Shown: positions 1-64,000 of the stretch, in pieces | How positions within the stretch are numbered: the first letter of the stretch is position 1 | Layout: every line of letters begins with the position of its first letter | Assembly: GCA_937873515.1 (NCBI GenBank) | Contig: CALMYB010000013.1 | Span: forward strand, 248,001-312,000 | Reading direction: 5' to 3' | DNA length: 64,000 bases | Source of the DNA: an uncultured Acidobacteriota bacterium | GTDB taxonomy: Bacteria > Acidobacteriota > Blastocatellia > Pyrinomonadales > Pyrinomonadaceae | Program-made: the position numbers and the translations under genes | The notes under the pieces: generated by a model | Database searches by the model: none | What the model was told of the DNA's origin: nothing | What the model saw: only the letters and a program-made list of their open reading frames with translations

Positions 1-61
1 AGTGCGACAAAGACGATGCCGAAAAAGAGACCCCAAACCCAATATGGATGTTCTACAGGTG

Positions 62-562
62 TCAAACAGGTTCCTCCGAAAGTTTTTTCTCTAAAATCCT
101 CACGATCGACCGCAGGCCGACGGCATCGGTCTCATCAAAGTCGTCAAGCCTATCGCTATCAACGTCCAACACGCCCCAAACTTCATCCCTCGATGAGAAG
201 ATCGGTACCACGATCTCCGATCGCGACTCGCTCGCGCAGGCGATGTGGCCCGGAAATTTATCGACATCCGGAACTATCTGCGTTTCACCGGTTGAAAAAG
301 CCGTGCCGCAAACGCCTTTTCCAAACGCGATGCGCGAACACGCGATCGGCCCCTGAAACGGCCCAACAACAAGCTCGCCGCCCTTCGCGATGTAGAATCC
401 GACCCAAAAGAAGCCGAAAGTCTGCTTGATCGCCGCTGCGATATTGGCCAAATTCGCCGTAACATCGCGTTCACTATTGATCAACGCTGCGATCTGAGGC
501 GCGATCTCGCTGTATGCGGCGGCGCGGTCGGCCGTTTGCGAAACAAATAGCGTTTCAGCCAT
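62..562 (-). CDS. msrC: GAF-domain free methionine-(R)-sulfoxide reductase (fRMsr)
   Basis: This 166-aa cytosolic protein is a single GAF domain that should reduce free L-methionine-(R)-sulfoxide to methionine, an antioxidant repair function. The family-defining cysteines are all visible at Cys75, Cys85 and Cys109. Their 10 and 24 residue spacing equals that of E. coli YebR (84/94/118), within GPIAC, GVCGTA and FPGHIAC contexts. I chose the ATG at 562: the longer open frame to 802 runs through the end of purK and its extra 80 residues look unlike protein. It lies 56 bp downstream of purK on the same strand and may be co-transcribed with it. Length and motifs are typical of the family. Fold and function are family knowledge; operon membership is inferred. 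Confidence 0.9.
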   Translation of the reverse strand: MAETLFVSQTADRAAAYSEIAPQIAALINSERDVTANLANIAAAIKQTFGFFWVGFYIAKGGELVVGPFQGPIACSRIAFGKGVCGTAFSTGETQIVPDVDKFPGHIACASESRSEIVVPIFSSRDEVWGVLDVDSDRLDDFDETDAVGLRSIVRILEKKLSEEPV

Positions 563-618
563 AACAGGACAGTCTAGCCTTTTCGTGTAGGAAAACTCCA
601 AAAGCAAAGGTGAGATTT

Positions 619-1758
619 CTAGGAATCCAACAGACGTTCGCGGGCGGCCCGTACGATCTCGACGGCTCTCCGGGGTGAGTCCGCGACGGCAGTCAGGTGT
701 CCCATTTTCCGGCCCGGACGCGGATCGCTTTTTCCATAAAGGTGAAGTTTGACGGCCGGATCTTTCAGGGCCGCCTGCCAATTCGGCTCGCCGTTCGCCC
801 AAACTTCGCCGAGCAGGTTTGCCATCGCCGCAGGCCGATAATATTCGGTCGAACCGAGCGGCAGGCCGCAGACCGCCCGCACTTGCTGCTCGAATTGCGA
901 CGCTACACAGGCATCGAACGTAAGATGCCCCGAATTGTGCGGCCTCGGTGCGATCTCGTTCACGCGCAGTTCGCCGCTGCTTTCGAGGAAAAATTCCACG
1001 CAGAACGTGCCGACATAGTCGAAAGCCTCGCCGATCGAGCCGGCGATCTCGACAGCTTGCTTCGCTGTCGCGGCGGTAATATCGGCCGGAGCGAAGGAAA
1101 CATCAAGAATGTGATCTGCGTGATCGTTCTCGATGACGCCGTAGTGAGCGAATTCACCTTCTTGCCCACGGGCACAAACGACGGAAACTTCCTTCTCAAA
1201 TGCGACGAACTGCTCGAGTACAGCTTCCTGCCCGTTCAAGGCATCAAATGCGGCCTCGATCTCGCTGTGGGCGTCGATCTTCGCCTGGCCTTTGCCGTCA
1301 TAGCCGAAACCCGCCGTCTTAAGTACCGCAGGCAGGCCAAGTTCCTCGACGCCCTTGAAAAGATCTTCGATCGTGCGGACGCACCGAAATCCCGCGATCG
1401 GGAATCCGTTCGAGGAAAGGAACGTCTTTTCCCGAAGGCGGTTCTGCGTCGTATGAAGGATCTCGCCACGCGGATGAACGGGCACGAACTCGGCCGCGGC
1501 TTCGATCGTCGCCGACGGGACGTTCTCGAACTCGAAAGTGACGACGTCCACGCTTTGAGCGAACGTGCGCACCTCGAAAAGATCGTCGTACGGAGCCGCA
1601 GTTTCGACATCCGCGACCTGTCCCGTTGGCGTGTCGCGTCCCGGCGAGAACGTGTGCACACGATAGCCCATCTTGCGGGCCTCGATCGCCGTCATCCGTC
1701 CGAGCTGTCCGCTCCCGAAGATGCCGATCGTCGAATTTGGAAGGATCACATTTGTCAC
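619..1758 (-). CDS. purK: N5-carboxyaminoimidazole ribonucleotide synthase PurK
   Basis: An ATP-grasp ligase of 379 aa that converts AIR, bicarbonate and ATP to N5-CAIR in purine synthesis. It opens with a dinucleotide-type glycine-rich strand (GIFGSGQLGRM, residues 12-22). The ATP-grasp core carries the lysine/glycine loop GFGYDGKGQ near residues 151-159 and the metal-binding signature NEIAPRPHNSGH near residue 268, all as in PurK. The start is GTG at 1758, since the first in-frame ATG would remove the glycine-rich strand. Its partner purE lies upstream on the same strand, but 411 bp of non-coding DNA separates them, which is unusual for a pair that is normally adjacent or overlapping. Confidence 0.96.
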   Translation of the reverse strand: MTNVILPNSTIGIFGSGQLGRMTAIEARKMGYRVHTFSPGRDTPTGQVADVETAAPYDDLFEVRTFAQSVDVVTFEFENVPSATIEAAAEFVPVHPRGEILHTTQNRLREKTFLSSNGFPIAGFRCVRTIEDLFKGVEELGLPAVLKTAGFGYDGKGQAKIDAHSEIEAAFDALNGQEAVLEQFVAFEKEVSVVCARGQEGEFAHYGVIENDHADHILDVSFAPADITAATAKQAVEIAGSIGEAFDYVGTFCVEFFLESSGELRVNEIAPRPHNSGHLTFDACVASQFEQQVRAVCGLPLGSTEYYRPAAMANLLGEVWANGEPNWQAALKDPAVKLHLYGKSDPRPGRKMGHLTAVADSPRRAVEIVRAARERLLDS

Positions 1759-2169
1759 GTCGAAAAGAACCCCTAGATTAGCACAGGCGCCATTAAGCTG
1801 AAATTTTAGCTATGCAGATGGCATATTCTCGGTGAATCCTACGCATTTCTGGTTGAGAACCGCATAAGGAGCCAATCTAAACAAAAATGGACGCATATTA
1901 GTGTCCCACGTTGTCCCACGTTGTCCCACGCCCCTTGTGGGACAAATAAGTCTAGTGATGTCATCAGTTAGCGGCAATTTGGAAAGAAAAATAAAAACAA
2001 ATTCAAAGAGCAAATCACAACATCTGTTTCGATGCCTATCTATGAGTGTATCACACTTGTCAAGGCCTTCTCCTGCGGTTTTCCAATCGCCTGAAAGGCC
2101 GAGCAAAGCTACACAATTCGCCGTAGTCGTTTCGACGCAGCAGACGTAACGACTTCGGGTCTAATGCCG
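1759..2169. other. Long non-coding gap between purE and purK
   Basis: This 411-bp stretch separates two purine genes that are usually contiguous. It is more AT-rich than its flanks and has short open frames but nothing with a recognisable family, codon pattern or ribosome-binding site. A 98-codon frame on the minus strand (1810-2106) would translate the repeat at 1901-1945. It looks like either eroded coding sequence or chance. The only clear structure is that repeat. Confidence 0.6.
1901..1945. repeat. Triple direct repeat TTGTCCCACG plus an inverted copy
   Basis: Three head-to-tail copies of a 10-mer (g/tTGTCCCACG at 1901, 1911 and 1921) are followed after CCCCTT by the reverse complement GTGGGACAA (1937-1945). 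The last direct copy and the inverted copy can form a 9-bp perfect hairpin. The 10-bp period equals one helical turn, so binding sites would be on one face of the DNA. A regulator array upstream of purK or a remnant of a mobile element are both possible; neither is shown. Confidence 0.8.
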
Positions 2170-2667
2170 CTAGTTGAGATCTGTTTTTAGTACGGTCTTA
2201 GTTTGTCTCGACCGGAATTTATGAAGTTTTTTGCGAAGCTCAGGGCGTGAGTTCGCGAGGATGGCGACGGCGAGCAGCGCGGCATTCTTTGCGCCCGACT
2301 GCCCGATAGCGAGCGTGCCGACAGGAACCCCTGCGGGCATCTGCACGATCGAGAGGAGCGAATCCATTCCCTTCAACGCTTTTGATTCGACAGGCACGCC
2401 AAGCACCGGCAGCACCGTCTGCGAGGCACACATTCCCGGCAAATGTGCCGCTCCGCCCGCACCCGCGATGATAACCTCGATGCCGCGTGATTCCGCCGAC
2501 TTTGCGAACTCGAAAAGCAGGTCGGGCGTGCGATGAGCCGAAACTATCTTGCTCTCGAACGGCACGCCGAATTCCTCGAGCACAAGCGCAGCCTGCTCCA
2601 TCGTCGGCCAGTCGCTCTTGCTGCCCATTATGATCGAGACGTGCGGGTTTTTGACCTTTTTTGCCAT
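2170..2667 (-). CDS. purE: N5-carboxyaminoimidazole ribonucleotide mutase PurE
   Basis: Class I PurE of 165 aa, which isomerises N5-CAIR to CAIR, the step after PurK. The family signatures are plain: [14 protein letters not shown] near the N-terminus (phosphate loop), SAHRTP with the catalytic histidine near residue 45, and [12 protein letters not shown] in the middle. The basic C-terminal tail (about 20 residues) is a little longer than usual. The gene begins only 17 bp after the RES toxin gene on the same strand, so a transcript starting at the toxin-antitoxin promoter would read into purE unless it has its own promoter. Confidence 0.97.
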
Positions 2668-2684
2668 ACTGCGAAAAAACCTTT

Positions 2685-3143
2685 TTACTTAAAAATACGT
2701 CCATCAAAAGGAAAGGCTTCCATACTCAAAACCTTAAGCCCCTTGAACTCGTTGTGATGCGGGTTCGCTAAAAGGTTATAGTCACCTTTCGTAACTGCAG
2801 ATGGAACTTTGAGAATACACGCTCGGCCATTCAGAAGGAAAGCATCGCCGATCGCGCGAGTCGCCTCGACGTATGGAAATGAGTTCCAGCCCGTCGGCAG
2901 TTCCGAGGCATTGATCACCTCAATGGAGACATTCCCCGGGATCGAGATCGTCATCATGACGAGATCCGTCGGGATCGTAGCAAGCGTTAGGTGAACTGCC
3001 ACCTCGGCCATCGCCAGGGATCGGTTAGAGGCAAGGTACAAAAGTTCAGAGCCTGCAAAATTCCAACGACCGCCTTTGAGCGCCGCACCTTTGCCGGACA
3101 ACGGCATCGCATATTTCTTACGAACAAGCCGAAACGCCTCCAT
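2685..3143 (-). CDS. RES-domain toxin (NAD+ phosphorylase family)
   Basis: A 152-aa RES-domain protein, the toxin half of a type II RES/Xre pair. Characterised members deplete cellular NAD+ by phosphorolysis or hydrolysis. The family pattern is visible: [16 protein letters not shown] at the start, [16 protein letters not shown], then [11 protein letters not shown] containing the conserved glutamate. The length is normal and no frameshift is seen. Its start codon overlaps the antitoxin stop by one base (TGATG on the coding strand), so translation is coupled and antitoxin comes first. purE follows 17 bp downstream. Substrate specificity cannot be read from sequence. Confidence 0.88.
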
Positions 3144-3619
3144 CAGGCGAAAATACCATGGTCGATGCGCACGAGTTCAGCAAGGACCATTTCCTTTCCG
3201 TAAGAATCCCTAAGCAGGTCAAATGGCTTCACACTGCCCAAAGCAAAGTTCGACGTATCTAGCCATAGACGAAATTTTTCTACCGAGCCAAAAGTTTCGA
3301 CGCCGGCTTTGGTAACCTCGGCCATCTCGATTATCTTTTCCGACTGCAATGGCTTGAAAGGCTTCAATGAGGTTTTGTAACGGCTCAAGGATTTTGCCGA
3401 AACATCGAGCAGCATCGCCCAGTCGCTGTCTTTGAGCGGCGTTACGCCTTTTATCAAAGCAAACAGCGAATACGGAACCCCGGCCCGGATAACGGAGATC
3501 ATCATCATCTTGTCCGAGAGGAATTCGTGATATGTCGGCGCCTTGCGTCTCTGCGTCTTAGAATCGCGTCCCGCGAAGATGACCGCGATCTCTTTGTTCA
3601 ATTTCTCCTCGATCGTCAT
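3143..3619 (-). CDS. Xre/MbcA/ParS-family antitoxin with DUF2384 toxin-binding domain
   Basis: A 158-aa antitoxin paired with the RES toxin. The middle of the protein (about residues 45-95) fits the Xre-like helix-turn-helix, with SAKSLSRYK as probable recognition region. The C-terminus carries the MbcA/ParS toxin-binding signature: FGSVEKFRLWL, then ALGSVKPFDLL, ending in RIDHGIFA, which is characteristic of the family. It is first in the module and overlaps the toxin gene by one base. The start at 3619 lies 8 bp after a candidate -10 box, and a perfect palindrome lies 30 bp upstream, consistent with autorepression. Cognate pairing is inferred from adjacency and family. Confidence 0.87.
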   Translation of the reverse strand: MTIEEKLNKEIAVIFAGRDSKTQRRKAPTYHEFLSDKMMMISVIRAGVPYSLFALIKGVTPLKDSDWAMLLDVSAKSLSRYKTSLKPFKPLQSEKIIEMAEVTKAGVETFGSVEKFRLWLDTSNFALGSVKPFDLLRDSYGKEMVLAELVRIDHGIFA

Positions 3620-3627
3620 CAGTTACA

Positions 3628-3671
3628 ACAATACCGCGTATGCGGACATTTGTCCACGCCTTTTGGACAAA
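3628..3671 (-). promoter_or_regulatory. Candidate promoter and palindromic operator of the RES/Xre module
   Basis: A perfect 8-bp inverted repeat, TTTGTCCA-N7-TGGACAAA (3649-3671), lies just upstream of the antitoxin. A third half-site makes a second palindrome, GGACA-TT-TGTCC (3644-3655), which overlaps it. On the minus strand TGGACA (3651-3656) and TATTGT (3628-3633) are separated by exactly 17 bp, forming a plausible sigma70-type promoter whose -35 box lies inside the palindromes. This would suit repression by the Xre antitoxin. The -10 box ends 8 bp before the start codon, so the mRNA would have almost no leader. Confidence 0.6.
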
Positions 3672-3713
3672 CTTCCTCTAGTTCAGTATTCGGCACTTTT
3701 TCACTGAGGCTGT

Positions 3714-5273
3714 TCACTGCGGCATCATCGTTCGGACCTTGACCACGCGCTCCTCGACATTCGGCGTGTAGGTCTTGAATGTCTTTAGATACTTGACCAT
3801 AGCATCGAGTATATCGACGCCGGTGGCCTTATATGAGTCCGCTTTGCCAAATGCAAAAAAACCATCGCCGCCATCCGCTAAGTAGTTGGATGTCAACACT
3901 TTATACGTCTTATTGTCGTCGATCGGTTCGCCTTTGATCGTGCAATCCACTATCCGTCGGCCGACCGGTTTGTTATCAGAATATGCGATCTCGACGCCTT
4001 TTGATACCTGTAGAATGCCGTTGGTCAAACCCGCACCGTGCTCAAAGGCTTCTCGAAGGTAGCGGCCTTTTATTTCGAGCTGGACGATCGTGTTCGGGAA
4101 AGGAAATACCGAGATCAGCTTGCCGACGGTGACATCGCCGGGATCGATATCCTCGCGCAATCCGCCGCTGTTGGTCACGGCGAAGTCGTATTCGGGATAT
4201 GCGGCGAGCATAGCGTCCGCAGTCATATTCCCCATCGGAGAACTTTCGCCATACGAACGCGTGATAGGCCCCGTGACGGTCGTCACTTTCTCGTCCGTGA
4301 TGGCCTTCAGCTTGTTCTTCCACTTATTGATGACGGCGACCATCGCCGGGTCGTCCTCGACCTCGTCATCGTACAGATAGTTGTAGTGGTTCTTGTAATC
4401 GACGATCTTGTCTAGTTTCTTGTCGTAGGTGATCTCGAGTTTGCCGAGTTCGATCGTGTATGCATCGGTCGAGACGATGATCGTGCCGTTCGCGACGATC
4501 GGCTTCGGCGTGCCGCTGTGCGGATGGCCTGTGATCATCAGATCGACGCCGGGAACGGCTTTCGCAAGATCGATGTCGTGCTGATGGTTGCGGATAACGT
4601 CCGCCTCGCCGCCGGTCGATTGCGTGCCGGGAATCCCGATGTGAATAAGCAGAATGATGAGGTCGGTCTTCGGCTGCAGCTCTTTGATGTACTTCCGCAA
4701 ATATACTTTCTCATCGCGGACCTCGACGCCCTTTACCATTACGGGCGCGACCGTATCTTCGAACGCGAACTTCTCGTGCAGGCCGATGATACCGAGCCGA
4801 ATGCCGTTCACTTCCTTGATGATGTATGGGTGCGGCCAATGGAGCTTATTCGTGCCTTTGACGACGATGTTGCCGTTCAGAAGCGGGAATTTTGCAAGCT
4901 GGAACTGCTTGTACGCATTCTCCCAGCCGTAATCGTATTCGTGATTACCGACGCACGCGGCATCAAGCCCGAGATAATTCGCCGCGTCGATGATCGCCTC
5001 GCCTTTAGTGAGCGAACTCATATACGGCCCGGCAAAAAAGTCGCCCGCGTCAAAGTAAACTGTGTTCGGGTTCGCCGCCTTTTCCTGCTTTACGAGTGTC
5101 GCTATATTCGCAAAACCGCCGACCTTTCGCGTCGTACTCACCCACGGAACGATCAGGGGTTCTAAGTGCGAATGGAGGTCATTCGTGTAAAGAACCGTGA
5201 GTTTCTGGGCCGGTGCGTTCGGAACGCAAACAATGAGAAATACAAAGACAAACAACGATGCGAACTTTTTCAT
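3714..5273 (-). CDS. Exported 5'-nucleotidase / UDP-sugar hydrolase family protein
   Basis: A 519-aa exported metallophosphoesterase of the UshA/5'-nucleotidase family, which dephosphorylates extracellular nucleotides so that nucleosides can be salvaged. A signal peptide (residues 1-22, ending APA-Q) precedes the metal-site motifs YTNDLHSHLEP, DAGDFFAG, GNHEYDYG, LLIHIG and GHPHSGT. The C-terminal domain, with TNSGGLREDIDPG and VFPFPN, is the substrate-binding 5_nucleotid_C domain. A strong AGGAGG-type ribosome site supports the start at 5273. It is transcribed divergently from the isocitrate dehydrogenase gene. The exact substrate is not determinable. A periplasmic location is inferred. Confidence 0.92.
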   Translation of the reverse strand: MKKFASLFVFVFLIVCVPNAPAQKLTVLYTNDLHSHLEPLIVPWVSTTRKVGGFANIATLVKQEKAANPNTVYFDAGDFFAGPYMSSLTKGEAIIDAANYLGLDAACVGNHEYDYGWENAYKQFQLAKFPLLNGNIVVKGTNKLHWPHPYIIKEVNGIRLGIIGLHEKFAFEDTVAPVMVKGVEVRDEKVYLRKYIKELQPKTDLIILLIHIGIPGTQSTGGEADVIRNHQHDIDLAKAVPGVDLMITGHPHSGTPKPIVANGTIIVSTDAYTIELGKLEITYDKKLDKIVDYKNHYNYLYDDEVEDDPAMVAVINKWKNKLKAITDEKVTTVTGPITRSYGESSPMGNMTADAMLAAYPEYDFAVTNSGGLREDIDPGDVTVGKLISVFPFPNTIVQLEIKGRYLREAFEHGAGLTNGILQVSKGVEIAYSDNKPVGRRIVDCTIKGEPIDDNKTYKVLTSNYLADGGDGFFAFGKADSYKATGVDILDAMVKYLKTFKTYTPNVEERVVKVRTMMPQ

Positions 5274-5307
5274 TTCTTCTCCCCTCCTCGGTTTCGGTCG
5301 CGGCTAG

Positions 5308-7752
<2,445 letters not shown>

Positions 7753-7816
7753 CAGCGATGCTTGATTTTGCAGCCAGCGCGCCGGGCGGACTCGGCATCA
7801 TAATCACTTGTCCCGT

Positions 7817-8812
7817 ATGAGTTTCTTTGTAAGAACCATCTTCCTTGCGAGTGTTTTTGCGGCAGGTTATGTGCCTGCGGTCAATGCCCAGTTTCCACAG
7901 GCGCAACGAGCCCGCGAGCGGATGCAGCAAACTTCGCAAGACCCCAACGCTCCGCAGAAACCCGTTTTTCGCCCGAAGACCAACGTTGACGTAACGATGG
8001 TGCTTGCGAAGAAGGATGTTGCCTCATTCGCCCAAGCACAGCCGATCGCTGTTAAGACTGCAGCGGACGGCGATCCGCTCTGGCTCTATATTCGTTTCAA
8101 GGATGAATTGGGCAAATATGTTTTCCGCACGCATGGTGAAGGAGGCGACCGATATCTGCTCGCCCTGGAGATCGGAAAGCCCGGCATCATGGGCACGGCA
8201 ATGCACTACATTCTCTCATTCACAGAGCCCGAGCTGACAAAGAAAGAGATCAAGGTCGCGCTCACGAGCGGTGTCTGGGGAAGGAACAATTCACTGCCGA
8301 TCTTTCTGCGCAGCGTTGCCGATCCCGAAAAGAAGATCGCCGCCAATAATCTCAGCCTCACAAGTATGTTCGGATTTCCGCGCTCTTCGACCGACGACCT
8401 TGCGCGGATCACGATCGTGACCGACCGCTCGAAAGGCAATCCGCTGTACGAGAAGATGTTCGGCGAATATAAAAAGGACGTTATCCGGGGCAATGCGGCA
8501 GACCTGCTCCCGAAAGAGGGAACGTTCGATGATGCCGGAATTCGGGCCCGCCTGACCGCTACGCTTCGTGATTCGGGCATCGTTCCAAGCCGGCTCTATT
8601 TTGCGGCGGATGATTGGCTCGAATTCAGCGATCAGCCGATGCGCGTGATGGAAAAGCGGAAGATGAATGCCGTTTTTATCTACGACCGCGACGGCGGTTG
8701 TTACTTCGGTACGGCTGAGATCACCCAACCTTATGACCCGATGCTGAGATCATACGGTGCCTCGACCTTCACGATCGAGCACGAGATAGCACGGCCGTGC
8801 GAGGTAAAGTAG
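7817..8812 (+). CDS. Exported protein of unknown function
   Basis: A 331-aa protein with a signal peptide (about residues 1-25, ending NAQ), so it should act in the periplasm or on the surface. I do not recognise a family. After a Gln/Pro-rich stretch to about residue 55 the remainder has alternating hydrophobic/charged strands compatible with a beta-rich fold. A repeated theme of loading or effect wording is absent and no catalytic motif is evident. The ATG at 7817 is preferred over a TTG three codons earlier because it starts directly at the signal peptide. It is convergent with phhB, the two stop codons being one base apart. Confidence 0.7.
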   Translation: MSFFVRTIFLASVFAAGYVPAVNAQFPQAQRARERMQQTSQDPNAPQKPVFRPKTNVDVTMVLAKKDVASFAQAQPIAVKTAADGDPLWLYIRFKDELGKYVFRTHGEGGDRYLLALEIGKPGIMGTAMHYILSFTEPELTKKEIKVALTSGVWGRNNSLPIFLRSVADPEKKIAANNLSLTSMFGFPRSSTDDLARITIVTDRSKGNPLYEKMFGEYKKDVIRGNAADLLPKEGTFDDAGIRARLTATLRDSGIVPSRLYFAADDWLEFSDQPMRVMEKRKMNAVFIYDRDGGCYFGTAEITQPYDPMLRSYGASTFTIEHEIARPCEVK

Positions 8813-8813
8813 A

Positions 8814-9095
8814 TTAAAGCTCGTCGATCGCCTTTGCGGCTGCAATATCCACGTCGGTTATGCCGCCTCGGTCGTGCGTTGTAAGGCGAATTTCGGCAAA
8901 ACCCCAACCGAACTTGATGTCCGGATGGTGATCGGCGGTCTCGGCGATCTCGGCGACCTTATTTACGAAGGCCAAGGCAGCGGTGAAATTGTCGAACTTA
9001 TAGTGCCTGACGAGCTCCTTTCCATCGACCGACCAGCCGGTCAGAGAGCCAAGCTCAGCAGCCAGCTCATCTTCTTTCAGTACACGTCTTTCCAT
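8814..9095 (-). CDS. phhB: Pterin-4a-carbinolamine dehydratase
   Basis: A 93-aa protein of the PCD/DCoH family, which dehydrates 4a-hydroxytetrahydrobiopterin to recycle the cofactor of aromatic amino-acid hydroxylases. The active-site histidines are present: the His56-His57-Pro58-Asp59 motif and His74 in TTHDRGG, and the family pattern LTDVDI-type end (ITDVDIAAAKAID) is seen. Length is normal. It is on the opposite strand to its neighbours, with no hydroxylase gene in the window, which is common: many bacteria carry it with a molybdopterin-related or unknown partner. Confidence 0.93.
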   Translation of the reverse strand: MERRVLKEDELAAELGSLTGWSVDGKELVRHYKFDNFTAALAFVNKVAEIAETADHHPDIKFGWGFAEIRLTTHDRGGITDVDIAAAKAIDEL

Positions 9096-9150
9096 TGCGA
9101 ATGCGACTCTCCCATATTTTCGGTATAATCTTGAGTTTTGACCTTCTAAA

Positions 9151-9633
9151 ATGGCTTCAAAACGTTTTACATTTGCTATTAAGATCCTGTTTGCGGCGAT
9201 TTTGCCCGTAATGCTGCTTGCGTGCGGCTCGTCAAAGCCGGCCGCTTCGCCCGTTGAGACCTTTGAGACCTACGTCAAAGCTCTTAAGAAGAAAGATTAT
9301 ACCTCAGCAAAAATACTGCTTTCTGCCGCGACCATCAAAATGCACGAGCAGGAGGCAAAAGCGCAAAATACGACCGTTGACGAGATCATCAAACGCGGTT
9401 CGCTGGTGGCAGACGGCCAAACGACCGTAAAGTATCGCAACGAAAAGATCGACGGCGACAAGGCAACGATCGAATTGCAAGATTCGTTCGGCTCTTGGGA
9501 AACGATCCATTTCGTTCGTGAAGACGGCGTCTGGAAGCTCGACATAGCCGCGAGTGCTCAGGACATCATCAAGGATGTTGACGATCAGGACAAGATCTTT
9601 GATCAGCTGAGCAACTCGAACGTGCATCCGTAA
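9151..9633 (+). CDS. Putative lipoprotein, NTF2-like/DUF4878-type
   Basis: A 160-aa predicted lipoprotein. Residues 1-25 form a type II signal with lipobox LLAC, giving Cys25 as the lipidated residue. What follows looks like the small NTF2-like domain of DUF4878 proteins: an opening helix with a 'ETFETYVKALKKKDY' pattern, then strands ending in FVREDGVWKLD, a hallmark of that fold. No enzymatic residues are evident. It precedes the DUF1015-pdxH gene cluster by 24 bp. Family assignment is by pattern only. Confidence 0.75.
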   Translation: MASKRFTFAIKILFAAILPVMLLACGSSKPAASPVETFETYVKALKKKDYTSAKILLSAATIKMHEQEAKAQNTTVDEIIKRGSLVADGQTTVKYRNEKIDGDKATIELQDSFGSWETIHFVREDGVWKLDIAASAQDIIKDVDDQDKIFDQLSNSNVHP

Positions 9634-9657
9634 AAAAACTTCTTTAAGAAATTCTTT

Positions 9658-10881
9658 GTGTCAGAGATCAAACCCTTAACACCATACAGGCCCGCAGCGG
9701 GACGCGAAGGCGAGGTTACGTGCCTGCCCTTCGACGTCTTTTACGGCGCGGAGGTTCACGAGATCATAACCGTGAACCCGAACAGTTTTTTGCGGGTAAC
9801 GCGGTCGGAGAATGACTTTCCCGACGATGCAGAGCCGACCCGCGACGAGATCCTAGGCCGTGCAAAAGATAATCTCGATCGCTTGATACGCGACGGTATA
9901 TTGATCCGCGACCCCGAACCCGCATTCTATGTCTATCGTCTTTCGGGCAACGGCCGTTCTCAGAGCGGCGTTATCGCGGGCTGCTCGCTCGACGAATACG
10001 AAGCGGGGAAGATCAAGCGGCATGAGAAGACACAGCCGGATAAGGTCGCTGACCGCACACAACACATTGTTCATCTGGGTGCCCAGACGGGTTTGATATT
10101 TCTCGCTTTCCGCGGCACCGCAAAGATCGGGGAATTGCTGCGAGAGGCGATCCTGTCGCAACCGATCTATGACCTCGGATGTGATACCGGCGTTACGCAC
10201 ACGATCTGGAAATGCACAAACACTGATGACTGGATCAAGGCCTTCGAGGAGGTGCCGACGATCTACATCGCCGACGGCCATCACAGACTTGAAAGCGCGC
10301 TGAAAGCGCGTGATATCCTGCGGGCCGAAGATCCGAACGCAAAAGATGGGCAGTTCGATCACGTTCTGGCCGGTCTTTTTCCGGCCGAGGACCTAACGAT
10401 ACTTGCGTACAATCGCGCCGTCGAAGATCTTAACGGCCTAACGGGATCCGAACTTATCGCAAAGCTGGCCGAGAATTTTGACGTTCAAGAAACAACGGAA
10501 ACAACACCCGCTCGGCACGGCGGGATCGCGATGTACACCGGCGGAAAATGGTATAAGCTTACACGTAGGAGCGGTGCCGCGGAACCGAACGATCCGGTCG
10601 ACCGGCTCGACGTGAGCATCCTTCAGAATGAGATACTCGCTCCGATCCTTGGCATAAATGATCCACGAACTGATAAGCGGATCCAATTCGTCGGAGGCCA
10701 ACGAGGCATCAAGGAGCTTGAGAGGTTGGTTGACAGCGGCGAGGCCGCGGTCGCATTTTCGCTCTTTGCGACGACAATGGATGACCTATTGGCCGTTTCC
10801 GATGCGGACGAGATCATGCCGCCAAAGTCCACATGGTTTGAACCGAAACTTCGCGACGGGTTTATCGTGAATCCTCTTTAA
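9658..10881 (+). CDS. DUF1015 family protein
   Basis: A 407-aa cytosolic protein of the DUF1015 family (COG4198), whose biochemical role is not established. Family marks are the N-terminal segment LTPYRPAAG with YxVVxxxPxxLxxVx-like VNPNSFLRVTR, and the DGHHR motif (YIADGHHRLESA) in the middle. The start is GTG at 9658, matching where family homology begins. Its stop codon is followed immediately by the pdxH start, so the two are translated from one message. In other genomes DUF1015 genes are often beside serine-pathway genes, which fits a link to PLP-dependent metabolism, but that is inference. Confidence 0.88.
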   Translation: MSEIKPLTPYRPAAGREGEVTCLPFDVFYGAEVHEIITVNPNSFLRVTRSENDFPDDAEPTRDEILGRAKDNLDRLIRDGILIRDPEPAFYVYRLSGNGRSQSGVIAGCSLDEYEAGKIKRHEKTQPDKVADRTQHIVHLGAQTGLIFLAFRGTAKIGELLREAILSQPIYDLGCDTGVTHTIWKCTNTDDWIKAFEEVPTIYIADGHHRLESALKARDILRAEDPNAKDGQFDHVLAGLFPAEDLTILAYNRAVEDLNGLTGSELIAKLAENFDVQETTETTPARHGGIAMYTGGKWYKLTRRSGAAEPNDPVDRLDVSILQNEILAPILGINDPRTDKRIQFVGGQRGIKELERLVDSGEAAVAFSLFATTMDDLLAVSDADEIMPPKSTWFEPKLRDGFIVNPL

Positions 10882-11529
10882 ATGATCGACAACACTGAGC
10901 TTGCTGCCCTTCGTCATGATTTTGACCGCGACGGCCTGAGCGAAACGGATGTCAATGCGGATCCGGTCGAACAGTTTCGTCTTTGGCTCGACGCGGCGAT
11001 GAATGCCGGAATTAAGGACGCTAACGCAATGACCGTTTCGACCGTCGGGGATGACGGACGGCCTTCTGCTCGCGTCGTACTGCTCAAATATTTCGACGCA
11101 AAAGGATTCACTTTCTTTACGAATTACGGAAGCAGGAAAGGCCGCGACCTCGATCGCCATCCTTTTGCAGAGTTCCATTTCTTTTGGCCCGACCTCGAAC
11201 GTCAGGTCTCGATCTCGGGACGCGTAGAGAAAGCACCGCGTGAACTGTCTGAAGAGTATTTTCTCTCGCGTCCGATAGAGAGCCGCATCGGCGCTTGGGC
11301 GTCGGACCAAAGCTCCGAGATCGCCTCACGCAAAGCGCTCGAAGAACGTGTCGAGTTCTATAAAGAGGAATTCGGCGAAAACGTGCCGCTGCCCGATTTT
11401 TGGGGCGGCCTGACAATGATGCCCGATCGCTTTGAATTTTGGCAGGGCCGCAAGAGCCGCCTTCACGACCGGATCGTTTACTCGCCGGATGGCCGGGGAA
11501 ATTGGCAGATCTCTCGGCTAGCTCCCTGA
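10882..11529 (+). CDS. pdxH: Pyridoxamine/pyridoxine 5'-phosphate oxidase
   Basis: A 215-aa FMN enzyme that makes pyridoxal 5'-phosphate from PMP or PNP. Recognisable parts are the FMN-binding PSARVVLLKYFDAKGFTFFTN block, the phosphate-contacting SRKGRDL, the split-barrel core FHFFWPDLERQVSISG, and the C-terminal signature EFWQGRKSRLHDRI with RLAP at the very end, as in all PdxH. It starts on the base after the DUF1015 stop. It is the second gene of a tight plus-strand cluster that runs to 14224. Confidence 0.97.
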   Translation: MIDNTELAALRHDFDRDGLSETDVNADPVEQFRLWLDAAMNAGIKDANAMTVSTVGDDGRPSARVVLLKYFDAKGFTFFTNYGSRKGRDLDRHPFAEFHFFWPDLERQVSISGRVEKAPRELSEEYFLSRPIESRIGAWASDQSSEIASRKALEERVEFYKEEFGENVPLPDFWGGLTMMPDRFEFWQGRKSRLHDRIVYSPDGRGNWQISRLAP

Positions 11530-11551
11530 CCCTTGGACAGTACGAGATGCT

Positions 11552-12097
11552 ATGACGACCATACTCGAAACACCGCGGCTCCTGATGCGTCCATTCACGA
11601 TGGATGATCTTCCTTGGCTGATCGAGATGCGAACGGCCGAGGCCGTCTCAAGATATATGGGCGGCTCACGATGGCAGAATCCTGAAGCTCTTCGCAAGCG
11701 AATGGCGTTCTACATCGAGTGCTGGCACAAGTTCGATTTCGGTGTCTGCGGCATGATGTTGAAAGAGACCGGCGAGATGATCGGCACAGCTGGAATTCAA
11801 CCGCTCGAGGACACGGGCGAGGTCGAGGTCGGGTATTCGATCATTGAAAAATATTGGGGCCAGGGCATCGGCTTTGAATGTGCGTTCGCATGGCTCGACC
11901 ATGGGTTTGAGCATCATGGCCTCGAACGCATCGTCGCCGTCGCTCATCCGGACAACAAAGGTTCGCGGCGGATAATGGAAAAATGCGGAATGCAGTACGA
12001 ACGGACCGAGGAACATTATGGCCAAGAGGCGGTCTTCTATGCGGTCTCGCGTGAAAGATTTCGCGACCTGAAGCGCGGACTTGATAACGAGCCTTAG
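11552..12097 (+). CDS. GNAT-family N-acetyltransferase (RimJ/RimL-like)
   Basis: A 181-aa GNAT acetyltransferase of the RimJ/RimL subgroup, which transfers an acetyl group from acetyl-CoA to an amine. It has the typical opening ETPRLLMRPFTMDDL, the acetyl-CoA pyrophosphate loop KYWGQGIGFECA near residues 98-109, and the late HPDNKGSRRIMEKCGM motif. The substrate (protein N-terminus, small amine or antibiotic) cannot be read from the sequence. It lies 22 bp after pdxH and 6 bp before the next gene. Confidence 0.88.
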   Translation: MTTILETPRLLMRPFTMDDLPWLIEMRTAEAVSRYMGGSRWQNPEALRKRMAFYIECWHKFDFGVCGMMLKETGEMIGTAGIQPLEDTGEVEVGYSIIEKYWGQGIGFECAFAWLDHGFEHHGLERIVAVAHPDNKGSRRIMEKCGMQYERTEEHYGQEAVFYAVSRERFRDLKRGLDNEP

Positions 12098-12103
12098 AAT
12101 TCA

Positions 12104-12652
12104 ATGAAGCCGAGTTATCCAAAACTCATTTTCGCGGGCCTTGCCGGGCTCTATTTCCTTTCGATCGCGTACGATCCGATCCAGGGAAGCCTACTGGACA
12201 TCGTCGATCTGCCGATCCACGAAACAGGGCATTTGATCTTTCGCATCCTCGGCGAGTTTATGGGTATCGCGGGCGGTTCGCTCTTTCAAGTGATCCTTCC
12301 CGGGATATTCGTCGGCTATTTTGCTTATCAGGGCAGCCTTTACTCAGCGTCGATGGTGCTCTTTTGGGTAGGGCAGAGCCTATTGAACGTGTGGGTCTAT
12401 GCCGGAGACGCCGTCAAGATGCAGTTAGTGCTGACAAGCGGGCTGACAGGCAGCGAAGGTAGCTTTCACGATTGGAACTATTTGCTTGACACGCTCGGTC
12501 TGTTAAATTCGACTGATAAGGTCGCCGGCGTCATTCGCTTTTTTGGAACGATCGTGATCCTTGCCGCCTTGGCGGGCTCGATCTATTATTCGTGGCCGCG
12601 TACGTCAGATGAAAGTAACTCTCATAACAGGGGCTTCGAGTGGGATAGGTGA
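12104..12652 (+). CDS. Membrane protein with HETGH zinc-protease-like motif
   Basis: A 182-aa integral membrane protein with about four hydrophobic segments (near residues 8-24, 54-76, 80-100 and 143-162). His39-Glu40-Thr41-Gly42-His43 in LPIHETGHLIF is a perfect HExxH in a membrane-proximal helix, as in site-2 (M50) proteases. A later LNVWVYAGD could supply the third ligand, as the LN..x..DG motif does in M50. The protein is shorter than characterised M50 enzymes and I know no named family, so proteolysis is a hypothesis. Its last 44 bp overlap the start of the SDR gene in another frame, suggesting coupled translation. Confidence 0.72.
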   Translation: MKPSYPKLIFAGLAGLYFLSIAYDPIQGSLLDIVDLPIHETGHLIFRILGEFMGIAGGSLFQVILPGIFVGYFAYQGSLYSASMVLFWVGQSLLNVWVYAGDAVKMQLVLTSGLTGSEGSFHDWNYLLDTLGLLNSTDKVAGVIRFFGTIVILAALAGSIYYSWPRTSDESNSHNRGFEWDR

Positions 12653-13397
12653 GGCTTTTGCTCGGCAATTGGCTTCCGACGGCCACGATCTCGTGCTTGT
12701 CGCACGCCGTGAGCAAAATCTTCACGAACTTTGCGACGAATTGATGCTCAAGCACAAGATAATGGCACACTACATCGTCGCCGATCTTGCCGACGAGGAA
12801 GCAGCAAGCAAGATCCTTCTTGAGACCGAGCGGCACGATTTTGAGGTCGATTGGCTAATTAACAATGCGGGCATTGGGTCAGCAGGCGATTTTGCGACGC
12901 TTGATGAAGGCCGCGAGCTAGCGATGATCGATCTGAACATACGCTCGCTTGTCGCTCTAACACACAAGTATCTCGGCCCGATGCGCGAAAGAAAACACGG
13001 CACGATAATTAACGTTTCGAGCGCAGCCGCATTTCAGCCGATCCCTTTTATGGCGACCTATGCGGCGACAAAAGCCTTCGTTTCGTCGTTTTCGGAAGCG
13101 ATCGCCGAGGAGAATCGCAGCTTCGGCATACGCGTGCTCACGCTTTGTCCGGGTTCGACAGAGACGAACTTCTTTGCAGCTTCTGAGATCGAACGGCCGA
13201 TCAAAGTGAAAGGCCAGCAGACAAGCGAACAGGTGGTCGAAACCGCCCTGAAGGCCCTCAAGGCCGGCAAGACGGTCGCTGTCTCGGGAATGACGAACCT
13301 CATCGGAGCTCTTCTTGGGCGGCACGTTCCCCACAGCATAACAACGCGTGCGGTCGCGAAGGCTCTTAGAGGCAGATACCAAAAGACGGAAGAATGA
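12609..13397 (+). CDS. Short-chain dehydrogenase/reductase
   Basis: A 262-aa classical SDR with an NADP(H)-type Rossmann fold. TGASSGIG (residues 7-14) binds the cofactor, with basic residues after the second strand (ARRE) favouring NADP. NNAG, the catalytic serine in INVSSAA, and the YxxxK pair in ATYAATKAF complete the active site. The gene starts at ATG 12609 inside the preceding membrane-protein gene (44-bp overlap); an upstream in-frame extension to 12561 lacks SDR homology. It overlaps the MBL gene by 4 bp (ATGA). Substrate unknown. Confidence 0.92.
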   Translation: MKVTLITGASSGIGEAFARQLASDGHDLVLVARREQNLHELCDELMLKHKIMAHYIVADLADEEAASKILLETERHDFEVDWLINNAGIGSAGDFATLDEGRELAMIDLNIRSLVALTHKYLGPMRERKHGTIINVSSAAAFQPIPFMATYAATKAFVSSFSEAIAEENRSFGIRVLTLCPGSTETNFFAASEIERPIKVKGQQTSEQVVETALKALKAGKTVAVSGMTNLIGALLGRHVPHSITTRAVAKALRGRYQKTEE

Positions 13398-14224
13398 AAT
13401 TCACGGTTCTCGGCAGCGGCTCGACCGGAAATGCGGTGCTCATATCAAGCGGCAAGACACGTGTGCTCGTCGATGCAGGGATGAGCGCCCGCGAGATCGT
13501 TCGACGTATGAACGAGATGGGCGTTGCGGCTGAAGACATCGATGCCGTTCTCGTAACCCACGAACACAGCGACCACGTCGCAGGACTGCGTGTTCTGCTC
13601 CGTTCGATCAAGTGTCCCGTCTATATTTCCGGGGAAACCGAAGAGTCGTATTACCGAACGCGTGCGGGCCGCGAAAATGGTGAAAGCGAAGGTTCAAAGC
13701 GCAAGAACGCACTCGAGGGCCGTACTGTAGAGATCAATTCGAACCGATTTTTCCGTATCGGCGACATTGATTTCGAACCATTCAGCGTTCCTCATGATGC
13801 GGTAGATAATTTTGGATTTTCGGCCGTTTGTGACGGCGTTAAGGTCGCGACCTTGATGGACTTCGGCCATATCAATGACCTGATCCGAGAGAAGCTTCGC
13901 GATTGCGACGCGATCGTCGTCGAATCAAATCACGATCGCGATATGCTGCGTACCTGCCATGTTTATTCCTGGGATCTGAAGCAGCGGATCATGTCCCGGA
14001 CGGGCCATCTCTCTAACGACGATCTTGCCGAGTGGCTTAATCGCGATTTTGACGGCCGAGCACGCAACATCGTGCTTGCACATCTTTCGCAGCGTGCGAA
14101 CGAACCCCACTTGGCGCGTCTTTCCGCCGAGACGGCGCTCGCGATGCGTGCACCTCTCTTTCGCGTTGAGACAAAGATCAGCGTCTCGCAGCCGCAGACG
14201 CCGACCGAATGGATCGAGTTTTAG
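13394..14224 (+). CDS. MBL-fold metallo-hydrolase (WalJ/YycJ-like)
   Basis: A 276-aa metallo-beta-lactamase-fold protein with the full metal motif HEHSDH (residues 56-61), preceded by GSGSTGNAVLI, and followed by later histidine/aspartate ligands in LMDFGH, ESNHD and HLS. This order and the NSTGN-like start resemble WalJ/YycJ-type 5' exonucleases or phosphodiesterases linked to DNA or cell-wall maintenance. It lies at the end of the plus-strand cluster begun at 9658 and overlaps the SDR gene by 4 bp. The next gene is convergent after 9 bp. Confidence 0.87.
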   Translation: MKFTVLGSGSTGNAVLISSGKTRVLVDAGMSAREIVRRMNEMGVAAEDIDAVLVTHEHSDHVAGLRVLLRSIKCPVYISGETEESYYRTRAGRENGESEGSKRKNALEGRTVEINSNRFFRIGDIDFEPFSVPHDAVDNFGFSAVCDGVKVATLMDFGHINDLIREKLRDCDAIVVESNHDRDMLRTCHVYSWDLKQRIMSRTGHLSNDDLAEWLNRDFDGRARNIVLAHLSQRANEPHLARLSAETALAMRAPLFRVETKISVSQPQTPTEWIEF

Positions 14225-14233
14225 CTGCGACTG

Positions 14234-15070
14234 CTAGTTCTTTCCTTTCTCTTCTTTTTTGATCCGTTTTGCCTCGGCCTTTTCGATCGCTTTGGCAACC
14301 CGCTCTGCATCGTTACGGGCGATCAGCGGAAGGATCTCGTCATTGGCAAGCTGTTTAAGAAGCGGCAGCAAATGCGGCGGATCGGGCAGTTCGTTGCTTT
14401 CATAGAGCGATGAAAGACGCGCCATCAAACGCGGCGTTTCGAGCGGCTGGTTCTCACGCGCGACCTGCATCTCGAATTTCCAGATAGCTTCGTTCGAGAT
14501 CCGCCGGTATTCGTCCATCAGGAGTTTTGCGTCGGGATTGTCCGACCAACGGAATGTTGCGGTCCGCGAACGACCGTTCTGCTTGAGCGTGATAGAGATC
14601 GTTCCGGTGGCGACGTTCACCTTTTTTGCATCGTAGTCTTCTGTCGAGTTAACGAAATCAAGCCGGGTAAATGCCGCATTTAGTGTGTTTACGGTTGCGT
14701 CGGACAACTCGATGGGATCGTCCATCGGCTCGTCGAGATCGATCTTTTCGAAAATTATCACACCCTTGCCGGCGTCATCATGCCGGATCTCAATTCGCGG
14801 ATACGTAAATCCCGGACGCTCAAATACGTAGATATGGGTAGCGGCCGTCGCGTTGTGAGCGGAACCCTCTTTATCAGATTCAGATGCGGGACGGCTATTT
14901 AGCTTCGGCGGATCGGCCGAGGGTTCAGGCGTCGATTTCGGTGCCGCGACCACTGCCGTGGGCGGTTTCTTCACGGGCCGCTTTGTCCTTGATCGCTTTC
15001 TTTGTCCGAACGCGGGAGCCGCGGCGACGATGGTCAGCAGTATCAGAAAAATGCCGGTTTTGAGCCTCAT
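14234..15070 (-). CDS. Exported protein of unknown function, basic N-terminal region
   Basis: A 278-aa protein with a signal peptide (residues 1-22, ending AFG-Q) followed by a strongly basic, Pro-rich stretch (about residues 23-45) and an acidic/Ser-rich linker. The folded part (about residues 85-215) has beta-rich segments and a motif FRWSDNPDAKLL. The C-terminus is a Lys/Glu/Ala-rich helix. I do not recognise the family. It is 57 bp downstream of smc on the same strand, so it could be transcribed with it, although the functions appear unrelated. Confidence 0.7.
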   Translation of the reverse strand: MRLKTGIFLILLTIVAAAPAFGQRKRSRTKRPVKKPPTAVVAAPKSTPEPSADPPKLNSRPASESDKEGSAHNATAATHIYVFERPGFTYPRIEIRHDDAGKGVIIFEKIDLDEPMDDPIELSDATVNTLNAAFTRLDFVNSTEDYDAKKVNVATGTISITLKQNGRSRTATFRWSDNPDAKLLMDEYRRISNEAIWKFEMQVARENQPLETPRLMARLSSLYESNELPDPPHLLPLLKQLANDEILPLIARNDAERVAKAIEKAEAKRIKKEEKGKN

Positions 15071-15127
15071 CGATTGAGTTTGATGCGCATTATCTGCGGT
15101 TCGGTTGGCAACGGGTCGCGGGATCGG

Positions 15128-18100
15128 CTACTCGAACTTGACCGAGACGATCTTCGAAACGCCCGGTTCCTGCATCGTAACGCCGTAAAGGGCACGCGCC
15201 GCCTCCATCGTGCGTTTATTATGCGTGATGACGATGAACTGTGTCTTCTCTGCCATATCGGCGATCTTATTCACGAATCTGCCGACATTGGCCTCGTCGA
15301 GCGGCGCATCGACCTCGTCAAGCAGGCAGAACGGCGACGGGCGATACTTGAAGATCGCCATCACGAGAGCGATGGCCGTCATCGCCTTTTCACCGCCTGA
15401 AAGCAGCAGGATGTTCTGCAGGCGTTTGCCCGGCGGCTGTGCGACGACCTCGATACCGGCCTCGAGGATATCGTCCGATTCGAGCAGCGTCATTTGTCCC
15501 TGACCGCCGCCGAAAAGCTCGCGGAAGAATTCCTGGAAGTTCTCGTTGATCGCCTCGAATGCCTGACGAAAACGCTCTCGCGAACGATGTTTGATCTCCT
15601 TCAGAGCTTCTTCGGTCGCGGCAATACTCTGGACGATGTCGTCACGCTGCGTAGTAAGAAAGATCTGGCGTTCCTCTGCCTCAGCGAGTTCTTCGAGAGC
15701 GAGCATATTCAACGCGCCGAAGCCATCAAGGCGTTCGCGAAGCGATTCTGCATCACTGCGGGCCGTTTCAAGGACAAAATCCTCCGCGATCTCGGTCGAA
15801 GCAACAAGGTCCGGAAGCGCGATGTTCAGCTCCTGTTGGCAGTTTTCGCCCGCATTCTTAAGCTCCGTCACAGCCTCGGCCTGCCGCACCTCGATCTCCG
15901 CACGATGGTTCATCGCATCGGCCGTTCGCCGATTTATCTCCGCTAGATCCTCGCTCGACCTGTCGGCATCAGCGCGTGCAAGCGCAAGTGCGTCTATCGC
16001 AGCATCCAGGTCGGCGGTCTCAGCGGCGACTGCGTCGGGAGCGGCAGCGATCTTATCCGTGATCTCCGTTATGGAAGCGTGCAGCGTGCGAAGCTTTTCT
16101 TCTGCTTCAAGAACTTCCGTCCTTTGATTCGTAACGCGCGATTCAAAATCCGTCCGCTGTGCCTCGACCCGTCCAAGTGCCGCCTTTACCGAACGGCGAC
16201 GCTCACCGGACGTCGCTGCGGCCGTACGCTTCTCATTCAGGACCAGATTCGCCGCTTCAAGCGCCGAGCGTTCGGCAAGGAGGGTTGCGGCGACGGTCTC
16301 GAGCGAAGCAGCCGACTCTTTGCGTGCATTCTCGGCAGACGTGCGGTTGTCCGCAGCGTCTGCGATCCGTTCTTCGAGATCGGCGATCTCAGCCGTGGCT
16401 TGCTCGCTCTCTTCGCCGACGACCTTTCTATGGCGTGTTGCGCGGTCGATCTCTTCTTTCGCCGCGTGGAGTTGTATCTCCAGGCCGTGGATGCCGCGAT
16501 CGACCTTGATGAGCAGCGACTGCAGATCGACCGTCTTGCCCTCGAGTTGCACGAGGTCTTCGCGCGCGGTATCGACGGCAGCAATCGCCGCATCGATGCC
16601 CGAGGAAAGTTCTGCGACCTCTGTGGCAAGGATCGTCAGTTCGCGTTTGAATGCGAGCAAAGATTGGTTCGCACCTTCTTCCTGCGTTCCTCCGCCGATC
16701 AGCACACGGCCGCCGATGAGGATGTCGCCTGCGAAACTGACCGCCATCGAGCCCGGAAAAGATGCCGCTCCGGCCAGATCATCGACCAAGATCGCCGACA
16801 TCTCGTTCGGGAACGCTGAACGAAGGACTGCGGCAAATTCGGGCGACACGCCCAAGTAAGATTCGATCGAATTCTGTGCCGGGCTATCGACCGTCGCGTG
16901 AGCGTCGCCGCTGTTGATGAGCAACGCCGTGCGGCCCGCGTTGTTGTCGCGAAGCCAGCTCGAAACGCGTTTTGCATCCGCGAGGGACGAAACAACGATC
17001 GACTCAAGGAAGTTGCCGAACAGTGCTTCGACCGCCTTCTCGGCCTTTTCATCCACCTTCAAATGGTCGGCAAGCACGCCCTTGAATTCGACGCCGATCT
17101 CTTCGGACGCGGCGAAAAGCTTCTGCACTTGCGGAGCATAGACCGCACGCTTTTCCTCAAGCTCGCTTAGCGTATCGAGACGGTGTTTCTTCGCCGCAAA
17201 TTCGTCCGCGAGTCCGCGGTGCGACGATTCAGCCTCGCGCAGATGCTCGCGGGCGTCGCCAGTCTCCTTGAGAAGATCGTTCTTCTCGTTCGTAAGGCTT
17301 TCGAGTTTCGCCCTCTCGGCGGTCAGATTCGCCGAAAGTTCGGCGACCTTCGTTTCGTGATCCTTAAGGTTCTGATCGGCACGGCCCGCCTCCGCCTGGA
17401 GGCCTGTCAGGCGGTTCCGGACCTTTTCAAGATTGATCTCGAGCTGTCTGCCGATCTCGTCGAACCTTTCGGCCGCAGATGTGTGCTGTATCAGCTCCGC
17501 ACGGCTGCTCTCGATCTCAGCCTCGATACGCGTAACTGCAGAGAGCACGCTGCGATGAGCTTCGTTCGCCGTCCGGAGTTCGCCCTCAGCGGCCTCAAGC
17601 TGGGCGAGCTGTTCGCGATCTTCGGCAGCAAGACGTTCAAAGTCTGCCGCGATCGATTCGAGCCTTATCGTGCCCGCTTCGATCTCGCCGTTAAGCGACG
17701 CGATGCGGTCGTTCAGGGTCACGACCTGTTCGCTCTTATAGACGTGTTCGCGTTCGGCCCTGTCGCGTGAAAGCGCGTTGTCCGAGTGGATCTTGCGAAG
17801 TTCAGCGAGCGATTCTTCGGCCCGGCGTGCGGCCTGCGTCGCTTCGCGGGCACCTTCCTCGCCCTTTGTTAATTGCGTACGAAGCGCGTTCTCTTCTTCG
17901 ACCGCCTGCGCGTGTTGTGCCTCAAGCGTCGCCGAAAGTTCAGTAAAATGCTTGCCTTCTGCCGCATAAAGCTGACGCAAAAGTACGCGAAATTCCTCTT
18001 GCAGGATCTTGAAACGACGCGTTTTCGCCGCCTGCCGCCGAAGCGAATTGACACGCGTATCGACCTCGCTCACGATGTCGGTGATACGCGAAAGGTTCGA

Positions 18101-18928
18101 CTTTGCCGAATCAAGCCGCGTTTCTGCAGCACGTTGGCGTGTGCGGAATTTCGAGATGCCGGCGGCCTCTTCGATCAGGTTGCGGCGGTCGGTCGGTTTT
18201 GCGGAAAGGATCTGGCCGATGCGTCCCTGCTCGATGATCGCGTAATGCGAACCCGAAAGTCCCGTGCCCGCAAAAAGGTCCGAAATATCTCGAAGCCTGC
18301 ATGCCTTTCCGTTCAGCAGGTATTCGCTCTCGCCCGAAAGGTAGAGACGGCGCGTGACCGAGACCGCTTCGCCCGGCGCAAAGTCGAGCGCAAAAGAACG
18401 CGGACGCCAGTGGCGTTTCGTCTTTACGCGTGTTTCGACGACCTGCGCCGATCCGACCTGTGCGGCCTTGACGGTCTCGACATCGCCGACCGCAGGCTCT
18501 TCGCCGTCAACCGGAACGATCTCCTCAGAGACGGCATCTTCAACAGCATCTTCCGCGGTCACGCCCTCGATCAGGTCCATATCGACGGCGGCCTCATCGA
18601 TCCCTGTCAGAGCTTCATCAATATCTTCGAGTTCGGGCTCGTCCGAGATTGCGACGGAGTCGTCGCGGACGAGGTGCAGAACGACCTCCGCCATTCCGCC
18701 GGGCTTTCGGTCGCGCGTGCCCGCAAAGACGACATCCTTCATCTCGCCGCCGCGAAGCGATTTTGCGCGCTGCTCGCCCAGGACCCACGAGATCGCGTCA
18801 GAGACGTTCGACTTCCCGCAGCCGTTCGGCCCGACGACGGCAGTTATGCCGCTGCCCGTGAAGACTATCTCCGTGTAGTCGGCAAATGATTTGAAACCGC
18901 TTATTTCAAGCCGCTGAAGTCTAAACAT
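15128..18928 (-). CDS. smc: Chromosome segregation protein SMC with acidic head insertion
   Basis: A 1266-aa structural-maintenance-of-chromosomes ATPase that, with ScpA/ScpB, organises the nucleoid. Walker A (VGPNGCGKSN, residues 32-41) is at the N-terminus. Two long coiled-coil arms flank a hinge with GVLADHLKVDEKAEKAVEALFGNFLESIVV and the glycine-rich IGGRVLIGGG. The C-terminal head has LLSGGEKAMTAIAL and Walker B FCLLDEVDAPLD. Residues about 92-182 are an additional Asp/Glu-rich, low-complexity segment between the first head strands and the conserved VTRRLYLSGESEYLLN; typical SMCs have only a short loop here. A perfect inverted repeat lies two bases before the ATG. scpA and scpB are not in the window. 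Confidence 0.96.
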   Translation of the reverse strand: MFRLQRLEISGFKSFADYTEIVFTGSGITAVVGPNGCGKSNVSDAISWVLGEQRAKSLRGGEMKDVVFAGTRDRKPGGMAEVVLHLVRDDSVAISDEPELEDIDEALTGIDEAAVDMDLIEGVTAEDAVEDAVSEEIVPVDGEEPAVGDVETVKAAQVGSAQVVETRVKTKRHWRPRSFALDFAPGEAVSVTRRLYLSGESEYLLNGKACRLRDISDLFAGTGLSGSHYAIIEQGRIGQILSAKPTDRRNLIEEAAGISKFRTRQRAAETRLDSAKSNLSRITDIVSEVDTRVNSLRRQAAKTRRFKILQEEFRVLLRQLYAAEGKHFTELSATLEAQHAQAVEEENALRTQLTKGEEGAREATQAARRAEESLAELRKIHSDNALSRDRAEREHVYKSEQVVTLNDRIASLNGEIEAGTIRLESIAADFERLAAEDREQLAQLEAAEGELRTANEAHRSVLSAVTRIEAEIESSRAELIQHTSAAERFDEIGRQLEINLEKVRNRLTGLQAEAGRADQNLKDHETKVAELSANLTAERAKLESLTNEKNDLLKETGDAREHLREAESSHRGLADEFAAKKHRLDTLSELEEKRAVYAPQVQKLFAASEEIGVEFKGVLADHLKVDEKAEKAVEALFGNFLESIVVSSLADAKRVSSWLRDNNAGRTALLINSGDAHATVDSPAQNSIESYLGVSPEFAAVLRSAFPNEMSAILVDDLAGAASFPGSMAVSFAGDILIGGRVLIGGGTQEEGANQSLLAFKRELTILATEVAELSSGIDAAIAAVDTAREDLVQLEGKTVDLQSLLIKVDRGIHGLEIQLHAAKEEIDRATRHRKVVGEESEQATAEIADLEERIADAADNRTSAENARKESAASLETVAATLLAERSALEAANLVLNEKRTAAATSGERRRSVKAALGRVEAQRTDFESRVTNQRTEVLEAEEKLRTLHASITEITDKIAAAPDAVAAETADLDAAIDALALARADADRSSEDLAEINRRTADAMNHRAEIEVRQAEAVTELKNAGENCQQELNIALPDLVASTEIAEDFVLETARSDAESLRERLDGFGALNMLALEELAEAEERQIFLTTQRDDIVQSIAATEEALKEIKHRSRERFRQAFEAINENFQEFFRELFGGGQGQMTLLESDDILEAGIEVVAQPPGKRLQNILLLSGGEKAMTAIALVMAIFKYRPSPFCLLDEVDAPLDEANVGRFVNKIADMAEKTQFIVITHNKRTMEAARALYGVTMQEPGVSKIVSVKFE

Positions 18929-18930
18929 CC

Positions 18931-18962
18931 TATAGTGCTCTGGTGGCTATGTGAGCACTATA
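18931..18962 (-). promoter_or_regulatory. Perfect 10-bp inverted repeat at the smc start
   Basis: TATAGTGCTC (18931-18940) and GAGCACTATA (18953-18962) are perfect inverted copies with a 12-nt spacer, ending 2 bp before the smc ATG on the coding strand. No good Shine-Dalgarno sequence is seen besides. If transcribed it would form a hairpin over the ribosome landing site; as DNA it has the shape of a dimeric repressor site. It may therefore regulate smc in either manner. The neighbouring DUF4388 gene ends 30 bp upstream. Confidence 0.55.
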
Positions 18963-18991
18963 TTTTGTAGTTTTGGGGCGAAAAAGTCAAC

Positions 18992-19750
18992 CTATTGAAG
19001 CTCGCCGGAAACATCGCGCAGGCCGTGCTTTTCCGCTCGTTCGTGGTCGAGTTCGGTAAGGACGTCAAGAAGGAAATTCGTGTTGTTCGGCACATTGATG
19101 ACAACGGGGAATTCGTGGTCGGAGGTGGAGAATTCGAACGTGCCGTTTCCGATCTCGACGATCATCCGAAAGGCCGCAACACCGTTATGCCCATTGCATT
19201 CGGCATCGACGATCCGGCCTTCGTTGAACGACACATTTGCAAGGTGGAGATCGCTCTTTACGACGAGAAGACCGGTCATTCTCGAGCTTTCGATGACCTG
19301 AACGGCATCGAAAATCGAGACATATGCTAGATTGCCCGCAAACGTGAGATCCGTGCGAACTACCTGCGACGTCTTCGGTGCGGCGGCAAATTCCGGGCGG
19401 CGTGCCCGACGTATCGCTTCGAGGCCTGGAGCGACCGAGATCCGCGGATCGAGGAGCTTCGCCTCCTGCAGGCGGTCGTACGCCAGATCAAAGTCCTCGC
19501 GGCCTATATAAAGGCTCACAAGTGCGAGGCATTGGCGTGCCGCCTCGTTCAGATTCTTTTGCCGTACGCAGATGTCACGCATCTTTTCACGAAGCCCGAT
19601 CGAACGCGGGCTGCGGTCAATGGCGTCACGAAGCAGGTCGAACGCACGCTCCGGCGAACTGTATTTCACGAAAAGATCGGCGTCAAGAAGAACCGATTCG
19701 ATCGTGGTCTCCGTAAAAGGTGTGGCGGGGTCTGCAACGTACTGGGTCAT
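18992..19750 (-). CDS. TPR/DUF4388 (PATAN) domain protein
   Basis: A 252-aa cytosolic protein with two parts. Residues about 25-110 form TPR-like helical pairs, and residues about 135-225 match DUF4388, also called PATAN, with the typical LTFAGNLAYVSIFDAVQVIE start and TGLLVV.. then ..ISFNEGRIVDA-type pattern. PATAN domains occur in signalling and gliding proteins of Acidobacteriota, Myxococcota and Cyanobacteria and mediate protein interactions. No enzymatic motif is present. It is upstream of smc on the same strand with 63 bp between, possibly in one transcript. Its precise job is unknown. Confidence 0.83.
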   Translation of the reverse strand: MTQYVADPATPFTETTIESVLLDADLFVKYSSPERAFDLLRDAIDRSPRSIGLREKMRDICVRQKNLNEAARQCLALVSLYIGREDFDLAYDRLQEAKLLDPRISVAPGLEAIRRARRPEFAAAPKTSQVVRTDLTFAGNLAYVSIFDAVQVIESSRMTGLLVVKSDLHLANVSFNEGRIVDAECNGHNGVAAFRMIVEIGNGTFEFSTSDHEFPVVINVPNNTNFLLDVLTELDHERAEKHGLRDVSGELQ

Positions 19751-19900
19751 TTGGCGTCTCTCAGAAACAGAACTGGCAGGTGCACAAAGATGTTCAACAT
19801 TACAAGTCTAACATAGACCCAGAGCAATGCGCGCAAGAAAATTTCGATGATCTATTTTTTGTGCGGCACCCAAAGGAGGGTTCTGTTCTTGCACAGAATG

Positions 19901-19927
19901 AAAAAAAGGGCCGGGTAAATCCGGCCC
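19901..19927 (-). terminator. Intrinsic terminator of the TonB receptor gene
   Basis: A perfect 7-bp GC stem GGGCCGG / CCGGCCC with a 6-nt loop (19908-19927) is followed on the minus strand by seven T residues. It stands 25 bp after the stop of the receptor gene ending at 19953. Confidence 0.9.
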
Positions 19928-19952
19928 CTGTAAAAGAAGATCAGCTATGCTT

Positions 19953-22900
19953 TTAAAAATCGAATCGAACCGTCAAGCGAATATCGCGAGCTCGATACGT
20001 GCGGCTCGGGACGAGGAATGTCGCCTGCTCTGTTGCTGACGGATTCTGATCAAAGTCAATATATTCCGAGCCGTAGCTGAAAACGGCCATATTGAAGATA
20101 TTTCCGAACTCGATCGCCGGCCGCAAACGGAAGCGGTCATTGAATTTCCACTCACGTGAGACCGAAAGGTCAAAGATATAGAGAAGCGGGCCTGTGCCGG
20201 CGTTTCTTCCTAAATTGCCTCCGCGTGAACCGATCGTCGGGAGCGAGAACTGTGACACAAGCGATGCCGGATACGGCGTTCCGGGTTCACGCCAGCGGAC
20301 ATCGCCAAGACTGCCGTTGAAGTTCGGACGGTCGGTGCTTACGTCGTTAAGGTTGCGATCAACGCCGGTTCCAAGATCGAACGGTGCCGATGTGCCGAAA
20401 CGGAAGATCGGCGAGAATCGCAGCTTGCCGAACCACGAGGGCGCCTGCAGCGTACCCGAGACCGTTATGCGATGGAGTCGGTCCTGTCGCGCGCGTGACC
20501 AATCGCCGGCAAAATCACCGTTCACCTGAGCATTTGTCGTATTGTTGAGACCGTCGTCCATCAAACGCGAGAGCGTATAGGCGACGCGCATCGAACCGTT
20601 AAAACCATAACCGAGTTTGCGGTAGCGGCCGCGAAGCTCAAGTACGAGACCCTGATAGAACGACTTACCCATCGACGAAACGCGTTCCATTTCATCAAAA
20701 TTCGGATTTGCACGCAGTGAACGGACGGCTTCAAGAGCGATGCCGACCGGGCCGCCGATCGAGTTCGACGACACGCCGTTGCTGGCATTCGTATTCGGAG
20801 TCGTTGTCGACGTGCTGGTCGTATTCAGATTGACGTAGCACGTAACGTTCACCGTCGTACCGCAAGTTGCCTGCGACGACATCGAGGTCGAAACACCGGT
20901 CGGATCCGTGTGGCTGCCGAGATAGAAAACATAGTTGCGTGTCGTGCCGTTCGCGTTCGTGAAAGTGAACGGATTAGCGACAAGCCATGCCGCGAGGTCC
21001 GCATAACCTGCCGGAGCGACCGGAGCGTTGATGTTGTATTCACGCCAGAGACGGGCCGTTCGGTTCCACGTGTAGTTCGCTTCAAAGACCCAGCCTTTTG
21101 CGACCTCACGTTCGAAGCCGATATTGAACTGATAGCTCTCGGGTATCTTCAAATTTGGATCGACCGAGCGAAGCGGATTGCCGGAACTTCCGCCGTTGAC
21201 CAAAAATCCGAGATCGGATGAGCAGGCACTGCCGCCGCACATCGCTCGTGAGATCGCAGCCTTTAGCGAAGCGACGCTCGAATAGCTCGCCGGGAAATCC
21301 TGCGCGATGCTCGCAAGAATGTTATTCCTTGCGTTGCCGGTCGTCGGGATCGAGTTCGAATCGAACTGAACAAGGCTGCCTCCCGAGTTCTGTATAAAGT
21401 CGCCGACCGTTCGCAATAGCACGCGGTTATAAACAAGCGCGGCACCAAAGCGAATGACACCCTTCCGGTCTTTGAAGGGCGACCACGCAAGGCCAAAACG
21501 CGGACCGAAATTGTTGTTGTCCTTGACCGCAGTTTCGCGCTCGTAGCGAACGCCGTAGCTCATCGTCAGGTTATCGCGCAGCCGAACTTCGTCGTTAAAG
21601 AACAAGGCCCAATACGTATTCTTCACGTCCGACGCCGTTCCAAAATTTTGGCGATAACGCGACATAACATTGTTCGAGTAGTTGTTCACATTCGAAAAGT
21701 TAAAGGTTCCGGTAGTGTCGCCAAGATCCGTTACCTTTGAGTCCACGTGCTGCGCGTCAAAGCCGAATTTGAAAAGGTGCGGCCCCCACATATGGGTTAC
21801 CGAATCTTTGATCTGATAACGCGTTTCATTCCTCGCATCCGAAAAATAGAGGTTGCTGCTCGATGTCGAGTTTCCCGCGATCAGCGTCTGAACGCGGTTC
21901 TCGATCGGATTGCGATAGCTGACGAGGATAACAGGGGCTGTCGGATTATCGGTCTGATAGTTCGGCGAATATTTTGACCATTGGAAACCGAAATCGTTGA
22001 CCGTATGGGCACCAAAACGGTGAATATCGCGAACGTTATACGCGTCGGTATTGATATTCTTTGCCTGCAGCGAATCCTCGAGGCGTGTCGTCGAAGCTCC
22101 GGAGGTGCGGCGGTTCGTCTTGCGCCCGAACTGCCAGCCGAAGGTCAGGTCGTTATTATTCGTAAGCTTATGATCAAAACGCGCGGTAACGATGTGGCCG
22201 AGGTTCGGCGTCGGGACCAGAAGACTGAATCCCTGCACGGCCCCAACGTTCGCCGGACACGGCGGTGCCGGTGAGCCGGATGTATCGCAATATTGACCGG
22301 AGCCGGTCGGCGACGGCAGCGTGAAATGCGGATTCGGGATCACGGGCAGGAACGTGTCTATGAACGTCGTGTCCTGGAAATTCTGATACTCGTAAGACAC
22401 AAAGAAGAACGTCCGATTCTTGCCGTTATAAACTTTCGGGATCGACAGCGGGCCGCCAAACGTAAAACCGGGATTGTATTGCGAGAAAGGAAGGCGATCG
22501 TAGCCGCGGCTGTTGTTGTACCACGAGTTTGCGTTGAGACGTGCGTCTTTGAAGGTCATATATGCACGGCCGCGGTATTTGTTCGTTCCGCCGCGTGTTG
22601 TCATGTTCACGCGTCCACCGGAAGCACGTCCATATTCGGCCGAGAACTGATTGCGGATCACCTGGACTTCGCTGATCGCGTCGAGCGACGGCTGAAAACG
22701 GTCGCGCGCCGAACGATCGTCGTTGTTGTCAAAGCCGTCGATCGTGATGTTGTTCGAATACGACGCACCGCCGGAGATCGTGAAATTACCTTGTTCAAGA
22801 GGCGTACTGCGTGGATTTGAATTGCGGTCTTCCGCAAGGTCGCTGGTCGAGAGAGCTTCTTCGGAGGTTCCGCCGACAGCGAGAACGAGGTCGAGCGGGT

Positions 22901-23372
22901 TTCGCGAATTATTAGGAAGTTCTTCGATCTCGCGTTCGGTCAGCGTGCTGCCGACGACCGTACGCGAAGTATCGACGTCGAGGACAGACTCGGGGTCGGC
23001 GGTCACGGTCGTTTCGACCGCAACACCGGCGAGAGCGAGTTTGAAGTCCTGCTGAACGCGTTTGCCGGCGATCATCGCGAGTTCAGGCGTCTCCGTGACG
23101 CCAAAACCGGAGGCCGTCGCCGTCAGCTTGTACTTGCCCGGATCAAGCGCAAGGAACTGATAGCGGCCGTCATCGTTGGTCGTGGCCGTTAGTTCCTTGC
23201 CGTTGGTTGTCTCCTTGATCGTAACGGTCGCACCGACCACGGCGAGGCCGTTCGGGTCGGTAACTACACCTGAAACTGCCACGTGGTCAAGATCCTGACC
23301 GAGCGTAAGGACCGACAACATCAAAACGAGCGCCGCTGTGAGCAGGCCGTAAACCGCAAATCTGCTATGCAT
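19953..23372 (-). CDS. Oar-type TonB-dependent outer-membrane receptor
   Basis: A 1139-aa outer-membrane protein with a signal peptide (residues 1-25). Residues about 32-115 form a carboxypeptidase-regulatory-like (CarboxypepD_reg) Ig-type domain with VSGVVTDPNGLAVVGATVTI. Then follows a TonB plug (about 125-260) containing ITIDGFDNNDDRSAR and a C-terminal beta-barrel ending in Phe (RLTVRFDF), as needed for barrel assembly. This architecture is the Oar-like receptor group greatly expanded in Acidobacteriota, thought to import oligosaccharides or peptides. The ligand is not predictable from sequence. It has its own intrinsic terminator, and is paralogous to the receptor at 44903-48469. Confidence 0.92.
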   Translation of the reverse strand: MHSRFAVYGLLTAALVLMLSVLTLGQDLDHVAVSGVVTDPNGLAVVGATVTIKETTNGKELTATTNDDGRYQFLALDPGKYKLTATASGFGVTETPELAMIAGKRVQQDFKLALAGVAVETTVTADPESVLDVDTSRTVVGSTLTEREIEELPNNSRNPLDLVLAVGGTSEEALSTSDLAEDRNSNPRSTPLEQGNFTISGGASYSNNITIDGFDNNDDRSARDRFQPSLDAISEVQVIRNQFSAEYGRASGGRVNMTTRGGTNKYRGRAYMTFKDARLNANSWYNNSRGYDRLPFSQYNPGFTFGGPLSIPKVYNGKNRTFFFVSYEYQNFQDTTFIDTFLPVIPNPHFTLPSPTGSGQYCDTSGSPAPPCPANVGAVQGFSLLVPTPNLGHIVTARFDHKLTNNNDLTFGWQFGRKTNRRTSGASTTRLEDSLQAKNINTDAYNVRDIHRFGAHTVNDFGFQWSKYSPNYQTDNPTAPVILVSYRNPIENRVQTLIAGNSTSSSNLYFSDARNETRYQIKDSVTHMWGPHLFKFGFDAQHVDSKVTDLGDTTGTFNFSNVNNYSNNVMSRYRQNFGTASDVKNTYWALFFNDEVRLRDNLTMSYGVRYERETAVKDNNNFGPRFGLAWSPFKDRKGVIRFGAALVYNRVLLRTVGDFIQNSGGSLVQFDSNSIPTTGNARNNILASIAQDFPASYSSVASLKAAISRAMCGGSACSSDLGFLVNGGSSGNPLRSVDPNLKIPESYQFNIGFEREVAKGWVFEANYTWNRTARLWREYNINAPVAPAGYADLAAWLVANPFTFTNANGTTRNYVFYLGSHTDPTGVSTSMSSQATCGTTVNVTCYVNLNTTSTSTTTPNTNASNGVSSNSIGGPVGIALEAVRSLRANPNFDEMERVSSMGKSFYQGLVLELRGRYRKLGYGFNGSMRVAYTLSRLMDDGLNNTTNAQVNGDFAGDWSRARQDRLHRITVSGTLQAPSWFGKLRFSPIFRFGTSAPFDLGTGVDRNLNDVSTDRPNFNGSLGDVRWREPGTPYPASLVSQFSLPTIGSRGGNLGRNAGTGPLLYIFDLSVSREWKFNDRFRLRPAIEFGNIFNMAVFSYGSEYIDFDQNPSATEQATFLVPSRTYRARDIRLTVRFDF

Positions 23373-23534
23373 TCAACAAAATCTCCTAGAACCTTTGGGA
23401 TAAAATGGATGGTGTAATGCTAGCGGAAAAGAGGTCCAAAATCAAAGAAATCAGCGCGAATTAAGCCAAGCGCAACATTCTGGTACCGCTCAGACCAAAA
23501 GCCAAGCGGGAAGGTTCTTCGAGATCTGGCGGGT

Positions 23535-23918
23535 TCATCCGTGGAACTCGGTCCGTCGATGACGCGAAACGGTGATCAATGCACTAGAGCTTTTTTCGCT
23601 TTCATCTTTCCGCACGAACTCACCCGCGTGCGTTCGCAGATACTCAAAAAAGCGTTCAAATTCCCGCTGCATCTCGTCCATCTTCGACCGCATATTGAGA
23701 ATGATCTCGACTCCCGCAAGGTTCACGCCGAGATCGCGGGTGAGAGACAAGATGACCTCAAGCTGTTCAAGATCGGAGTCAGAATAGAGGCGCGTGTTGC
23801 CGTCCGAACGCGACGGCTTCAAAAGCCCCTCGCGTTCGTACAGCCTGAGCGTCTGCGGATGTATCTCGTACTGCTCCGCCACAGCACTGATCGTATATGT
23901 CTTTACGCGCTTCTTCAT
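23535..23918 (-). CDS. hspR: MerR-family heat-shock repressor HspR
   Basis: A 127-aa MerR-type regulator with an N-terminal winged helix (TYTISAVAEQYEIHPQTLRLYEREGLL, residues 8-34) and RLYSDSDLEQLEVI, the rest being a short coiled-coil without the ligand domain of larger MerR proteins. This size, sequence and place after dnaK/dnaJ match HspR, which with DnaK as co-repressor binds HAIR sites upstream of chaperone genes. A HAIR-like site is seen upstream of dnaK (27670-27690). It is the last gene of the group, 56 bp after the four-helix-bundle gene. Confidence 0.9.
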   Translation of the reverse strand: MKKRVKTYTISAVAEQYEIHPQTLRLYEREGLLKPSRSDGNTRLYSDSDLEQLEVILSLTRDLGVNLAGVEIILNMRSKMDEMQREFERFFEYLRTHAGEFVRKDESEKSSSALITVSRHRRTEFHG

Positions 23919-23974
23919 ACCAAAATGAGTTGCAGAGTTGCAGAGTTTCGGAGTGCCGGAGTTATGTCGATCGC

Positions 23975-24346
23975 TTAGCTTCGCTCCTCGCGTAGATATC
24001 GTGACAACGCCAAAGTCATTCGGGATATTTCCGTTAGAGAACCGTATAACTCTTCAAAAACCGATTCCTCAATATACTTTAGTCCCTTGGCGATATGGAG
24101 ATGTGATTGAACCTCTGCCGCAGACCCTCGCGCTAAGTTAAGGAAATTCGCAAACTCGGAGTTCGTCCTTCTACCGTGACCTTCGGCAATGTTTGCCATC
24201 ACGGAAACCGACGCCCGCCGAATTTGGTCTCTAAGTCCAAAATCTTTCGAAAAATTTCCGGCAGACGTTGCCCTGTAGACACTTAGGGTTACATCGTAGG
24301 CTTTTTGCCATGCCTTTATTTCTTCAAAACTATTGAACTTGGCCAT
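23975..24346 (-). CDS. Four-helix-bundle protein (S23/IVP family)
   Basis: A 123-aa protein of the four-helix-bundle family often encoded in 23S rRNA intervening sequences (TIGR02436). The signatures are WQKAYDVTLSVYRAT, LRDQIRRASVSVMANIAEGHGR and the C-terminal RYLREE. Members form pentamers; a molecular role is not established. It sits 7 bp after dnaJ and before hspR, in the heat-shock operon, where I would not expect it. Its base composition is visibly lower in GC than dnaJ and dnaK, pointing to later insertion. A tandem gagttgca repeat (23930-23950) lies between it and hspR. Confidence 0.88.
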   Translation of the reverse strand: MAKFNSFEEIKAWQKAYDVTLSVYRATSAGNFSKDFGLRDQIRRASVSVMANIAEGHGRRTNSEFANFLNLARGSAAEVQSHLHIAKGLKYIEESVFEELYGSLTEISRMTLALSRYLREERS

Positions 24347-24353
24347 TCGACTC

Positions 24354-25517
24354 CTACTCCAGTCCGATCGTCTTCCTCGGATTTTCGGGGTTCGATTTCT
24401 CGAACTGTCTCAAGATCTCTTTCGTCTCTTCCGAGATGACCTTCGGGAGCGTGATCTTTACTTCGATGAACTGATCGCCGCGAAGTTTCGGGTTGCGAAG
24501 GCTCGGGAAGCCGCGTTCACGCAGCCTGAACTTTTGCCCTGACTCAGTTCCCGGCGGGATCTTCAGCGAGGCCTTGCCTTCGGCAGTCGGGACTTCGATG
24601 CGCGTTCCGAGAGCTGCCTCCGGCACCGTGATCGGAACGGTGACATAGATGTTCTCGCCCTTGCGTTCAAGGAATTTGTGCTTCCCGACATTCGTAACGA
24701 TAAAGAGATCGCCCGGTTCCGCACCAAGCCGCCCGCCATGACCCTTTTTCGGCACGCGCACTCGCGAACCTGTATCGACGCCCGCAGGGATCTTTACCTT
24801 CACCTGTTCGCTCTTCGGCGTCGTTCCCTTGCCGTGGCAAAGCGAGCAAGGTTCGCGGCGGCGTCCGGTACCTTCACAGTCCGGGCATGCTTGCGAAAAC
24901 TGCAGCCTTCCGCCCGTTCGCATGACTTGGCCCGTCCCTTTGCACGTCGGGCAAGTGACGACGGGACCGCCCGTGTCACCGGCGCCCTGACAACGCGAAC
25001 ATTGCTCAGAGCGGTTTACCGTGATGTTCGTAGTAAGGCCGGTAAAAGCTTCATCAAAACTCAGCGCGAGCGGTATCTCGATATCGCGTCCGCGTTTTGG
25101 GACGGCACGCGGAGGCTCCGGCTGCGCTCTTGATGAACTGCCGCCGAATAGATCTGAGAAGATATCCCGAAAGCTGCCGGACCCGCTGCTCGTTCCACCG
25201 CCGGAGAAATCGAACCCTGAGAAATCGAATCCTCCCGCGGGCGCACCTTGGCTCGGGCCGCCTGCGGTCGCAAAAGGCGAATCGGGATCGAGGTTGTCCG
25301 CATAGTAGCCAAAGCGGTCAAAGACCTTTCGCTTCTTCGCGTCAGAAAGCACGTCATTCGCTTCCTGTATGTCTTTGAACTTCTCTTCGGCCGCCTTATC
25401 ATTCGGATTCACGTCCGGGTGATATTTGCGCGCCAACCGCCGATACGCCTTCTTGATCTCGTCAGCGCTCGCGCTCTTTTTAACCCCTAGTATTTGGTAA
25501 TAATCCTTTTTCGCCAT
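24354..25517 (-). CDS. dnaJ: Chaperone DnaJ (Hsp40)
   Basis: A 387-aa type I J-protein that stimulates DnaK ATPase and presents substrates. It has an N-terminal J domain with KYHPDVN (HPD motif), a Gly/Phe/Ser-rich linker (residues about 83-130), four zinc-finger CxxCxGxG repeats ([32 protein letters not shown]) and a C-terminal substrate-binding domain. All zinc-binding cysteines are intact. It follows dnaK by 134 bp containing an intrinsic terminator, so dnaJ expression probably depends on read-through or a separate promoter. No grpE gene is present between them. Confidence 0.97.
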
Positions 25518-25586
25518 TTAGGTTGATCGAATCCCAAGCAACAGCCCATCGCCGCAAAACAAGTGTAAGCCTTATCGCGAGCAACG

Positions 25587-25628
25587 AAAAACGGCGGCCA
25601 GTGAGCGAGGAAGCCCGACTGTCCGCCG
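25587..25628 (-). terminator. Intrinsic terminator between dnaK and dnaJ
   Basis: On the minus strand CGGCGGACAGT and ACTGGCCGCCG pair over 11 bp with one mismatch, loop of 15 nt, followed by TTTTT. It is just after the dnaK stop and could attenuate dnaJ and the genes beyond. Confidence 0.7.
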
Positions 25629-25651
25629 CTCACCGACCTCAAGCCATCTTG

Positions 25652-27592
25652 TTAGTTCTTGTTCTCGTCTTCGACATCGACGTATTCCGCGTCGATGACG
25701 TCGCCTTCATCTGAGCCGGCAGCGGAACTGCCATCACCCGAAGCCGATGCAGACGATGCCTGTTCGCTCGATGCAGCATCACCGCCCGCCGCACCTTGCT
25801 GACTGTAAAGAACCTCAGCGAGCTTGTGCGACGAAGTTTGCAGTTTCTCGAACGCATTGTTCATCGCGTCCACATCATCGCCTGAAAGTGCCGTCTTTGC
25901 TTCTGCGATCGCAGATTCGATATCGGAGGCCGCCGAAGCATCGAGCTTGTCCTTGTTCTCGCCGAGCGTTTTCTCGACGCTGTAAACGAGTCCATCGAGA
26001 CGGTTTCGTGCTTCGATAGAAGCCTTCTTCTTCTCGTCCTCCGCGGAGTGTGATTCGGCGTCCTTCATCATCTTGTCGATCTCTTCTTTTGAGAGGCCGC
26101 TGGATGCCGTGATCGTGATCTTCTGTTCGCGGCCCGTGCCGATGTCCTTTGCGGAAACGTTCACGATGCCGTTAGCGTCGATGTCGAATGTGACTTCGAC
26201 CTGAGGCACGCCACGCGGTGCAGGCGGAATACCGACTAGGTGGAATTTACCTAAGGTCTTGTTGTCTGCCGCCATCGGCCTTTCGCCCTGCAGAACGTGA
26301 ACCTCGACCGAGGTCTGGTTGTCAGAAGCGGTTGAGAACACCTCCGATTTTCGCGTCGGGATCGTCGTATTCTTCTGGATCATCGGTGTCGCGACACCGC
26401 CAAGTGTCTCGATGCCGAGCGAAAGCGGCGTAACGTCGAGAAGCAAAATGTCCGTCTTCTCGCCGCCAAGCACACCTGCCTGAACCGCGGCACCAAGGGC
26501 CACAACTTCATCCGGGTTCACCGATTTGTTCGAGTCCTTGCCGAAGTATTCCTTGACCATCTCCTGGACCTTCGGAATGCGCGTCGAACCGCCGACGAGA
26601 ACGACCTCTTGAATGTCCTTTGCGGAAAGCCCCGCGTCCTTGATCGCCTGTTCAACGGGCGGCATAAGCTTCTTAAGAACCGGCTCTGCCAACGCCTCGA
26701 ACTTCGCTCGTGTGAGCTTCATCACTAGATGCTTCGGCCCGCTCGCATCGGCAGTGATGAACGGAAGGTTGATCTCCGTCTCCATCGCGCTCGATAGCTC
26801 GACCTTTGCCTTCTCCGCAGCTTCTTTTAGCCGCTGAAGCGCCATCTTGTCGTTGTGCAGGTCGATACCCTGATCCTTCTTGAACTCGTCGATGATCCAG
26901 CCGACCAGAACTTCGTCAACGTCGTCACCGCCAAGATGTGTGTCGCCGTTCGTCGATTTCACTTCGACAACGCCTTCGCCGACCTCTAGGATCGAGATAT
27001 CGAACGTGCCGCCGCCAAAGTCGAACACGGCGATCGTCTCGTCCTTTTTCTTATCAAGGCCATAAGCCAATGCCGCGGCCGTCGGTTCGTTGACGATACG
27101 CAACACTTCGAGGCCTGCGATCTTGCCCGCGTCCTTGGTCGCCTGACGCTGTGCGTCGTTAAAGTAAGCCGGAACCGTGATAACGGCCTGTTCGACCTTC
27201 GAGCCGAGATAGTCTTCGGCTGACTGCTTCAATTTCTGAAGGATCATCGCCGCAACTTCCGGTGGGCTGTACTGCTTGCCCTCGGCCGTGATGCGTACGT
27301 CGCCGTTGCCCGCCTTTTCGACCTTATAAGGAACCTGCTTGATCTCGTCCGACACCTCGTCGAACTTGCGGCCCATAAAACGCTTGATCGAATAAAGCGT
27401 GTTCTCAGGGTTCGTAACTGCCTGCCGCTTCGCGACCTGGCCGACAAGACGGTTGCCGTCCTTTGTAAATGCGACGACAGAAGGCGTCGTACGCCCGCCC
27501 TCGCTGTTTGTAATAACGACGGGTTCGCCGCCCTCCATGACCGCTACTACCGAGTTCGTTGTACCGAGGTCAATACCGATGATCTTGCCCAT
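25652..27592 (-). CDS. dnaK: Chaperone DnaK (Hsp70)
   Basis: A 646-aa Hsp70 ATPase. It starts [18 protein letters not shown], the typical phosphate-1 loop, and carries [13 protein letters not shown]-type ([14 protein letters not shown]), [10 protein letters not shown] and [14 protein letters not shown] signatures, a substrate-binding domain and a Ser/Ala/Gly-rich tail ending [18 protein letters not shown]. Length is normal. The start at 27592 is set by homology; the in-frame ATG/alternative 14 codons upstream adds no family sequence. In HspR systems DnaK itself acts as corepressor, giving feedback on the operon. A promoter and a HAIR-like operator precede the gene. Confidence 0.98.
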
Positions 27593-27660
27593 ATTTTTAT
27601 CTCTCCAAACAATATAAGTGCGTGCTCCCGACAAAATACAGTCAACTTGAGCATTTATAG

Positions 27661-27690
27661 ATGATAAAGGTTGAGTGTGTTGTTGTCAAG
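27661..27690 (-). promoter_or_regulatory. dnaK promoter with HAIR-like HspR operator
   Basis: On the minus strand TTGACA (27684-27689) and TATCAT (27661-27666) are separated by exactly 17 bp, a very good sigma70-type promoter. Overlapping it is CTTGACA-N7-ACTCAAC (27670-27690), which fits the HAIR consensus CTTGAGT-N7-ACTCAAG at 5/7 and 6/7 positions. The site covers the -35 box and spacer, so HspR binding would block polymerase. A lone half-site GCTCAAG lies further downstream in the leader, toward the dnaK start. Confidence 0.75.
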
Positions 27691-27704
27691 TTTATTTCGT
27701 CGGG

Positions 27705-27741
27705 AAAAAAGGCCGCCGGGCCCCTTGAAGAGACCGGCGGC
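27705..27741 (-). terminator. Intrinsic terminator of the FG-GAP protein gene
   Basis: An 8-bp perfect GC stem GCCGCCGG / CCGGCGGC (27734-27741 and 27712-27719) is followed by CTTTTTT on the minus strand, after the stop at 27766. It isolates the gene from dnaK's promoter. Confidence 0.9.
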
Positions 27742-27765
27742 GGCAAAGGTAGCCTGGAGGGCTAG

Positions 27766-29574
27766 CTACTGAAGTATGTAGGCACTTGGGATCGGCTTAT
27801 CGGTTGCGAGGCCGTAGTTCACCACGCCGAAACCGGCCGTTGTGCGGTTCAGATACCAGACGCCGCCGCGATAGACGGCCGTGTCCGCCTTGCCGTCGCC
27901 GTCATAATCGGCGGGCACGAACGTGTCGCTCGCAAGGCCCCAGTTGTCGTAGCGGATCTGGCCGTTCAAGGACTGCAGTATGTACCAGGTTGCATTGGAC
28001 GGGCGGAATACGGCAGCATCCGCCTCTCCATCGCCGTCGAAATCACCTCGTATAGGCTTGTCTCCGCTGGTTCCAAAAGGCACATATGTAATGTTGCCGT
28101 TCGGGTTATTCAGCGATCCGCGATAGTAGAAATGGCTCTGTGCACTGTCGCGGAAGACCGCAGGCTCTGCCTTTCCGTCGCCGTCCAAATCACCGACCAT
28201 CAGCTTGTCACCTGCAAGGCCGAAGTTGTCGATCTTCATCGTACCGTCCGAACTGTTAAGGATATAGAAGTTGCCTTCGGACTCACGCCAAACGGCAATG
28301 TCCGACTTTCCGTCGCCGTCATAGTCGGCAGGAGCGAGCTTGTCGGTCGAGATGCCCCATTGAGCGGCCGCGGATCCCGCTGTCGATTGGTTCAAATACC
28401 ACAGACCGTTCGATGTCCGGAATACGCTTGTGTCCGCTTTCCCGTCGCCGTCAAAATCGAATGCTGTTTCGGCAGGTGTCGCTGGCGTCGAGTATTGAGC
28501 CGGCAGGAACCTTGCGGAACCCGTCCCGCCGTTGTCCGATGATGCACTGACGGGGAGGAACGACGATTGTGCACCTGCGTTCGTAAATGGCGCTCTGATA
28601 AGCACGTTCTTTGTATTCGACACACATTCTGAGAGGATCGCTGTCGAGCTGTCAGCAGAAAAACCTATGTCGGCACAACCGGTGTAGTTTGCAGGCATCT
28701 GGAGCGTCTCTCCTGTGGAAGTCGCGTCGAACGGTGCGTACAGCGTGCGGACGATGTGATCAAACGGGGTGTTGACAACATAGATGAGCTCTTGCCCGTC
28801 CGGAGCGATCGCCGCGGCAACGAGGCCGGTATTACCCGACCTTTCCACGGGTGTCGATGTCGCGCTGAAAGGTGCGGTATAGATCAAGAACCGTGAACCC
28901 ACCGACAGTTGGTGAGTTACGATCAGCGTGTTGCCATCCGGAGTGATATCGATGGATCCGATCGCACTGAGCGCGTATGGAATGTTGAATGTTTCCGCGG
29001 TGTAAGGCGCGTCCAGCACAGAGATACCCAGTTGCGTCCGGACAAAAAGCCGGCCATTGCTGTCCATTACGGCGGCGCGAATCAAGGCTGGCGCTGTGCC
29101 TGACAATGTCGCTGTCGTAACTGTTGAACTCGAATTGAACGGCGCATGGATCGCACAGACCTTTGTTCCGGAGGCGATGACCGCGTAATCGCCTTGAGGC
29201 GAGACGACAAGTGGTGTCTCAAAGGACGAGCCAACACCCGAGCAGCCGAAGGGAAGCACGATCGTTGAAAGAAGCGTTCCGGTCGAAGGCTGTATGACAA
29301 AAACCTGTGAAAGCCCACCATCGACGACCAGGGCGGCATCGTTGCCGAAGAACGCGATGGCCTCGGGATTGGCATTTGCCGGAAAGCCCGTCGTCAAAGT
29401 CTGGGCTGCCGGATTCCCGACCGGGTCGCTGAAGGTTACGGCTTGTCGGCTGGCTGTGCTTGTTGTAACGACCAAGGCCGTCGGCGGAAGACCGAAAGCA
29501 CTGATCGCAAGAATGAACACAGAAAAAGCAAGGATGGCGATCCTCGCCGTTTTGAGAGTGTGTTTTGATTTCAT
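27766..29574 (-). CDS. Exported FG-GAP/VCBS repeat protein
   Basis: A 602-aa exported protein with a long signal peptide (residues 1-28). The N-terminal two-thirds (about 30-365) is made of recurring beta-propeller-like blades without an obvious catalytic site. The C-terminal third carries five FG-GAP-type repeats with calcium-binding D-x-D-G-D-G loops (FDFDGDGKADTSVFR, YDGDGKSDIAVWR, LDGDGKAEPAVFR, FDGDGEADAAVFR, YDGDGKADTAVYR). Such proteins act at the cell surface in adhesion or polymer binding. It has its own terminator and stands alone between the chaperone operon and the ECF/kinase genes. Ligand unknown. Confidence 0.87.
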   Translation of the reverse strand: MKSKHTLKTARIAILAFSVFILAISAFGLPPTALVVTTSTASRQAVTFSDPVGNPAAQTLTTGFPANANPEAIAFFGNDAALVVDGGLSQVFVIQPSTGTLLSTIVLPFGCSGVGSSFETPLVVSPQGDYAVIASGTKVCAIHAPFNSSSTVTTATLSGTAPALIRAAVMDSNGRLFVRTQLGISVLDAPYTAETFNIPYALSAIGSIDITPDGNTLIVTHQLSVGSRFLIYTAPFSATSTPVERSGNTGLVAAAIAPDGQELIYVVNTPFDHIVRTLYAPFDATSTGETLQMPANYTGCADIGFSADSSTAILSECVSNTKNVLIRAPFTNAGAQSSFLPVSASSDNGGTGSARFLPAQYSTPATPAETAFDFDGDGKADTSVFRTSNGLWYLNQSTAGSAAAQWGISTDKLAPADYDGDGKSDIAVWRESEGNFYILNSSDGTMKIDNFGLAGDKLMVGDLDGDGKAEPAVFRDSAQSHFYYRGSLNNPNGNITYVPFGTSGDKPIRGDFDGDGEADAAVFRPSNATWYILQSLNGQIRYDNWGLASDTFVPADYDGDGKADTAVYRGGVWYLNRTTAGFGVVNYGLATDKPIPSAYILQ

Positions 29575-29793
29575 CGTAAAATATCACCATGCTGTTTCTT
29601 CCGAGCGAACTTCTCTGAGTTCATCTTGATACCGGTCGGGAGCAATGGTGTTCCTCTATCTCTATGTGCGAAAAATAGCGATAAAAGGCGACAGATATGT
29701 AAAAGGAATCCTGAGAAGTCTCTACATTTGCGGTAATATTGCAGTAAGATTGCCTATAACCCAATTTCCTGGATACAACATCGAGAACCGTCT

Positions 29794-30366
29794 ATGAGCG
29801 AGGGAGCACCGTCTGAGATCACTCAGATACTGCACGACTGGAACAGCGGCGATGAAAGCGCTCACGAGCGCCTTTTGCCTTTTGTTTACGACGAGCTGAA
29901 ACGCTCAGCGCGTCGCCTAATGTCGCGCGAACGTGCAAACCACACGCTTCAGCCGACGGCGCTCGTCCACGAGGCATTTTTGCGACTTGAGAAGCAGAGC
30001 GGCATTGATTGGGAGAACCGCGGCCATTTCTTTGCGGTCGCTTCCCGCCTGATGCGGCAGATACTCGTAGATCATGCCAGACAGCACGCTGCAGCAAAAC
30101 GGGGATCCGCCGCTATACACTTCTCAACCGAGGATCTTGACCTTCCGGCCGAGGAACGCGCCGGCTCGATCTTGAGATTGGATGAGGCCCTGAGCCGCCT
30201 GGCAAAGCTCGACGCAAGACAGGAAAAGGTCGTCGAAATGCGTTATTTCGGCGGAATGACGAATGCGGAGGTCGCCGAAGCTCTTGATATTTCCGTGCGG
30301 ACGGTTGTCCGCGAATGGCATTCGGCAAGGCTTTGGCTCTTTCGTGAACTGAATGAAACTGGGTAA
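29794..30366 (+). CDS. ECF sigma factor (TIGR02999 type), copy 1
   Basis: A 190-aa ECF sigma-70 factor that should direct RNA polymerase to a small regulon. Region 2 (LLPFVYDELKRSARRLMSRERANHTLQPTALVHEAFLRL) and region 4 (VVEMRYFGGMTNAEVAEALDISVRTVVREW) are plain. The signature HTLQPTALVHEA is typical of the planctomycete/acidobacterial TIGR02999 group, which is normally encoded beside a Ser/Thr kinase instead of an anti-sigma factor. The kinase gene begins 68 bp downstream, and a paralogous pair follows. No promoter is identified; autoregulation is a family expectation only. Confidence 0.92.
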   Translation: MSEGAPSEITQILHDWNSGDESAHERLLPFVYDELKRSARRLMSRERANHTLQPTALVHEAFLRLEKQSGIDWENRGHFFAVASRLMRQILVDHARQHAAAKRGSAAIHFSTEDLDLPAEERAGSILRLDEALSRLAKLDARQEKVVEMRYFGGMTNAEVAEALDISVRTVVREWHSARLWLFRELNETG

Positions 30367-30434
30367 TTGGCGTGGTTCGCCGCTCGAATACGCTAACTAT
30401 GTTGAACGGAAGGCCCCCCCGTCTCGTCATCGAA

Positions 30435-32462
30435 ATGAACCCGAAGAATTGGGAACAGGTCAAAGAGATCCTCGATAGGGTCAGACGGTTGGATCCCGCC
30501 GAACGCTCCGCCTTTTTTGAAACTTCCGGGGTCAGCCCCGAGATACGTGCTGAGGCTGAATCCTTGCTCGGCCTTGACGAAGCAAGCCGTGACTTTATGT
30601 CGGTCTCGCCGACCGAGTTCTCGAAAGACCTTGTTGCGGACGATGAACCGCTGCCCGCTCTTCTCGGGCAAAGGGTCGGTAACTACGAAATAACAGGCGA
30701 ACTTGGGATGGGCGGAATGGGAGCCGTCTATCTTGCAGAACGCGCGGACGGGAAATTCGAGCAAAAGGTCGCGCTGAAAATGCTCAAGCGCGAGTTCAAT
30801 ATCGGCGCGCTCCGGGAAACTTTCGACCGGGAAAAAGATATCCTTTCGAAGCTCGAACATCCGAACATCGCTCGGCTTCTCGATGCCGGATCTACCGCCG
30901 ACGGCGTGCCGTTCCTTGTGATGGAGTATGTCGAAGGCCTGCCGGTCGATGAGTTCTGCAAGCGCGAGAACCTGTCGCTGCAGGTGCGCCTAAAGCTCTT
31001 CAACAAGATCTGCGATGCGGTGCAGTTTGCACACAGCAACCTGATCATCCACCGCGACCTGAAGCCCTCGAACATTCTCGTCAATGCGAGCGGCGAGCCG
31101 AAATTGCTCGATTTTGGCATTTCAAAGCTGTTGGATGCCGAAGACAAGACGCAGATGACGGCGTTCGGTGCAATGACGCCCGAATACGCCGCTCCCGAAC
31201 AGATCAGAGGCGAGAGCGTCTCGACCGCGAGCGACATCTACAGCCTCGGTGTCATACTCTTCAAGGTCCTGACCGGCTCGCTTCCGTTCGACCGTAAAGG
31301 CAAGACTAGCGGCGAGCTTCTAAGATCGATCACCGAGGACGAACCAACCGCGCCATCGATCGCGGGCACCAACTACCGGCGAAGTCAGATCGCAGACCGA
31401 AAGCACTTTCGAGGCGACCTCGACAACATCATTCTCAAGGCACTATCAAAAGAACCTGAGAGGCGCTACGAGACGGTCGAACAGTTCTCCGCAGATATCT
31501 GGCGATTCATCGATAACCGCCCGGTAGAGGCTCGCCCGGCAACGCGAACCTATCGATTGAGCAAATTCCTTAAGCGGAACAAGATCTTCGTCATTTCAAG
31601 CCTTCTGGTCATTCTCGCACTCGTTGCGGGCATCGCGGTCGCCGTGTGGCAGGCAAGGGTTGCCGATGCGAACGCCGCAGCCGCCATCGCCGAAGCCGAG
31701 AACGCACGAATCGAACAGGAAAAGGCCGAAAAGGTGAGCGAATTTATGATGAGGATGATCTCCTACGCTAACCCAAGTTGGTATGCGAACGGGAATCGTT
31801 ACGGCGGCGAGACGCGCGTCATCGATGCTCTCAACGACATTGGGTCAAAGATCGATACGGAATTTGCCAACCAACCGGACGTTCTCGCTGAGCTTCATCA
31901 TCAACTGGGTGAGGTCTATATGGCACGGGGAGATCCCGGCGGCAGCGAAAAGGCAAGACAGCACTTCCAGCGAGCGATCGAACTGCGGCACTCATACTAC
32001 GGCTATTGGCACGAACTCGTTGCCAAGGACCTGGCTTACCTCTATTGGTCGGCTCCCCAGCCGCACACCGATAGATCGGTCCAAATGCTCTCGGACGCGA
32101 TCGTAATGATGCGATCCACAAATCCGCAGAATCTAAATCTGCCGTATATGCTCGAAGACTATTTTCACCGCCTGACAGACGAGAAGTATTCAACGCAGCG
32201 TGCGATGTATCTGCGGCACGTTCCGCAGCCCGCACCCAATGACAGACTTCAGGCCGCCGATCAGCTTTACGATGAAATGATGGGTCTGTTGAGGCAGCAT
32301 TTTGCCGAGAACGATGAGCCGATGATCAACCAAGAATGCGCCGGAATACAGCTTAAGCGAAAAGTGAACAAACTCGCGGAGGCAGAGGCCCTCTCCCGGG
32401 CTTGCACCAGTGGGAAAGAGAATCTACTCACTATCAAAGAGCAGAAGAATACCTCAAATTGA
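30435..32462 (+). CDS. Membrane Ser/Thr protein kinase, copy 1
   Basis: A 675-aa transmembrane Hanks-type kinase. Residues 1-75 form a small helical N-terminal segment shared with the downstream paralogue, followed by the kinase domain: glycine loop GELGMGGMGAVYLAE (88-102), ATP-anchoring Lys115, HRDLKPSN (206-213), DFG (226-228). One membrane helix lies at about 384-405. The C-terminal region (about 270 residues) starts with coiled helix and has few TPR-like pairs, so it is much shorter than in copy 2. The ATG at 30435 is preferred; upstream in-frame starts lack homology. It probably acts with the upstream sigma factor, by inference from gene pairing. Confidence 0.9.
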   Translation: MNPKNWEQVKEILDRVRRLDPAERSAFFETSGVSPEIRAEAESLLGLDEASRDFMSVSPTEFSKDLVADDEPLPALLGQRVGNYEITGELGMGGMGAVYLAERADGKFEQKVALKMLKREFNIGALRETFDREKDILSKLEHPNIARLLDAGSTADGVPFLVMEYVEGLPVDEFCKRENLSLQVRLKLFNKICDAVQFAHSNLIIHRDLKPSNILVNASGEPKLLDFGISKLLDAEDKTQMTAFGAMTPEYAAPEQIRGESVSTASDIYSLGVILFKVLTGSLPFDRKGKTSGELLRSITEDEPTAPSIAGTNYRRSQIADRKHFRGDLDNIILKALSKEPERRYETVEQFSADIWRFIDNRPVEARPATRTYRLSKFLKRNKIFVISSLLVILALVAGIAVAVWQARVADANAAAAIAEAENARIEQEKAEKVSEFMMRMISYANPSWYANGNRYGGETRVIDALNDIGSKIDTEFANQPDVLAELHHQLGEVYMARGDPGGSEKARQHFQRAIELRHSYYGYWHELVAKDLAYLYWSAPQPHTDRSVQMLSDAIVMMRSTNPQNLNLPYMLEDYFHRLTDEKYSTQRAMYLRHVPQPAPNDRLQAADQLYDEMMGLLRQHFAENDEPMINQECAGIQLKRKVNKLAEAEALSRACTSGKENLLTIKEQKNTSN

Positions 32463-32619
32463 CTAACTCAAGATTCGGCCCAGAAGGCTAATTTGCTTGA
32501 CCTTCAGGACACCACCCACTCTGCCCACCTTCACCATCGGGCAGCCAAGAATACGTCGATGCGGGCAGCAATTGTGGTAGAATCTGCGGTATCCCGAAAT
32601 AGGATCAAATTTTGACGCT

Positions 32620-33195
32620 ATGGACGAGAGTTCTCGCTCTGAGATCACGCAGATTCTCCAGGATTGGAACAGCGGTGATGAAAACGCGTATGAGCGTCTC
32701 TTGCCGTATGTTTACGACGAGCTTAAGCGGCAAGCGCGTCGGCTTATGTCGCGTGAGCGCGTGAACCACACGCTGCAGCCGACGGCCCTCGTTCACGAGG
32801 CTTTTCTTAGGCTTTCGAAGCAAGGCGGTGTTGATTGGCAGAATCGCGGCCACTTTTACGGCATCGCATCGCGTTTGATGCGCCAGATACTGATCGATCA
32901 CGCTCGCCAGCATGGTGCCGCTAAACGCGGCGATGCGCAAATACATCTTTCGTTGGATGACGTATCAGTGGGGCTTGAAACGCGTGCAGCGTCGATCCTT
33001 GCCCTTGATGACGCGCTTGAGCATTTGGAGAAGCTCGACGAGCGACAGGCAAAGATCGTCGAAATGCGATTTTTCGGAGGCTTGAGCAACTCAGAGATCG
33101 CCGAAGCACTTGAAGTTTCCGAGCGAACGATCATCCGCTCATGGTCTGTTGCCAGGCTCTGGCTCCTTCGCGAGCTGACGAATTCAGAGAAATAG
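32620..33195 (+). CDS. ECF sigma factor (TIGR02999 type), copy 2
   Basis: A 191-aa ECF sigma factor that is clearly paralogous to the gene at 29794: SEITQILQDWNSGDENAYERLLPYVYDELKR matches the other almost residue for residue, with HTLQPTALVHEAFLRL and VVEMRFFGGL-type region 4 (IVEMRFFGGLSNSEIAEALEVSERTI). Differences concentrate in the linker between regions 2 and 4 and in the region 4 recognition helix (VSERTIIRSW against ISVRTVVREW), which suggests the two recognise different promoters. The partner kinase follows after 84 bp. Confidence 0.92.
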   Translation: MDESSRSEITQILQDWNSGDENAYERLLPYVYDELKRQARRLMSRERVNHTLQPTALVHEAFLRLSKQGGVDWQNRGHFYGIASRLMRQILIDHARQHGAAKRGDAQIHLSLDDVSVGLETRAASILALDDALEHLEKLDERQAKIVEMRFFGGLSNSEIAEALEVSERTIIRSWSVARLWLLRELTNSEK

Positions 33196-33279
33196 ATGGA
33201 TCGACTGTCACGATCTATTTGGGTTTTCCGCATATTCAAGTAGTAAAGGCTCTATCCTCATATAGCACGGTACCTTGTT

Positions 33280-36030
33280 ATGAGAGAACAAGATCGCGAA
33301 ATGATCAATGAGGTCGTTGCCGATGCGCTCGCACTGGATCACGGCGAACGCGAGGCCTTCCTCTCCCGCTCGGAATTGAACAGTGAACAGGTTGCGGAAG
33401 CGAGGTCCCTGCTTTCGATGGCGGACGGAGCGACATCGATACTTGACGCCCCCGCGATAGCATACTCAAAAGACTTCTTTTCCGAGAGTGATAACGACCG
33501 GTTGGCCGGAAAGGCCGTCGGGCCTTTTACGATCATCCGTGAGCTGGGCCATGGCGGCATGGGCGCCGTCTATCTCGGATCGCGAAGCGTCGGCGAAACG
33601 GAACAGCGTGTTGCTCTCAAACTTCTAAAGCGCGAGATGAACACGAGCGTTTTCCGCCAGCGCTTCGAACAGGAACGCGCCATCCTCGCAACTCTCAGCC
33701 ATCCGAACATCTCAAGTCTCGTCGATTTTGGTGCGGCCGATGACGGCACTCCGTTCTTTGCAATGGAATACGTTGATGGCGTTCCGATCGACGAGTTTTG
33801 TTCAAAGACCAGATACGGGCGTGACGAGCGACTCGACCTTTTTCAGAAGGTCTGCTCAGCCGTTTCTGCAGCTCACAGAAGCCTCGTCGTGCACCGCGAC
33901 CTAAAGCCGTCGAACATTCTCGTCACCCACGACGGAACGCCAAAGCTGCTGGATTTTGGTATTTCGAAGATCCTGAGCGACGAAGGTGCGGGAGCAGATG
34001 CGACGGCCACCATAACACGTATCGGCGCAATGACCCCGAGCTACGCATCACCCGAACAGCTTAACGGCCAAAGCGTCACAACGTCTTCCGACATTTACAG
34101 CCTCGGCGTCATACTCTTCGAACTGCTTTCCGGCCGGCGGCCTTTTGCCGACAAAGAAGGTGATCTTCCGCGAATCATGCTCGCCGTTGCAGAAGAAGAT
34201 CCTCCGGCACCCTCGGTGGCCGCAACGACAGGAGAGATCGCGGAGAAACGCCTGCTGATCTCGAGCGAAAGTGATTCGGAAGCGCGAACCGTCGTCAATC
34301 CTTCCGCGGCCGACACCGAGTCCGAAAGCAAGGCCTCGCGGAGTCCGCTAACCGCCCTCAGGCCGCAGGAGATTCGCGGCGACCTTGACCGCGTCGTCCT
34401 CAAGGCTTTGCGCAAGGAACCCGACCGCCGGTACTTATCTGTTGACGCATTCAGCGACGACCTTACTAGACTCCGCGAAGGACGCCCCGTGCTTGCAAGG
34501 CCAAGCACTTTTGCATACCGAGCCGAGAAGTTCTTTCGACGAAATAGAGTGCTGGTCATCGCGGGCGCCATAATCCTGATCGCTATCATTGCCGGTATCG
34601 TCGGAACGCTCTGGCAGGCACGCGTCGCACAAACCGAACGCGCGAGGGCCGAGGCTCGCTTCAATGACGTTCGTGCTCTTGCGAATTCATTTCTTTTTGA
34701 GATCACGCCGGACATCGAGCGTCTTCCCGGTTCGACGCCCGCAAAGGTAAAGCTCGTTACGCGTGCACTAGAATACCTGAACAAGCTCGCTACTGATTCC
34801 GAATCCGACCACGAGCTGCTTCGTGAGATTGCAGGTGCCTATCACAAAGTAGGCGACGTGCAGGGCAATCCGTTCGGCCCTAATATCGGAGACATAAAAG
34901 GTGCGATCTCAAGCTATCAAAGAGCCCTCGATATTCGGCTCAGGGTTCAGAAAGATTCGCCGGATGACGCCAAGCTTTTATCCGGCATCGCGGATGATTA
35001 CCAAATGCTGGGTACGCTCGAATCTTTCGGCGGAGACTATGCGAAAGCTACTCCGCTCCTCGATCGCTCACTTGAGATGCGAGAAAAAGTGCTCGAAGCC
35101 GACCCGAATGATTTTGAATTTCGGAACAAGTACGCATCGACCATTAGCTCTCGCGGCCTTATCCCGTTCTATGACGGCGACAACAAGACCGCACTCGAAT
35201 ACTATCGGCGGGCACAGGGTATATTCGGTGAACTTTTGAAAGAACAACCGGAGAACGACGATGTTGCGGCCAACTATTATTATCTCTACGTTTCAATAGG
35301 CGAAGCTCTCGACTGGGAGGGCAAATTTGACGCGGCGCTCGAAAGTACTTTGAAAGGCTTGGCGCCGCTAAAGGAAATAGCGGAACGCAATCCGGCAGAT
35401 CAGGCGTTACAACGCACATTGCATCTTTCGTATACAAAGCTAGGCATTGTTTACGAAGATATGGAAAAGTTTGACCTTGGCATCGAGGCTTATTCGAACG
35501 GCCTTGCCATAGCAAAGACAATATCAGAGGCCGACCCGACAAATCACACGGCAAGGCGAGATGTCGCTATGGCATATAAGAAACTTGGTCAATGCCAGGA
35601 AGGTGCCGGTAAGCTGGTAGATTCGCTGGCGTCGATCCGGAATGCTCTTGCCGCTTTCAACGAGTTGAGCAAGAATGATCCGAATAATGCTGAGGCACGC
35701 TACGACGTCGCAAACACGACCTTTTCACTCGGAATGACATATGCGGCTTTGAAGAACTTTCCCGATGCAATAAAGACCTACGAAAAGGCACGCGATGATT
35801 TTAAGGCGGTGCTCGCTGCAAACCCAACCACTTATGCCCGCCGGATGTCCGGCCACAATTACAGATATCTAGCCGATGCTCTCGAAGCAAGCAACGGAGA
35901 CAAGGCAAAGATCGCCGACAACCTCCGCCTTGCTCGCGATATCTTCAATTCATTAAAAGCCGAAGGAAAACTCGAAACGCTCGACGAACCTGTTATCCCG
36001 GAGATCGACGCAAAGCTCGCAAAACTCTAA
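33280..36030 (+). CDS. Membrane Ser/Thr protein kinase with TPR ectodomain, copy 2
   Basis: A 916-aa transmembrane kinase. It shares with copy 1 the same N-terminal segment, kinase fold (GELGHGGMGAVYLG-like ELGHGGMGAVYLG near 88-100, Lys114, HRDLKPSN 205-212, DFG 225-227) and membrane helix (about 424-445). It has two special features: a Ser/Glu-rich insertion (about 325-352) in the kinase C-lobe, and about 470 residues outside the membrane made of repeated TPR-like helical pairs (ALDIRLRVQKDSPDDAKLL, ALEYYRRAQ, GIEAYSNGLAIA). Such an ectodomain could bind a peptide or envelope protein. The upstream sigma factor is presumably its signalling partner. Confidence 0.92.
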   Translation: MREQDREMINEVVADALALDHGEREAFLSRSELNSEQVAEARSLLSMADGATSILDAPAIAYSKDFFSESDNDRLAGKAVGPFTIIRELGHGGMGAVYLGSRSVGETEQRVALKLLKREMNTSVFRQRFEQERAILATLSHPNISSLVDFGAADDGTPFFAMEYVDGVPIDEFCSKTRYGRDERLDLFQKVCSAVSAAHRSLVVHRDLKPSNILVTHDGTPKLLDFGISKILSDEGAGADATATITRIGAMTPSYASPEQLNGQSVTTSSDIYSLGVILFELLSGRRPFADKEGDLPRIMLAVAEEDPPAPSVAATTGEIAEKRLLISSESDSEARTVVNPSAADTESESKASRSPLTALRPQEIRGDLDRVVLKALRKEPDRRYLSVDAFSDDLTRLREGRPVLARPSTFAYRAEKFFRRNRVLVIAGAIILIAIIAGIVGTLWQARVAQTERARAEARFNDVRALANSFLFEITPDIERLPGSTPAKVKLVTRALEYLNKLATDSESDHELLREIAGAYHKVGDVQGNPFGPNIGDIKGAISSYQRALDIRLRVQKDSPDDAKLLSGIADDYQMLGTLESFGGDYAKATPLLDRSLEMREKVLEADPNDFEFRNKYASTISSRGLIPFYDGDNKTALEYYRRAQGIFGELLKEQPENDDVAANYYYLYVSIGEALDWEGKFDAALESTLKGLAPLKEIAERNPADQALQRTLHLSYTKLGIVYEDMEKFDLGIEAYSNGLAIAKTISEADPTNHTARRDVAMAYKKLGQCQEGAGKLVDSLASIRNALAAFNELSKNDPNNAEARYDVANTTFSLGMTYAALKNFPDAIKTYEKARDDFKAVLAANPTTYARRMSGHNYRYLADALEASNGDKAKIADNLRLARDIFNSLKAEGKLETLDEPVIPEIDAKLAKL

Positions 36031-36047
36031 CGTTGTGCGGATATATT

Positions 36048-36683
36048 TTAGGATCTCTCTGTTTCGGCGGCGGTTTTCTTATTCGCATCGGCCTTCATCA
36101 ACGACGCGACCTGAAAAATGTAGTGAATACCCGAGACGACCGCAAAGAATGTGATGGTTATATAGACCGTCGGCAGGTAAAAGCCGCGGAGTTGCGGATA
36201 AACTGCCGCGATCAGGATCGCGATCACGCCAAAGACCTGCACGAATGTGCTTGCCTTGCCTAACCACGAAGGGCGAAATCCGCGAAAACCCGTCATCAGA
36301 CTGATCGTTCCTGCGACGGCGATGATAAGGATGTCGCGTCCGATCACAGTGATCGTCACATACGGTTCGACAGGAAGATGCCGCGGCGGATGAGCGCCGA
36401 AGACCGCAGGGATCGAGAGGATGATGAACGCCGTCGTCATCAGAAGTTTGTCCGCTATAGGATCGATGATCGTACCGAGTTCGCTCTCTTGTTTTAGAGT
36501 TCGCGCCAAAAAGCCGTCGATGCCGTCCGAAAGCCCCGCACTTGCGAACACGATCAACGCCCAGCCTTCGTGCCCGTAGATCATCAGCATCGCAAAGATC
36601 GGTATCAACGCCATCCGCAGGAACGTAAGCACGTTCGCGACCGTCAATATGCGTGTTGAATTTGTGTTTGTCGGATCGGACAT
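36048..36683 (-). CDS. pgsA: CDP-diacylglycerol-glycerol-3-phosphate 3-phosphatidyltransferase
   Basis: A 211-aa integral membrane enzyme of the CDP-alcohol phosphatidyltransferase family, producing phosphatidylglycerol-phosphate for phosphatidylglycerol. The catalytic motif D-x2-D-G-x2-A-R-x8-G-x3-D-x3-D is complete in SDGIDGFLARTLKQESELG followed by TIIDPIAD. Several hydrophobic helices follow. The exact alcohol is inferred from family resemblance to PgsA. It starts 2 bp after the stop of the metallophosphoesterase gene, so they form an operon with tyrS upstream. Confidence 0.9.
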   Translation of the reverse strand: MSDPTNTNSTRILTVANVLTFLRMALIPIFAMLMIYGHEGWALIVFASAGLSDGIDGFLARTLKQESELGTIIDPIADKLLMTTAFIILSIPAVFGAHPPRHLPVEPYVTITVIGRDILIIAVAGTISLMTGFRGFRPSWLGKASTFVQVFGVIAILIAAVYPQLRGFYLPTVYITITFFAVVSGIHYIFQVASLMKADANKKTAAETERS

Positions 36684-36685
36684 CT

Positions 36686-37549
36686 TTAGGCGGTTCGAAG
36701 CGTAAGCAATGAAATTTCAGGCGGACATTGATACCTGACAGGAAGCACGACCGTACCGATGCCGCGTGTTATGTAGATCTGCGCCGAATTGCGTTCATGC
36801 AGGCCGCTCGAGAGCTTGCGGCGTCGAATGATGCGCTTTTCTTTGTCGCGGAGTTTAACCTGGCCGCCGTGCGTGTGGCCGCTAAGCGTAAGATCTACGC
36901 GTTGCTTGACCGCCTGGCGGAAGATCACCGGATTGTGCGCAAGCAAGATCTTTACTTCGTCCGGATATGAACCTTTAAGTGCTGCGGCAACGTCCGTTTG
37001 CCCCACCATGTGGTCGTCAACGCCGCCGAGCCAAAACGACGAACCGTCAGCATTGCCCAATCGAAGGCCTTCGTTCACAAGCATCGTTATGCCTTCGCCG
37101 CGGAAAAGCTCGGTCACCATTCCCGCATCTGTCCAATGATCGTGATTGCCGAGACAAGCGAACGTGCCCATCGGCGAGCGGAGTTTTGCGAGCGTCTCAG
37201 CCACAGGCGCGATATATCCGCTGTCATGCGAAACGTAATCGCCCGTCAGAAGAACGATGTCGGGTTTGAGGCGGTTGGCGAATTTCACGGCACGCTCGAT
37301 ATGCTTGAGGTCGGTGAGCGGGCTGTGGTGTATGTCCGAGAGATGGACGCATTTTAGGCCATCTAGCTTCTTAGGTAAGCGAGCGATCGTGATCTCAACG
37401 CGTTCAAGCGAAAGCGTGTTTGCTTCGGTAAGCGCACTTTGCGCGCGTTTCGAAAGATCACCCGCCAGCTTGCGCAGCGGCTTGTCGGACGCAACATACG
37501 AGCTGATCCGCGCGCTTAGTTTTGTGCGTTTTGTTCCCGTGGTGCTCAC
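36686..37549 (-). CDS. Metallophosphoesterase (YkuE/YaeI-like)
   Basis: A 287-aa calcineurin-type phosphoesterase. It has the metal motif set HLSDIHHSPL, LLTGDYVSH, GNHDHW and LSGHTHGGQ, which is that of the YkuE/YaeI group, some of which hydrolyse UDP-diacylglucosamine or act on the envelope. The N-terminal 40 residues are basic and hydrophilic; there is no clear signal peptide. It lies between tyrS (18 bp) and pgsA (2 bp) on the same strand. Its neighbour pgsA hints at phospholipid or lipid-phosphate work, but that is inference. Confidence 0.88.
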   Translation of the reverse strand: MSTTGTKRTKLSARISSYVASDKPLRKLAGDLSKRAQSALTEANTLSLERVEITIARLPKKLDGLKCVHLSDIHHSPLTDLKHIERAVKFANRLKPDIVLLTGDYVSHDSGYIAPVAETLAKLRSPMGTFACLGNHDHWTDAGMVTELFRGEGITMLVNEGLRLGNADGSSFWLGGVDDHMVGQTDVAAALKGSYPDEVKILLAHNPVIFRQAVKQRVDLTLSGHTHGGQVKLRDKEKRIIRRRKLSSGLHERNSAQIYITRGIGTVVLPVRYQCPPEISLLTLRTA

Positions 37550-37567
37550 CTTACCCTCTCATTCGCT

Positions 37568-38770
37568 TTAGCCCGGTAAAACGCGCAAGTACTTGCGCTT
37601 TCCTACTTGGATCAAGACGCCTTCACCGTTCACTTCTATGTCATTATTCGCCGACACTTTCTCACCATTCAGCTTAACGCCGCCTTGTTCGATAAGCCTT
37701 CGAGCCTCGCCCTTTGAGGCGGCAAGCCCTGTATCTGCGAGCAATTGTGCGAGCTGATGGCTTCCCGAAGCGATCCGTGTTTCGTCGATCTCGTCCGGGA
37801 TCTCTTTCTGCACGAACTGCCGCGTGAACGCCTCTTCCGCCTCATTAGCGGCATTATTAGAATGAAAATCCGTGATGATGAGCTTAGCGAGATCGACCTT
37901 CAAATTTCTCGGATTTTCTCCTTCCGCGATCTTTGCCCTGAGCGCTGAGATCTCGACCGGCGAAAGATCGGTAAGAAGCTCATAATACTTCCACATCAGC
38001 TCGTCCGAGATCGACATCACCTTGCCGAACATCGAATCCGCCGACTCGTCGATGCCGATGTAATTGTTCAGCGATTTCGACATCTTGTTGACGCCGTCGA
38101 GACCTTCGAGAAGCGGGGTCGTCAAGATCACCTGCGGTTCGAGGCCCGCTTCACGCTGGAGATTTCGTCCCATCAGCAGGTTGAATTTCTGATCCGTACC
38201 GCCAAGCTCAACATCTGCGTCCAACGCAACCGAATCGTAGCCCTGTATAAGCGGATAGAGCAGTTCGTGGAGCGAGATCGGCTTTTCGTCCGCGAGGCGT
38301 TTGGTAAAATCGTCGCGTTCGAGGATCTGCTTGACGGTCGTTCGCGCACACAGTTTTACAAAATCCGCCGCATCGAACTTATCCATCCACTCGCCGTTGA
38401 AGCGCAATTCGGTCTTCTCGGGATCGAGCAGCTTGAACATCTGCCGCTTGTAGGTCTCGGCGTTCTGATTCACTTCCTCGCGGGTCAGCGGAGGCCGCGT
38501 GACATTCTTGCCCGACGGGTCGCCGATCATTCCGGTGAAATCGCCGATCAGGAATATCACCGTATGCCCAAGATCCTGAAAAGCCTTGAGCTTGCGGATA
38601 ACGACCGTGTGGCCGAGATGAATATCAGGTGCCGTCGGGTCGAGGCCGAGCTTTACGCGTAGAGGCTTGCCGGTCTTTTCAGAGCGTTCGAGCTTCTTTC
38701 GAAGGTCATCCTCGCGGATCAGATCGACCACGCCCTTCTTCAAAAATGAGATCTGTTCGTCAACTGTCAT
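37568..38770 (-). CDS. tyrS: Tyrosyl-tRNA synthetase
   Basis: A 400-aa class I aminoacyl-tRNA synthetase for tyrosine. The first signature is [17 protein letters not shown] (HIGH equivalent HLGH), the second NKMSKSLNN, and the end carries an S4 RNA-binding domain with [15 protein letters not shown]. The sequence around [14 protein letters not shown] fits the TyrZ-like branch. Its length and all motifs are intact. It begins a minus-strand operon with the phosphoesterase and pgsA. No T-box leader is seen in the 89 bp upstream. Confidence 0.98.
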
Positions 38771-38859
38771 CGAGGTTCTGATTATAACTTGCTTGCGTGA
38801 GTTTTAGCACCTGTCGCTTTGCCGACGCCGAACACGGGACCATTCGGCATCTCAACAAC

Positions 38860-39327
38860 CTAAAGTGCCTTCTCCATATAGAGAACACCGTCGTAAGGGT
38901 TCTCATAGTATGGCGGGATCTCATAAAAGCCGTGGGACTCGTAGAGCTGCACGGCCTTTCCCATCTTCGGCGGGAACGTATCGAGCCTCATCTTCTTGTA
39001 GCCGATCTTGCGAGCTTCCTCAATAAGTTTTTCGATCAACGAACTGCCGATGCCGCCGCCGCGGACATTCTCGCGTAAATATAGGCGTTTCATCTCACAA
39101 ATGCCTTCCTCGATCTTGCGAAGCGCAATGCCGCCGGCAATCTCGCCGTCCTTATACGCAAGGATCAACCGTCCGTCGGGCGGCGCATATTTTCCTGGTA
39201 GCGAACGCATCTCTTCCTCGAAATTCTGAAAGCAGAGGTCGAGGCCGAGCCACTGCTCGTACTCGCGAAAGATCTTGCGTGCATCCTCAATGCTTGCGTG
39301 GGCTTCGGCGTAGATAAGTTCGATCAT
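38860..39327 (-). CDS. GNAT-family N-acetyltransferase
   Basis: A 155-aa GNAT acetyltransferase. The acetyl-CoA loop is RENVRGGGIGSSLIEKL, followed by EEARKIGYKKMRLDT and the end LYESHGFYEIPPYYENP, a combination seen in a common bacterial subgroup. The substrate is not known. It lies 89 bp upstream of tyrS on the same strand, with a divergent start relative to the CbbQ gene. Confidence 0.87.
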   Translation of the reverse strand: MIELIYAEAHASIEDARKIFREYEQWLGLDLCFQNFEEEMRSLPGKYAPPDGRLILAYKDGEIAGGIALRKIEEGICEMKRLYLRENVRGGGIGSSLIEKLIEEARKIGYKKMRLDTFPPKMGKAVQLYESHGFYEIPPYYENPYDGVLYMEKAL

Positions 39328-39388
39328 CGGTTGATTCTATCAAGAGACGAGGCACTCACGATGGCAAATGTTATAAACTTGAGTGGTA

Positions 39389-40192
39389 ATGGAACTTGCA
39401 GTTGAAAAATATAGGGTCAAGGACGAACCGTTCTATCTGCCCGTCGGTAAAGAGGTAGAACTTTTTGAGGCATCGTATGCGGCGAAGCTGCCCGTAATGC
39501 TGAAAGGCCCGACGGGCTGCGGCAAGACGCGTTTTGTCGAATACATGGCCCACCGGATGAAGCGTCCGCTCATCACGGTCGCCTGTCACGAGGACCTCTC
39601 TTCGACCGACCTTGTGGGACGTTTCCTTCTCGAAGGCAACGAGACCGTCTGGCACGACGGGCCGCTCACTGCAGCGGTGCGCGCAGGTGCGATCTGCTAC
39701 CTCGATGAGGTCGTCGAGGCCCGAAAGGACACTGTCGTTATCATTCACCCTTTGACGGATGACCGCCGCCGTTTGCCGATCGAAAAACGGGGCACGGTGC
39801 TCGATGCGCCGCCCGAATTCATGCTCGTAGTCTCCTACAATCCGGGCTATCAGTCGATCCTCAAAGATCTGAAGCAATCGACGCGGCAGCGTTTCGTCGC
39901 GATGGAATTCGATTATCCTGACGCAGACTCCGAAACGAAGATCGTCGCAAAAGAAGGCGGCGTCGAACTCTCACTTGCCGCGGATCTCGTAAAGATCGGC
40001 GAAAAGGTGCGAAATCTTCGCGGCCACGGCCTCGAAGAAGGCGTCTCCACACGCCTTCTAATCTACGCTGCCCAACTCATCGCAAAAGGCATCGCACCCG
40101 TCGATGCCGCCGAAGTCGCACTCTCGGCACCAATAACTGACGACCGCGACCTGCAGCGCTCGATCCGCGAGATCATAACGACCGTCATCTAG
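39389..40192 (+). CDS. CbbQ/NirQ/NorQ-type AAA+ ATPase
   Basis: A 267-aa MoxR-related AAA+ ATPase of the CbbQ/NorQ group. It carries Walker A GPTGCGKT (40-47), Walker B AICYLDEV (101-108), sensor regions VSYNPGYQS and an arginine finger-like [12 protein letters not shown]. Such proteins remodel partner enzymes, usually with a VWA-domain protein (CbbO/NorD/GvpN pairing) encoded next to them. Here no VWA gene follows, so the client is unknown. The ATG at 39389 is chosen over a GTG two codons upstream. Its last 29 bp recur at 41748. Confidence 0.9.
40163..40191 (+). repeat. Direct repeat, left copy (end of the CbbQ gene)
   Basis: The end of the ATPase gene, encoding IREIITTVI and part of the stop, recurs as a 29-bp copy at 41748-41776 with one mismatch (23 bp identical, then C/G, then ATCTA). 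The two copies bound 1.56 kb holding the small-protein/nucleotidyltransferase pair and an orphan gene. Confidence 0.85.
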
Positions 40193-40269
40193 CGCCTTTT
40201 TTGTGATAAAATAACGGGTAATTGGCTGGCATCACTCGAAAACATATCGATGAAAAGGGCCGTTTGGTT

Positions 40270-40464
40270 ATGACCAGGCTTGGTCGGATGAGCGACGGCG
40301 ATGACCGTTCATTCGACATCGAATTTTGGCAGAGTCTTACGCATGACCAGCGAATGACTGCGGCCTGGGAACTCGTTGAAGATTACTGGACGTCGAAAGG
40401 CAAGACCAAAGATGAACTCAGACTTCAAAGATCTGTTACAAGCCTTAAACGACGCAAGAGCTGA
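40270..40464 (+). CDS. Small acidic/basic protein paired with nucleotidyltransferase
   Basis: A 64-aa protein with an acid-rich start (MSDGDDRSFDIEFWQSL after residue 7), a helix TAAWELVEDYW and a basic tail ending SLKRRKS. The pattern F-D-x-E-F-W then L/AAWELV then LRLQRSV resembles small proteins regularly found immediately upstream of nucleotidyltransferase genes. Such proteins are suspected antitoxins or partners, but I know no experimental assignment. The end of the gene overlaps the start of the nucleotidyltransferase by 53 bp. The ATG at 40270 has a weak AAGGG site; 40288 is an alternative. Confidence 0.65.
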   Translation: MTRLGRMSDGDDRSFDIEFWQSLTHDQRMTAAWELVEDYWTSKGKTKDELRLQRSVTSLKRRKS

Positions 40465-40882
40465 GTATTTGGTTGTCGGCGGCTACGCCGTCATTGAACA
40501 CACCGAGCCCCGATACACCAAAGACATCGACGTTTGGATAAACGGCACGCGTGAAAACGCGGCGCGCGTGCTCGAAGCGTTAAAGCAGTACGGAGCGCCG
40601 ATCAGCGATCTCTCGGTCGAATACCTCACATCGGACGACGCTTTTTTCCAGATCGGTGTCGAGCCTGTTCGTATCGACATCATAGTGGATCTTCTTGCCG
40701 TGAACTTTGCGGAATGTTGGGATCGAAGGCTTGTGGCCGAAAGCGATGGAATAACGGTCAACTTTATCGGTATTCGCGATCTGATCAGTAACAAAGAGGC
40801 GTCGGGAAGGCCAATGGATCTGGTCGATGTTGAACGTTTAAGGAAGAAGATCGAGATATTCGGCGAAGGCGATCACGAATGA
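40412..40882 (+). CDS. Nucleotidyltransferase-fold protein
   Basis: A 156-aa protein of the minimal nucleotidyltransferase (AbiEii/DUF6036-like) class. VVGGYAVIEH (near 21-30) is the glycine-containing loop, and RYTKDIDVWI carries the D-x-D metal ligands. A third acidic residue is present in VRIDIIVDL. These match the catalytic core, so activity is likely to be intact. Members act as RNA/protein-modifying toxins or abortive-infection proteins, or as tRNA nucleotidyltransferase relatives. The GAAAGG site 11 bp upstream supports the ATG at 40412. Toxin function is inferred from pairing with the small protein. Confidence 0.82.
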   Translation: MNSDFKDLLQALNDARAEYLVVGGYAVIEHTEPRYTKDIDVWINGTRENAARVLEALKQYGAPISDLSVEYLTSDDAFFQIGVEPVRIDIIVDLLAVNFAECWDRRLVAESDGITVNFIGIRDLISNKEASGRPMDLVDVERLRKKIEIFGEGDHE

Positions 40883-40896
40883 GAATTCCCTTCTAA

Positions 40897-41007
40897 TGTT
40901 CAAACGCAGCCGTCCACCAAACCTTCGCCGAAATAACCCGCGACATTACGGGAGATAGTTGGGAAGCCTGGCGAGATCTTGCGGAGTTGGAGGAGGATTC
41001 TCCGTGA
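40897..41007 (+). pseudogene. Possible C-terminal gene fragment
   Basis: An open frame of 36 codons without a start has protein-like residues (FAEITRDITGDSWEAW then RDLAELEED) and a normal stop. It reads as the end of a lost gene between the nucleotidyltransferase and the AT-rich orphan. No family is recognised. It may be chance. Confidence 0.3.
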
Positions 41008-41021
41008 TCAAAGAGGTAAGA

Positions 41022-41627
41022 ATGACATTGTCCTTCAATGACACTGAAGGAGAGACAAATCTTCTTGGTAGATTTTCGGAAGAGGATCTAGAACTTCTAG
41101 GAGATTTTTACACGCATGCTGAAGAATTGCATCAATCCAAAGTAATTCAAGAAGGCTTTCCGCAATCAGTCAAGTTCCACTGGACTAAAGATAAAGGTGT
41201 ACAGATAGAAGCAGAGCCTTTTGAAGATGAATTTATCAGTTCGTTTCTCCACAAGTTACGCCCAATCTTCCTTTCAGAAAAACCCGCATCATTCGATAAG
41301 ACTTCGGGTCTAATCGGAAGAGCGTTTTCTGACAAGGCGATGAAGCGGCAGTTAAAAGCAATTAGGTACAGATTCGAAACAAGTAGCTTCTCGGCTTACG
41401 GACAGGTCTCAGTAGGAAACGTACCTGTATTCGATCAAGCCACAATAAAGATCTGGTTAAACGCATTCGAATATCATCAAGATCCCGAAAAAAGGGGATT
41501 TCTAAAATACATTGAGAATCAATTTGGACGGAAAGGTGCAAGAATCGTTTTTATCCAACAACTAGCTGAAAGATTCGAAGGCATTTATCTTTTGCAAGAT
41601 TTGGCGAGGTATATCATTGATCTTTAA
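41022..41627 (+). CDS. Orphan hypothetical protein, AT-rich
   Basis: A 201-aa protein I cannot assign. It is helical overall: an N-terminal segment MTLSFNDTEGETNLLGRF, then residues 75-100 (FISSFLHKLRPIFLSEKP) and a C-terminal helix with LQDLARYIIDL. No catalytic signature, membrane segment or signal peptide is seen. Codon usage and composition are much more AT-rich than any neighbour, a sign of transfer. The AGAGG site just before the ATG at 41022 decides the start. It lies between the 29-bp direct repeats with the nucleotidyltransferase pair. A defence or toxin role is plausible but not shown. Confidence 0.65.
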   Translation: MTLSFNDTEGETNLLGRFSEEDLELLGDFYTHAEELHQSKVIQEGFPQSVKFHWTKDKGVQIEAEPFEDEFISSFLHKLRPIFLSEKPASFDKTSGLIGRAFSDKAMKRQLKAIRYRFETSSFSAYGQVSVGNVPVFDQATIKIWLNAFEYHQDPEKRGFLKYIENQFGRKGARIVFIQQLAERFEGIYLLQDLARYIIDL

Positions 41628-41937
41628 GTACATCATAAGCATAGCAATGATCCTCAGGTTGGGAGGAACCCGCTGTTGCACAGAAAACTACTTCAGTGTA
41701 TCCCGCCGCCCGGTTCGCACCGGCTGATGCCGCGGACGCGGCGAAACATCCGCGAGATCATAACGACCGTGATCTAAACACTGATCTTTTGAAGGTGATC
41801 CTCGGAGGCGATACACTGTAATCTCAGCACTCGGACATCCGCGTTCACAGCTATTCCTTTTTGCCTATCGCAAAACTGGGGTAAGATTCCGTCAAGTGGA
41901 TTGAAGGTAAGTTCAATTTGTACGGAGGAACGTTACA
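41628..41937. other. Non-coding stretch after the AT-rich orphan gene
   Basis: These 310 bp hold no credible gene. They include the second CbbQ-end copy (41748-41776) and, upstream of it, a short stretch that resembles the part of the ATPase gene around codons 230-245 with GATGCCGC, so it may be a worn CbbQ paralogue end. The last part carries the strong ribosome site (GGAGGAA at 41923) of the next gene. Confidence 0.5.
41748..41776 (+). repeat. Direct repeat, right copy of the CbbQ gene end
   Basis: A copy of the last 29 bp of the ATPase gene with one mismatch. It keeps the same reading frame to a stop ([12 protein letters not shown]). It marks the right boundary of a 1.56-kb segment of atypical genes. 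Confidence 0.85.
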
Positions 41938-42528
41938 GTGGCAAACACACTACCGGGCCGGTCATACGCCTATATGATAGGCCTTCTGAATCAGAATGTT
42001 TCTGTCATTCAGCCAACTCCCCTTACGTCATTTACAATGATTCCCATCTTTTGGGAAGAGACTCTTTTCAACAATATAGGTCAGGCCGAGTCAGGAAGCG
42101 CGGTCGGGTTCGGCCAGACGGAACCGGCGGAATTTTGGCGTTTCGATGCGGCATCTTCGACCGGTGATTTCGCCAAGCAGAAGGGTTATGCTATCGAAGG
42201 CCTTCCTAAACGAAATGGCAGGAAATTATTGGGAACTCTGAACGATTATCAGGCTGTGCGTGCCGCGTGCGCATTCGTACGCGATCTTTTCGAACGCGGC
42301 AAAACATCAAAACGTTCCATATTGAACGCTTACGCAGGAGTTGGTTTCACTGGGGATCAGCCCGCACGCTTGGCGAAACCCGGTGCACGCGAAGCGATTG
42401 TACAGCAATTTTTGGATTGCGAGCTCGCCTTGCTTAAGGCCCGATCGATAGACGATGTGATGAGCGCTCTGCAGATCGCAAGGCCTTTCAACCAGGTGGC
42501 TGAATTTCGCAAGATTCTCTTTCCGTAG
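41938..42528 (+). CDS. Hypothetical protein with a lysozyme-like WEE...GFGQ pattern
   Basis: A 196-aa protein not matched to a family. It starts at GTG 41938 behind a very good GGAGGAA site 8 bp upstream; an ATG 37 bp upstream in another frame is not credible. Residues 38-70 contain FWEETLFNNIGQAESG and GFGQTEPAEFW. This glutamate followed by a GxGQ turn recalls the active-site order of goose-type lysozyme and transglycosylase folds, but the match is too short to assign it. No signal peptide is visible. It precedes a Tat-exported oxidase by 15 bp and may be co-transcribed with it. Confidence 0.65.
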   Translation: MANTLPGRSYAYMIGLLNQNVSVIQPTPLTSFTMIPIFWEETLFNNIGQAESGSAVGFGQTEPAEFWRFDAASSTGDFAKQKGYAIEGLPKRNGRKLLGTLNDYQAVRAACAFVRDLFERGKTSKRSILNAYAGVGFTGDQPARLAKPGAREAIVQQFLDCELALLKARSIDDVMSALQIARPFNQVAEFRKILFP

Positions 42529-42543
42529 CGACCTCGCTTTACT

Positions 42544-43905
42544 ATGGACGAACAAACGAACAGGCGACAATTCTTAGTGGGGCTGGGAGCTGCAACGGCA
42601 GGCGTATTTCTTGCGCCGAATGTGTTCTCGCAGCGGCGAAAGCATTCGTGCGTCGTCATCGGTTCCGGCCTTTCGGGACTTGCGGCTGCATACAAACTTA
42701 AGAATGCTGGCTGGAGTGTCACGATCCTAGAGGCGAGAAATCGCATCGGCGGCCGCGTCTTCTCACATTCATTCAAGGAAGAGCCGAATCTCATTTCCGA
42801 ACTCGGAGCCGAATGGGTTGGCGAGAGCCACGAGCGCCTCAAGGCTCTTTGCAGTGATTTTAAGATACCGCTTCAGCGGCATCAGTTCGAAGATCGGCTG
42901 ATGCAGAACGGGCGTGTTTCGCAGCCGGGCGAATGGGGATTTTCACCGCAGGCAAAGGCCGCGTTCGAGAAGCTCATTAAGGACTACGACAAGCTAACAA
43001 CACGGCAAAAGCTGCGTCTCGACAAACTCGATTGGTGGACGCTGCTTGAAAACAAAGGCTTTACGCAGCCGGACCTGATCATCCGCGACCTGATGGACAG
43101 CACGGATTTTGGCGAATCTATCCGCCACGTCTCGGCGTTTGCCGCTTTGGCAGAGTACGCGGAATCGAGTCCGCATAACGAGATGGATTACAAGATGACG
43201 GGCGGGAATTCGAGGCTTGTCAACGAGTTCGCAAAGCGTGTCGGTACGGAAAATATTCGCCTTGCGACACGCGTCATCGAAGTAAAACAGCGTAAAGGAA
43301 ACGTGACGGTCACGACCGACAAGGGCGAATTCTTTGCCGACGCCTGCATCTGCACGGCGCCGGCCGCAAGCTTGAAGAAGATCAAATTCGACCCGCCGCT
43401 GCCGCCCGCTCAGGCTGACGCTCTTGAGAAGTTGACATACGCACGCATCGTCAAGAATTCCGTACTTTTTGACGAGAGGTTCTGGAAGGCCGAGGATTTC
43501 TCGCTCGTATCGGACACCGCGTCGCATTATTATTTTCACAGCACGCAGAACCAGCCCGGCAAGAGCGGCGTCCTCTGTTCGTATGCGATCGGCGAGAAGG
43601 CCGACCTGCTTGCTTCACAAGATAACGCACGGCGGATGAATGTGATCACACGCGACCTTGTTGATCTTGACGCAAACGCGCCGAAATTAGCGAGGTCGAT
43701 CGCCTCGTATGCGTGGCAGCGGGATGAATTCACGCACGGCGCGTACGCCCTTTATCGTCCGGGACAATGGTTCGGGTTGCGGCCGATCATCGCGCGTCCG
43801 CATGGCAAAGTTCTGTTCGCCGGCGAGCACATCGCCGACTGGCAAGGCTTTATGGAAGGCGCGATCGAGACGGGCGAATCCGCCGCCGATGCTCTGATCA
43901 AGTAA
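42544..43905 (+). CDS. Tat-exported flavin amine oxidase
   Basis: A 453-aa FAD oxidoreductase of the monoamine-oxidase type, which oxidises primary or polyamine groups to aldehydes. The N-terminus NRRQFLVGLGAATAG is a twin-arginine signal, so the folded enzyme goes to the periplasm. The Rossmann motif IGSGLSGLAAAYKLKNAG follows at about residues 38-55, then the ARNRIGGRV motif, and the C-terminal GAYALYRPGQW then FAGEH..ADWQGFMEGAIETG, which binds FAD. Length is typical. The substrate is unknown. The next gene starts 3 bp after its stop. Confidence 0.9.
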   Translation: MDEQTNRRQFLVGLGAATAGVFLAPNVFSQRRKHSCVVIGSGLSGLAAAYKLKNAGWSVTILEARNRIGGRVFSHSFKEEPNLISELGAEWVGESHERLKALCSDFKIPLQRHQFEDRLMQNGRVSQPGEWGFSPQAKAAFEKLIKDYDKLTTRQKLRLDKLDWWTLLENKGFTQPDLIIRDLMDSTDFGESIRHVSAFAALAEYAESSPHNEMDYKMTGGNSRLVNEFAKRVGTENIRLATRVIEVKQRKGNVTVTTDKGEFFADACICTAPAASLKKIKFDPPLPPAQADALEKLTYARIVKNSVLFDERFWKAEDFSLVSDTASHYYFHSTQNQPGKSGVLCSYAIGEKADLLASQDNARRMNVITRDLVDLDANAPKLARSIASYAWQRDEFTHGAYALYRPGQWFGLRPIIARPHGKVLFAGEHIADWQGFMEGAIETGESAADALIK

Positions 43906-43908
43906 AGT

Positions 43909-44694
43909 ATGACCAAGATACTCACGATCGCACTTCTCATTACGGCATTCAGCCTTGGTCTCTGTTCGCAGACAAAACAGTATGCCGAACCGCATGAGCT
44001 AAAGATCGAGAGCCTTGTCCGACGAACCTTCCCAAGCTATTTCGGAAAACGCCAGAGGTTCCCACAGCTTGTTCCGGAAAACTTCTATCCCATTGGATGG
44101 TCGAAAGACGGCAAGTTCGCATACTACGTCGAGCCTGTCGACGAGGCCTGCGGCTGTTACTTTGCCATGCTTGTCATACAGGACATGCGAACGGACAAAG
44201 AGGTCTGGAAATTCAAATACAGCCAGGATGATTCATATGCTGGTGACAAAATGACCGGCCCCGGCAACATTGGTTCCCTATGGAAGAAGAACCAAAAGCT
44301 ATTCTCGGAGAAGCTTGCTGAAAACGGCATCGTCGCCTCACGTTCGGTGATGCTCGGCAAAGCCTTTAGGTCCGGCGGCCGCCGGTTCACCGCCAGCGCG
44401 ACGAAAAAGCGGGGTCCGAACCCGGATGGTTACGAGGACCGAGTCGATCTTTACACGATCTCGCTATCTGCACCAAAATTAGGTGCCAAAAAGGTCTTCA
44501 CTTCAAAGGATCACACGAAGGACGATTACTGGTTCATGCTTGACGCCGGCCTCATCGGCGTCATAGCCAGCCCGTTCGAAGGTCGTGTCGCTATCATCGC
44601 TGTCGAAGTGATGCGTGGCTACGAAGGCCCGCCGCACACCGGCGACATCCGCATTGTAGGAGCTGACCTCAAAAGCGGCTTTGAAAAGCGTTGA
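43909..44694 (+). CDS. Exported protein of unknown function
   Basis: A 261-aa protein with a signal peptide (residues 1-20), so it is periplasmic or lipid-linked at best. I see no known family; its central segment FYPIGWSKDGKFAYYVEP and CGCYFAMLVIQD recalls the beta-propeller-type first strands of TolB-like proteins. A Cys-Gly-Cys motif is visible. It follows the amine oxidase by 3 bp and probably shares its transcript; a common role is inferred only from position. Confidence 0.68.
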   Translation: MTKILTIALLITAFSLGLCSQTKQYAEPHELKIESLVRRTFPSYFGKRQRFPQLVPENFYPIGWSKDGKFAYYVEPVDEACGCYFAMLVIQDMRTDKEVWKFKYSQDDSYAGDKMTGPGNIGSLWKKNQKLFSEKLAENGIVASRSVMLGKAFRSGGRRFTASATKKRGPNPDGYEDRVDLYTISLSAPKLGAKKVFTSKDHTKDDYWFMLDAGLIGVIASPFEGRVAIIAVEVMRGYEGPPHTGDIRIVGADLKSGFEKR

Positions 44695-44902
44695 TCGCTC
44701 CGTCGGCTTCGTTCTTTCCCGCCTACCCGCAACTCCAGAATTAACACTCATTTAACACTGCTGTCACTTTGCGTTAACTTTCGGCGCATAGTCTTTCCTT
44801 TGCTAACTCGAATTTCAAAGTTTTCTAAGAGCACCGTATGTGGTCCGAACAGGCCGCAGCCGATGCCTGTCCTGAATTTAGGTTCTCAAAAGGAGCAAAA
44901 AG

Positions 44903-47900
44903 ATGAATCTCGTGAAAGTTACACGAAGTTTAACGGCAATACTTGTTGCATTATTCTGCATTTCGGCGTCTGCATTTGCACAGGCCGACCAAGCGCGGGT
45001 CGCAGGTACGATTACGGACACCAACGGCGCGGTCATCGTCGGCGCGACCGTTACGGTCACCAATGAACAGACCGGTGAGGTCAGAACTGTCATCACAGCT
45101 GATGACGGTATGTATCGCGTGGTCGCGCTTAAGCCAAGCCTTTATACTGTCTCAGCGACGGCCAGCAATTTTGAGACACAAACAAAGAAAGGTGTAATGC
45201 TGCCGGTCGGCGAGCAGAAGATAGTAGATCTTTCTCTCAGCACTCTCGGTGTCACTGCCTCGGTCGATGTTATGGCCGGCGAAGAAGTGATCGTAAACAC
45301 GGCTTCCTCGTCGATGAGCGCGAATGTGAACCGACGCGAGGTCGAGGGACTGCCTGTGAACGGCCGTCAACTGTCCCAACTCTATCTGCAGGCACCCGGC
45401 GGGGTTAACAGCGGCACGGGAACGTTCTCGGATATACGGTTTTCGGGACGTGCGAATCAGCAGAACGTAATACGTTACGACGGTGTCGAAGGTACCGCGA
45501 TCATTGATGCATCGCCAGGAAATTTGAATGGTGAGGTTCCTTCTCCGTTCCGCCTTCAGTCGTCGCTCGAGAATGTTCAGGAGTTCCGAGTTGATTCGAA
45601 TAATTTTCCTGCCGAGTTCGGTACGGGTACCGGCGGACAGGTCAGCGTCGTTACAAAATCGGGCGGCAATCAGTTTCACGGCTCGCTTTTTGAATATATT
45701 CGCCGAGACGGTTTGGATGCCCGCAACTTTTTCGAGAACGCGACTCCGGGCGTTCAGAAGAGCAAACTTCAGCTCGATCAGTTCGGCGGTTCGGTCGGCG
45801 GGCCGATCATCAAGAACAGGCTTTTCTTTTTCGGCAGTTACGAGCAATATCGGGGCCGATTTGGGTTGAACTTTGTTGAAGCGGCACCAAGTCTTTCGCT
45901 TGCGGCACCCGGCGCCGTCATCTCCGGAACGACAACACCGGTAAATCCGCTGATCCAGCCATTCATCGCTGCATTCAGGTCGCCGAAGGCCGTTACGGTT
46001 ACCGGAGGCTCGGCGGTCCAAGGGTTTGACATCCTGCAGCTTCAGGATATGCAGAAGACCGACGAGAAGGCATTTGCCGCACGCGTCGATTGGCAGATGA
46101 ATGACCTGAACAAACTTTACGTCCGCTTCTTCCGCAGCTCCGGTAACGACGTTGCCCCCGAAGGTGTGTCGGGGCGAGTCGTCAAGATCGAGGCTGTTCC
46201 TCAAAACGGTGTCGTCGGATTCCAATCGATCTTGAAGCGTGACGGATCGCTCATAAATGAGTTCAAGATCGGATACAACGGCGCGCGAACTCGGATCTAC
46301 GGCCAGGCGCCTACTGTCGGCGGCATCGATTTCTCGAACATTACGCTCAATATCTCCGGCAGCGTTGCAAACACAGGTATCGCAGGACAAGGCACGGCAT
46401 CGGGTATCTCGATCCCGGGCGGCCTTGTTCGGGCGAACTCGGCGACCAACGGGCGAGGCCAACCTTACACGCCCTACTCGATCGGGTTCATTGACAATTT
46501 AAATTGGGTAAAGGGCGATCACAACTTCAAATTCGGCGGCGAGGTTCGGTTGATACGGATGTACACCGATCGACTTGGCGGTACCACCTACACTTTCTCG
46601 AACCTTGCCGCATTCCTGGCAAACTCGCCGACATCGGTTCAATACCTTGGAGACGTAAGTTCACCGAGTCCGTTCAACGGCGGTGCCGCAGGGCAGCGTC
46701 TTGCCAAGCAGGAATACTACATCGCCTACGGGCAGGACGAATGGAGACTGCCGCATGGACTGACCTTGAGCTACGGTTTGCGGTACGAATATTACACTCC
46801 TCTTCGCGAAGCCCGAAATTTGCAGGTGCTGTTTGATATCGAGAGCGGCCTGCTCAGACCGGCGACCGAAAAGGCTTTCAGATCTTCAGCCTCGAATTTT
46901 GGGCCGCGTGCGGCGTTGACATGGGCTCCGAACCAAACCGGCTCCGGCTTTTTTGCCGGCGGACGCACGGTCATTCGCAGCGGTTTTGGAATCTATTACG
47001 GCCCCGGACAAACGGAGGACCAGATACAGCCGATCGAAAGCGATCGCATCAGCTCGACAATTACGTCCGGTTCGCTGCTGGCATTCCCGGCCAACATTCA
47101 GGGGATCATCAACAATTTCAACACAAATCCGAACAACCGAAGTTACCAACCTAGGGCGTACTCTTCGAACTACAAGGTTCCTGAGCAGATCTATCAGTAC
47201 AGTGTCTCTTGGCAGCAGCAGCTGCCATATAACCTGACCTCGACGGTCGCATATGTCGGAAGCACCGGACGGAATCTGTTCCTTCGCAGTGTCGCGAATC
47301 AGATCCTTCCGGGGTCGGCAACGATACTTAACGGCACGAACATTCCTACGGGAGTTGGTGTTGTCAATCGGACGAACGCGGCCGGCCAGGTCGTCGGCGT
47401 CACGACAGTTCGAGACTTTAGCATCGTAAATGGCACATCGGTGTCGAATCCGTATGCAGAGGTCGATTACAAGACCTCCGGCGGCGATGATCGTTACAAC
47501 GCTCTGCAGGTTTCGCTCCAGCGAAGCTTCCGCACCGGACTGACCATGAATATGCAGTACACCTTTGCGAAAAGTGAAGGAAATACCGCAGGCTCGAACG
47601 AGGCCCGCACAAGCGCTCAGCTCGATAATTTCGAAGCGGACCGCGGACGCAACAACTTCGATGTTCGACACACATTCAATCTATCGGCTCTCTACGAACT
47701 GGCGATCGGCAAAGGCCGCCGATTCGACCTCGGCCGCACCGGAAATATGTTCCTTGGCGGTTGGGAAGTCGGCGGCATCGTAAACGCTCGCAGCGGCGTA
47801 CCGGTCGAGGTTCTGGTGGTGCGTCCTGATATTGTTGTTCAATGTCAGCTTGCAGCTGGATGCCCGAATGGTGCAGGCGGCTTCTTTGCAAATGGATTTA

Positions 47901-48469
47901 CTGCGAATCTGCCCTCCTTCGGAAGCGGCTTTCCGTCACTCCCAGTCGGTTTTGTTGCGGTGATCAACACACCCGGCGGAGGCAACTCACGCAATGTCCG
48001 CAGACCGAATCTGGTCCCGGGAGTAAACCCATATCTCGGGAACGACCGCAACTTCATCAATCCGGCGGCGTTCGCGATCCCAGAACCGGGAACGTGGGGC
48101 AACTTTCCGCGAAATGAACTTTCAGGTCCGAGCTTCAGACAGATCGATCTGACATTCGCAAAGCGATTCCGGATTTCGGAGACGATGAGCTTTCAATTCC
48201 GTACGGAGATTTTCAACGTCCTGAATACGACCAATTTTGCGAATCCGTCAACTACGCTCAACAACGCCCTGCCGAACTTGTCTTGTGCGGTCTCTGGTGG
48301 CGTCTGTGCAAGCTATTCGGCAACGACATCAAATGTCGTGCAGCCTGGCCAAGCTTTCACGCAAGGCTCGGCAGGCTCAACGTTCGGATTGCTGCGATCG
48401 ACCGTCGGCCGAACGGTCGGACTTGGTTCGAACAGACAGGTCCAGTTCGCATTTCGTTTCACCTTCTGA
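44903..48469 (+). CDS. Oar-type TonB-dependent outer-membrane receptor, second copy
   Basis: A 1188-aa receptor of the same architecture as the one at 19953-23372: signal peptide (about 1-27), CarboxypepD_reg domain (about 30-115, VAGTITDTNGAVIVGATVTV), plug with RGE/NVQEFRVDSNNFPAEFG and GTGGQVSVVTKSGGN, then a large beta-barrel that ends FAFRFTF with the terminal Phe. It is not a recent duplicate of the first, because sequence outside the domain signatures is diverged. Its own good terminator follows. The ligand is unknown; family members import sugars, peptides or other large nutrients. Confidence 0.93.
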   Translation: MNLVKVTRSLTAILVALFCISASAFAQADQARVAGTITDTNGAVIVGATVTVTNEQTGEVRTVITADDGMYRVVALKPSLYTVSATASNFETQTKKGVMLPVGEQKIVDLSLSTLGVTASVDVMAGEEVIVNTASSSMSANVNRREVEGLPVNGRQLSQLYLQAPGGVNSGTGTFSDIRFSGRANQQNVIRYDGVEGTAIIDASPGNLNGEVPSPFRLQSSLENVQEFRVDSNNFPAEFGTGTGGQVSVVTKSGGNQFHGSLFEYIRRDGLDARNFFENATPGVQKSKLQLDQFGGSVGGPIIKNRLFFFGSYEQYRGRFGLNFVEAAPSLSLAAPGAVISGTTTPVNPLIQPFIAAFRSPKAVTVTGGSAVQGFDILQLQDMQKTDEKAFAARVDWQMNDLNKLYVRFFRSSGNDVAPEGVSGRVVKIEAVPQNGVVGFQSILKRDGSLINEFKIGYNGARTRIYGQAPTVGGIDFSNITLNISGSVANTGIAGQGTASGISIPGGLVRANSATNGRGQPYTPYSIGFIDNLNWVKGDHNFKFGGEVRLIRMYTDRLGGTTYTFSNLAAFLANSPTSVQYLGDVSSPSPFNGGAAGQRLAKQEYYIAYGQDEWRLPHGLTLSYGLRYEYYTPLREARNLQVLFDIESGLLRPATEKAFRSSASNFGPRAALTWAPNQTGSGFFAGGRTVIRSGFGIYYGPGQTEDQIQPIESDRISSTITSGSLLAFPANIQGIINNFNTNPNNRSYQPRAYSSNYKVPEQIYQYSVSWQQQLPYNLTSTVAYVGSTGRNLFLRSVANQILPGSATILNGTNIPTGVGVVNRTNAAGQVVGVTTVRDFSIVNGTSVSNPYAEVDYKTSGGDDRYNALQVSLQRSFRTGLTMNMQYTFAKSEGNTAGSNEARTSAQLDNFEADRGRNNFDVRHTFNLSALYELAIGKGRRFDLGRTGNMFLGGWEVGGIVNARSGVPVEVLVVRPDIVVQCQLAAGCPNGAGGFFANGFTANLPSFGSGFPSLPVGFVAVINTPGGGNSRNVRRPNLVPGVNPYLGNDRNFINPAAFAIPEPGTWGNFPRNELSGPSFRQIDLTFAKRFRISETMSFQFRTEIFNVLNTTNFANPSTTLNNALPNLSCAVSGGVCASYSATTSNVVQPGQAFTQGSAGSTFGLLRSTVGRTVGLGSNRQVQFAFRFTF

Positions 48470-48492
48470 TCGGGCGATCACACAAGGCGAGA

Positions 48493-48520
48493 AAGGCTGT
48501 CAGAAATTGACAGCCTTTTT
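48493..48520 (+). terminator. Intrinsic terminator of the second TonB receptor
   Basis: AAGGCTGTCA and TGACAGCCTT pair over 10 bp with loop GAAAT, followed by TTT. It begins 24 bp after the receptor stop. Confidence 0.92.
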
Positions 48521-48572
48521 CTTTGCTTGAAAATGTGGGGGAAGACAGACAATTACCCATAGATCGATACGA

Positions 48573-50696
48573 CTATTTCGTCGCCGTATTCTTCTGCACC
48601 CGCGGATCGTACGGCGTTCCGAGATAAAGTTTTACGGAGTCCTGCGCGTTGTCGTAATTGCTTGGGTCGGATTCGGCGCGTTTATATGCGGCAACGGCAC
48701 GAGTGCGGTCGCCTTTCGCATCGTAGGCATTGCCCATCTTGATGTTCGCCCATACCGAAAGCCACGACGGATCGATATTGCCGGAGGCAAGGGCGGCCTT
48801 GAAATTATCGATCGCAACATCGTAGTTCCGCTGTTCGAGATAGAGCAGGCCAAGGTTGTAATAGACCCAGGCGTTCGAACGGTCGAGCTTAAGGGCCGCT
48901 TCGAATTGCGTCTGGGCTTCAGCATAGTTACCTTCCTTGAACTGTTCGATGCCGCGGCGCGCGATCGCCGAGACGCGCAGATCGGACGAGATGCGCAGCA
49001 ATTTGAAGTGCGGATCGATAACGACCTTCAGCGGCTTACCGTCCGACTGTATATTGAAATCCGCGCTCGCGTCCTCGACCTCTATGGTCTGGATCTTGTC
49101 GCCCGAACTGCCTTCGCTCTGGAGTTCTACATCGACCGGAAGGCGAAGGTTATCGTAATTCTGCTTTACGGTTCCGCGCGTAATGAACTTGCCGCCGCGT
49201 GTACGCAAGATCTGATAATCTACGTCGAATTCCGGCACACCGGTTCCCTCGACCCAACGTGCAAAGAAGTAGCGCAGGTTCTCGCCCGCGTCTTTTGAAG
49301 CTAGCGTCTCAAAGTCGTAGATCGAAGCGCGCTTACCGCGATATTGTGCGAGGAGATCACGTAGCACCTTCTCGAACTTATCCTTTCCGACTGTCTCCCG
49401 GAGCAGCCTGAAAACGAGCGGGCCTTTGCCGTACATTATGTATTTGTAGGCCGAGGACTGATCGTCAAGTGCCGCAGGAGCACGCAGGAGCGAGGCTGTC
49501 GGTTCAAACGTCAAAGCCTTTTCAAGCTGTTGGCGGTGGAGTTCTTCGAGTTTTGGCCCATCGAGCTTTGCTTCGCGGAGCGAATAGGCGCTGTATTCTG
49601 CCAACCCTTGCGAAAGCCACGCATCATCGAACGACTTTAATCCGACGGTCAAGCCCCACCATTGATAGGCGGCCTCGCGCTGCAGACGGTCAAGAGCGGC
49701 TTCGCGGTCGCCTTCGAAATTGCGGCCCGCCACGAACAGCATCCCGATCGCCGAGTAGAAATCAAGGCTCTCGTCATCGATCTCGACGACCGTGTAGGTG
49801 TTTCCGAACGAGGCCTGCCCAAAGCGCTTTGCATAAGCCGCAATGGCGTTGCCAAGCGTCTCGGCGTAAGGTTCGACGCGGTCATCGTGGCCGGGCTGCG
49901 TTAGGAATCGAATGTTCGTCCCGCCGTATTTCAGATCGCGAACGACGTATTTTCCATACGCTATATTACCAACGAGTCCGGGTTGTGACTGGATGAAGTG
50001 AAATGTACCATTTGCGTTGGTCGGCCCCGCAGCAGTGTCGTCATAGCCAACTACTTGATAGCCAGCCGGCAGAGAAATGCTTATATCGGCGGTCGCAGGA
50101 TCAGCAGCATAATCGTGAAACGGGAACCAGCGTGCGGCATACGTCAGATAACCGAGCTTGTCGCCGACGAAGGCAAGCCGCTTGTTAAGAAGAGGGCCGC
50201 CCGCAGGTGTATCGAGCACGCCGGCATATTTGAATCGCAGCGTTACCGGTGTCCCGCTTGCGATCTCCTGCCCCAGATCGATTCGCACGCTTGGGCCGAG
50301 GTCGGAAACCCCGGCTTGATCCTGTACAAAGGTTATCGCGCCCACAGGAACGGGCGTCGGTGTCGGGGCTTGTCCTTTGACCGGTCTCTTTGGCCGTGGA
50401 GTTGGTTCAGCTGCCGCAACAGGTGCATCGACTCGCGTGATCGATTCGACCTTTAACGAGCCGTTCAGCTCAAAAACCACCGAGCGCGTGTTATCGAGCG
50501 GCGTAAACCCGACATCGACGGTCGCTGCAAGATGGCGCGAATTCGGATCGAGCGAGACCGTCATCTTATAGCTCGTAACGTCAAACGGCGTGTGCTTTAC
50601 GCTTTGGGCCAATACGGGGACGCTTCCCACGACCATTGCCGCTGCGATCGCGGACAGACATCTTATAAACCTTTGCATTTTCGTGTTAAACCGCAA
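48573..50696 (-). CDS. M1-family aminopeptidase-like protein lacking the zinc ligands, with TPR
   Basis: A 707-aa exported protein (signal peptide to about residue 31) with the M1 aminopeptidase fold: beta-sandwich start, a Pro/Thr-rich linker near 97-118, a catalytic-type domain with QWWG after it, and a C-terminal TPR block (about 590-690, YNLGLLYLEQ, AIDNFKAAL). In active M1 enzymes zinc is bound by HExxH and a Glu 19 residues later. Here the motif reads Arg340-Glu341-Ala-Ala-Tyr344, and the downstream Glu is Gln363. All three ligands are replaced, so peptidase activity is almost certainly lost. A scaffold or binding role is a likely alternative. The GAMEN-type motif is also degraded (YSAIGML). 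Confidence 0.87.
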   Translation of the reverse strand: MRFNTKMQRFIRCLSAIAAAMVVGSVPVLAQSVKHTPFDVTSYKMTVSLDPNSRHLAATVDVGFTPLDNTRSVVFELNGSLKVESITRVDAPVAAAEPTPRPKRPVKGQAPTPTPVPVGAITFVQDQAGVSDLGPSVRIDLGQEIASGTPVTLRFKYAGVLDTPAGGPLLNKRLAFVGDKLGYLTYAARWFPFHDYAADPATADISISLPAGYQVVGYDDTAAGPTNANGTFHFIQSQPGLVGNIAYGKYVVRDLKYGGTNIRFLTQPGHDDRVEPYAETLGNAIAAYAKRFGQASFGNTYTVVEIDDESLDFYSAIGMLFVAGRNFEGDREAALDRLQREAAYQWWGLTVGLKSFDDAWLSQGLAEYSAYSLREAKLDGPKLEELHRQQLEKALTFEPTASLLRAPAALDDQSSAYKYIMYGKGPLVFRLLRETVGKDKFEKVLRDLLAQYRGKRASIYDFETLASKDAGENLRYFFARWVEGTGVPEFDVDYQILRTRGGKFITRGTVKQNYDNLRLPVDVELQSEGSSGDKIQTIEVEDASADFNIQSDGKPLKVVIDPHFKLLRISSDLRVSAIARRGIEQFKEGNYAEAQTQFEAALKLDRSNAWVYYNLGLLYLEQRNYDVAIDNFKAALASGNIDPSWLSVWANIKMGNAYDAKGDRTRAVAAYKRAESDPSNYDNAQDSVKLYLGTPYDPRVQKNTATK

Positions 50697-50764
50697 AATA
50701 TCGCTTCTAATGTTGCGTTGTTTAAGATGATTTTAAGTTCGATTTCGTTTGCCCGCCCTAAAGT

Positions 50765-51967
50765 TTAAGACGCAGGTGCGATATAGATCGGATTCGACAT
50801 TATCCACGGCATCGCCTGATATGCCATTCCAAGGCCCTCGCGATAGACTTCGACGCGGTAAACACCTGGTCCGTCCGGCTTGAACTCAAAATGGTCGTTC
50901 CCTGAGCTTTCCGCCGCTTTTTGACCATTTTTGTAAAGGATCACGCGGCTTTTGAGTGGAAGATCGACCGTAAGTGCCACTGATTCAGCAATTGAAGCTC
51001 GTTCGCCCATCGTTCGGTCACCAAAACGGAACCTGAAGCCGGAGGAGTCGCCAAGTGCATCAATGCCAACAAATACGCGGCCGTCGGCTATTGCGGCAAG
51101 CAGGTTTTCCTGCGTAAGCGGAGTTCCCTTAGGAATAAGGGTGTGCACATGCAGTATGCGGAACATTCGCTCATAGGGATCGAGTTTTACACCAAAGAAC
51201 CGATGCCCGGTCTCATCACCAAGCAAGTAGAACCCTATGTTCGAGTGGGCATCTGTGCCCGCGAACAAGGTCGCTTTGTCTTCGGCCGCGTATGAGTCAA
51301 ATTTCGCTAGATTCTCATCCGGCCGCGTAAATGAGCGTGCAAAGACGAGTTCCGGATAGCTTGAACCGGACCAAATGAGATCAAACAGAGCGGTTAACCG
51401 GTTAATGTTTTTTGCCGCCGTGTGCAGGTTAAAGACCTCGACGCCGTCGATATCGGCGCGCCACGAATGAAATCTTTCGGGATAGGTGACGAGCGCGAGC
51501 CGCTTTTCATCATGCAGCTTTTTGACGACATCGCGCGTAGAAAGTCGCCGTAAACTCGCGGCATCGGCGCTTCCCGGCACCATCAGCATGCGGTCGTCGT
51601 CGGCCGTATCGATCTCATTGCCCGCGACAAACAGCGTGCTTCCGTGAAAACCGCTAAGCGTCATCGCCGACGTATCAAATGCATCCGACCAATGCTCGGT
51701 CATTACGATAAAGTTCAATCCGACAGCATTTGCTCCCGAAATAAGTTCGTCGAATGTAGCGTTGCTGTGGCCGCCGATCGCTGAGTGTGCGTGAATAATG
51801 CCAGTGTACTCGTCAAACCTCGGATCTTCGACATGCCGCCTCGCCCCGTTGTCCGCTTCGATCTTGCCGGCCGTTTCGCCGAAAACATAACGCCGATACG
51901 CAAAAGGCACCTGCGACAGTACCGCAAGCACAACGAGAACGATCAGAATGCGTTTGACGAGCTTCAC
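50765..51967 (-). CDS. CehA/McbA-type metallohydrolase (PHP domain)
   Basis: A 400-aa membrane-anchored or exported hydrolase with a hydrophobic N-terminus (residues 5-24). The PHP-like metal ligands are GIIHAHSAIGGH, VMTEHWSD, GNEID, TYPERFHSW, and GTDAHSN near residue 243. This is the CehA/McbA subgroup, which includes esterase/carbaryl hydrolase-like members as well as proteins of unknown use. The GTG at 51967 follows the Dabb stop codon with no gap, so the two are translationally coupled. The substrate cannot be deduced from sequence. Confidence 0.88.
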   Translation of the reverse strand: MKLVKRILIVLVVLAVLSQVPFAYRRYVFGETAGKIEADNGARRHVEDPRFDEYTGIIHAHSAIGGHSNATFDELISGANAVGLNFIVMTEHWSDAFDTSAMTLSGFHGSTLFVAGNEIDTADDDRMLMVPGSADAASLRRLSTRDVVKKLHDEKRLALVTYPERFHSWRADIDGVEVFNLHTAAKNINRLTALFDLIWSGSSYPELVFARSFTRPDENLAKFDSYAAEDKATLFAGTDAHSNIGFYLLGDETGHRFFGVKLDPYERMFRILHVHTLIPKGTPLTQENLLAAIADGRVFVGIDALGDSSGFRFRFGDRTMGERASIAESVALTVDLPLKSRVILYKNGQKAAESSGNDHFEFKPDGPGVYRVEVYREGLGMAYQAMPWIMSNPIYIAPAS

Positions 51968-52258
51968 TTATGAAACAAAATCAACAGAAACAGCCCGTTC
52001 AGCGAGCTTTTTGCCAAGGTCAGCGACCTTTTGGTGTTCGGGATGAGCCGTATATCGATCGAGCGCGTCACGGTCGGCAAATGTTGCGACCAAGCCGGTA
52101 TCGAACGAGCGTTCAAGGCCGATCATGTCGCGTCCGGCCGCAAAGGTCTCGATCTCAGGAATTACGCCGACGAGCGCGTTCAGGCTTGCCACGTGGGCTT
52201 CTATTTCTTCGTCCTGAACTTCCGGCCGATATTTCCAACAAACGATATGAGTCAGCAT
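51968..52258 (-). CDS. Dabb-family stress-responsive alpha/beta-barrel protein
   Basis: A 96-aa Dabb protein (dimeric ferredoxin-like fold). It opens LTHIVCWKYRPEVQ and contains the family pattern RSFDTGLVATFADRDALDRYTAHPEHQKV with conserved H. An AGGAAG site 4 bp upstream supports the ATG at 52258 over a GTG five codons earlier. Most Dabb proteins lack defined activities; some are enzymes of polyketide cyclisation or heme use. It directly precedes the PHP-hydrolase gene with no spacing. Confidence 0.9.
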   Translation of the reverse strand: MLTHIVCWKYRPEVQDEEIEAHVASLNALVGVIPEIETFAAGRDMIGLERSFDTGLVATFADRDALDRYTAHPEHQKVADLGKKLAERAVSVDFVS

Positions 52259-52342
52259 AGTCTTCCTGGGCACGTGATATTAAGTTCTTCTGTTCGTTGA
52301 TTTTACCGAACGTTTGTGGAAAACTTGAAACGCTAAAAAACG

Positions 52343-53728
52343 ATGCCCGCCATCGAACCTGCGGCCTCGAGCCGCAAACCGACGAAAATAGACACTGTAC
52401 GCCCGACAACCGCATGCCCGGTATGCTCCCGCGACGCTCGCGGCGAGTGGACCTCGCTCGCAAACCTGCCGGAAGACATTGCCAAGCTGATCCGTGCGAA
52501 TGCGCCTGACGTTGGCGACTTTTCAGCCGTCTGCACGCGTTGCGCAGATCTTTTTACGCTCGCAAAGGACGAGATCATCAAGGACGCGGCCGTGCAAAAG
52601 GACGGCTCTCACGTACTTTCGACGCCGTTGAGGCTCGATGCCGATGCGAGATACACAGGCAAAGGCGTTACGATCGCGTTCCTTGATTCCGGATTCTATC
52701 CGCACGTCGATCTGACGACGCCCGAGAACCGTATCATCGCGTACCGCAACCTCCTGGACGAGGATGGCGACCTGACAACGCTCTTCGAGCCCGACGTTGC
52801 GAGCTGGCACGGGATGATGACCTCGGTCGTTGCCGCCGGCAACGGTTCGCTTTCGAACGGCTTCTATCGCGGCATCGCGTGCGATTCGGACGTTGTCCTG
52901 GTCAAGTTAGCGCGCACGGGCAGGATCTCCGATCAAAATATTCTCGATGGGCTCAACTGGGTCCTCGAACACCGCAAAGAATACGACATTCGCATTGTAA
53001 ATATCTCCGCAGGAGGCGACGGCGTTGCGAGTTATCTTCACGATCCGGTCTCGCAGGCTGTCGAAGAATGTTCACGCGAAGGCATACTTGTCGTTTGTGC
53101 CGTCGGGAACGCCGGTCATGTTCCGGGTCATCCCGTCGTGCCGCCGGCGAGTGCACCGTCATGCATTGCTGTGGGCGGCCTCGACGATCACAATTCTCTC
53201 AATCGTGCTCGCCGCGGTATGTATCGTTCGTCCTACGGGCCGACGGTTGACGGCTTGCAGAAGCCGGAGGTGATAGCGTCGTCGATCTGGGTCCCGGCGC
53301 CGATCTTGCCGAACACGCCGACCGCTGCGCAGGCAGAATTGCTGAGCCTTCTGGATAATGCTCCCGACGAAGAGCTTTACGACATCATCGAAAAATATCC
53401 CGGAATTGACCCTGAACTCGACGCCGCCGCGGACCGTGAACCGCACAGCATTCGCCAGATCATCCTGCTTAAGATCAGGCGCGAGAACGTCATTACGGCG
53501 CATTACAAATATGTGGACGGAACAAGCTTTGCCGCACCGATAGTCTCGTCGGTCGCCGCACAGATGATCGAGGCAAATCCGCGACTCACGCCCTCAGAGG
53601 TCAAGAGCATCCTCATCGCAACTGCCGAACGCCTGCCACTTTATGAGGTCGATCGGCAAGGCTGGGGTGTCATCGACGCGCGCAAAACGGTCGAGGCTGC
53701 CGTTGCAGCCGCAAAGCAGCAAGCATAA
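52343..53728 (+). CDS. S8 subtilisin-like protease with N-terminal CxxC/CxxC motif
   Basis: A 461-aa serine protease of the subtilase (S8) group. Asp115 (AFLDSGFYPH), His156 (SWHGMMTS), Asn256 (oxyanion hole, VGNAGH) and Ser395 (DGTSFAAPI) form the complete catalytic set. There is no signal peptide or recognisable propeptide. Instead, the N-terminus holds Cys25-P-V-Cys28 and Cys64-T-R-Cys67, which should bind zinc. This suggests an intracellular protease whose access or substrate choice is set by the zinc-binding region. The insertion around residues 325-370, DNAPDEELYDIIEKYPG, lies between Asn and Ser. Divergent from the Dabb gene. Confidence 0.9.
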   Translation: MPAIEPAASSRKPTKIDTVRPTTACPVCSRDARGEWTSLANLPEDIAKLIRANAPDVGDFSAVCTRCADLFTLAKDEIIKDAAVQKDGSHVLSTPLRLDADARYTGKGVTIAFLDSGFYPHVDLTTPENRIIAYRNLLDEDGDLTTLFEPDVASWHGMMTSVVAAGNGSLSNGFYRGIACDSDVVLVKLARTGRISDQNILDGLNWVLEHRKEYDIRIVNISAGGDGVASYLHDPVSQAVEECSREGILVVCAVGNAGHVPGHPVVPPASAPSCIAVGGLDDHNSLNRARRGMYRSSYGPTVDGLQKPEVIASSIWVPAPILPNTPTAAQAELLSLLDNAPDEELYDIIEKYPGIDPELDAAADREPHSIRQIILLKIRRENVITAHYKYVDGTSFAAPIVSSVAAQMIEANPRLTPSEVKSILIATAERLPLYEVDRQGWGVIDARKTVEAAVAAAKQQA

Positions 53729-53737
53729 AAGGAAAGT

Positions 53738-54541
53738 TTAGTCGTCGTTATCCGGATTCGGTGTCGGACGCGGGCCTTGTCGCGGCGTCGGTGAAATTGA
53801 CGGCTTCGGCGTCACGGATGGTCTTGGCGTCGGTGAACGTGTCGGTGTCGGCTCTTCGTCCGGCGTTTCGGTAGGGCTTGGCGAGGGTTTTGGTGTAGGC
53901 GTCGGCGTTTTTACGTTCGCATTCGTATTCACATTCAAATTCGGCGACGGCATTGGCGGCATCGCGTTGAAGTTGAAGTTCGAATCAAAACCGACATTCG
54001 AGTTCAGGTTCGCATTTTGATTTGCAAAGATCGAGTTCGCGTTGGTGTTCGCGGCTGGTGCACTTGGACGTATGAAAGAATAGAGCAGTGCACCTGCGGC
54101 TACGACCAACAAAGTGCCGATCACGGTCAGGACGACGGTCTTCATCGTATTCGGCGGTGGCGGCGGTGCGTAGTATCCCTGCGGCGGACGCTGCTGGATC
54201 GGGCGAACCTGCTGTTGGTATTGCTGCTGAGGTTCAGGCGCGGTCGAGATCACTATCCTATCACCGGAACGCGGCGGCGGAACGGCCGCATTCAACTCTT
54301 CTAAAGAAGGCGGCGGCGGAACCGCGGGCACACTGGCCGCCTGGCGGATCACGGTCACCTCACCTGCATCGTCATCGTCGGTCGGGAGCGGATCGAGCGG
54401 CGTTGATGGCCGCGGCAAACTCTCGCTCGGCAGTGCCGAGAACTGCGGCTCAACATCCTCGATCAGCGGCGTTCCGTCTTTCGTACAAAAACGGATCACT
54501 TCCTCGTCATATGTCGCGTCGCAATTCGGGCAGTGTTTCAT
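53738..54541 (-). CDS. Zinc-ribbon membrane protein with low-complexity exterior
   Basis: A 267-aa protein with a compact N-terminal zinc-ribbon-like part, CPNC then FCTKDGTPL (residues 4-25), a Pro/Gln-rich linker (about 65-130), one membrane helix (about 135-155) and an Asn-rich then Thr/Pro/Ser-rich tail to the end. The pattern CPxC...FCxxDGxxL is shared by many membrane-associated proteins of Acidobacteriota. The tail is presumably outside. Only three cysteines are seen in the ribbon, so metal binding may use His3. No enzymatic motif; function unknown. It converges with the subtilase gene, 9 bp apart. Confidence 0.75.
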   Translation of the reverse strand: MKHCPNCDATYDEEVIRFCTKDGTPLIEDVEPQFSALPSESLPRPSTPLDPLPTDDDDAGEVTVIRQAASVPAVPPPPSLEELNAAVPPPRSGDRIVISTAPEPQQQYQQQVRPIQQRPPQGYYAPPPPPNTMKTVVLTVIGTLLVVAAGALLYSFIRPSAPAANTNANSIFANQNANLNSNVGFDSNFNFNAMPPMPSPNLNVNTNANVKTPTPTPKPSPSPTETPDEEPTPTRSPTPRPSVTPKPSISPTPRQGPRPTPNPDNDD

Positions 54542-54641
54542 AACAGTGGAGCCTCTATCAGGCTACTTCAGGGAAGTTTAACACGGTTCGCCGCATTTGA
54601 CTTGATTGTGGTCTCCGAAGTCACGTTTGTGAGCAGTATGT

Positions 54642-54667
54642 CTTGGGGCCAAAGACTTGACCCCAAG
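54642..54667. repeat. Inverted repeat downstream of the YjzC-like gene
   Basis: CTTGGGG (54642-54648) and CCCCAAG (54661-54667) pair over 7 bp, with TCAAG and CTTTGG in the loop also partly complementary. It is 11 bp after the small gene's stop. There is no T-run on either strand, so its role as terminator is doubtful. Confidence 0.6.
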
Positions 54668-54677
54668 AGCTGAGTCG

Positions 54678-54854
54678 CTATTTGCGATTAGTTTTCGGAT
54701 TAGTATCCACGACTTGCCGCCAAGCCTGGTTGGGCTTCGGTGTTGGGGGAGCAGGTTCTCCTCTAACCATCGTTGCCCTTCCGCCTGACGGATTCCTGTA
54801 GATACCTGAATCTGGAACTTTATGTCCAGGTTTGACCGTTACCGGTTTTGCCAT
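54678..54854 (-). CDS. Small YjzC-like protein
   Basis: A 58-aa protein with a good AAAGGAAA site about 7 bp before its ATG. It starts MAKPVTVKPGHKVPDSGIYR, then NPSGGRATMVRGEPAPPTPKP and ends QVVDTNPKTNRK, with a tryptophan near residue 45. The G-x-K-x-P-x-S/N-G-x-Y pattern resembles the YjzC family of small bacterial proteins, whose function is unknown. Residues 30-40 are Pro-rich and it is basic overall, with no membrane segment. The gene is isolated in an AT-rich stretch between two transcription units. Confidence 0.7.
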   Translation of the reverse strand: MAKPVTVKPGHKVPDSGIYRNPSGGRATMVRGEPAPPTPKPNQAWRQVVDTNPKTNRK

Positions 54855-55355
54855 AGAATATTTCCTTTCCCGGTCTGGTGATTACTCTTATCGGCAATTA
54901 GCGGCGAGACCGGAAATCAAGCACCGTCCAAAGTCGATCTACGCTTTCCCAATCCATCCGGTTGGAGAGGACGTCTGCGGCATCAGGCTGGCTCAATACT
55001 TGACTCTAATTTTGGCAAGAAATAAACTACAGACGCTAATTAGCCGCTTCTGTTCCATTCATACTGAGACAGAAATAGAAGGCAACCTGCTACTACAGGT
55101 TGCCTTTATTCTACGAACACAATATATCGCTGTCAAGAATATTTGGACCGCAAGTTATTGTGTACAAAAGGTTTGCGCGATTCGCGCGCGCTGTTGCGCC
55201 CTTGAAAGGCATGATCATTTCTAATTGACAAGCTTATGTACTAGTTAATGAGATCCTCCATTTACTCGATCTGAAACACCATACCGACGGGCAATAGAAC
55301 CACTCGGTCTAATTTAGCTTTGACCTTACCGGGTTGATATAATCCAAAAGTTTCG
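54855..55355. other. AT-rich non-coding stretch
   Basis: About 500 bp without a credible gene. Short open frames here have no family and run across the strong hairpin at 55079-55106. A TATAAT hexamer (55338-55343) lies just before the gene at 55356, which would make the transcript nearly leaderless. Nothing else recognisable. Confidence 0.6.
55079..55108. terminator. Strong orphan hairpin with terminator shape
   Basis: An 11-bp perfect stem AAGGCAACCTG / CAGGTTGCCTT with a 6-nt loop is followed on the plus strand by TTTATT. On the minus strand it is followed by CTTCTATTTC. There is no gene ending just upstream on the plus strand, so it may end a small RNA or be left over from a lost gene. 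Confidence 0.6.
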
Positions 55356-55766
55356 ATGAGTAGGCACGAATACAGGTTAAAGGCGATCTTGAGTGCGTTG
55401 TTGGCGGTGGTATCGCTGCTCGCGCTTTCGGCGCCGACCTGTCTTTGCGCCCATCACGAAGAGAGGGCCGCCGCGTCGGCACCGTCCTGCCACGAACCGC
55501 AAAGTGAGAATTCCGAAGCTCTTGAAGGTCTTGCCGCCGAGAGCGATTGCATCTGCATTTTCGCGGAAAGGCCGTCGATCGCGGATAAGTCCACACCGGG
55601 AAAAACCGTCAAAGATGCTGCGGCCCTTGTTGAAAGGCCGATCGTTCCGATCGGAAGTCTTACCGATAGGCAAACCTTCACAAAGATCGAACGATCGCAA
55701 AAGATAGCTGCGCATCCTTTCGAACCCGAACCAAAACTCCCTCGCGGCCCGCCGCAATTGGCTTAG
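55356..55766 (+). CDS. Small Cys/His-rich exported protein
   Basis: A 136-aa protein with a signal peptide (residues 1-31, ends about LCA) followed immediately by Cys-Ala-His-His-Glu, then Ser-Cys-His, and later Asp-Cys-Ile-Cys. This cysteine/histidine set is metal-binding in appearance. The C-terminal half is Pro-rich. I do not recognise a family. The next gene, 143 bp downstream on the same strand, carries a copper-type domain, and similar small exported proteins are often encoded beside copper-handling genes. A metal-trapping role is an inference. Confidence 0.65.
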   Translation: MSRHEYRLKAILSALLAVVSLLALSAPTCLCAHHEERAAASAPSCHEPQSENSEALEGLAAESDCICIFAERPSIADKSTPGKTVKDAAALVERPIVPIGSLTDRQTFTKIERSQKIAAHPFEPEPKLPRGPPQLA

Positions 55767-55908
55767 ACAGCAAACATCGAATCCTATTTTCTAGCGCGCG
55801 AGCATGATCCAGCTCAAAGCCGAAATCCGCTGCGCGTCTGATGTCGAGCGACCTGAGTGTTCGGCAGGCCTTTTATATTTCCCGTTTAGGGAAAGGGAGT
55901 TTTAAGAA

Positions 55909-57840
55909 GTGAAAAAGATCATACTACTTGCGGTGATCACGGCCGCTTTTGTTACGGCCGCGTTCGCGCAGCACCAGCCTTTCACGCTGGTTTCGAGCGC
56001 AGCGAAGACGATTACCTTTGATGAATTGCTCGCGGCAGAAAAGACGCGCGACCTCGGCGTAAAAGGTGAAGGCACGCTTACTTTCTCAAAGAAAGAGATA
56101 CGCCTCGTGATCGCAACCGGCCCCGAGAGCGATATGCTCTCGTATCGCATTCAGGGAATGCGAAACCCGACACTCGTTGTGCCCGAAGGAACACGCCTCA
56201 AGATCCTTATCGTTAACAAGGACAGTGATATGTGGCACGATCTGCGGATCGGACACGTGATGGGTGAATTTTCGGCCGATCCGACGCTTGCGATGACCGC
56301 GGGTTCTGTAAAGCTCGAACCGGCCGGCAGCGGCAAGACTTGGCATGCACAGGAACTCGTCATTCAGGCGAATGAAGCAGGCAGCTTCAAATACTTTTGC
56401 AGCGTTACAGGCCACGCGAAAGGCGGAATGTGGGGAACCATAAACGTCGGTGCGGCAACGGAGAAAGTGCCCGCAGCCGAATCGATGCCGGCGGGCCACG
56501 ATCATCACAAGATGATGGAAAACGAAAAGACGACTTCTGCGCCAACGCCGACACCGACACCGTCAGCCGAGCAGGACCACAGCGGCCACAATATGTCGAG
56601 AAAGGGCGATGACGATCAGAACGGTATGGTAATGGCCTCGACCGTCAATATCGGCGACCCGATGAGCCGCGAGAGTTCAGGAACGGCCTGGGTACCGGAT
56701 TCGACACCAATGTACGCCTATATGAAGCACTTCAAGGATGGCGGAATGTTCATGCTGATGGGCTCAGCGTTCTTTCGCTACACGGCTATCGGTTCGTCGC
56801 GCGACGTTTCGGTCGCGGGCAAGGGCTCGCGTTCGCGTTTTGACGCGCCGCATATGCTGATGGCGATGTATTCGCGGCCAGCCGGCAAGAACGGCCAGAT
56901 CGGCATCCGCACGATGTTCAGCCTCGATGCTCTGACGCAGCGTGGTTACGGCTATCCGCTGCTCTATCAATCGGGTGAGCAGTTCCACGGCCAGCCCGTG
57001 CACGACCGGCAGCATCCGCACGATCTCGTCTCGGAGCTTGCATTCACCTATTCGTATAAGTTCGACGACAAACGTTCGGTGTTCGTTTATGCAGGGCTGC
57101 CCGGCGAACCTGCACTCGGCCCCGCGATGTTCATGCACCGCACTTCGGGAGCGAACAATCCGGACGCACCGATCTCGCACCACTGGCAGGACGCCACGCA
57201 CATCACTTGGGGCGTTGTAACCGCCGGAGTATCATTCGGCAAAGTGAAGTTCGAGGCGAGTGCCTTCAACGGCACGGAACCGGACGAGAACCGTTGGGCA
57301 TTCGACCGACCGCGGTTGAATTCCTTTAGCGGGAGGATCTCCTGGAATCCGACGCGCGACCTTTCGTTCCAGATCTCGCACGGCTATCTGCGAAACCCCG
57401 AGCCGCTCGAACCTGATCTCAAGATCCTTCGCAAGACGACTGCCTCGGCGATATACAACCGCCCGTTCGGGAAGGATAAGAACTGGGCAAGCACATTCGT
57501 CTGGGGGCAGAACTACGGCAACGGCGAGCGGTCGAACGCATTTCTCTTCGAGAGCAATTTTGATTTTCAAAAGAATGCGATCTTCGGCCGCCTGGAACGC
57601 GTCGAGAAATCAGCCCACGAACTCGTGCTCGACCATTCATTTCACGGCCCGATGTATTGGGTCGGCGCTTACTCGATCGGCTATGTTCGCGATATCTACA
57701 GCAAGAAAGGCGTCGATGTCGGCCTGGGCGGTATGTTGACAGCGAACTCGAACCCCGTAGCTCTAACGCCCGTTTACGGCGGAACTCGGCACGGCGGCTG
57801 GCAGATCTTCCTGCGGATCCGCCCGTCGAAAATTATGTAG
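55909..57840 (+). CDS. Cupredoxin fused through His/Met-rich linker to a beta-barrel protein
   Basis: A 643-aa exported protein (signal peptide 1-20) in three parts. Residues about 40-180 are a plastocyanin-like cupredoxin with complete type 1 copper ligands: His110 (SDMWH), Cys164 (KYFC), His169 (VTGH) and Met174 (GGM). Residues about 190-240 are rich in His, Met, Pro and Thr (GHDHHKMM, APTPTPTPS, DHSGHNM), the kind of linker that binds copper loosely. Residues 240-643 form a strand-rich domain with HMLMAMYSR, YHQD-like QPVHDRQHPHDL and HGGWQIFLRIRP, fitting an outer-membrane beta-barrel like CopB-type proteins. GTG start at 55909 has a GGAG site. Probably handles copper at the envelope. Confidence 0.82.
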   Translation: MKKIILLAVITAAFVTAAFAQHQPFTLVSSAAKTITFDELLAAEKTRDLGVKGEGTLTFSKKEIRLVIATGPESDMLSYRIQGMRNPTLVVPEGTRLKILIVNKDSDMWHDLRIGHVMGEFSADPTLAMTAGSVKLEPAGSGKTWHAQELVIQANEAGSFKYFCSVTGHAKGGMWGTINVGAATEKVPAAESMPAGHDHHKMMENEKTTSAPTPTPTPSAEQDHSGHNMSRKGDDDQNGMVMASTVNIGDPMSRESSGTAWVPDSTPMYAYMKHFKDGGMFMLMGSAFFRYTAIGSSRDVSVAGKGSRSRFDAPHMLMAMYSRPAGKNGQIGIRTMFSLDALTQRGYGYPLLYQSGEQFHGQPVHDRQHPHDLVSELAFTYSYKFDDKRSVFVYAGLPGEPALGPAMFMHRTSGANNPDAPISHHWQDATHITWGVVTAGVSFGKVKFEASAFNGTEPDENRWAFDRPRLNSFSGRISWNPTRDLSFQISHGYLRNPEPLEPDLKILRKTTASAIYNRPFGKDKNWASTFVWGQNYGNGERSNAFLFESNFDFQKNAIFGRLERVEKSAHELVLDHSFHGPMYWVGAYSIGYVRDIYSKKGVDVGLGGMLTANSNPVALTPVYGGTRHGGWQIFLRIRPSKIM

Positions 57841-58040
57841 AGTTGGCCGTTTGGAAAGCTGGTTCTCTGCGTCTATGCGGCTTAGCGGGAAACAAGGAAA
57901 AGTCCCCCAAATTGGTGGGTTCTGGCTCGCTGCGAAAAAGCAAAATGCCGCGGGTCTTTCGTTAAGCTGCATCCGCAGATGCTAAACTTACTGCACATGC
58001 GAGAAGCGCGCCTTTTCGCAAAAAGGAGTACGAAATAGTT

Positions 58041-58346
58041 ATGAAGTTACCAGGTGGAATGGATCTCGGTTCGATGATGCGGCAGGCACAGCAGATGCAG
58101 GAGCAGATGAGCCGCGAGATGAAGAATCTGGTCGTCGAGGCGGCAGCAGGCGGCGGCGTTGTAACGGTGAAAATGCGGGGCGATTTCGAGGTGCTGGGTG
58201 TTACGATCTCGCCCGATCTAGTCAAAGACGGTGATGTCGAGATGATCCAGGACCTCACGGTCGCGGCCCTCAATGAAGCCCGCCGCAAGGTCGAGGAAGC
58301 TCTCAAAGGCCAACTCGGCGGAATGCTCCCGCCGGGAATGATGTAG
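58041..58346 (+). CDS. ybaB: YbaB/EbfC nucleoid-associated protein
   Basis: A 101-aa DNA-binding dimer of the YbaB/EbfC family. The features are the Met-rich start GGMDLGSMMRQAQQMQEQM, the AAGGGVVTVKMRGDFEV core and EALKGQLGGMLPPGM at the end. An AAGGAG site precedes the ATG. As in many bacteria it is upstream of recR, although here 142 bp of repeat DNA separates the two. dnaX is not seen upstream. Confidence 0.96.
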   Translation: MKLPGGMDLGSMMRQAQQMQEQMSREMKNLVVEAAAGGGVVTVKMRGDFEVLGVTISPDLVKDGDVEMIQDLTVAALNEARRKVEEALKGQLGGMLPPGMM

Positions 58347-58482
58347 GTAATGGTGAATGGTTAATTGTGAATGGTTCATTGCGACTTGATGGTTGTTGAT
58401 GGATGATCCTGAATTGCAGACGACACTGGTCTGCGTTGACGACCGTTCACTATTCACAATTCACCATTAACAATTCACCGTT
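58347..58482. repeat. Palindromic ATGGTGAATGG repeats before recR
   Basis: The ybaB-recR gap is filled by motifs such as AATGGTGAATGGTTAATTGT (58350-58376) and their reverse complement ATTCACAATTCACCATTAAC (58453-58472). The two arms bracket a unique middle of about 75 bp. A related set lies after recR (59108-59315), so this is an intergenic repeat family of the genome, not a CRISPR. Confidence 0.8.
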
Positions 58483-58488
58483 TTCTTT

Positions 58489-59103
58489 ATGTTGGATTAC
58501 TCTGAACCGGTCGCAAAACTGATCGACGAATTCAAACGCCTGCCGGGCATTGGCGGGAAATCTGCACAGCGCCTTGCATTTTATGTGTTGCGGCAACCGG
58601 AGGCAGACGTTGCGGCTTTTGCGCGTTCGTTGCTTGAGGTAAAAGAAAGGATCGTCTTCTGTTCGGTTTGCAACAATTTGACGGATGTCGATCCTTGTCT
58701 TTACTGCGCAAATCCAAAACGCGACCGTTCGCAGATCTGCATTGTGGAAGAGCCGTACAATCTCGTTGCCATTGAAAAGACGCGCTCCTACAAAGGGCTT
58801 TATCACATCCTGCATGGCTCGCTGTCGCCGATCCGAGGCATCGGGCCGGACGAACTGATGCTCAACAATCTTCTACCGAGACTGCGGCCTGAGAATAATG
58901 ACGGTGTAGAGGTAAAGGAGATAATCGTCGCGACCAACCCAACGACCGAGGGCGAAGCGACGGCGAATTACATTGCGCGTCTATTAAAGCCTTTGGGAGT
59001 TCGCGTTACGCGGATCGCTATGGGAATGCCGGTCGGCTCTGACCTGGAGTTTGTCGATGAGGTAACTATGGACAAGGCTCTCACGAATCGGCACGAGATC
59101 TAG
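58489..59103 (+). CDS. recR: Recombination mediator RecR
   Basis: A 204-aa RecR, which with RecF and RecO loads RecA on gapped DNA. The helix-hairpin-helix part (RLPGIGGKSAQRLAFYVL), the Cys4 zinc finger (CSVCNNLTDVDPCLYC), and the Toprim domain (ICIVEEPYNLVAIEKT and ...GSDLEFVDEVTM) are complete. Length typical. It is the next gene after ybaB on the same strand, in the usual order. Both sides carry inverted ATGGTGAATGG-type repeats, unusual for a conserved pair. Confidence 0.97.
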   Translation: MLDYSEPVAKLIDEFKRLPGIGGKSAQRLAFYVLRQPEADVAAFARSLLEVKERIVFCSVCNNLTDVDPCLYCANPKRDRSQICIVEEPYNLVAIEKTRSYKGLYHILHGSLSPIRGIGPDELMLNNLLPRLRPENNDGVEVKEIIVATNPTTEGEATANYIARLLKPLGVRVTRIAMGMPVGSDLEFVDEVTMDKALTNRHEI

Positions 59104-59107
59104 GCGT

Positions 59108-59315
59108 CAAGGGTTAATGGTGAGTTGATAATGGTGAATGGCGTTGCGGAAGGCCGCACGAAGTAAGGCCACCCGTGGGATCCACGCAGCAAATCGTGAA
59201 TGGTAAATGGTAAATAGTGAATGGTGACGGCGATATCGCATCAAACCACTCAACTATTCACGATTCACCATTAACTATTTACGATTCACCATTCACAACT
59301 AACCATTCACAATTA
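59108..59315. repeat. Palindromic ATGGTGAATGG repeats after recR
   Basis: Direct motif copies (TAATGGTGAATGG near 59128-59140, GTGAATGGTAAATGGTAAAT near 59197-59216) and inverted copies (CGATTCACCATTAACTATTT, ATTCACCATTCACAACTAAC, 59262-59305) are interleaved. The last one reaches the pyrE-like gene's stop codon. The same family as the set before recR. Confidence 0.8.
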
Positions 59316-59927
59316 GTATCTGACCTTTTCTTCCTCGGCGTTCGAGGCGCTCCGGGAATTCTTCCACTCTTCCTCTGAATCGTAGAAGTTCACATCGAAG
59401 CTCAGGAGTGATTTAGCCGGGATACCGTCAAATTCGGTCGGTGCATCATCGAACTTTGCGATCGTGCCGATGCCGATCACCTTCGTGCCAAGCTCTTTCA
59501 CGAGTGCGATGGTCTCAGTGATAGCCTTGCCCGAGCGGTTGATGTCGTCAACGATGATCGCGGGGTAAACCTCATATTCCGACAGGAATTGGCGGAACTG
59601 CCGCGTACCGTTCTCCATTTCTGCCCAATATATCTGCTGAGCTCCAAGGGCTTCGCGTACACCGAAGGCGACCATAATGCCGCCGGGGCTTGGGCTAATG
59701 ACCGACACCTTCGGCAACTGGCTCGCGATCGCCTTTTCCATTCGGAAAAGCCGACTGAGCGCGACGGACAAGATGCGCGCATTATCGTAATAGCGAAATG
59801 CGAGCGGCATCTGAAAATAATGCGAGGCGTGCTTACCGTTCGGATAGATAAAGTGGCCGCGGCGATACGCACCGGTCTCGACCAAGATCTGCATTACATC
59901 TTCTGGTGGCGGAATAAGATTGACCAT
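59313..59927 (-). CDS. Orotate phosphoribosyltransferase-like protein
   Basis: A 204-aa type I phosphoribosyltransferase, similar to PyrE, which adds PRPP-derived ribose phosphate to orotate. The opening VMQILVETGAYRRGHFIYPNGKH(A)S matches the PyrE start, and PSPGGIMVAFGVREAL and the PRPP motif AIIVDDINRSGKAITE follow. The PRPP loop reads NRSGKA where PyrE usually has TTG or TAG, so a different base may be the acceptor. I therefore give no gene symbol. The C-terminus is acidic. The stop codon overlaps the intergenic repeat. Confidence 0.8.
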   Translation of the reverse strand: MVNLIPPPEDVMQILVETGAYRRGHFIYPNGKHASHYFQMPLAFRYYDNARILSVALSRLFRMEKAIASQLPKVSVISPSPGGIMVAFGVREALGAQQIYWAEMENGTRQFRQFLSEYEVYPAIIVDDINRSGKAITETIALVKELGTKVIGIGTIAKFDDAPTEFDGIPAKSLLSFDVNFYDSEEEWKNSRSASNAEEEKVRY

Positions 59928-59993
59928 TTTCTAATAAACTCCCCTGACAAGATAAAGTCGGAAACTCTAATTCTACGACTCGGCGTTGGATTT

Positions 59994-60458
59994 TCAAAGA
60001 TCGAGCCCAAAAACCTTTCGGATCAGGAACTGCTGATCGACATTCATCTCGGGTGGGAGGTTTGCGGGATCGAACCACTCAAGGGCAGTGATCTCGCGGC
60101 TTTTCACCTCCCCTCGGCCGTTCGCCCGTGCTGTAAAAATGAACTCGATATGCCGCTTGAGCGTTCGTGTCCGATAAAGTTCGATCTCGCTTAGCTCAAT
60201 ACCGGTTTCTTCGCGGATCTCACGCCGTAGTGCCTCGACCGGCTGCTCAAAATGCTTCATAAAACCGCCCGGCAGACCCCAGCCCGAAGCCGGCCGCAGA
60301 ACGTGATCGAGGACAAGCACGCGGCCATCCTCATTCGTGATGACGCCCGCGACCGACGCCGTGAACTTCTTCTGCGTGATACGCGCCAGAAAGACACGAC
60401 CGTCCCGAGGCAGAAGCTTCCATATCCGTGCGAGCTTTTTGAGGAGGAACGATGTCAT
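59994..60458 (-). CDS. Nudix hydrolase
   Basis: A 154-aa Nudix-fold protein that hydrolyses nucleoside-diphosphate-linked compounds. The Nudix box GX5EX7REUXEEXGU is complete: GGFMKHFEQPVEALRREIRE then ETGIEL. The N-terminal 30 residues are basic and the rest is a normal Nudix domain; the substrate is unknown. It lies 66 bp upstream of the OPRT-like gene on the same strand and could be read with it. Confidence 0.9.
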   Translation of the reverse strand: MTSFLLKKLARIWKLLPRDGRVFLARITQKKFTASVAGVITNEDGRVLVLDHVLRPASGWGLPGGFMKHFEQPVEALRREIREETGIELSEIELYRTRTLKRHIEFIFTARANGRGEVKSREITALEWFDPANLPPEMNVDQQFLIRKVFGLDL

Positions 60459-60513
60459 CTTGCCTGCAAAGTAGAATAGCAGGTCAGGGCCGCCATTAAC
60501 CGTTCGGGAAATC

Positions 60514-60553
60514 GTGAACCGCCTTTGACGAACGAGGGTCGCAGGCGGTTCAC
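60514..60553. repeat. Perfect 11-bp inverted repeat between the M4 peptidase and Nudix genes
   Basis: GTGAACCGCCT (60514-60524) and AGGCGGTTCAC (60543-60553) are perfect inverted copies with an 18-nt spacer. There is no T-run after it in either direction. It is 26 bp after the M4 peptidase stop and about 55 bp upstream of the Nudix start. Terminator without U tract, or operator, are possible. Confidence 0.7.
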
Positions 60554-60579
60554 TGGTCAGATCGACACTAGCGTGCGTG

Positions 60580-62790
60580 TCATTGAAGCGACACGTCGTC
60601 CACGCGGAACGTCGTCCCTAGCGACGAGTCCGTCGTCACACGGAACTGTATCCGTACCGTCTGGCCCTTGTAGGCCGAAACGCTGAACGACTTCTTAGAA
60701 TACGCACCGGCCGTGCCCTTGTTGAGGTTGCTGTAAGTTGCAAGTCTCTTCTTCAGGCTGCCGGACGTGCTGCGTACTTCGACATACAGCTTGTCATACT
60801 GTCGCGTCGTCGTCGTTTCGCCCGATGTCACATTCAGCCAGAAGCTGAGCGTGCCGGTTGCGGACGACGGGATCGTGACCGTTTGATAGCCGCTGCCGGA
60901 GACGCTGTTGCTCTCGCCGAAATATGCGTAGCCGGAACCGCCGTGCGGATAGTTGCCGGGATCGACCCAATACGAGCCGGTGCCGGTCGCCGTCCACGGA
61001 CTGAACGTACCTTCGAAACCGCCGTTGACGATCACTTCGCCACCCGGAGTTGGGGTCGGGGTCGGTGTCGGTGTCGGGGTTACGGTCGGCGTCGGCGTTG
61101 GCGTCGCTGTCGGAGTAGCGGTAGGCGTAGGCGTCGGAGTCGGCGTGCCGCTCGGACAGGAACCGACACCAACTGCGCACCATCCGGTCGCAACACCGTT
61201 GTATTCGGCGCTGGACGAGCCGTAGAGATCGGTCGCTGCATTCAGCGTCGCGGTCCTAGCACCTGCGAAGTTCGTGCTCGACGTCATATAGGTCACAAGC
61301 GCTCGGTAGAAGATCTTCTCCGCAGCAGTTTCGCCGATGCCCGGAGCGGAAATACCGCTCACGCGATTCGTCCCGCCGTTCGCGATCAGGTAGTAAGCAT
61401 GGTTCGAGATGCTGGAGTTTGTGTGAACACCGCAGTTATCGTTGAATGTCGATGGTGTGCAGCTGCCGGGATAGAGGCGGAGCGAATAGTGGTCAGGGTC
61501 GCCGACCGCATTCGGGTTGTCCATTCGGCGAAGGGCATCGCCGGAAGTTCCCGGCGTGTAAGCATCTTCACCGATCTTCCATGTATCGCCGGAGACCACG
61601 CCGCCGTCGGCATAGAGCTCGACCATCGATCCCATGATGTCGGACCAGGACTCGTTAAGAGCTCCCGATTCTTTCGAATACGTAAGGTTTGCCGTCCTTT
61701 CCGTAACGCCGTGCGTCATTTCGTGACCGCATATGTCGATCGTCGTCAGCGGTGTGAAGGTCGAGCCGTCGCCATCGCCGTACGACATCATATTGTTGTA
61801 CCAAAACGCGTTGTTGTAAGCGCCGCTGGAACCAAAGTGAACACGCGACGTGATCAGCGAGACCGAGCCGTTCGCGGCCGCTGTCGTAACGCCGGGACCG
61901 CCCGAACCGTCAATTCCGTTGCGCCCAAGGACGTTAAGGTAGAAGTCATACGTCGTTGCAGCACCGTGATGAGCATCAACACCGGCGCGCTGGATCGTGG
62001 AATTCCAGTTGTCGTCCGTGTCGGTGAAACGCGATTGCGTACCGCCGGCACCCGTATTTTCGTTGCCGGTCGAGTTCATATTGAAGGTTCCCTGCTTACG
62101 CGTGAGATCTTCCATATAGTAGGTCGAACCGGACTGGCTTGTGCTGATCGAGATCGTGCCGCTGTATAGCGAAGAGCCGGTGCCGGTCTGGAGATTGTTG
62201 TATTCAAAGACCTTCTCGCCGGTCTGTGCATCGACAAAGATCACCGGAACGTCTGACGCGTCCGAGCCGTCAATGTGCGGTGTTTCAACTCGATATACGA
62301 GATGGTCGCGATCCTCGCCGCGGAAGATATACATATCGACCTTCGGTTTGTCGCTTATCTTTGCCGAGCCGGAGTACATCCGATTCGCATCGCGAACCGC
62401 GTCCTCGCGTGCGAGATTGGGTGACGTGTTGATAGCGATACCTTCTTTTAGATCATCGGTGATGGTCGCGAGCGAACCGTCGCGGTTCAGGTGGACGATA
62501 GCCTCGCCTTCCCAAACAGGCACGCCGCCGATCGTCTGCCGAACACGGGTGTGTGCCATGCCGAGGCTGTCGATCTCGACCTTTTGAACCTCGAAATCAT
62601 CGGGATTGCCGATGACCCGGCGTGTTGCCTGGTCGCGAAGGATCTCTAGACTCTTCTGTTTTGCTAACGCTAACTCGTCCTGCGAACCGGTAGTAAAGAC
62701 AGCCTTATTCGCTTCTGCGTGTTTTGAGACGATCCCGACCGTAATTAACGTCGAAACGACGACGGCCAAGACCACTAAAAGCTTTTTCAC
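60580..62790 (-). CDS. Secreted M4 (thermolysin-like) metallopeptidase
   Basis: A 736-aa exported zinc protease. Signal peptide 1-27, a propeptide of FTP and PepSY type (about 35-195), then the M4 catalytic domain: His356-Glu-Met-Thr-His360 (HExxH), Glu380 (ESGALNESWSD) as third ligand 20 residues later, and NHAYYLIANGG containing the acid/base His. After residue 555 there is a Thr/Pro dipeptide linker of some 35 residues, then a jelly-roll-like C-terminal domain (about 590-736, GGFEGTFSPW) that may bind carbohydrate or the cell surface. All catalytic residues are present. It is divergent or upstream of nothing else on this strand. The Thr/Pro tract is encoded by near-repetitive DNA (61040-61150). 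Confidence 0.93.
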   Translation of the reverse strand: MKKLLVVLAVVVSTLITVGIVSKHAEANKAVFTTGSQDELALAKQKSLEILRDQATRRVIGNPDDFEVQKVEIDSLGMAHTRVRQTIGGVPVWEGEAIVHLNRDGSLATITDDLKEGIAINTSPNLAREDAVRDANRMYSGSAKISDKPKVDMYIFRGEDRDHLVYRVETPHIDGSDASDVPVIFVDAQTGEKVFEYNNLQTGTGSSLYSGTISISTSQSGSTYYMEDLTRKQGTFNMNSTGNENTGAGGTQSRFTDTDDNWNSTIQRAGVDAHHGAATTYDFYLNVLGRNGIDGSGGPGVTTAAANGSVSLITSRVHFGSSGAYNNAFWYNNMMSYGDGDGSTFTPLTTIDICGHEMTHGVTERTANLTYSKESGALNESWSDIMGSMVELYADGGVVSGDTWKIGEDAYTPGTSGDALRRMDNPNAVGDPDHYSLRLYPGSCTPSTFNDNCGVHTNSSISNHAYYLIANGGTNRVSGISAPGIGETAAEKIFYRALVTYMTSSTNFAGARTATLNAATDLYGSSSAEYNGVATGWCAVGVGSCPSGTPTPTPTPTATPTATPTPTPTVTPTPTPTPTPTPGGEVIVNGGFEGTFSPWTATGTGSYWVDPGNYPHGGSGYAYFGESNSVSGSGYQTVTIPSSATGTLSFWLNVTSGETTTTRQYDKLYVEVRSTSGSLKKRLATYSNLNKGTAGAYSKKSFSVSAYKGQTVRIQFRVTTDSSLGTTFRVDDVSLQ

Positions 62791-63078
62791 AATGCTTATC
62801 CTCCTCAGATAATGTGCTGAAAGTTGCCGAAAAATGGCGGATCCGATATCGGAAACGCCGCATATTTACGCCCATCGAACAGCGAAAAAATGATGCCGAG
62901 CATAAGGAGAAACAAATTGGGGACGCAGTTATGAAAATTAAAAAGCTGAACAAATTTATGCCCAAGTCTTCCGTCTGTCAAGCACAATTCGCACAGTTTT
63001 GGCTAAAGCGGGCAAATATATTCTCGGCAGTCGGTCATTGTGACCGAAACCGCAGGGGTTTTCGATTTTGTGCGGGTC

Positions 63079-63858
63079 CTATACGTTGCCGAAGCCGTAG
63101 GTTCCGGGCGGCGGCGGCGTAAAGAATTGGTCACCTCGATCCTGTCTCGGAAAGACCTGGAGAAAGACTATCGCGTTCGCAACGAACATTATCGGCATAG
63201 ATACCAAATAGACTCCGATACAAAGCAGTAGGAGACCGATCAACGCGACAAGGATGCCGTAGAGGCCGACCGAAATGATTCCGCCGATGTTGGCAAATGA
63301 GGCCTTGGCGCTGAGCTTTACCGCCTCGATCGGGCTGAGATCGAATTCCATCACGAGTGGAATAGCAAAGTAAGTTACCAGCGCCCAAATGATCGTGACC
63401 ACGATAAATACCAAATAGAAGGCAAAGATCGCCATCGTGAACCCGGCTTCGGCTGCACCCAATTCGCCGGTTCTCTGCGCCTGACGCATTGCCTCAGGAT
63501 TGCTAAGCATTATGCCCAAACGGCCAAAATTGAGGCCTGTGTTCAGGACCGTAACAATGATAGTTGGTATGGCTTGGATCAATCCGACCGCCATCAGCGG
63601 TACGAACTTCTTAAAACCTTCGAACATCATTCCGAACTCGACCGGTTGGCCGCGGTGACCTCGCGCCGCAACGTAATAGATTCCGCCGAGCGTCGGCCCC
63701 ACCAAGAACCAACTGATGCACGAAAGACAGCTGATCAGTATCATCGCGACGAGCGAAGTACCGAGATAGGTACCATAACTACCTTTAACTTGTTCCCAGG
63801 CAGAACTGAATGCACTGCTCGCATCGATCGCGCTTCTTTGAAATTGGATATGTTCCAT
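63079..63858 (-). CDS. Multi-pass membrane protein of unknown function
   Basis: A 259-aa integral membrane protein with about six hydrophobic helices. Two long ones (about residues 33-55 and 75-100) precede a cytosolic loop with RQAQRTGELGAAE, and the C-terminal end has a Pro-rich tail TPPPPGTYGFG. The segments IGGIISVGLYGILVALIG and LSPIEAVKLSAKASFA recall membrane domains of the DUF7847/glycerophosphodiesterase type, but there is no catalytic motif. The ATG at 63858 is preferred to a TTG further upstream. Confidence 0.7.
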   Translation of the reverse strand: MEHIQFQRSAIDASSAFSSAWEQVKGSYGTYLGTSLVAMILISCLSCISWFLVGPTLGGIYYVAARGHRGQPVEFGMMFEGFKKFVPLMAVGLIQAIPTIIVTVLNTGLNFGRLGIMLSNPEAMRQAQRTGELGAAEAGFTMAIFAFYLVFIVVTIIWALVTYFAIPLVMEFDLSPIEAVKLSAKASFANIGGIISVGLYGILVALIGLLLLCIGVYLVSMPIMFVANAIVFLQVFPRQDRGDQFFTPPPPGTYGFGNV

Positions 63859-63941
63859 TTTGGGTGTGAATGACTTGTCTTGCGTTTTAAAGAAATCGGA
63901 ATTTGAACGAGTGTAAACCAAGAACCGCTATCTGCAAAAGG

Positions 63942-63987
63942 AAAAAATAGCTGTCAGCCATACCTCGGCCAACAGCTATTCTGTTTT
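63942..63987. terminator. Bidirectional intrinsic terminator at the window end
   Basis: AATAGCTGT and ACAGCTATT (63946-63954, 63972-63980) pair over 9 bp, with a second small GCC/GGC pair in the loop. On the plus strand it leads to CTGTTTTTT; on the minus strand to ATTTTTTCC. It probably ends a gene that reads from beyond the window on the minus strand. Confidence 0.8.
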
Positions 63988-64000
63988 TTCTGACGCGACT

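Follow-up and report, generated by a model that had tools for sequence, protein, structure and literature searches.

Copper passage across the outer membrane is poorly known outside the Proteobacteria, and the direction of transport is disputed even for PcoB. PcoB barrels work together with the multicopper oxidase PcoA (PMC12509749, PMC9210255). The His/Met-rich N-terminal tail of PcoB is required for copper resistance (PMC12509749), and the protein has been reported to facilitate copper uptake (PMC9210255). A second related system is Cyc2, in which a heme domain is fused to a 16-strand porin and the heme site consists of a CXXCH motif with an upstream AXPXFAR[Q/K][T/Y] motif (PMC8406198).

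The window, which is the whole stretch of 64,000 nucleotides of acidobacterial DNA that was analysed, encodes a protein in which a rusticyanin-like cupredoxin is joined to a predicted outer-membrane barrel (Table 1). Such a barrel, copper genes in the neighbourhood of family members, a disordered His/Met-rich N-terminal region (residues 184-238 here, long tails in the relatives L009, L010, and L013) and a tie to a cupredoxin-fold partner, which is PcoA in the case of PcoB, are all shared with PcoB/CopB. In contrast to the 12 strands and about 200 residues of PcoB/CopB, the window barrel comprises 16 predicted strands in about 390 residues, its family has an invariant set of six histidines, and the partner is a fused single type 1 cupredoxin instead of a multicopper oxidase. 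The CopB profile PF05275 does not match the window protein at E values up to 1, nor is it among the families matched by 79 members of the barrel family at 0.1, and a genomic multicopper oxidase partner as for PcoB/CopB is missing in 18 of 18 fusion genomes. Because family profile, strand number, and genomic multicopper oxidase all fail, the protein was not filed as a member of PcoB/CopB; the best reading is that the barrel would work like PcoB/CopB with no homology detectable.

With Cyc2, the protein shares the arrangement of a small N-terminal redox or metal domain and a 16-strand porin in one polypeptide. However, the N-terminal domain is a copper domain and not a heme domain, the CXXCH and AXPXFAR motifs are absent, and the sole cysteine before the barrel is the copper ligand C164. 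The context is one of metal detoxification, and the barrel is highly conserved, whereas that of Cyc2 is poorly conserved. The likeness to Cyc2, judged from motifs and published description, concerns the layout only. The first-pass annotation had named no described protein of this layout, and the literature searched, outside which most subscription papers lie, likewise yielded neither a cupredoxin-porin fusion nor this barrel, an absence that is not proof.

Domain layout and copper ligands

The open reading frame starts with GTG, ends with TAG, and contains no internal stop codon. Its start codon is shared with the 94%-identical gene of locus L032, and orthologues in related genomes agree with it in start and length. 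The coordinates and residue numbers of the first-pass annotation are correct. The encoded polypeptide consists of a signal peptide, a rusticyanin-like cupredoxin, a disordered His/Met/Pro linker, and a C-terminal barrel domain. A full-length AlphaFold2 model (pLDDT 80.5, pTM 0.64) contains the cupredoxin, the disordered linker, and sixteen strands.

Table 1. Features of the cupredoxin-barrel locus; positions refer to the window
Feature	Position	Strand	Basis
Upstream gene; small secreted-type protein with C-x-H, C-H, C-x-C and C-terminal R-x-P-P	55356-55766	+	conserved next to barrel gene
Cupredoxin-linker-barrel gene, 643 residues	55909-57840	+	ORF list and orthologues
Signal peptide, residues 1-20 (...TAAFA/QHQ), without lipobox	55909-55968	+	sequence inspection; model helix 2-19
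Rusticyanin-like cupredoxin domain, residues 21-182	55969-56454	+	profile and PDB matches; strands in model
His110 codon, type 1 copper ligand	56236-56238	+	rusticyanin alignment; identical in 10/10 fusions
C-x4-H-x4-M ligand loop with Cys164, His169, Met174	56398-56430	+	alignments
Disordered His/Met/Pro-rich linker, residues 184-238	56458-56622	+	pLDDT < 50; varies in homologues
Barrel domain, residues 241-643, with 16 predicted strands at 280-639	56629-57837	+	models; Porin_4/BBP2 matches in relatives
Strands 1-3 with conserved M282, M318, M320, M336 on the face of R290/R334	56746-56919	+	alignments; probably lumen-facing by parity
Long loop 338-373 with invariant E357, H369, H371	56920-57027	+	model and alignments
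Long loop 397-435 with invariant H410, H424, H425, D428, H431	57097-57213	+	model and alignments

Rusticyanin is the best match of the N-terminal domain in both NCBIfam (TIGR03095, E 2.3e-15) and the PDB (2cak, E 5e-11). Fold and four copper ligands are the same: H110, C164, H169, and M174 align with the copper-binding positions of rusticyanin, which places a His-Cys-His-Met set within a cupredoxin fold, as judged from the alignment and the strands in the model. All four ligands are identical in the ten aligned fusions, so that the complete type 1 copper site noticed at first reading is borne out and its ligands are conserved in homologues. The domain differs from rusticyanin in that its score of 57.1 bits is far below the TIGR03095 equivalog cut-off of 146.7 bits, in the residue following the first histidine ligand (Asp instead of Ser86), and in being tethered to a barrel, whereas rusticyanin is free.

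The segment behind the cupredoxin is indeed a metal-rich linker, predicted to be disordered. It is dispensable for the layout, since it is nearly absent in L036 and L053.

Predicted barrel and its conserved residues

For the C-terminal domain, a 16-stranded outer-membrane barrel of porin topology is predicted, in line with the barrel-like domain proposed earlier and in contrast to a soluble fold of residues 240-643. When modelled alone, the domain reached a pLDDT of 87.7 and a pTM of 0.88, and 16 antiparallel strands over residues 280-639 were obtained in this as well as in the full-length model. In the model, turns of 2-5 residues are found on one side and several loops of 15-39 residues on the other, which corresponds to the usual porin pattern and would place both ends in the periplasm. 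Even strand number, short turns, and long loops are porin-type features of the model, from which closure of the barrel is inferred. The alternation of hydrophobicity along the strands exceeds that of shuffled strands (3 of 2000 shuffles were as high). Among 79 relatives, Porin_4 is matched by 18 (best 3.5e-8) and BBP2 by 6, and these weak profile matches as well as the strand and loop pattern are shared with such porins. In contrast to them, the barrel of the window protein has no match among the Pfam and NCBIfam models, and its family has metal-type invariant residues and N-terminal metal modules. A profile built from all family members found no match in the PDB.

Invariant residues of the barrel are H369, H371, H410, H424, H425, and H431 together with E357, D428, and E457. 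Within the barrel, conservation in alignment A2 is highest in the loops 338-373, 397-435, and 454-471 (0.80-0.85 versus 0.65 for the strands), which is the reverse of the usual porin trend; as the A2 loci had been fetched by patterns containing some of the six histidines, conservation was rechecked on pattern-free sets. All nine residues are kept in the 28 rows of A1, which stem from a pattern-free whole-protein search, and in 17 of 17 further pattern-free members down to about 34% identity. Nearly all of them are lost in the far paralogues L152, L153, and L154 (27-29% identity), which constitute a natural control for the function of the six-histidine set. M282, M318, M320, and M336 hardly vary, and either His or Met occupies position 284. 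By strand parity, the conserved methionines share the face of R290/R334 and therefore probably line the pore. The six histidines, E357, D428, E457, and the conserved methionines offer a directly mutable set of residues.

Spread, partner modules, and gene neighbourhood of the family

The barrel family is widespread; neither Pfam nor NCBIfam has an entry for it. Of 297 Acidobacteriota genomes sampled, 69 encode the barrel, and a search of a species-level genome collection gave at least 540 loci, among them loci from Bacteroidota, Verrucomicrobiota, Armatimonadota, and further groups; the viral contigs searched contained no relative. In L106, a barrel of this kind lies on a contig assigned to the betaproteobacterium Azovibrio restrictus, amid otherwise Bacteroidota matches, which may be due to a binning error or to transfer.

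Most members have a His/Met-rich N-terminal tail alone, and the barrel is far commoner without a cupredoxin than with one. An HMBD module is present in 14 of 79 members, a CusF-type domain in L028, and a C-terminal YtkA domain in L041, while a cytochrome c domain precedes the barrel in L016 and L019. These last two belong to other Acidobacteriota of the same class and possibly represent a heme counterpart of the copper fusion. In L011 and L014, the barrel follows two tandem Cys-rich regions with about eight cysteines each (CC...C..C) and no Pfam match. In the barrel tree, the cupredoxin fusion forms one clade of Pyrinomonadaceae-type Acidobacteriota plus a separate case in Bacteroidota (L053), and within the fusion clade the cupredoxin was lost twice (L004 and L005, both full-length). 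L039 was rejected as a further loss, its gene being cut by the contig end. One fusion clade, two losses, and the separate case mark the barrel as the core, to which the cupredoxin was added; the latter is not required, since the barrel persisted in both losses. Thus, the earlier interpretation holds for copper ligands, metal-rich linker, and porin-like barrel, but the cupredoxin turned out to be an optional add-on to a large copper-associated barrel family with a six-histidine site of its own. Most likely, the periplasmic metal-handling piece of this barrel family has been exchanged many times in evolution. The natural fusions also point to candidate periplasmic partners of copper barrels. In the Bacteroidota MAG with L053, a free rusticyanin-like cupredoxin is encoded at 106-690, 30 bp upstream of the fusion at 721-2553.

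The small gene at 55356-55766 directly precedes the barrel gene not just in the window but also in seven named fusion loci, which makes eight loci in all; its product was assigned to neither a Pfam nor an NCBIfam family. In Bacteroidota and Verrucomicrobiota, different small Cys-rich genes are found in front of the barrel gene. A ybaB-recR-type pair (58041-59103) follows directly downstream of the window barrel gene. Seven of the named loci likewise have a recR-type gene downstream of their barrel gene, so that the fusion often occupies one chromosomal position. A strong terminator-like 12-pair hairpin with T-rich flanks (55079-55106) lies in the gap that precedes the two-gene unit; scans for repeats and promoters around the window gene revealed nothing above chance.

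No copper ATPase or copper regulator adjoins the barrel gene in the window, but family-wide, barrel genes usually adjoin heavy-metal genes. An HMA domain is encoded by 23 of 143 upstream neighbours compared to 2 of 136 genes lying farther away in these loci (Fisher 1e-5) and HMBD by 8 of 143 compared to 0 of 136, in a sample consisting mainly of relatives without cupredoxin. On an annotated Pontibacter plasmid, a relative is encoded between a Cu-translocating ATPase and a gene for a four-helix copper-binding protein. A heavy-metal ATPase and a MerR regulator are encoded near a relative on a Sphingobium plasmid, as is a MerR regulator on a second one; all three plasmid relatives are annotated solely as "hypothetical protein".

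The window genome encodes two Cu-ATPases, and a search of it yielded neither a CopB match nor a multicopper oxidase. The multicopper oxidase domain PF07732 is present in 39 of 119 genomes of the host's family and in 15 of 34 genomes whose barrel lacks a cupredoxin but in none of the 18 fusion genomes (p 6e-4), and the exclusion is also seen within the genus (0/14 versus 11/27, p 0.007). After pairing on an rpoB tree, in which the row of G324 has an artefactual very long branch and is probably in the wrong frame, every informative independent pair runs in the expected direction (2-4 pairs opposite-way, 0 same-way), though with p >= 0.125 this is not significant. As independent pairs are too few for significance, the exclusion is a lead and not proof. 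It offers a way to test whether the function of PcoA or CueO can be taken over by a single cupredoxin.

Possible roles of the fusion protein

With roughly even confidence, the protein can be regarded as a copper channel of the outer membrane to which the partner that handles copper in the periplasm is fused as a domain. After secretion, the C-terminal barrel would insert into the outer membrane with the N-terminus in the periplasm, where the cupredoxin on its flexible His/Met tether would pick up copper that is probably delivered by the Cu+ ATPases of the genome. The cupredoxin would then present the copper to the mouth of the barrel, and the ion would pass a wall lined with Met in strands 1-3 as well as a His/acid site to which the two long loops, folded into the lumen, contribute. 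In this scheme, we infer copper to be the ion, transport to be directed outward, the loops to lie within the lumen, and the cupredoxin to hand over to the barrel. Furthermore, the cupredoxin might stand in for the multicopper oxidase (PcoA) used by PcoB-type barrels.

The identity of the ligands, the barrel model, the nine invariant residues, the His/Met exchange at position 284, the HMA and HMBD neighbours, and the plasmids with copper or heavy-metal genes argue for such a channel. HMBD, CusF, and cytochrome c, the N-terminal modules of relatives, all serve metal binding or redox chemistry and also count in its favour, as do the lack of a multicopper oxidase in fusion genomes, the two Cu-ATPases of the window genome, and the need of PcoB for its His/Met tail. 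Against it count the absence of adjoining copper genes in the window, with a metal context that stems mainly from relatives without cupredoxin, the two losses of the cupredoxin, and an exclusion of the oxidase that is not significant after pairing. Moreover, a surface metal site is conceivable because the six histidines sit in loops that are extracellular by default. Somewhat more tentatively, the whole family may consist of copper channels with a conduit of six histidines and methionines, distributed over several phyla and equipped with an exchangeable delivery module, in which a blue-copper domain would replace, in the acidobacterial clade, the multicopper oxidase needed by such barrels elsewhere.

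Uptake instead of export, with the barrel admitting copper and the tethered cupredoxin buffering or scavenging it in the periplasm, is unlikely: the genes next to relatives mostly serve detoxification (regulators of the MerR or AraC type, Cu-ATPase, HMA proteins), although a high-affinity periplasmic domain beside a pore suits capture as well as release, and PcoB, the closest working analogue, is reported to facilitate copper uptake (PMC9210255). It is rather improbable that the protein is an electron conduit in the manner of the fused porin Cyc2, with the cupredoxin as redox centre that accepts electrons from a metal ion outside the cell, for instance Fe(II). The layout of Cyc2 (PMC8406198), the fact that rusticyanin is its partner in acidophiles, and the two relatives with a cytochrome c domain fit such a conduit, but most members have only His/Met tails or metal-binding modules and lack a redox centre while the His set of the barrel is kept, and the window protein lacks both motifs of Cyc2.

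That the barrel handles another metal (Zn, Ni, or Ag) or is a metal-dependent surface enzyme, with the cupredoxin as an accessory sensor or sink, is very unlikely, for although His/acid sets can bind several metals, the HMA and HMBD neighbours are not copper-specific, and highly conserved long loops also occur in outer-membrane enzymes, the conserved methionines and the exchange at position 284 favour Cu or Ag, the ligand set of the cupredoxin is copper-specific, and one annotated relative lies between two copper genes.
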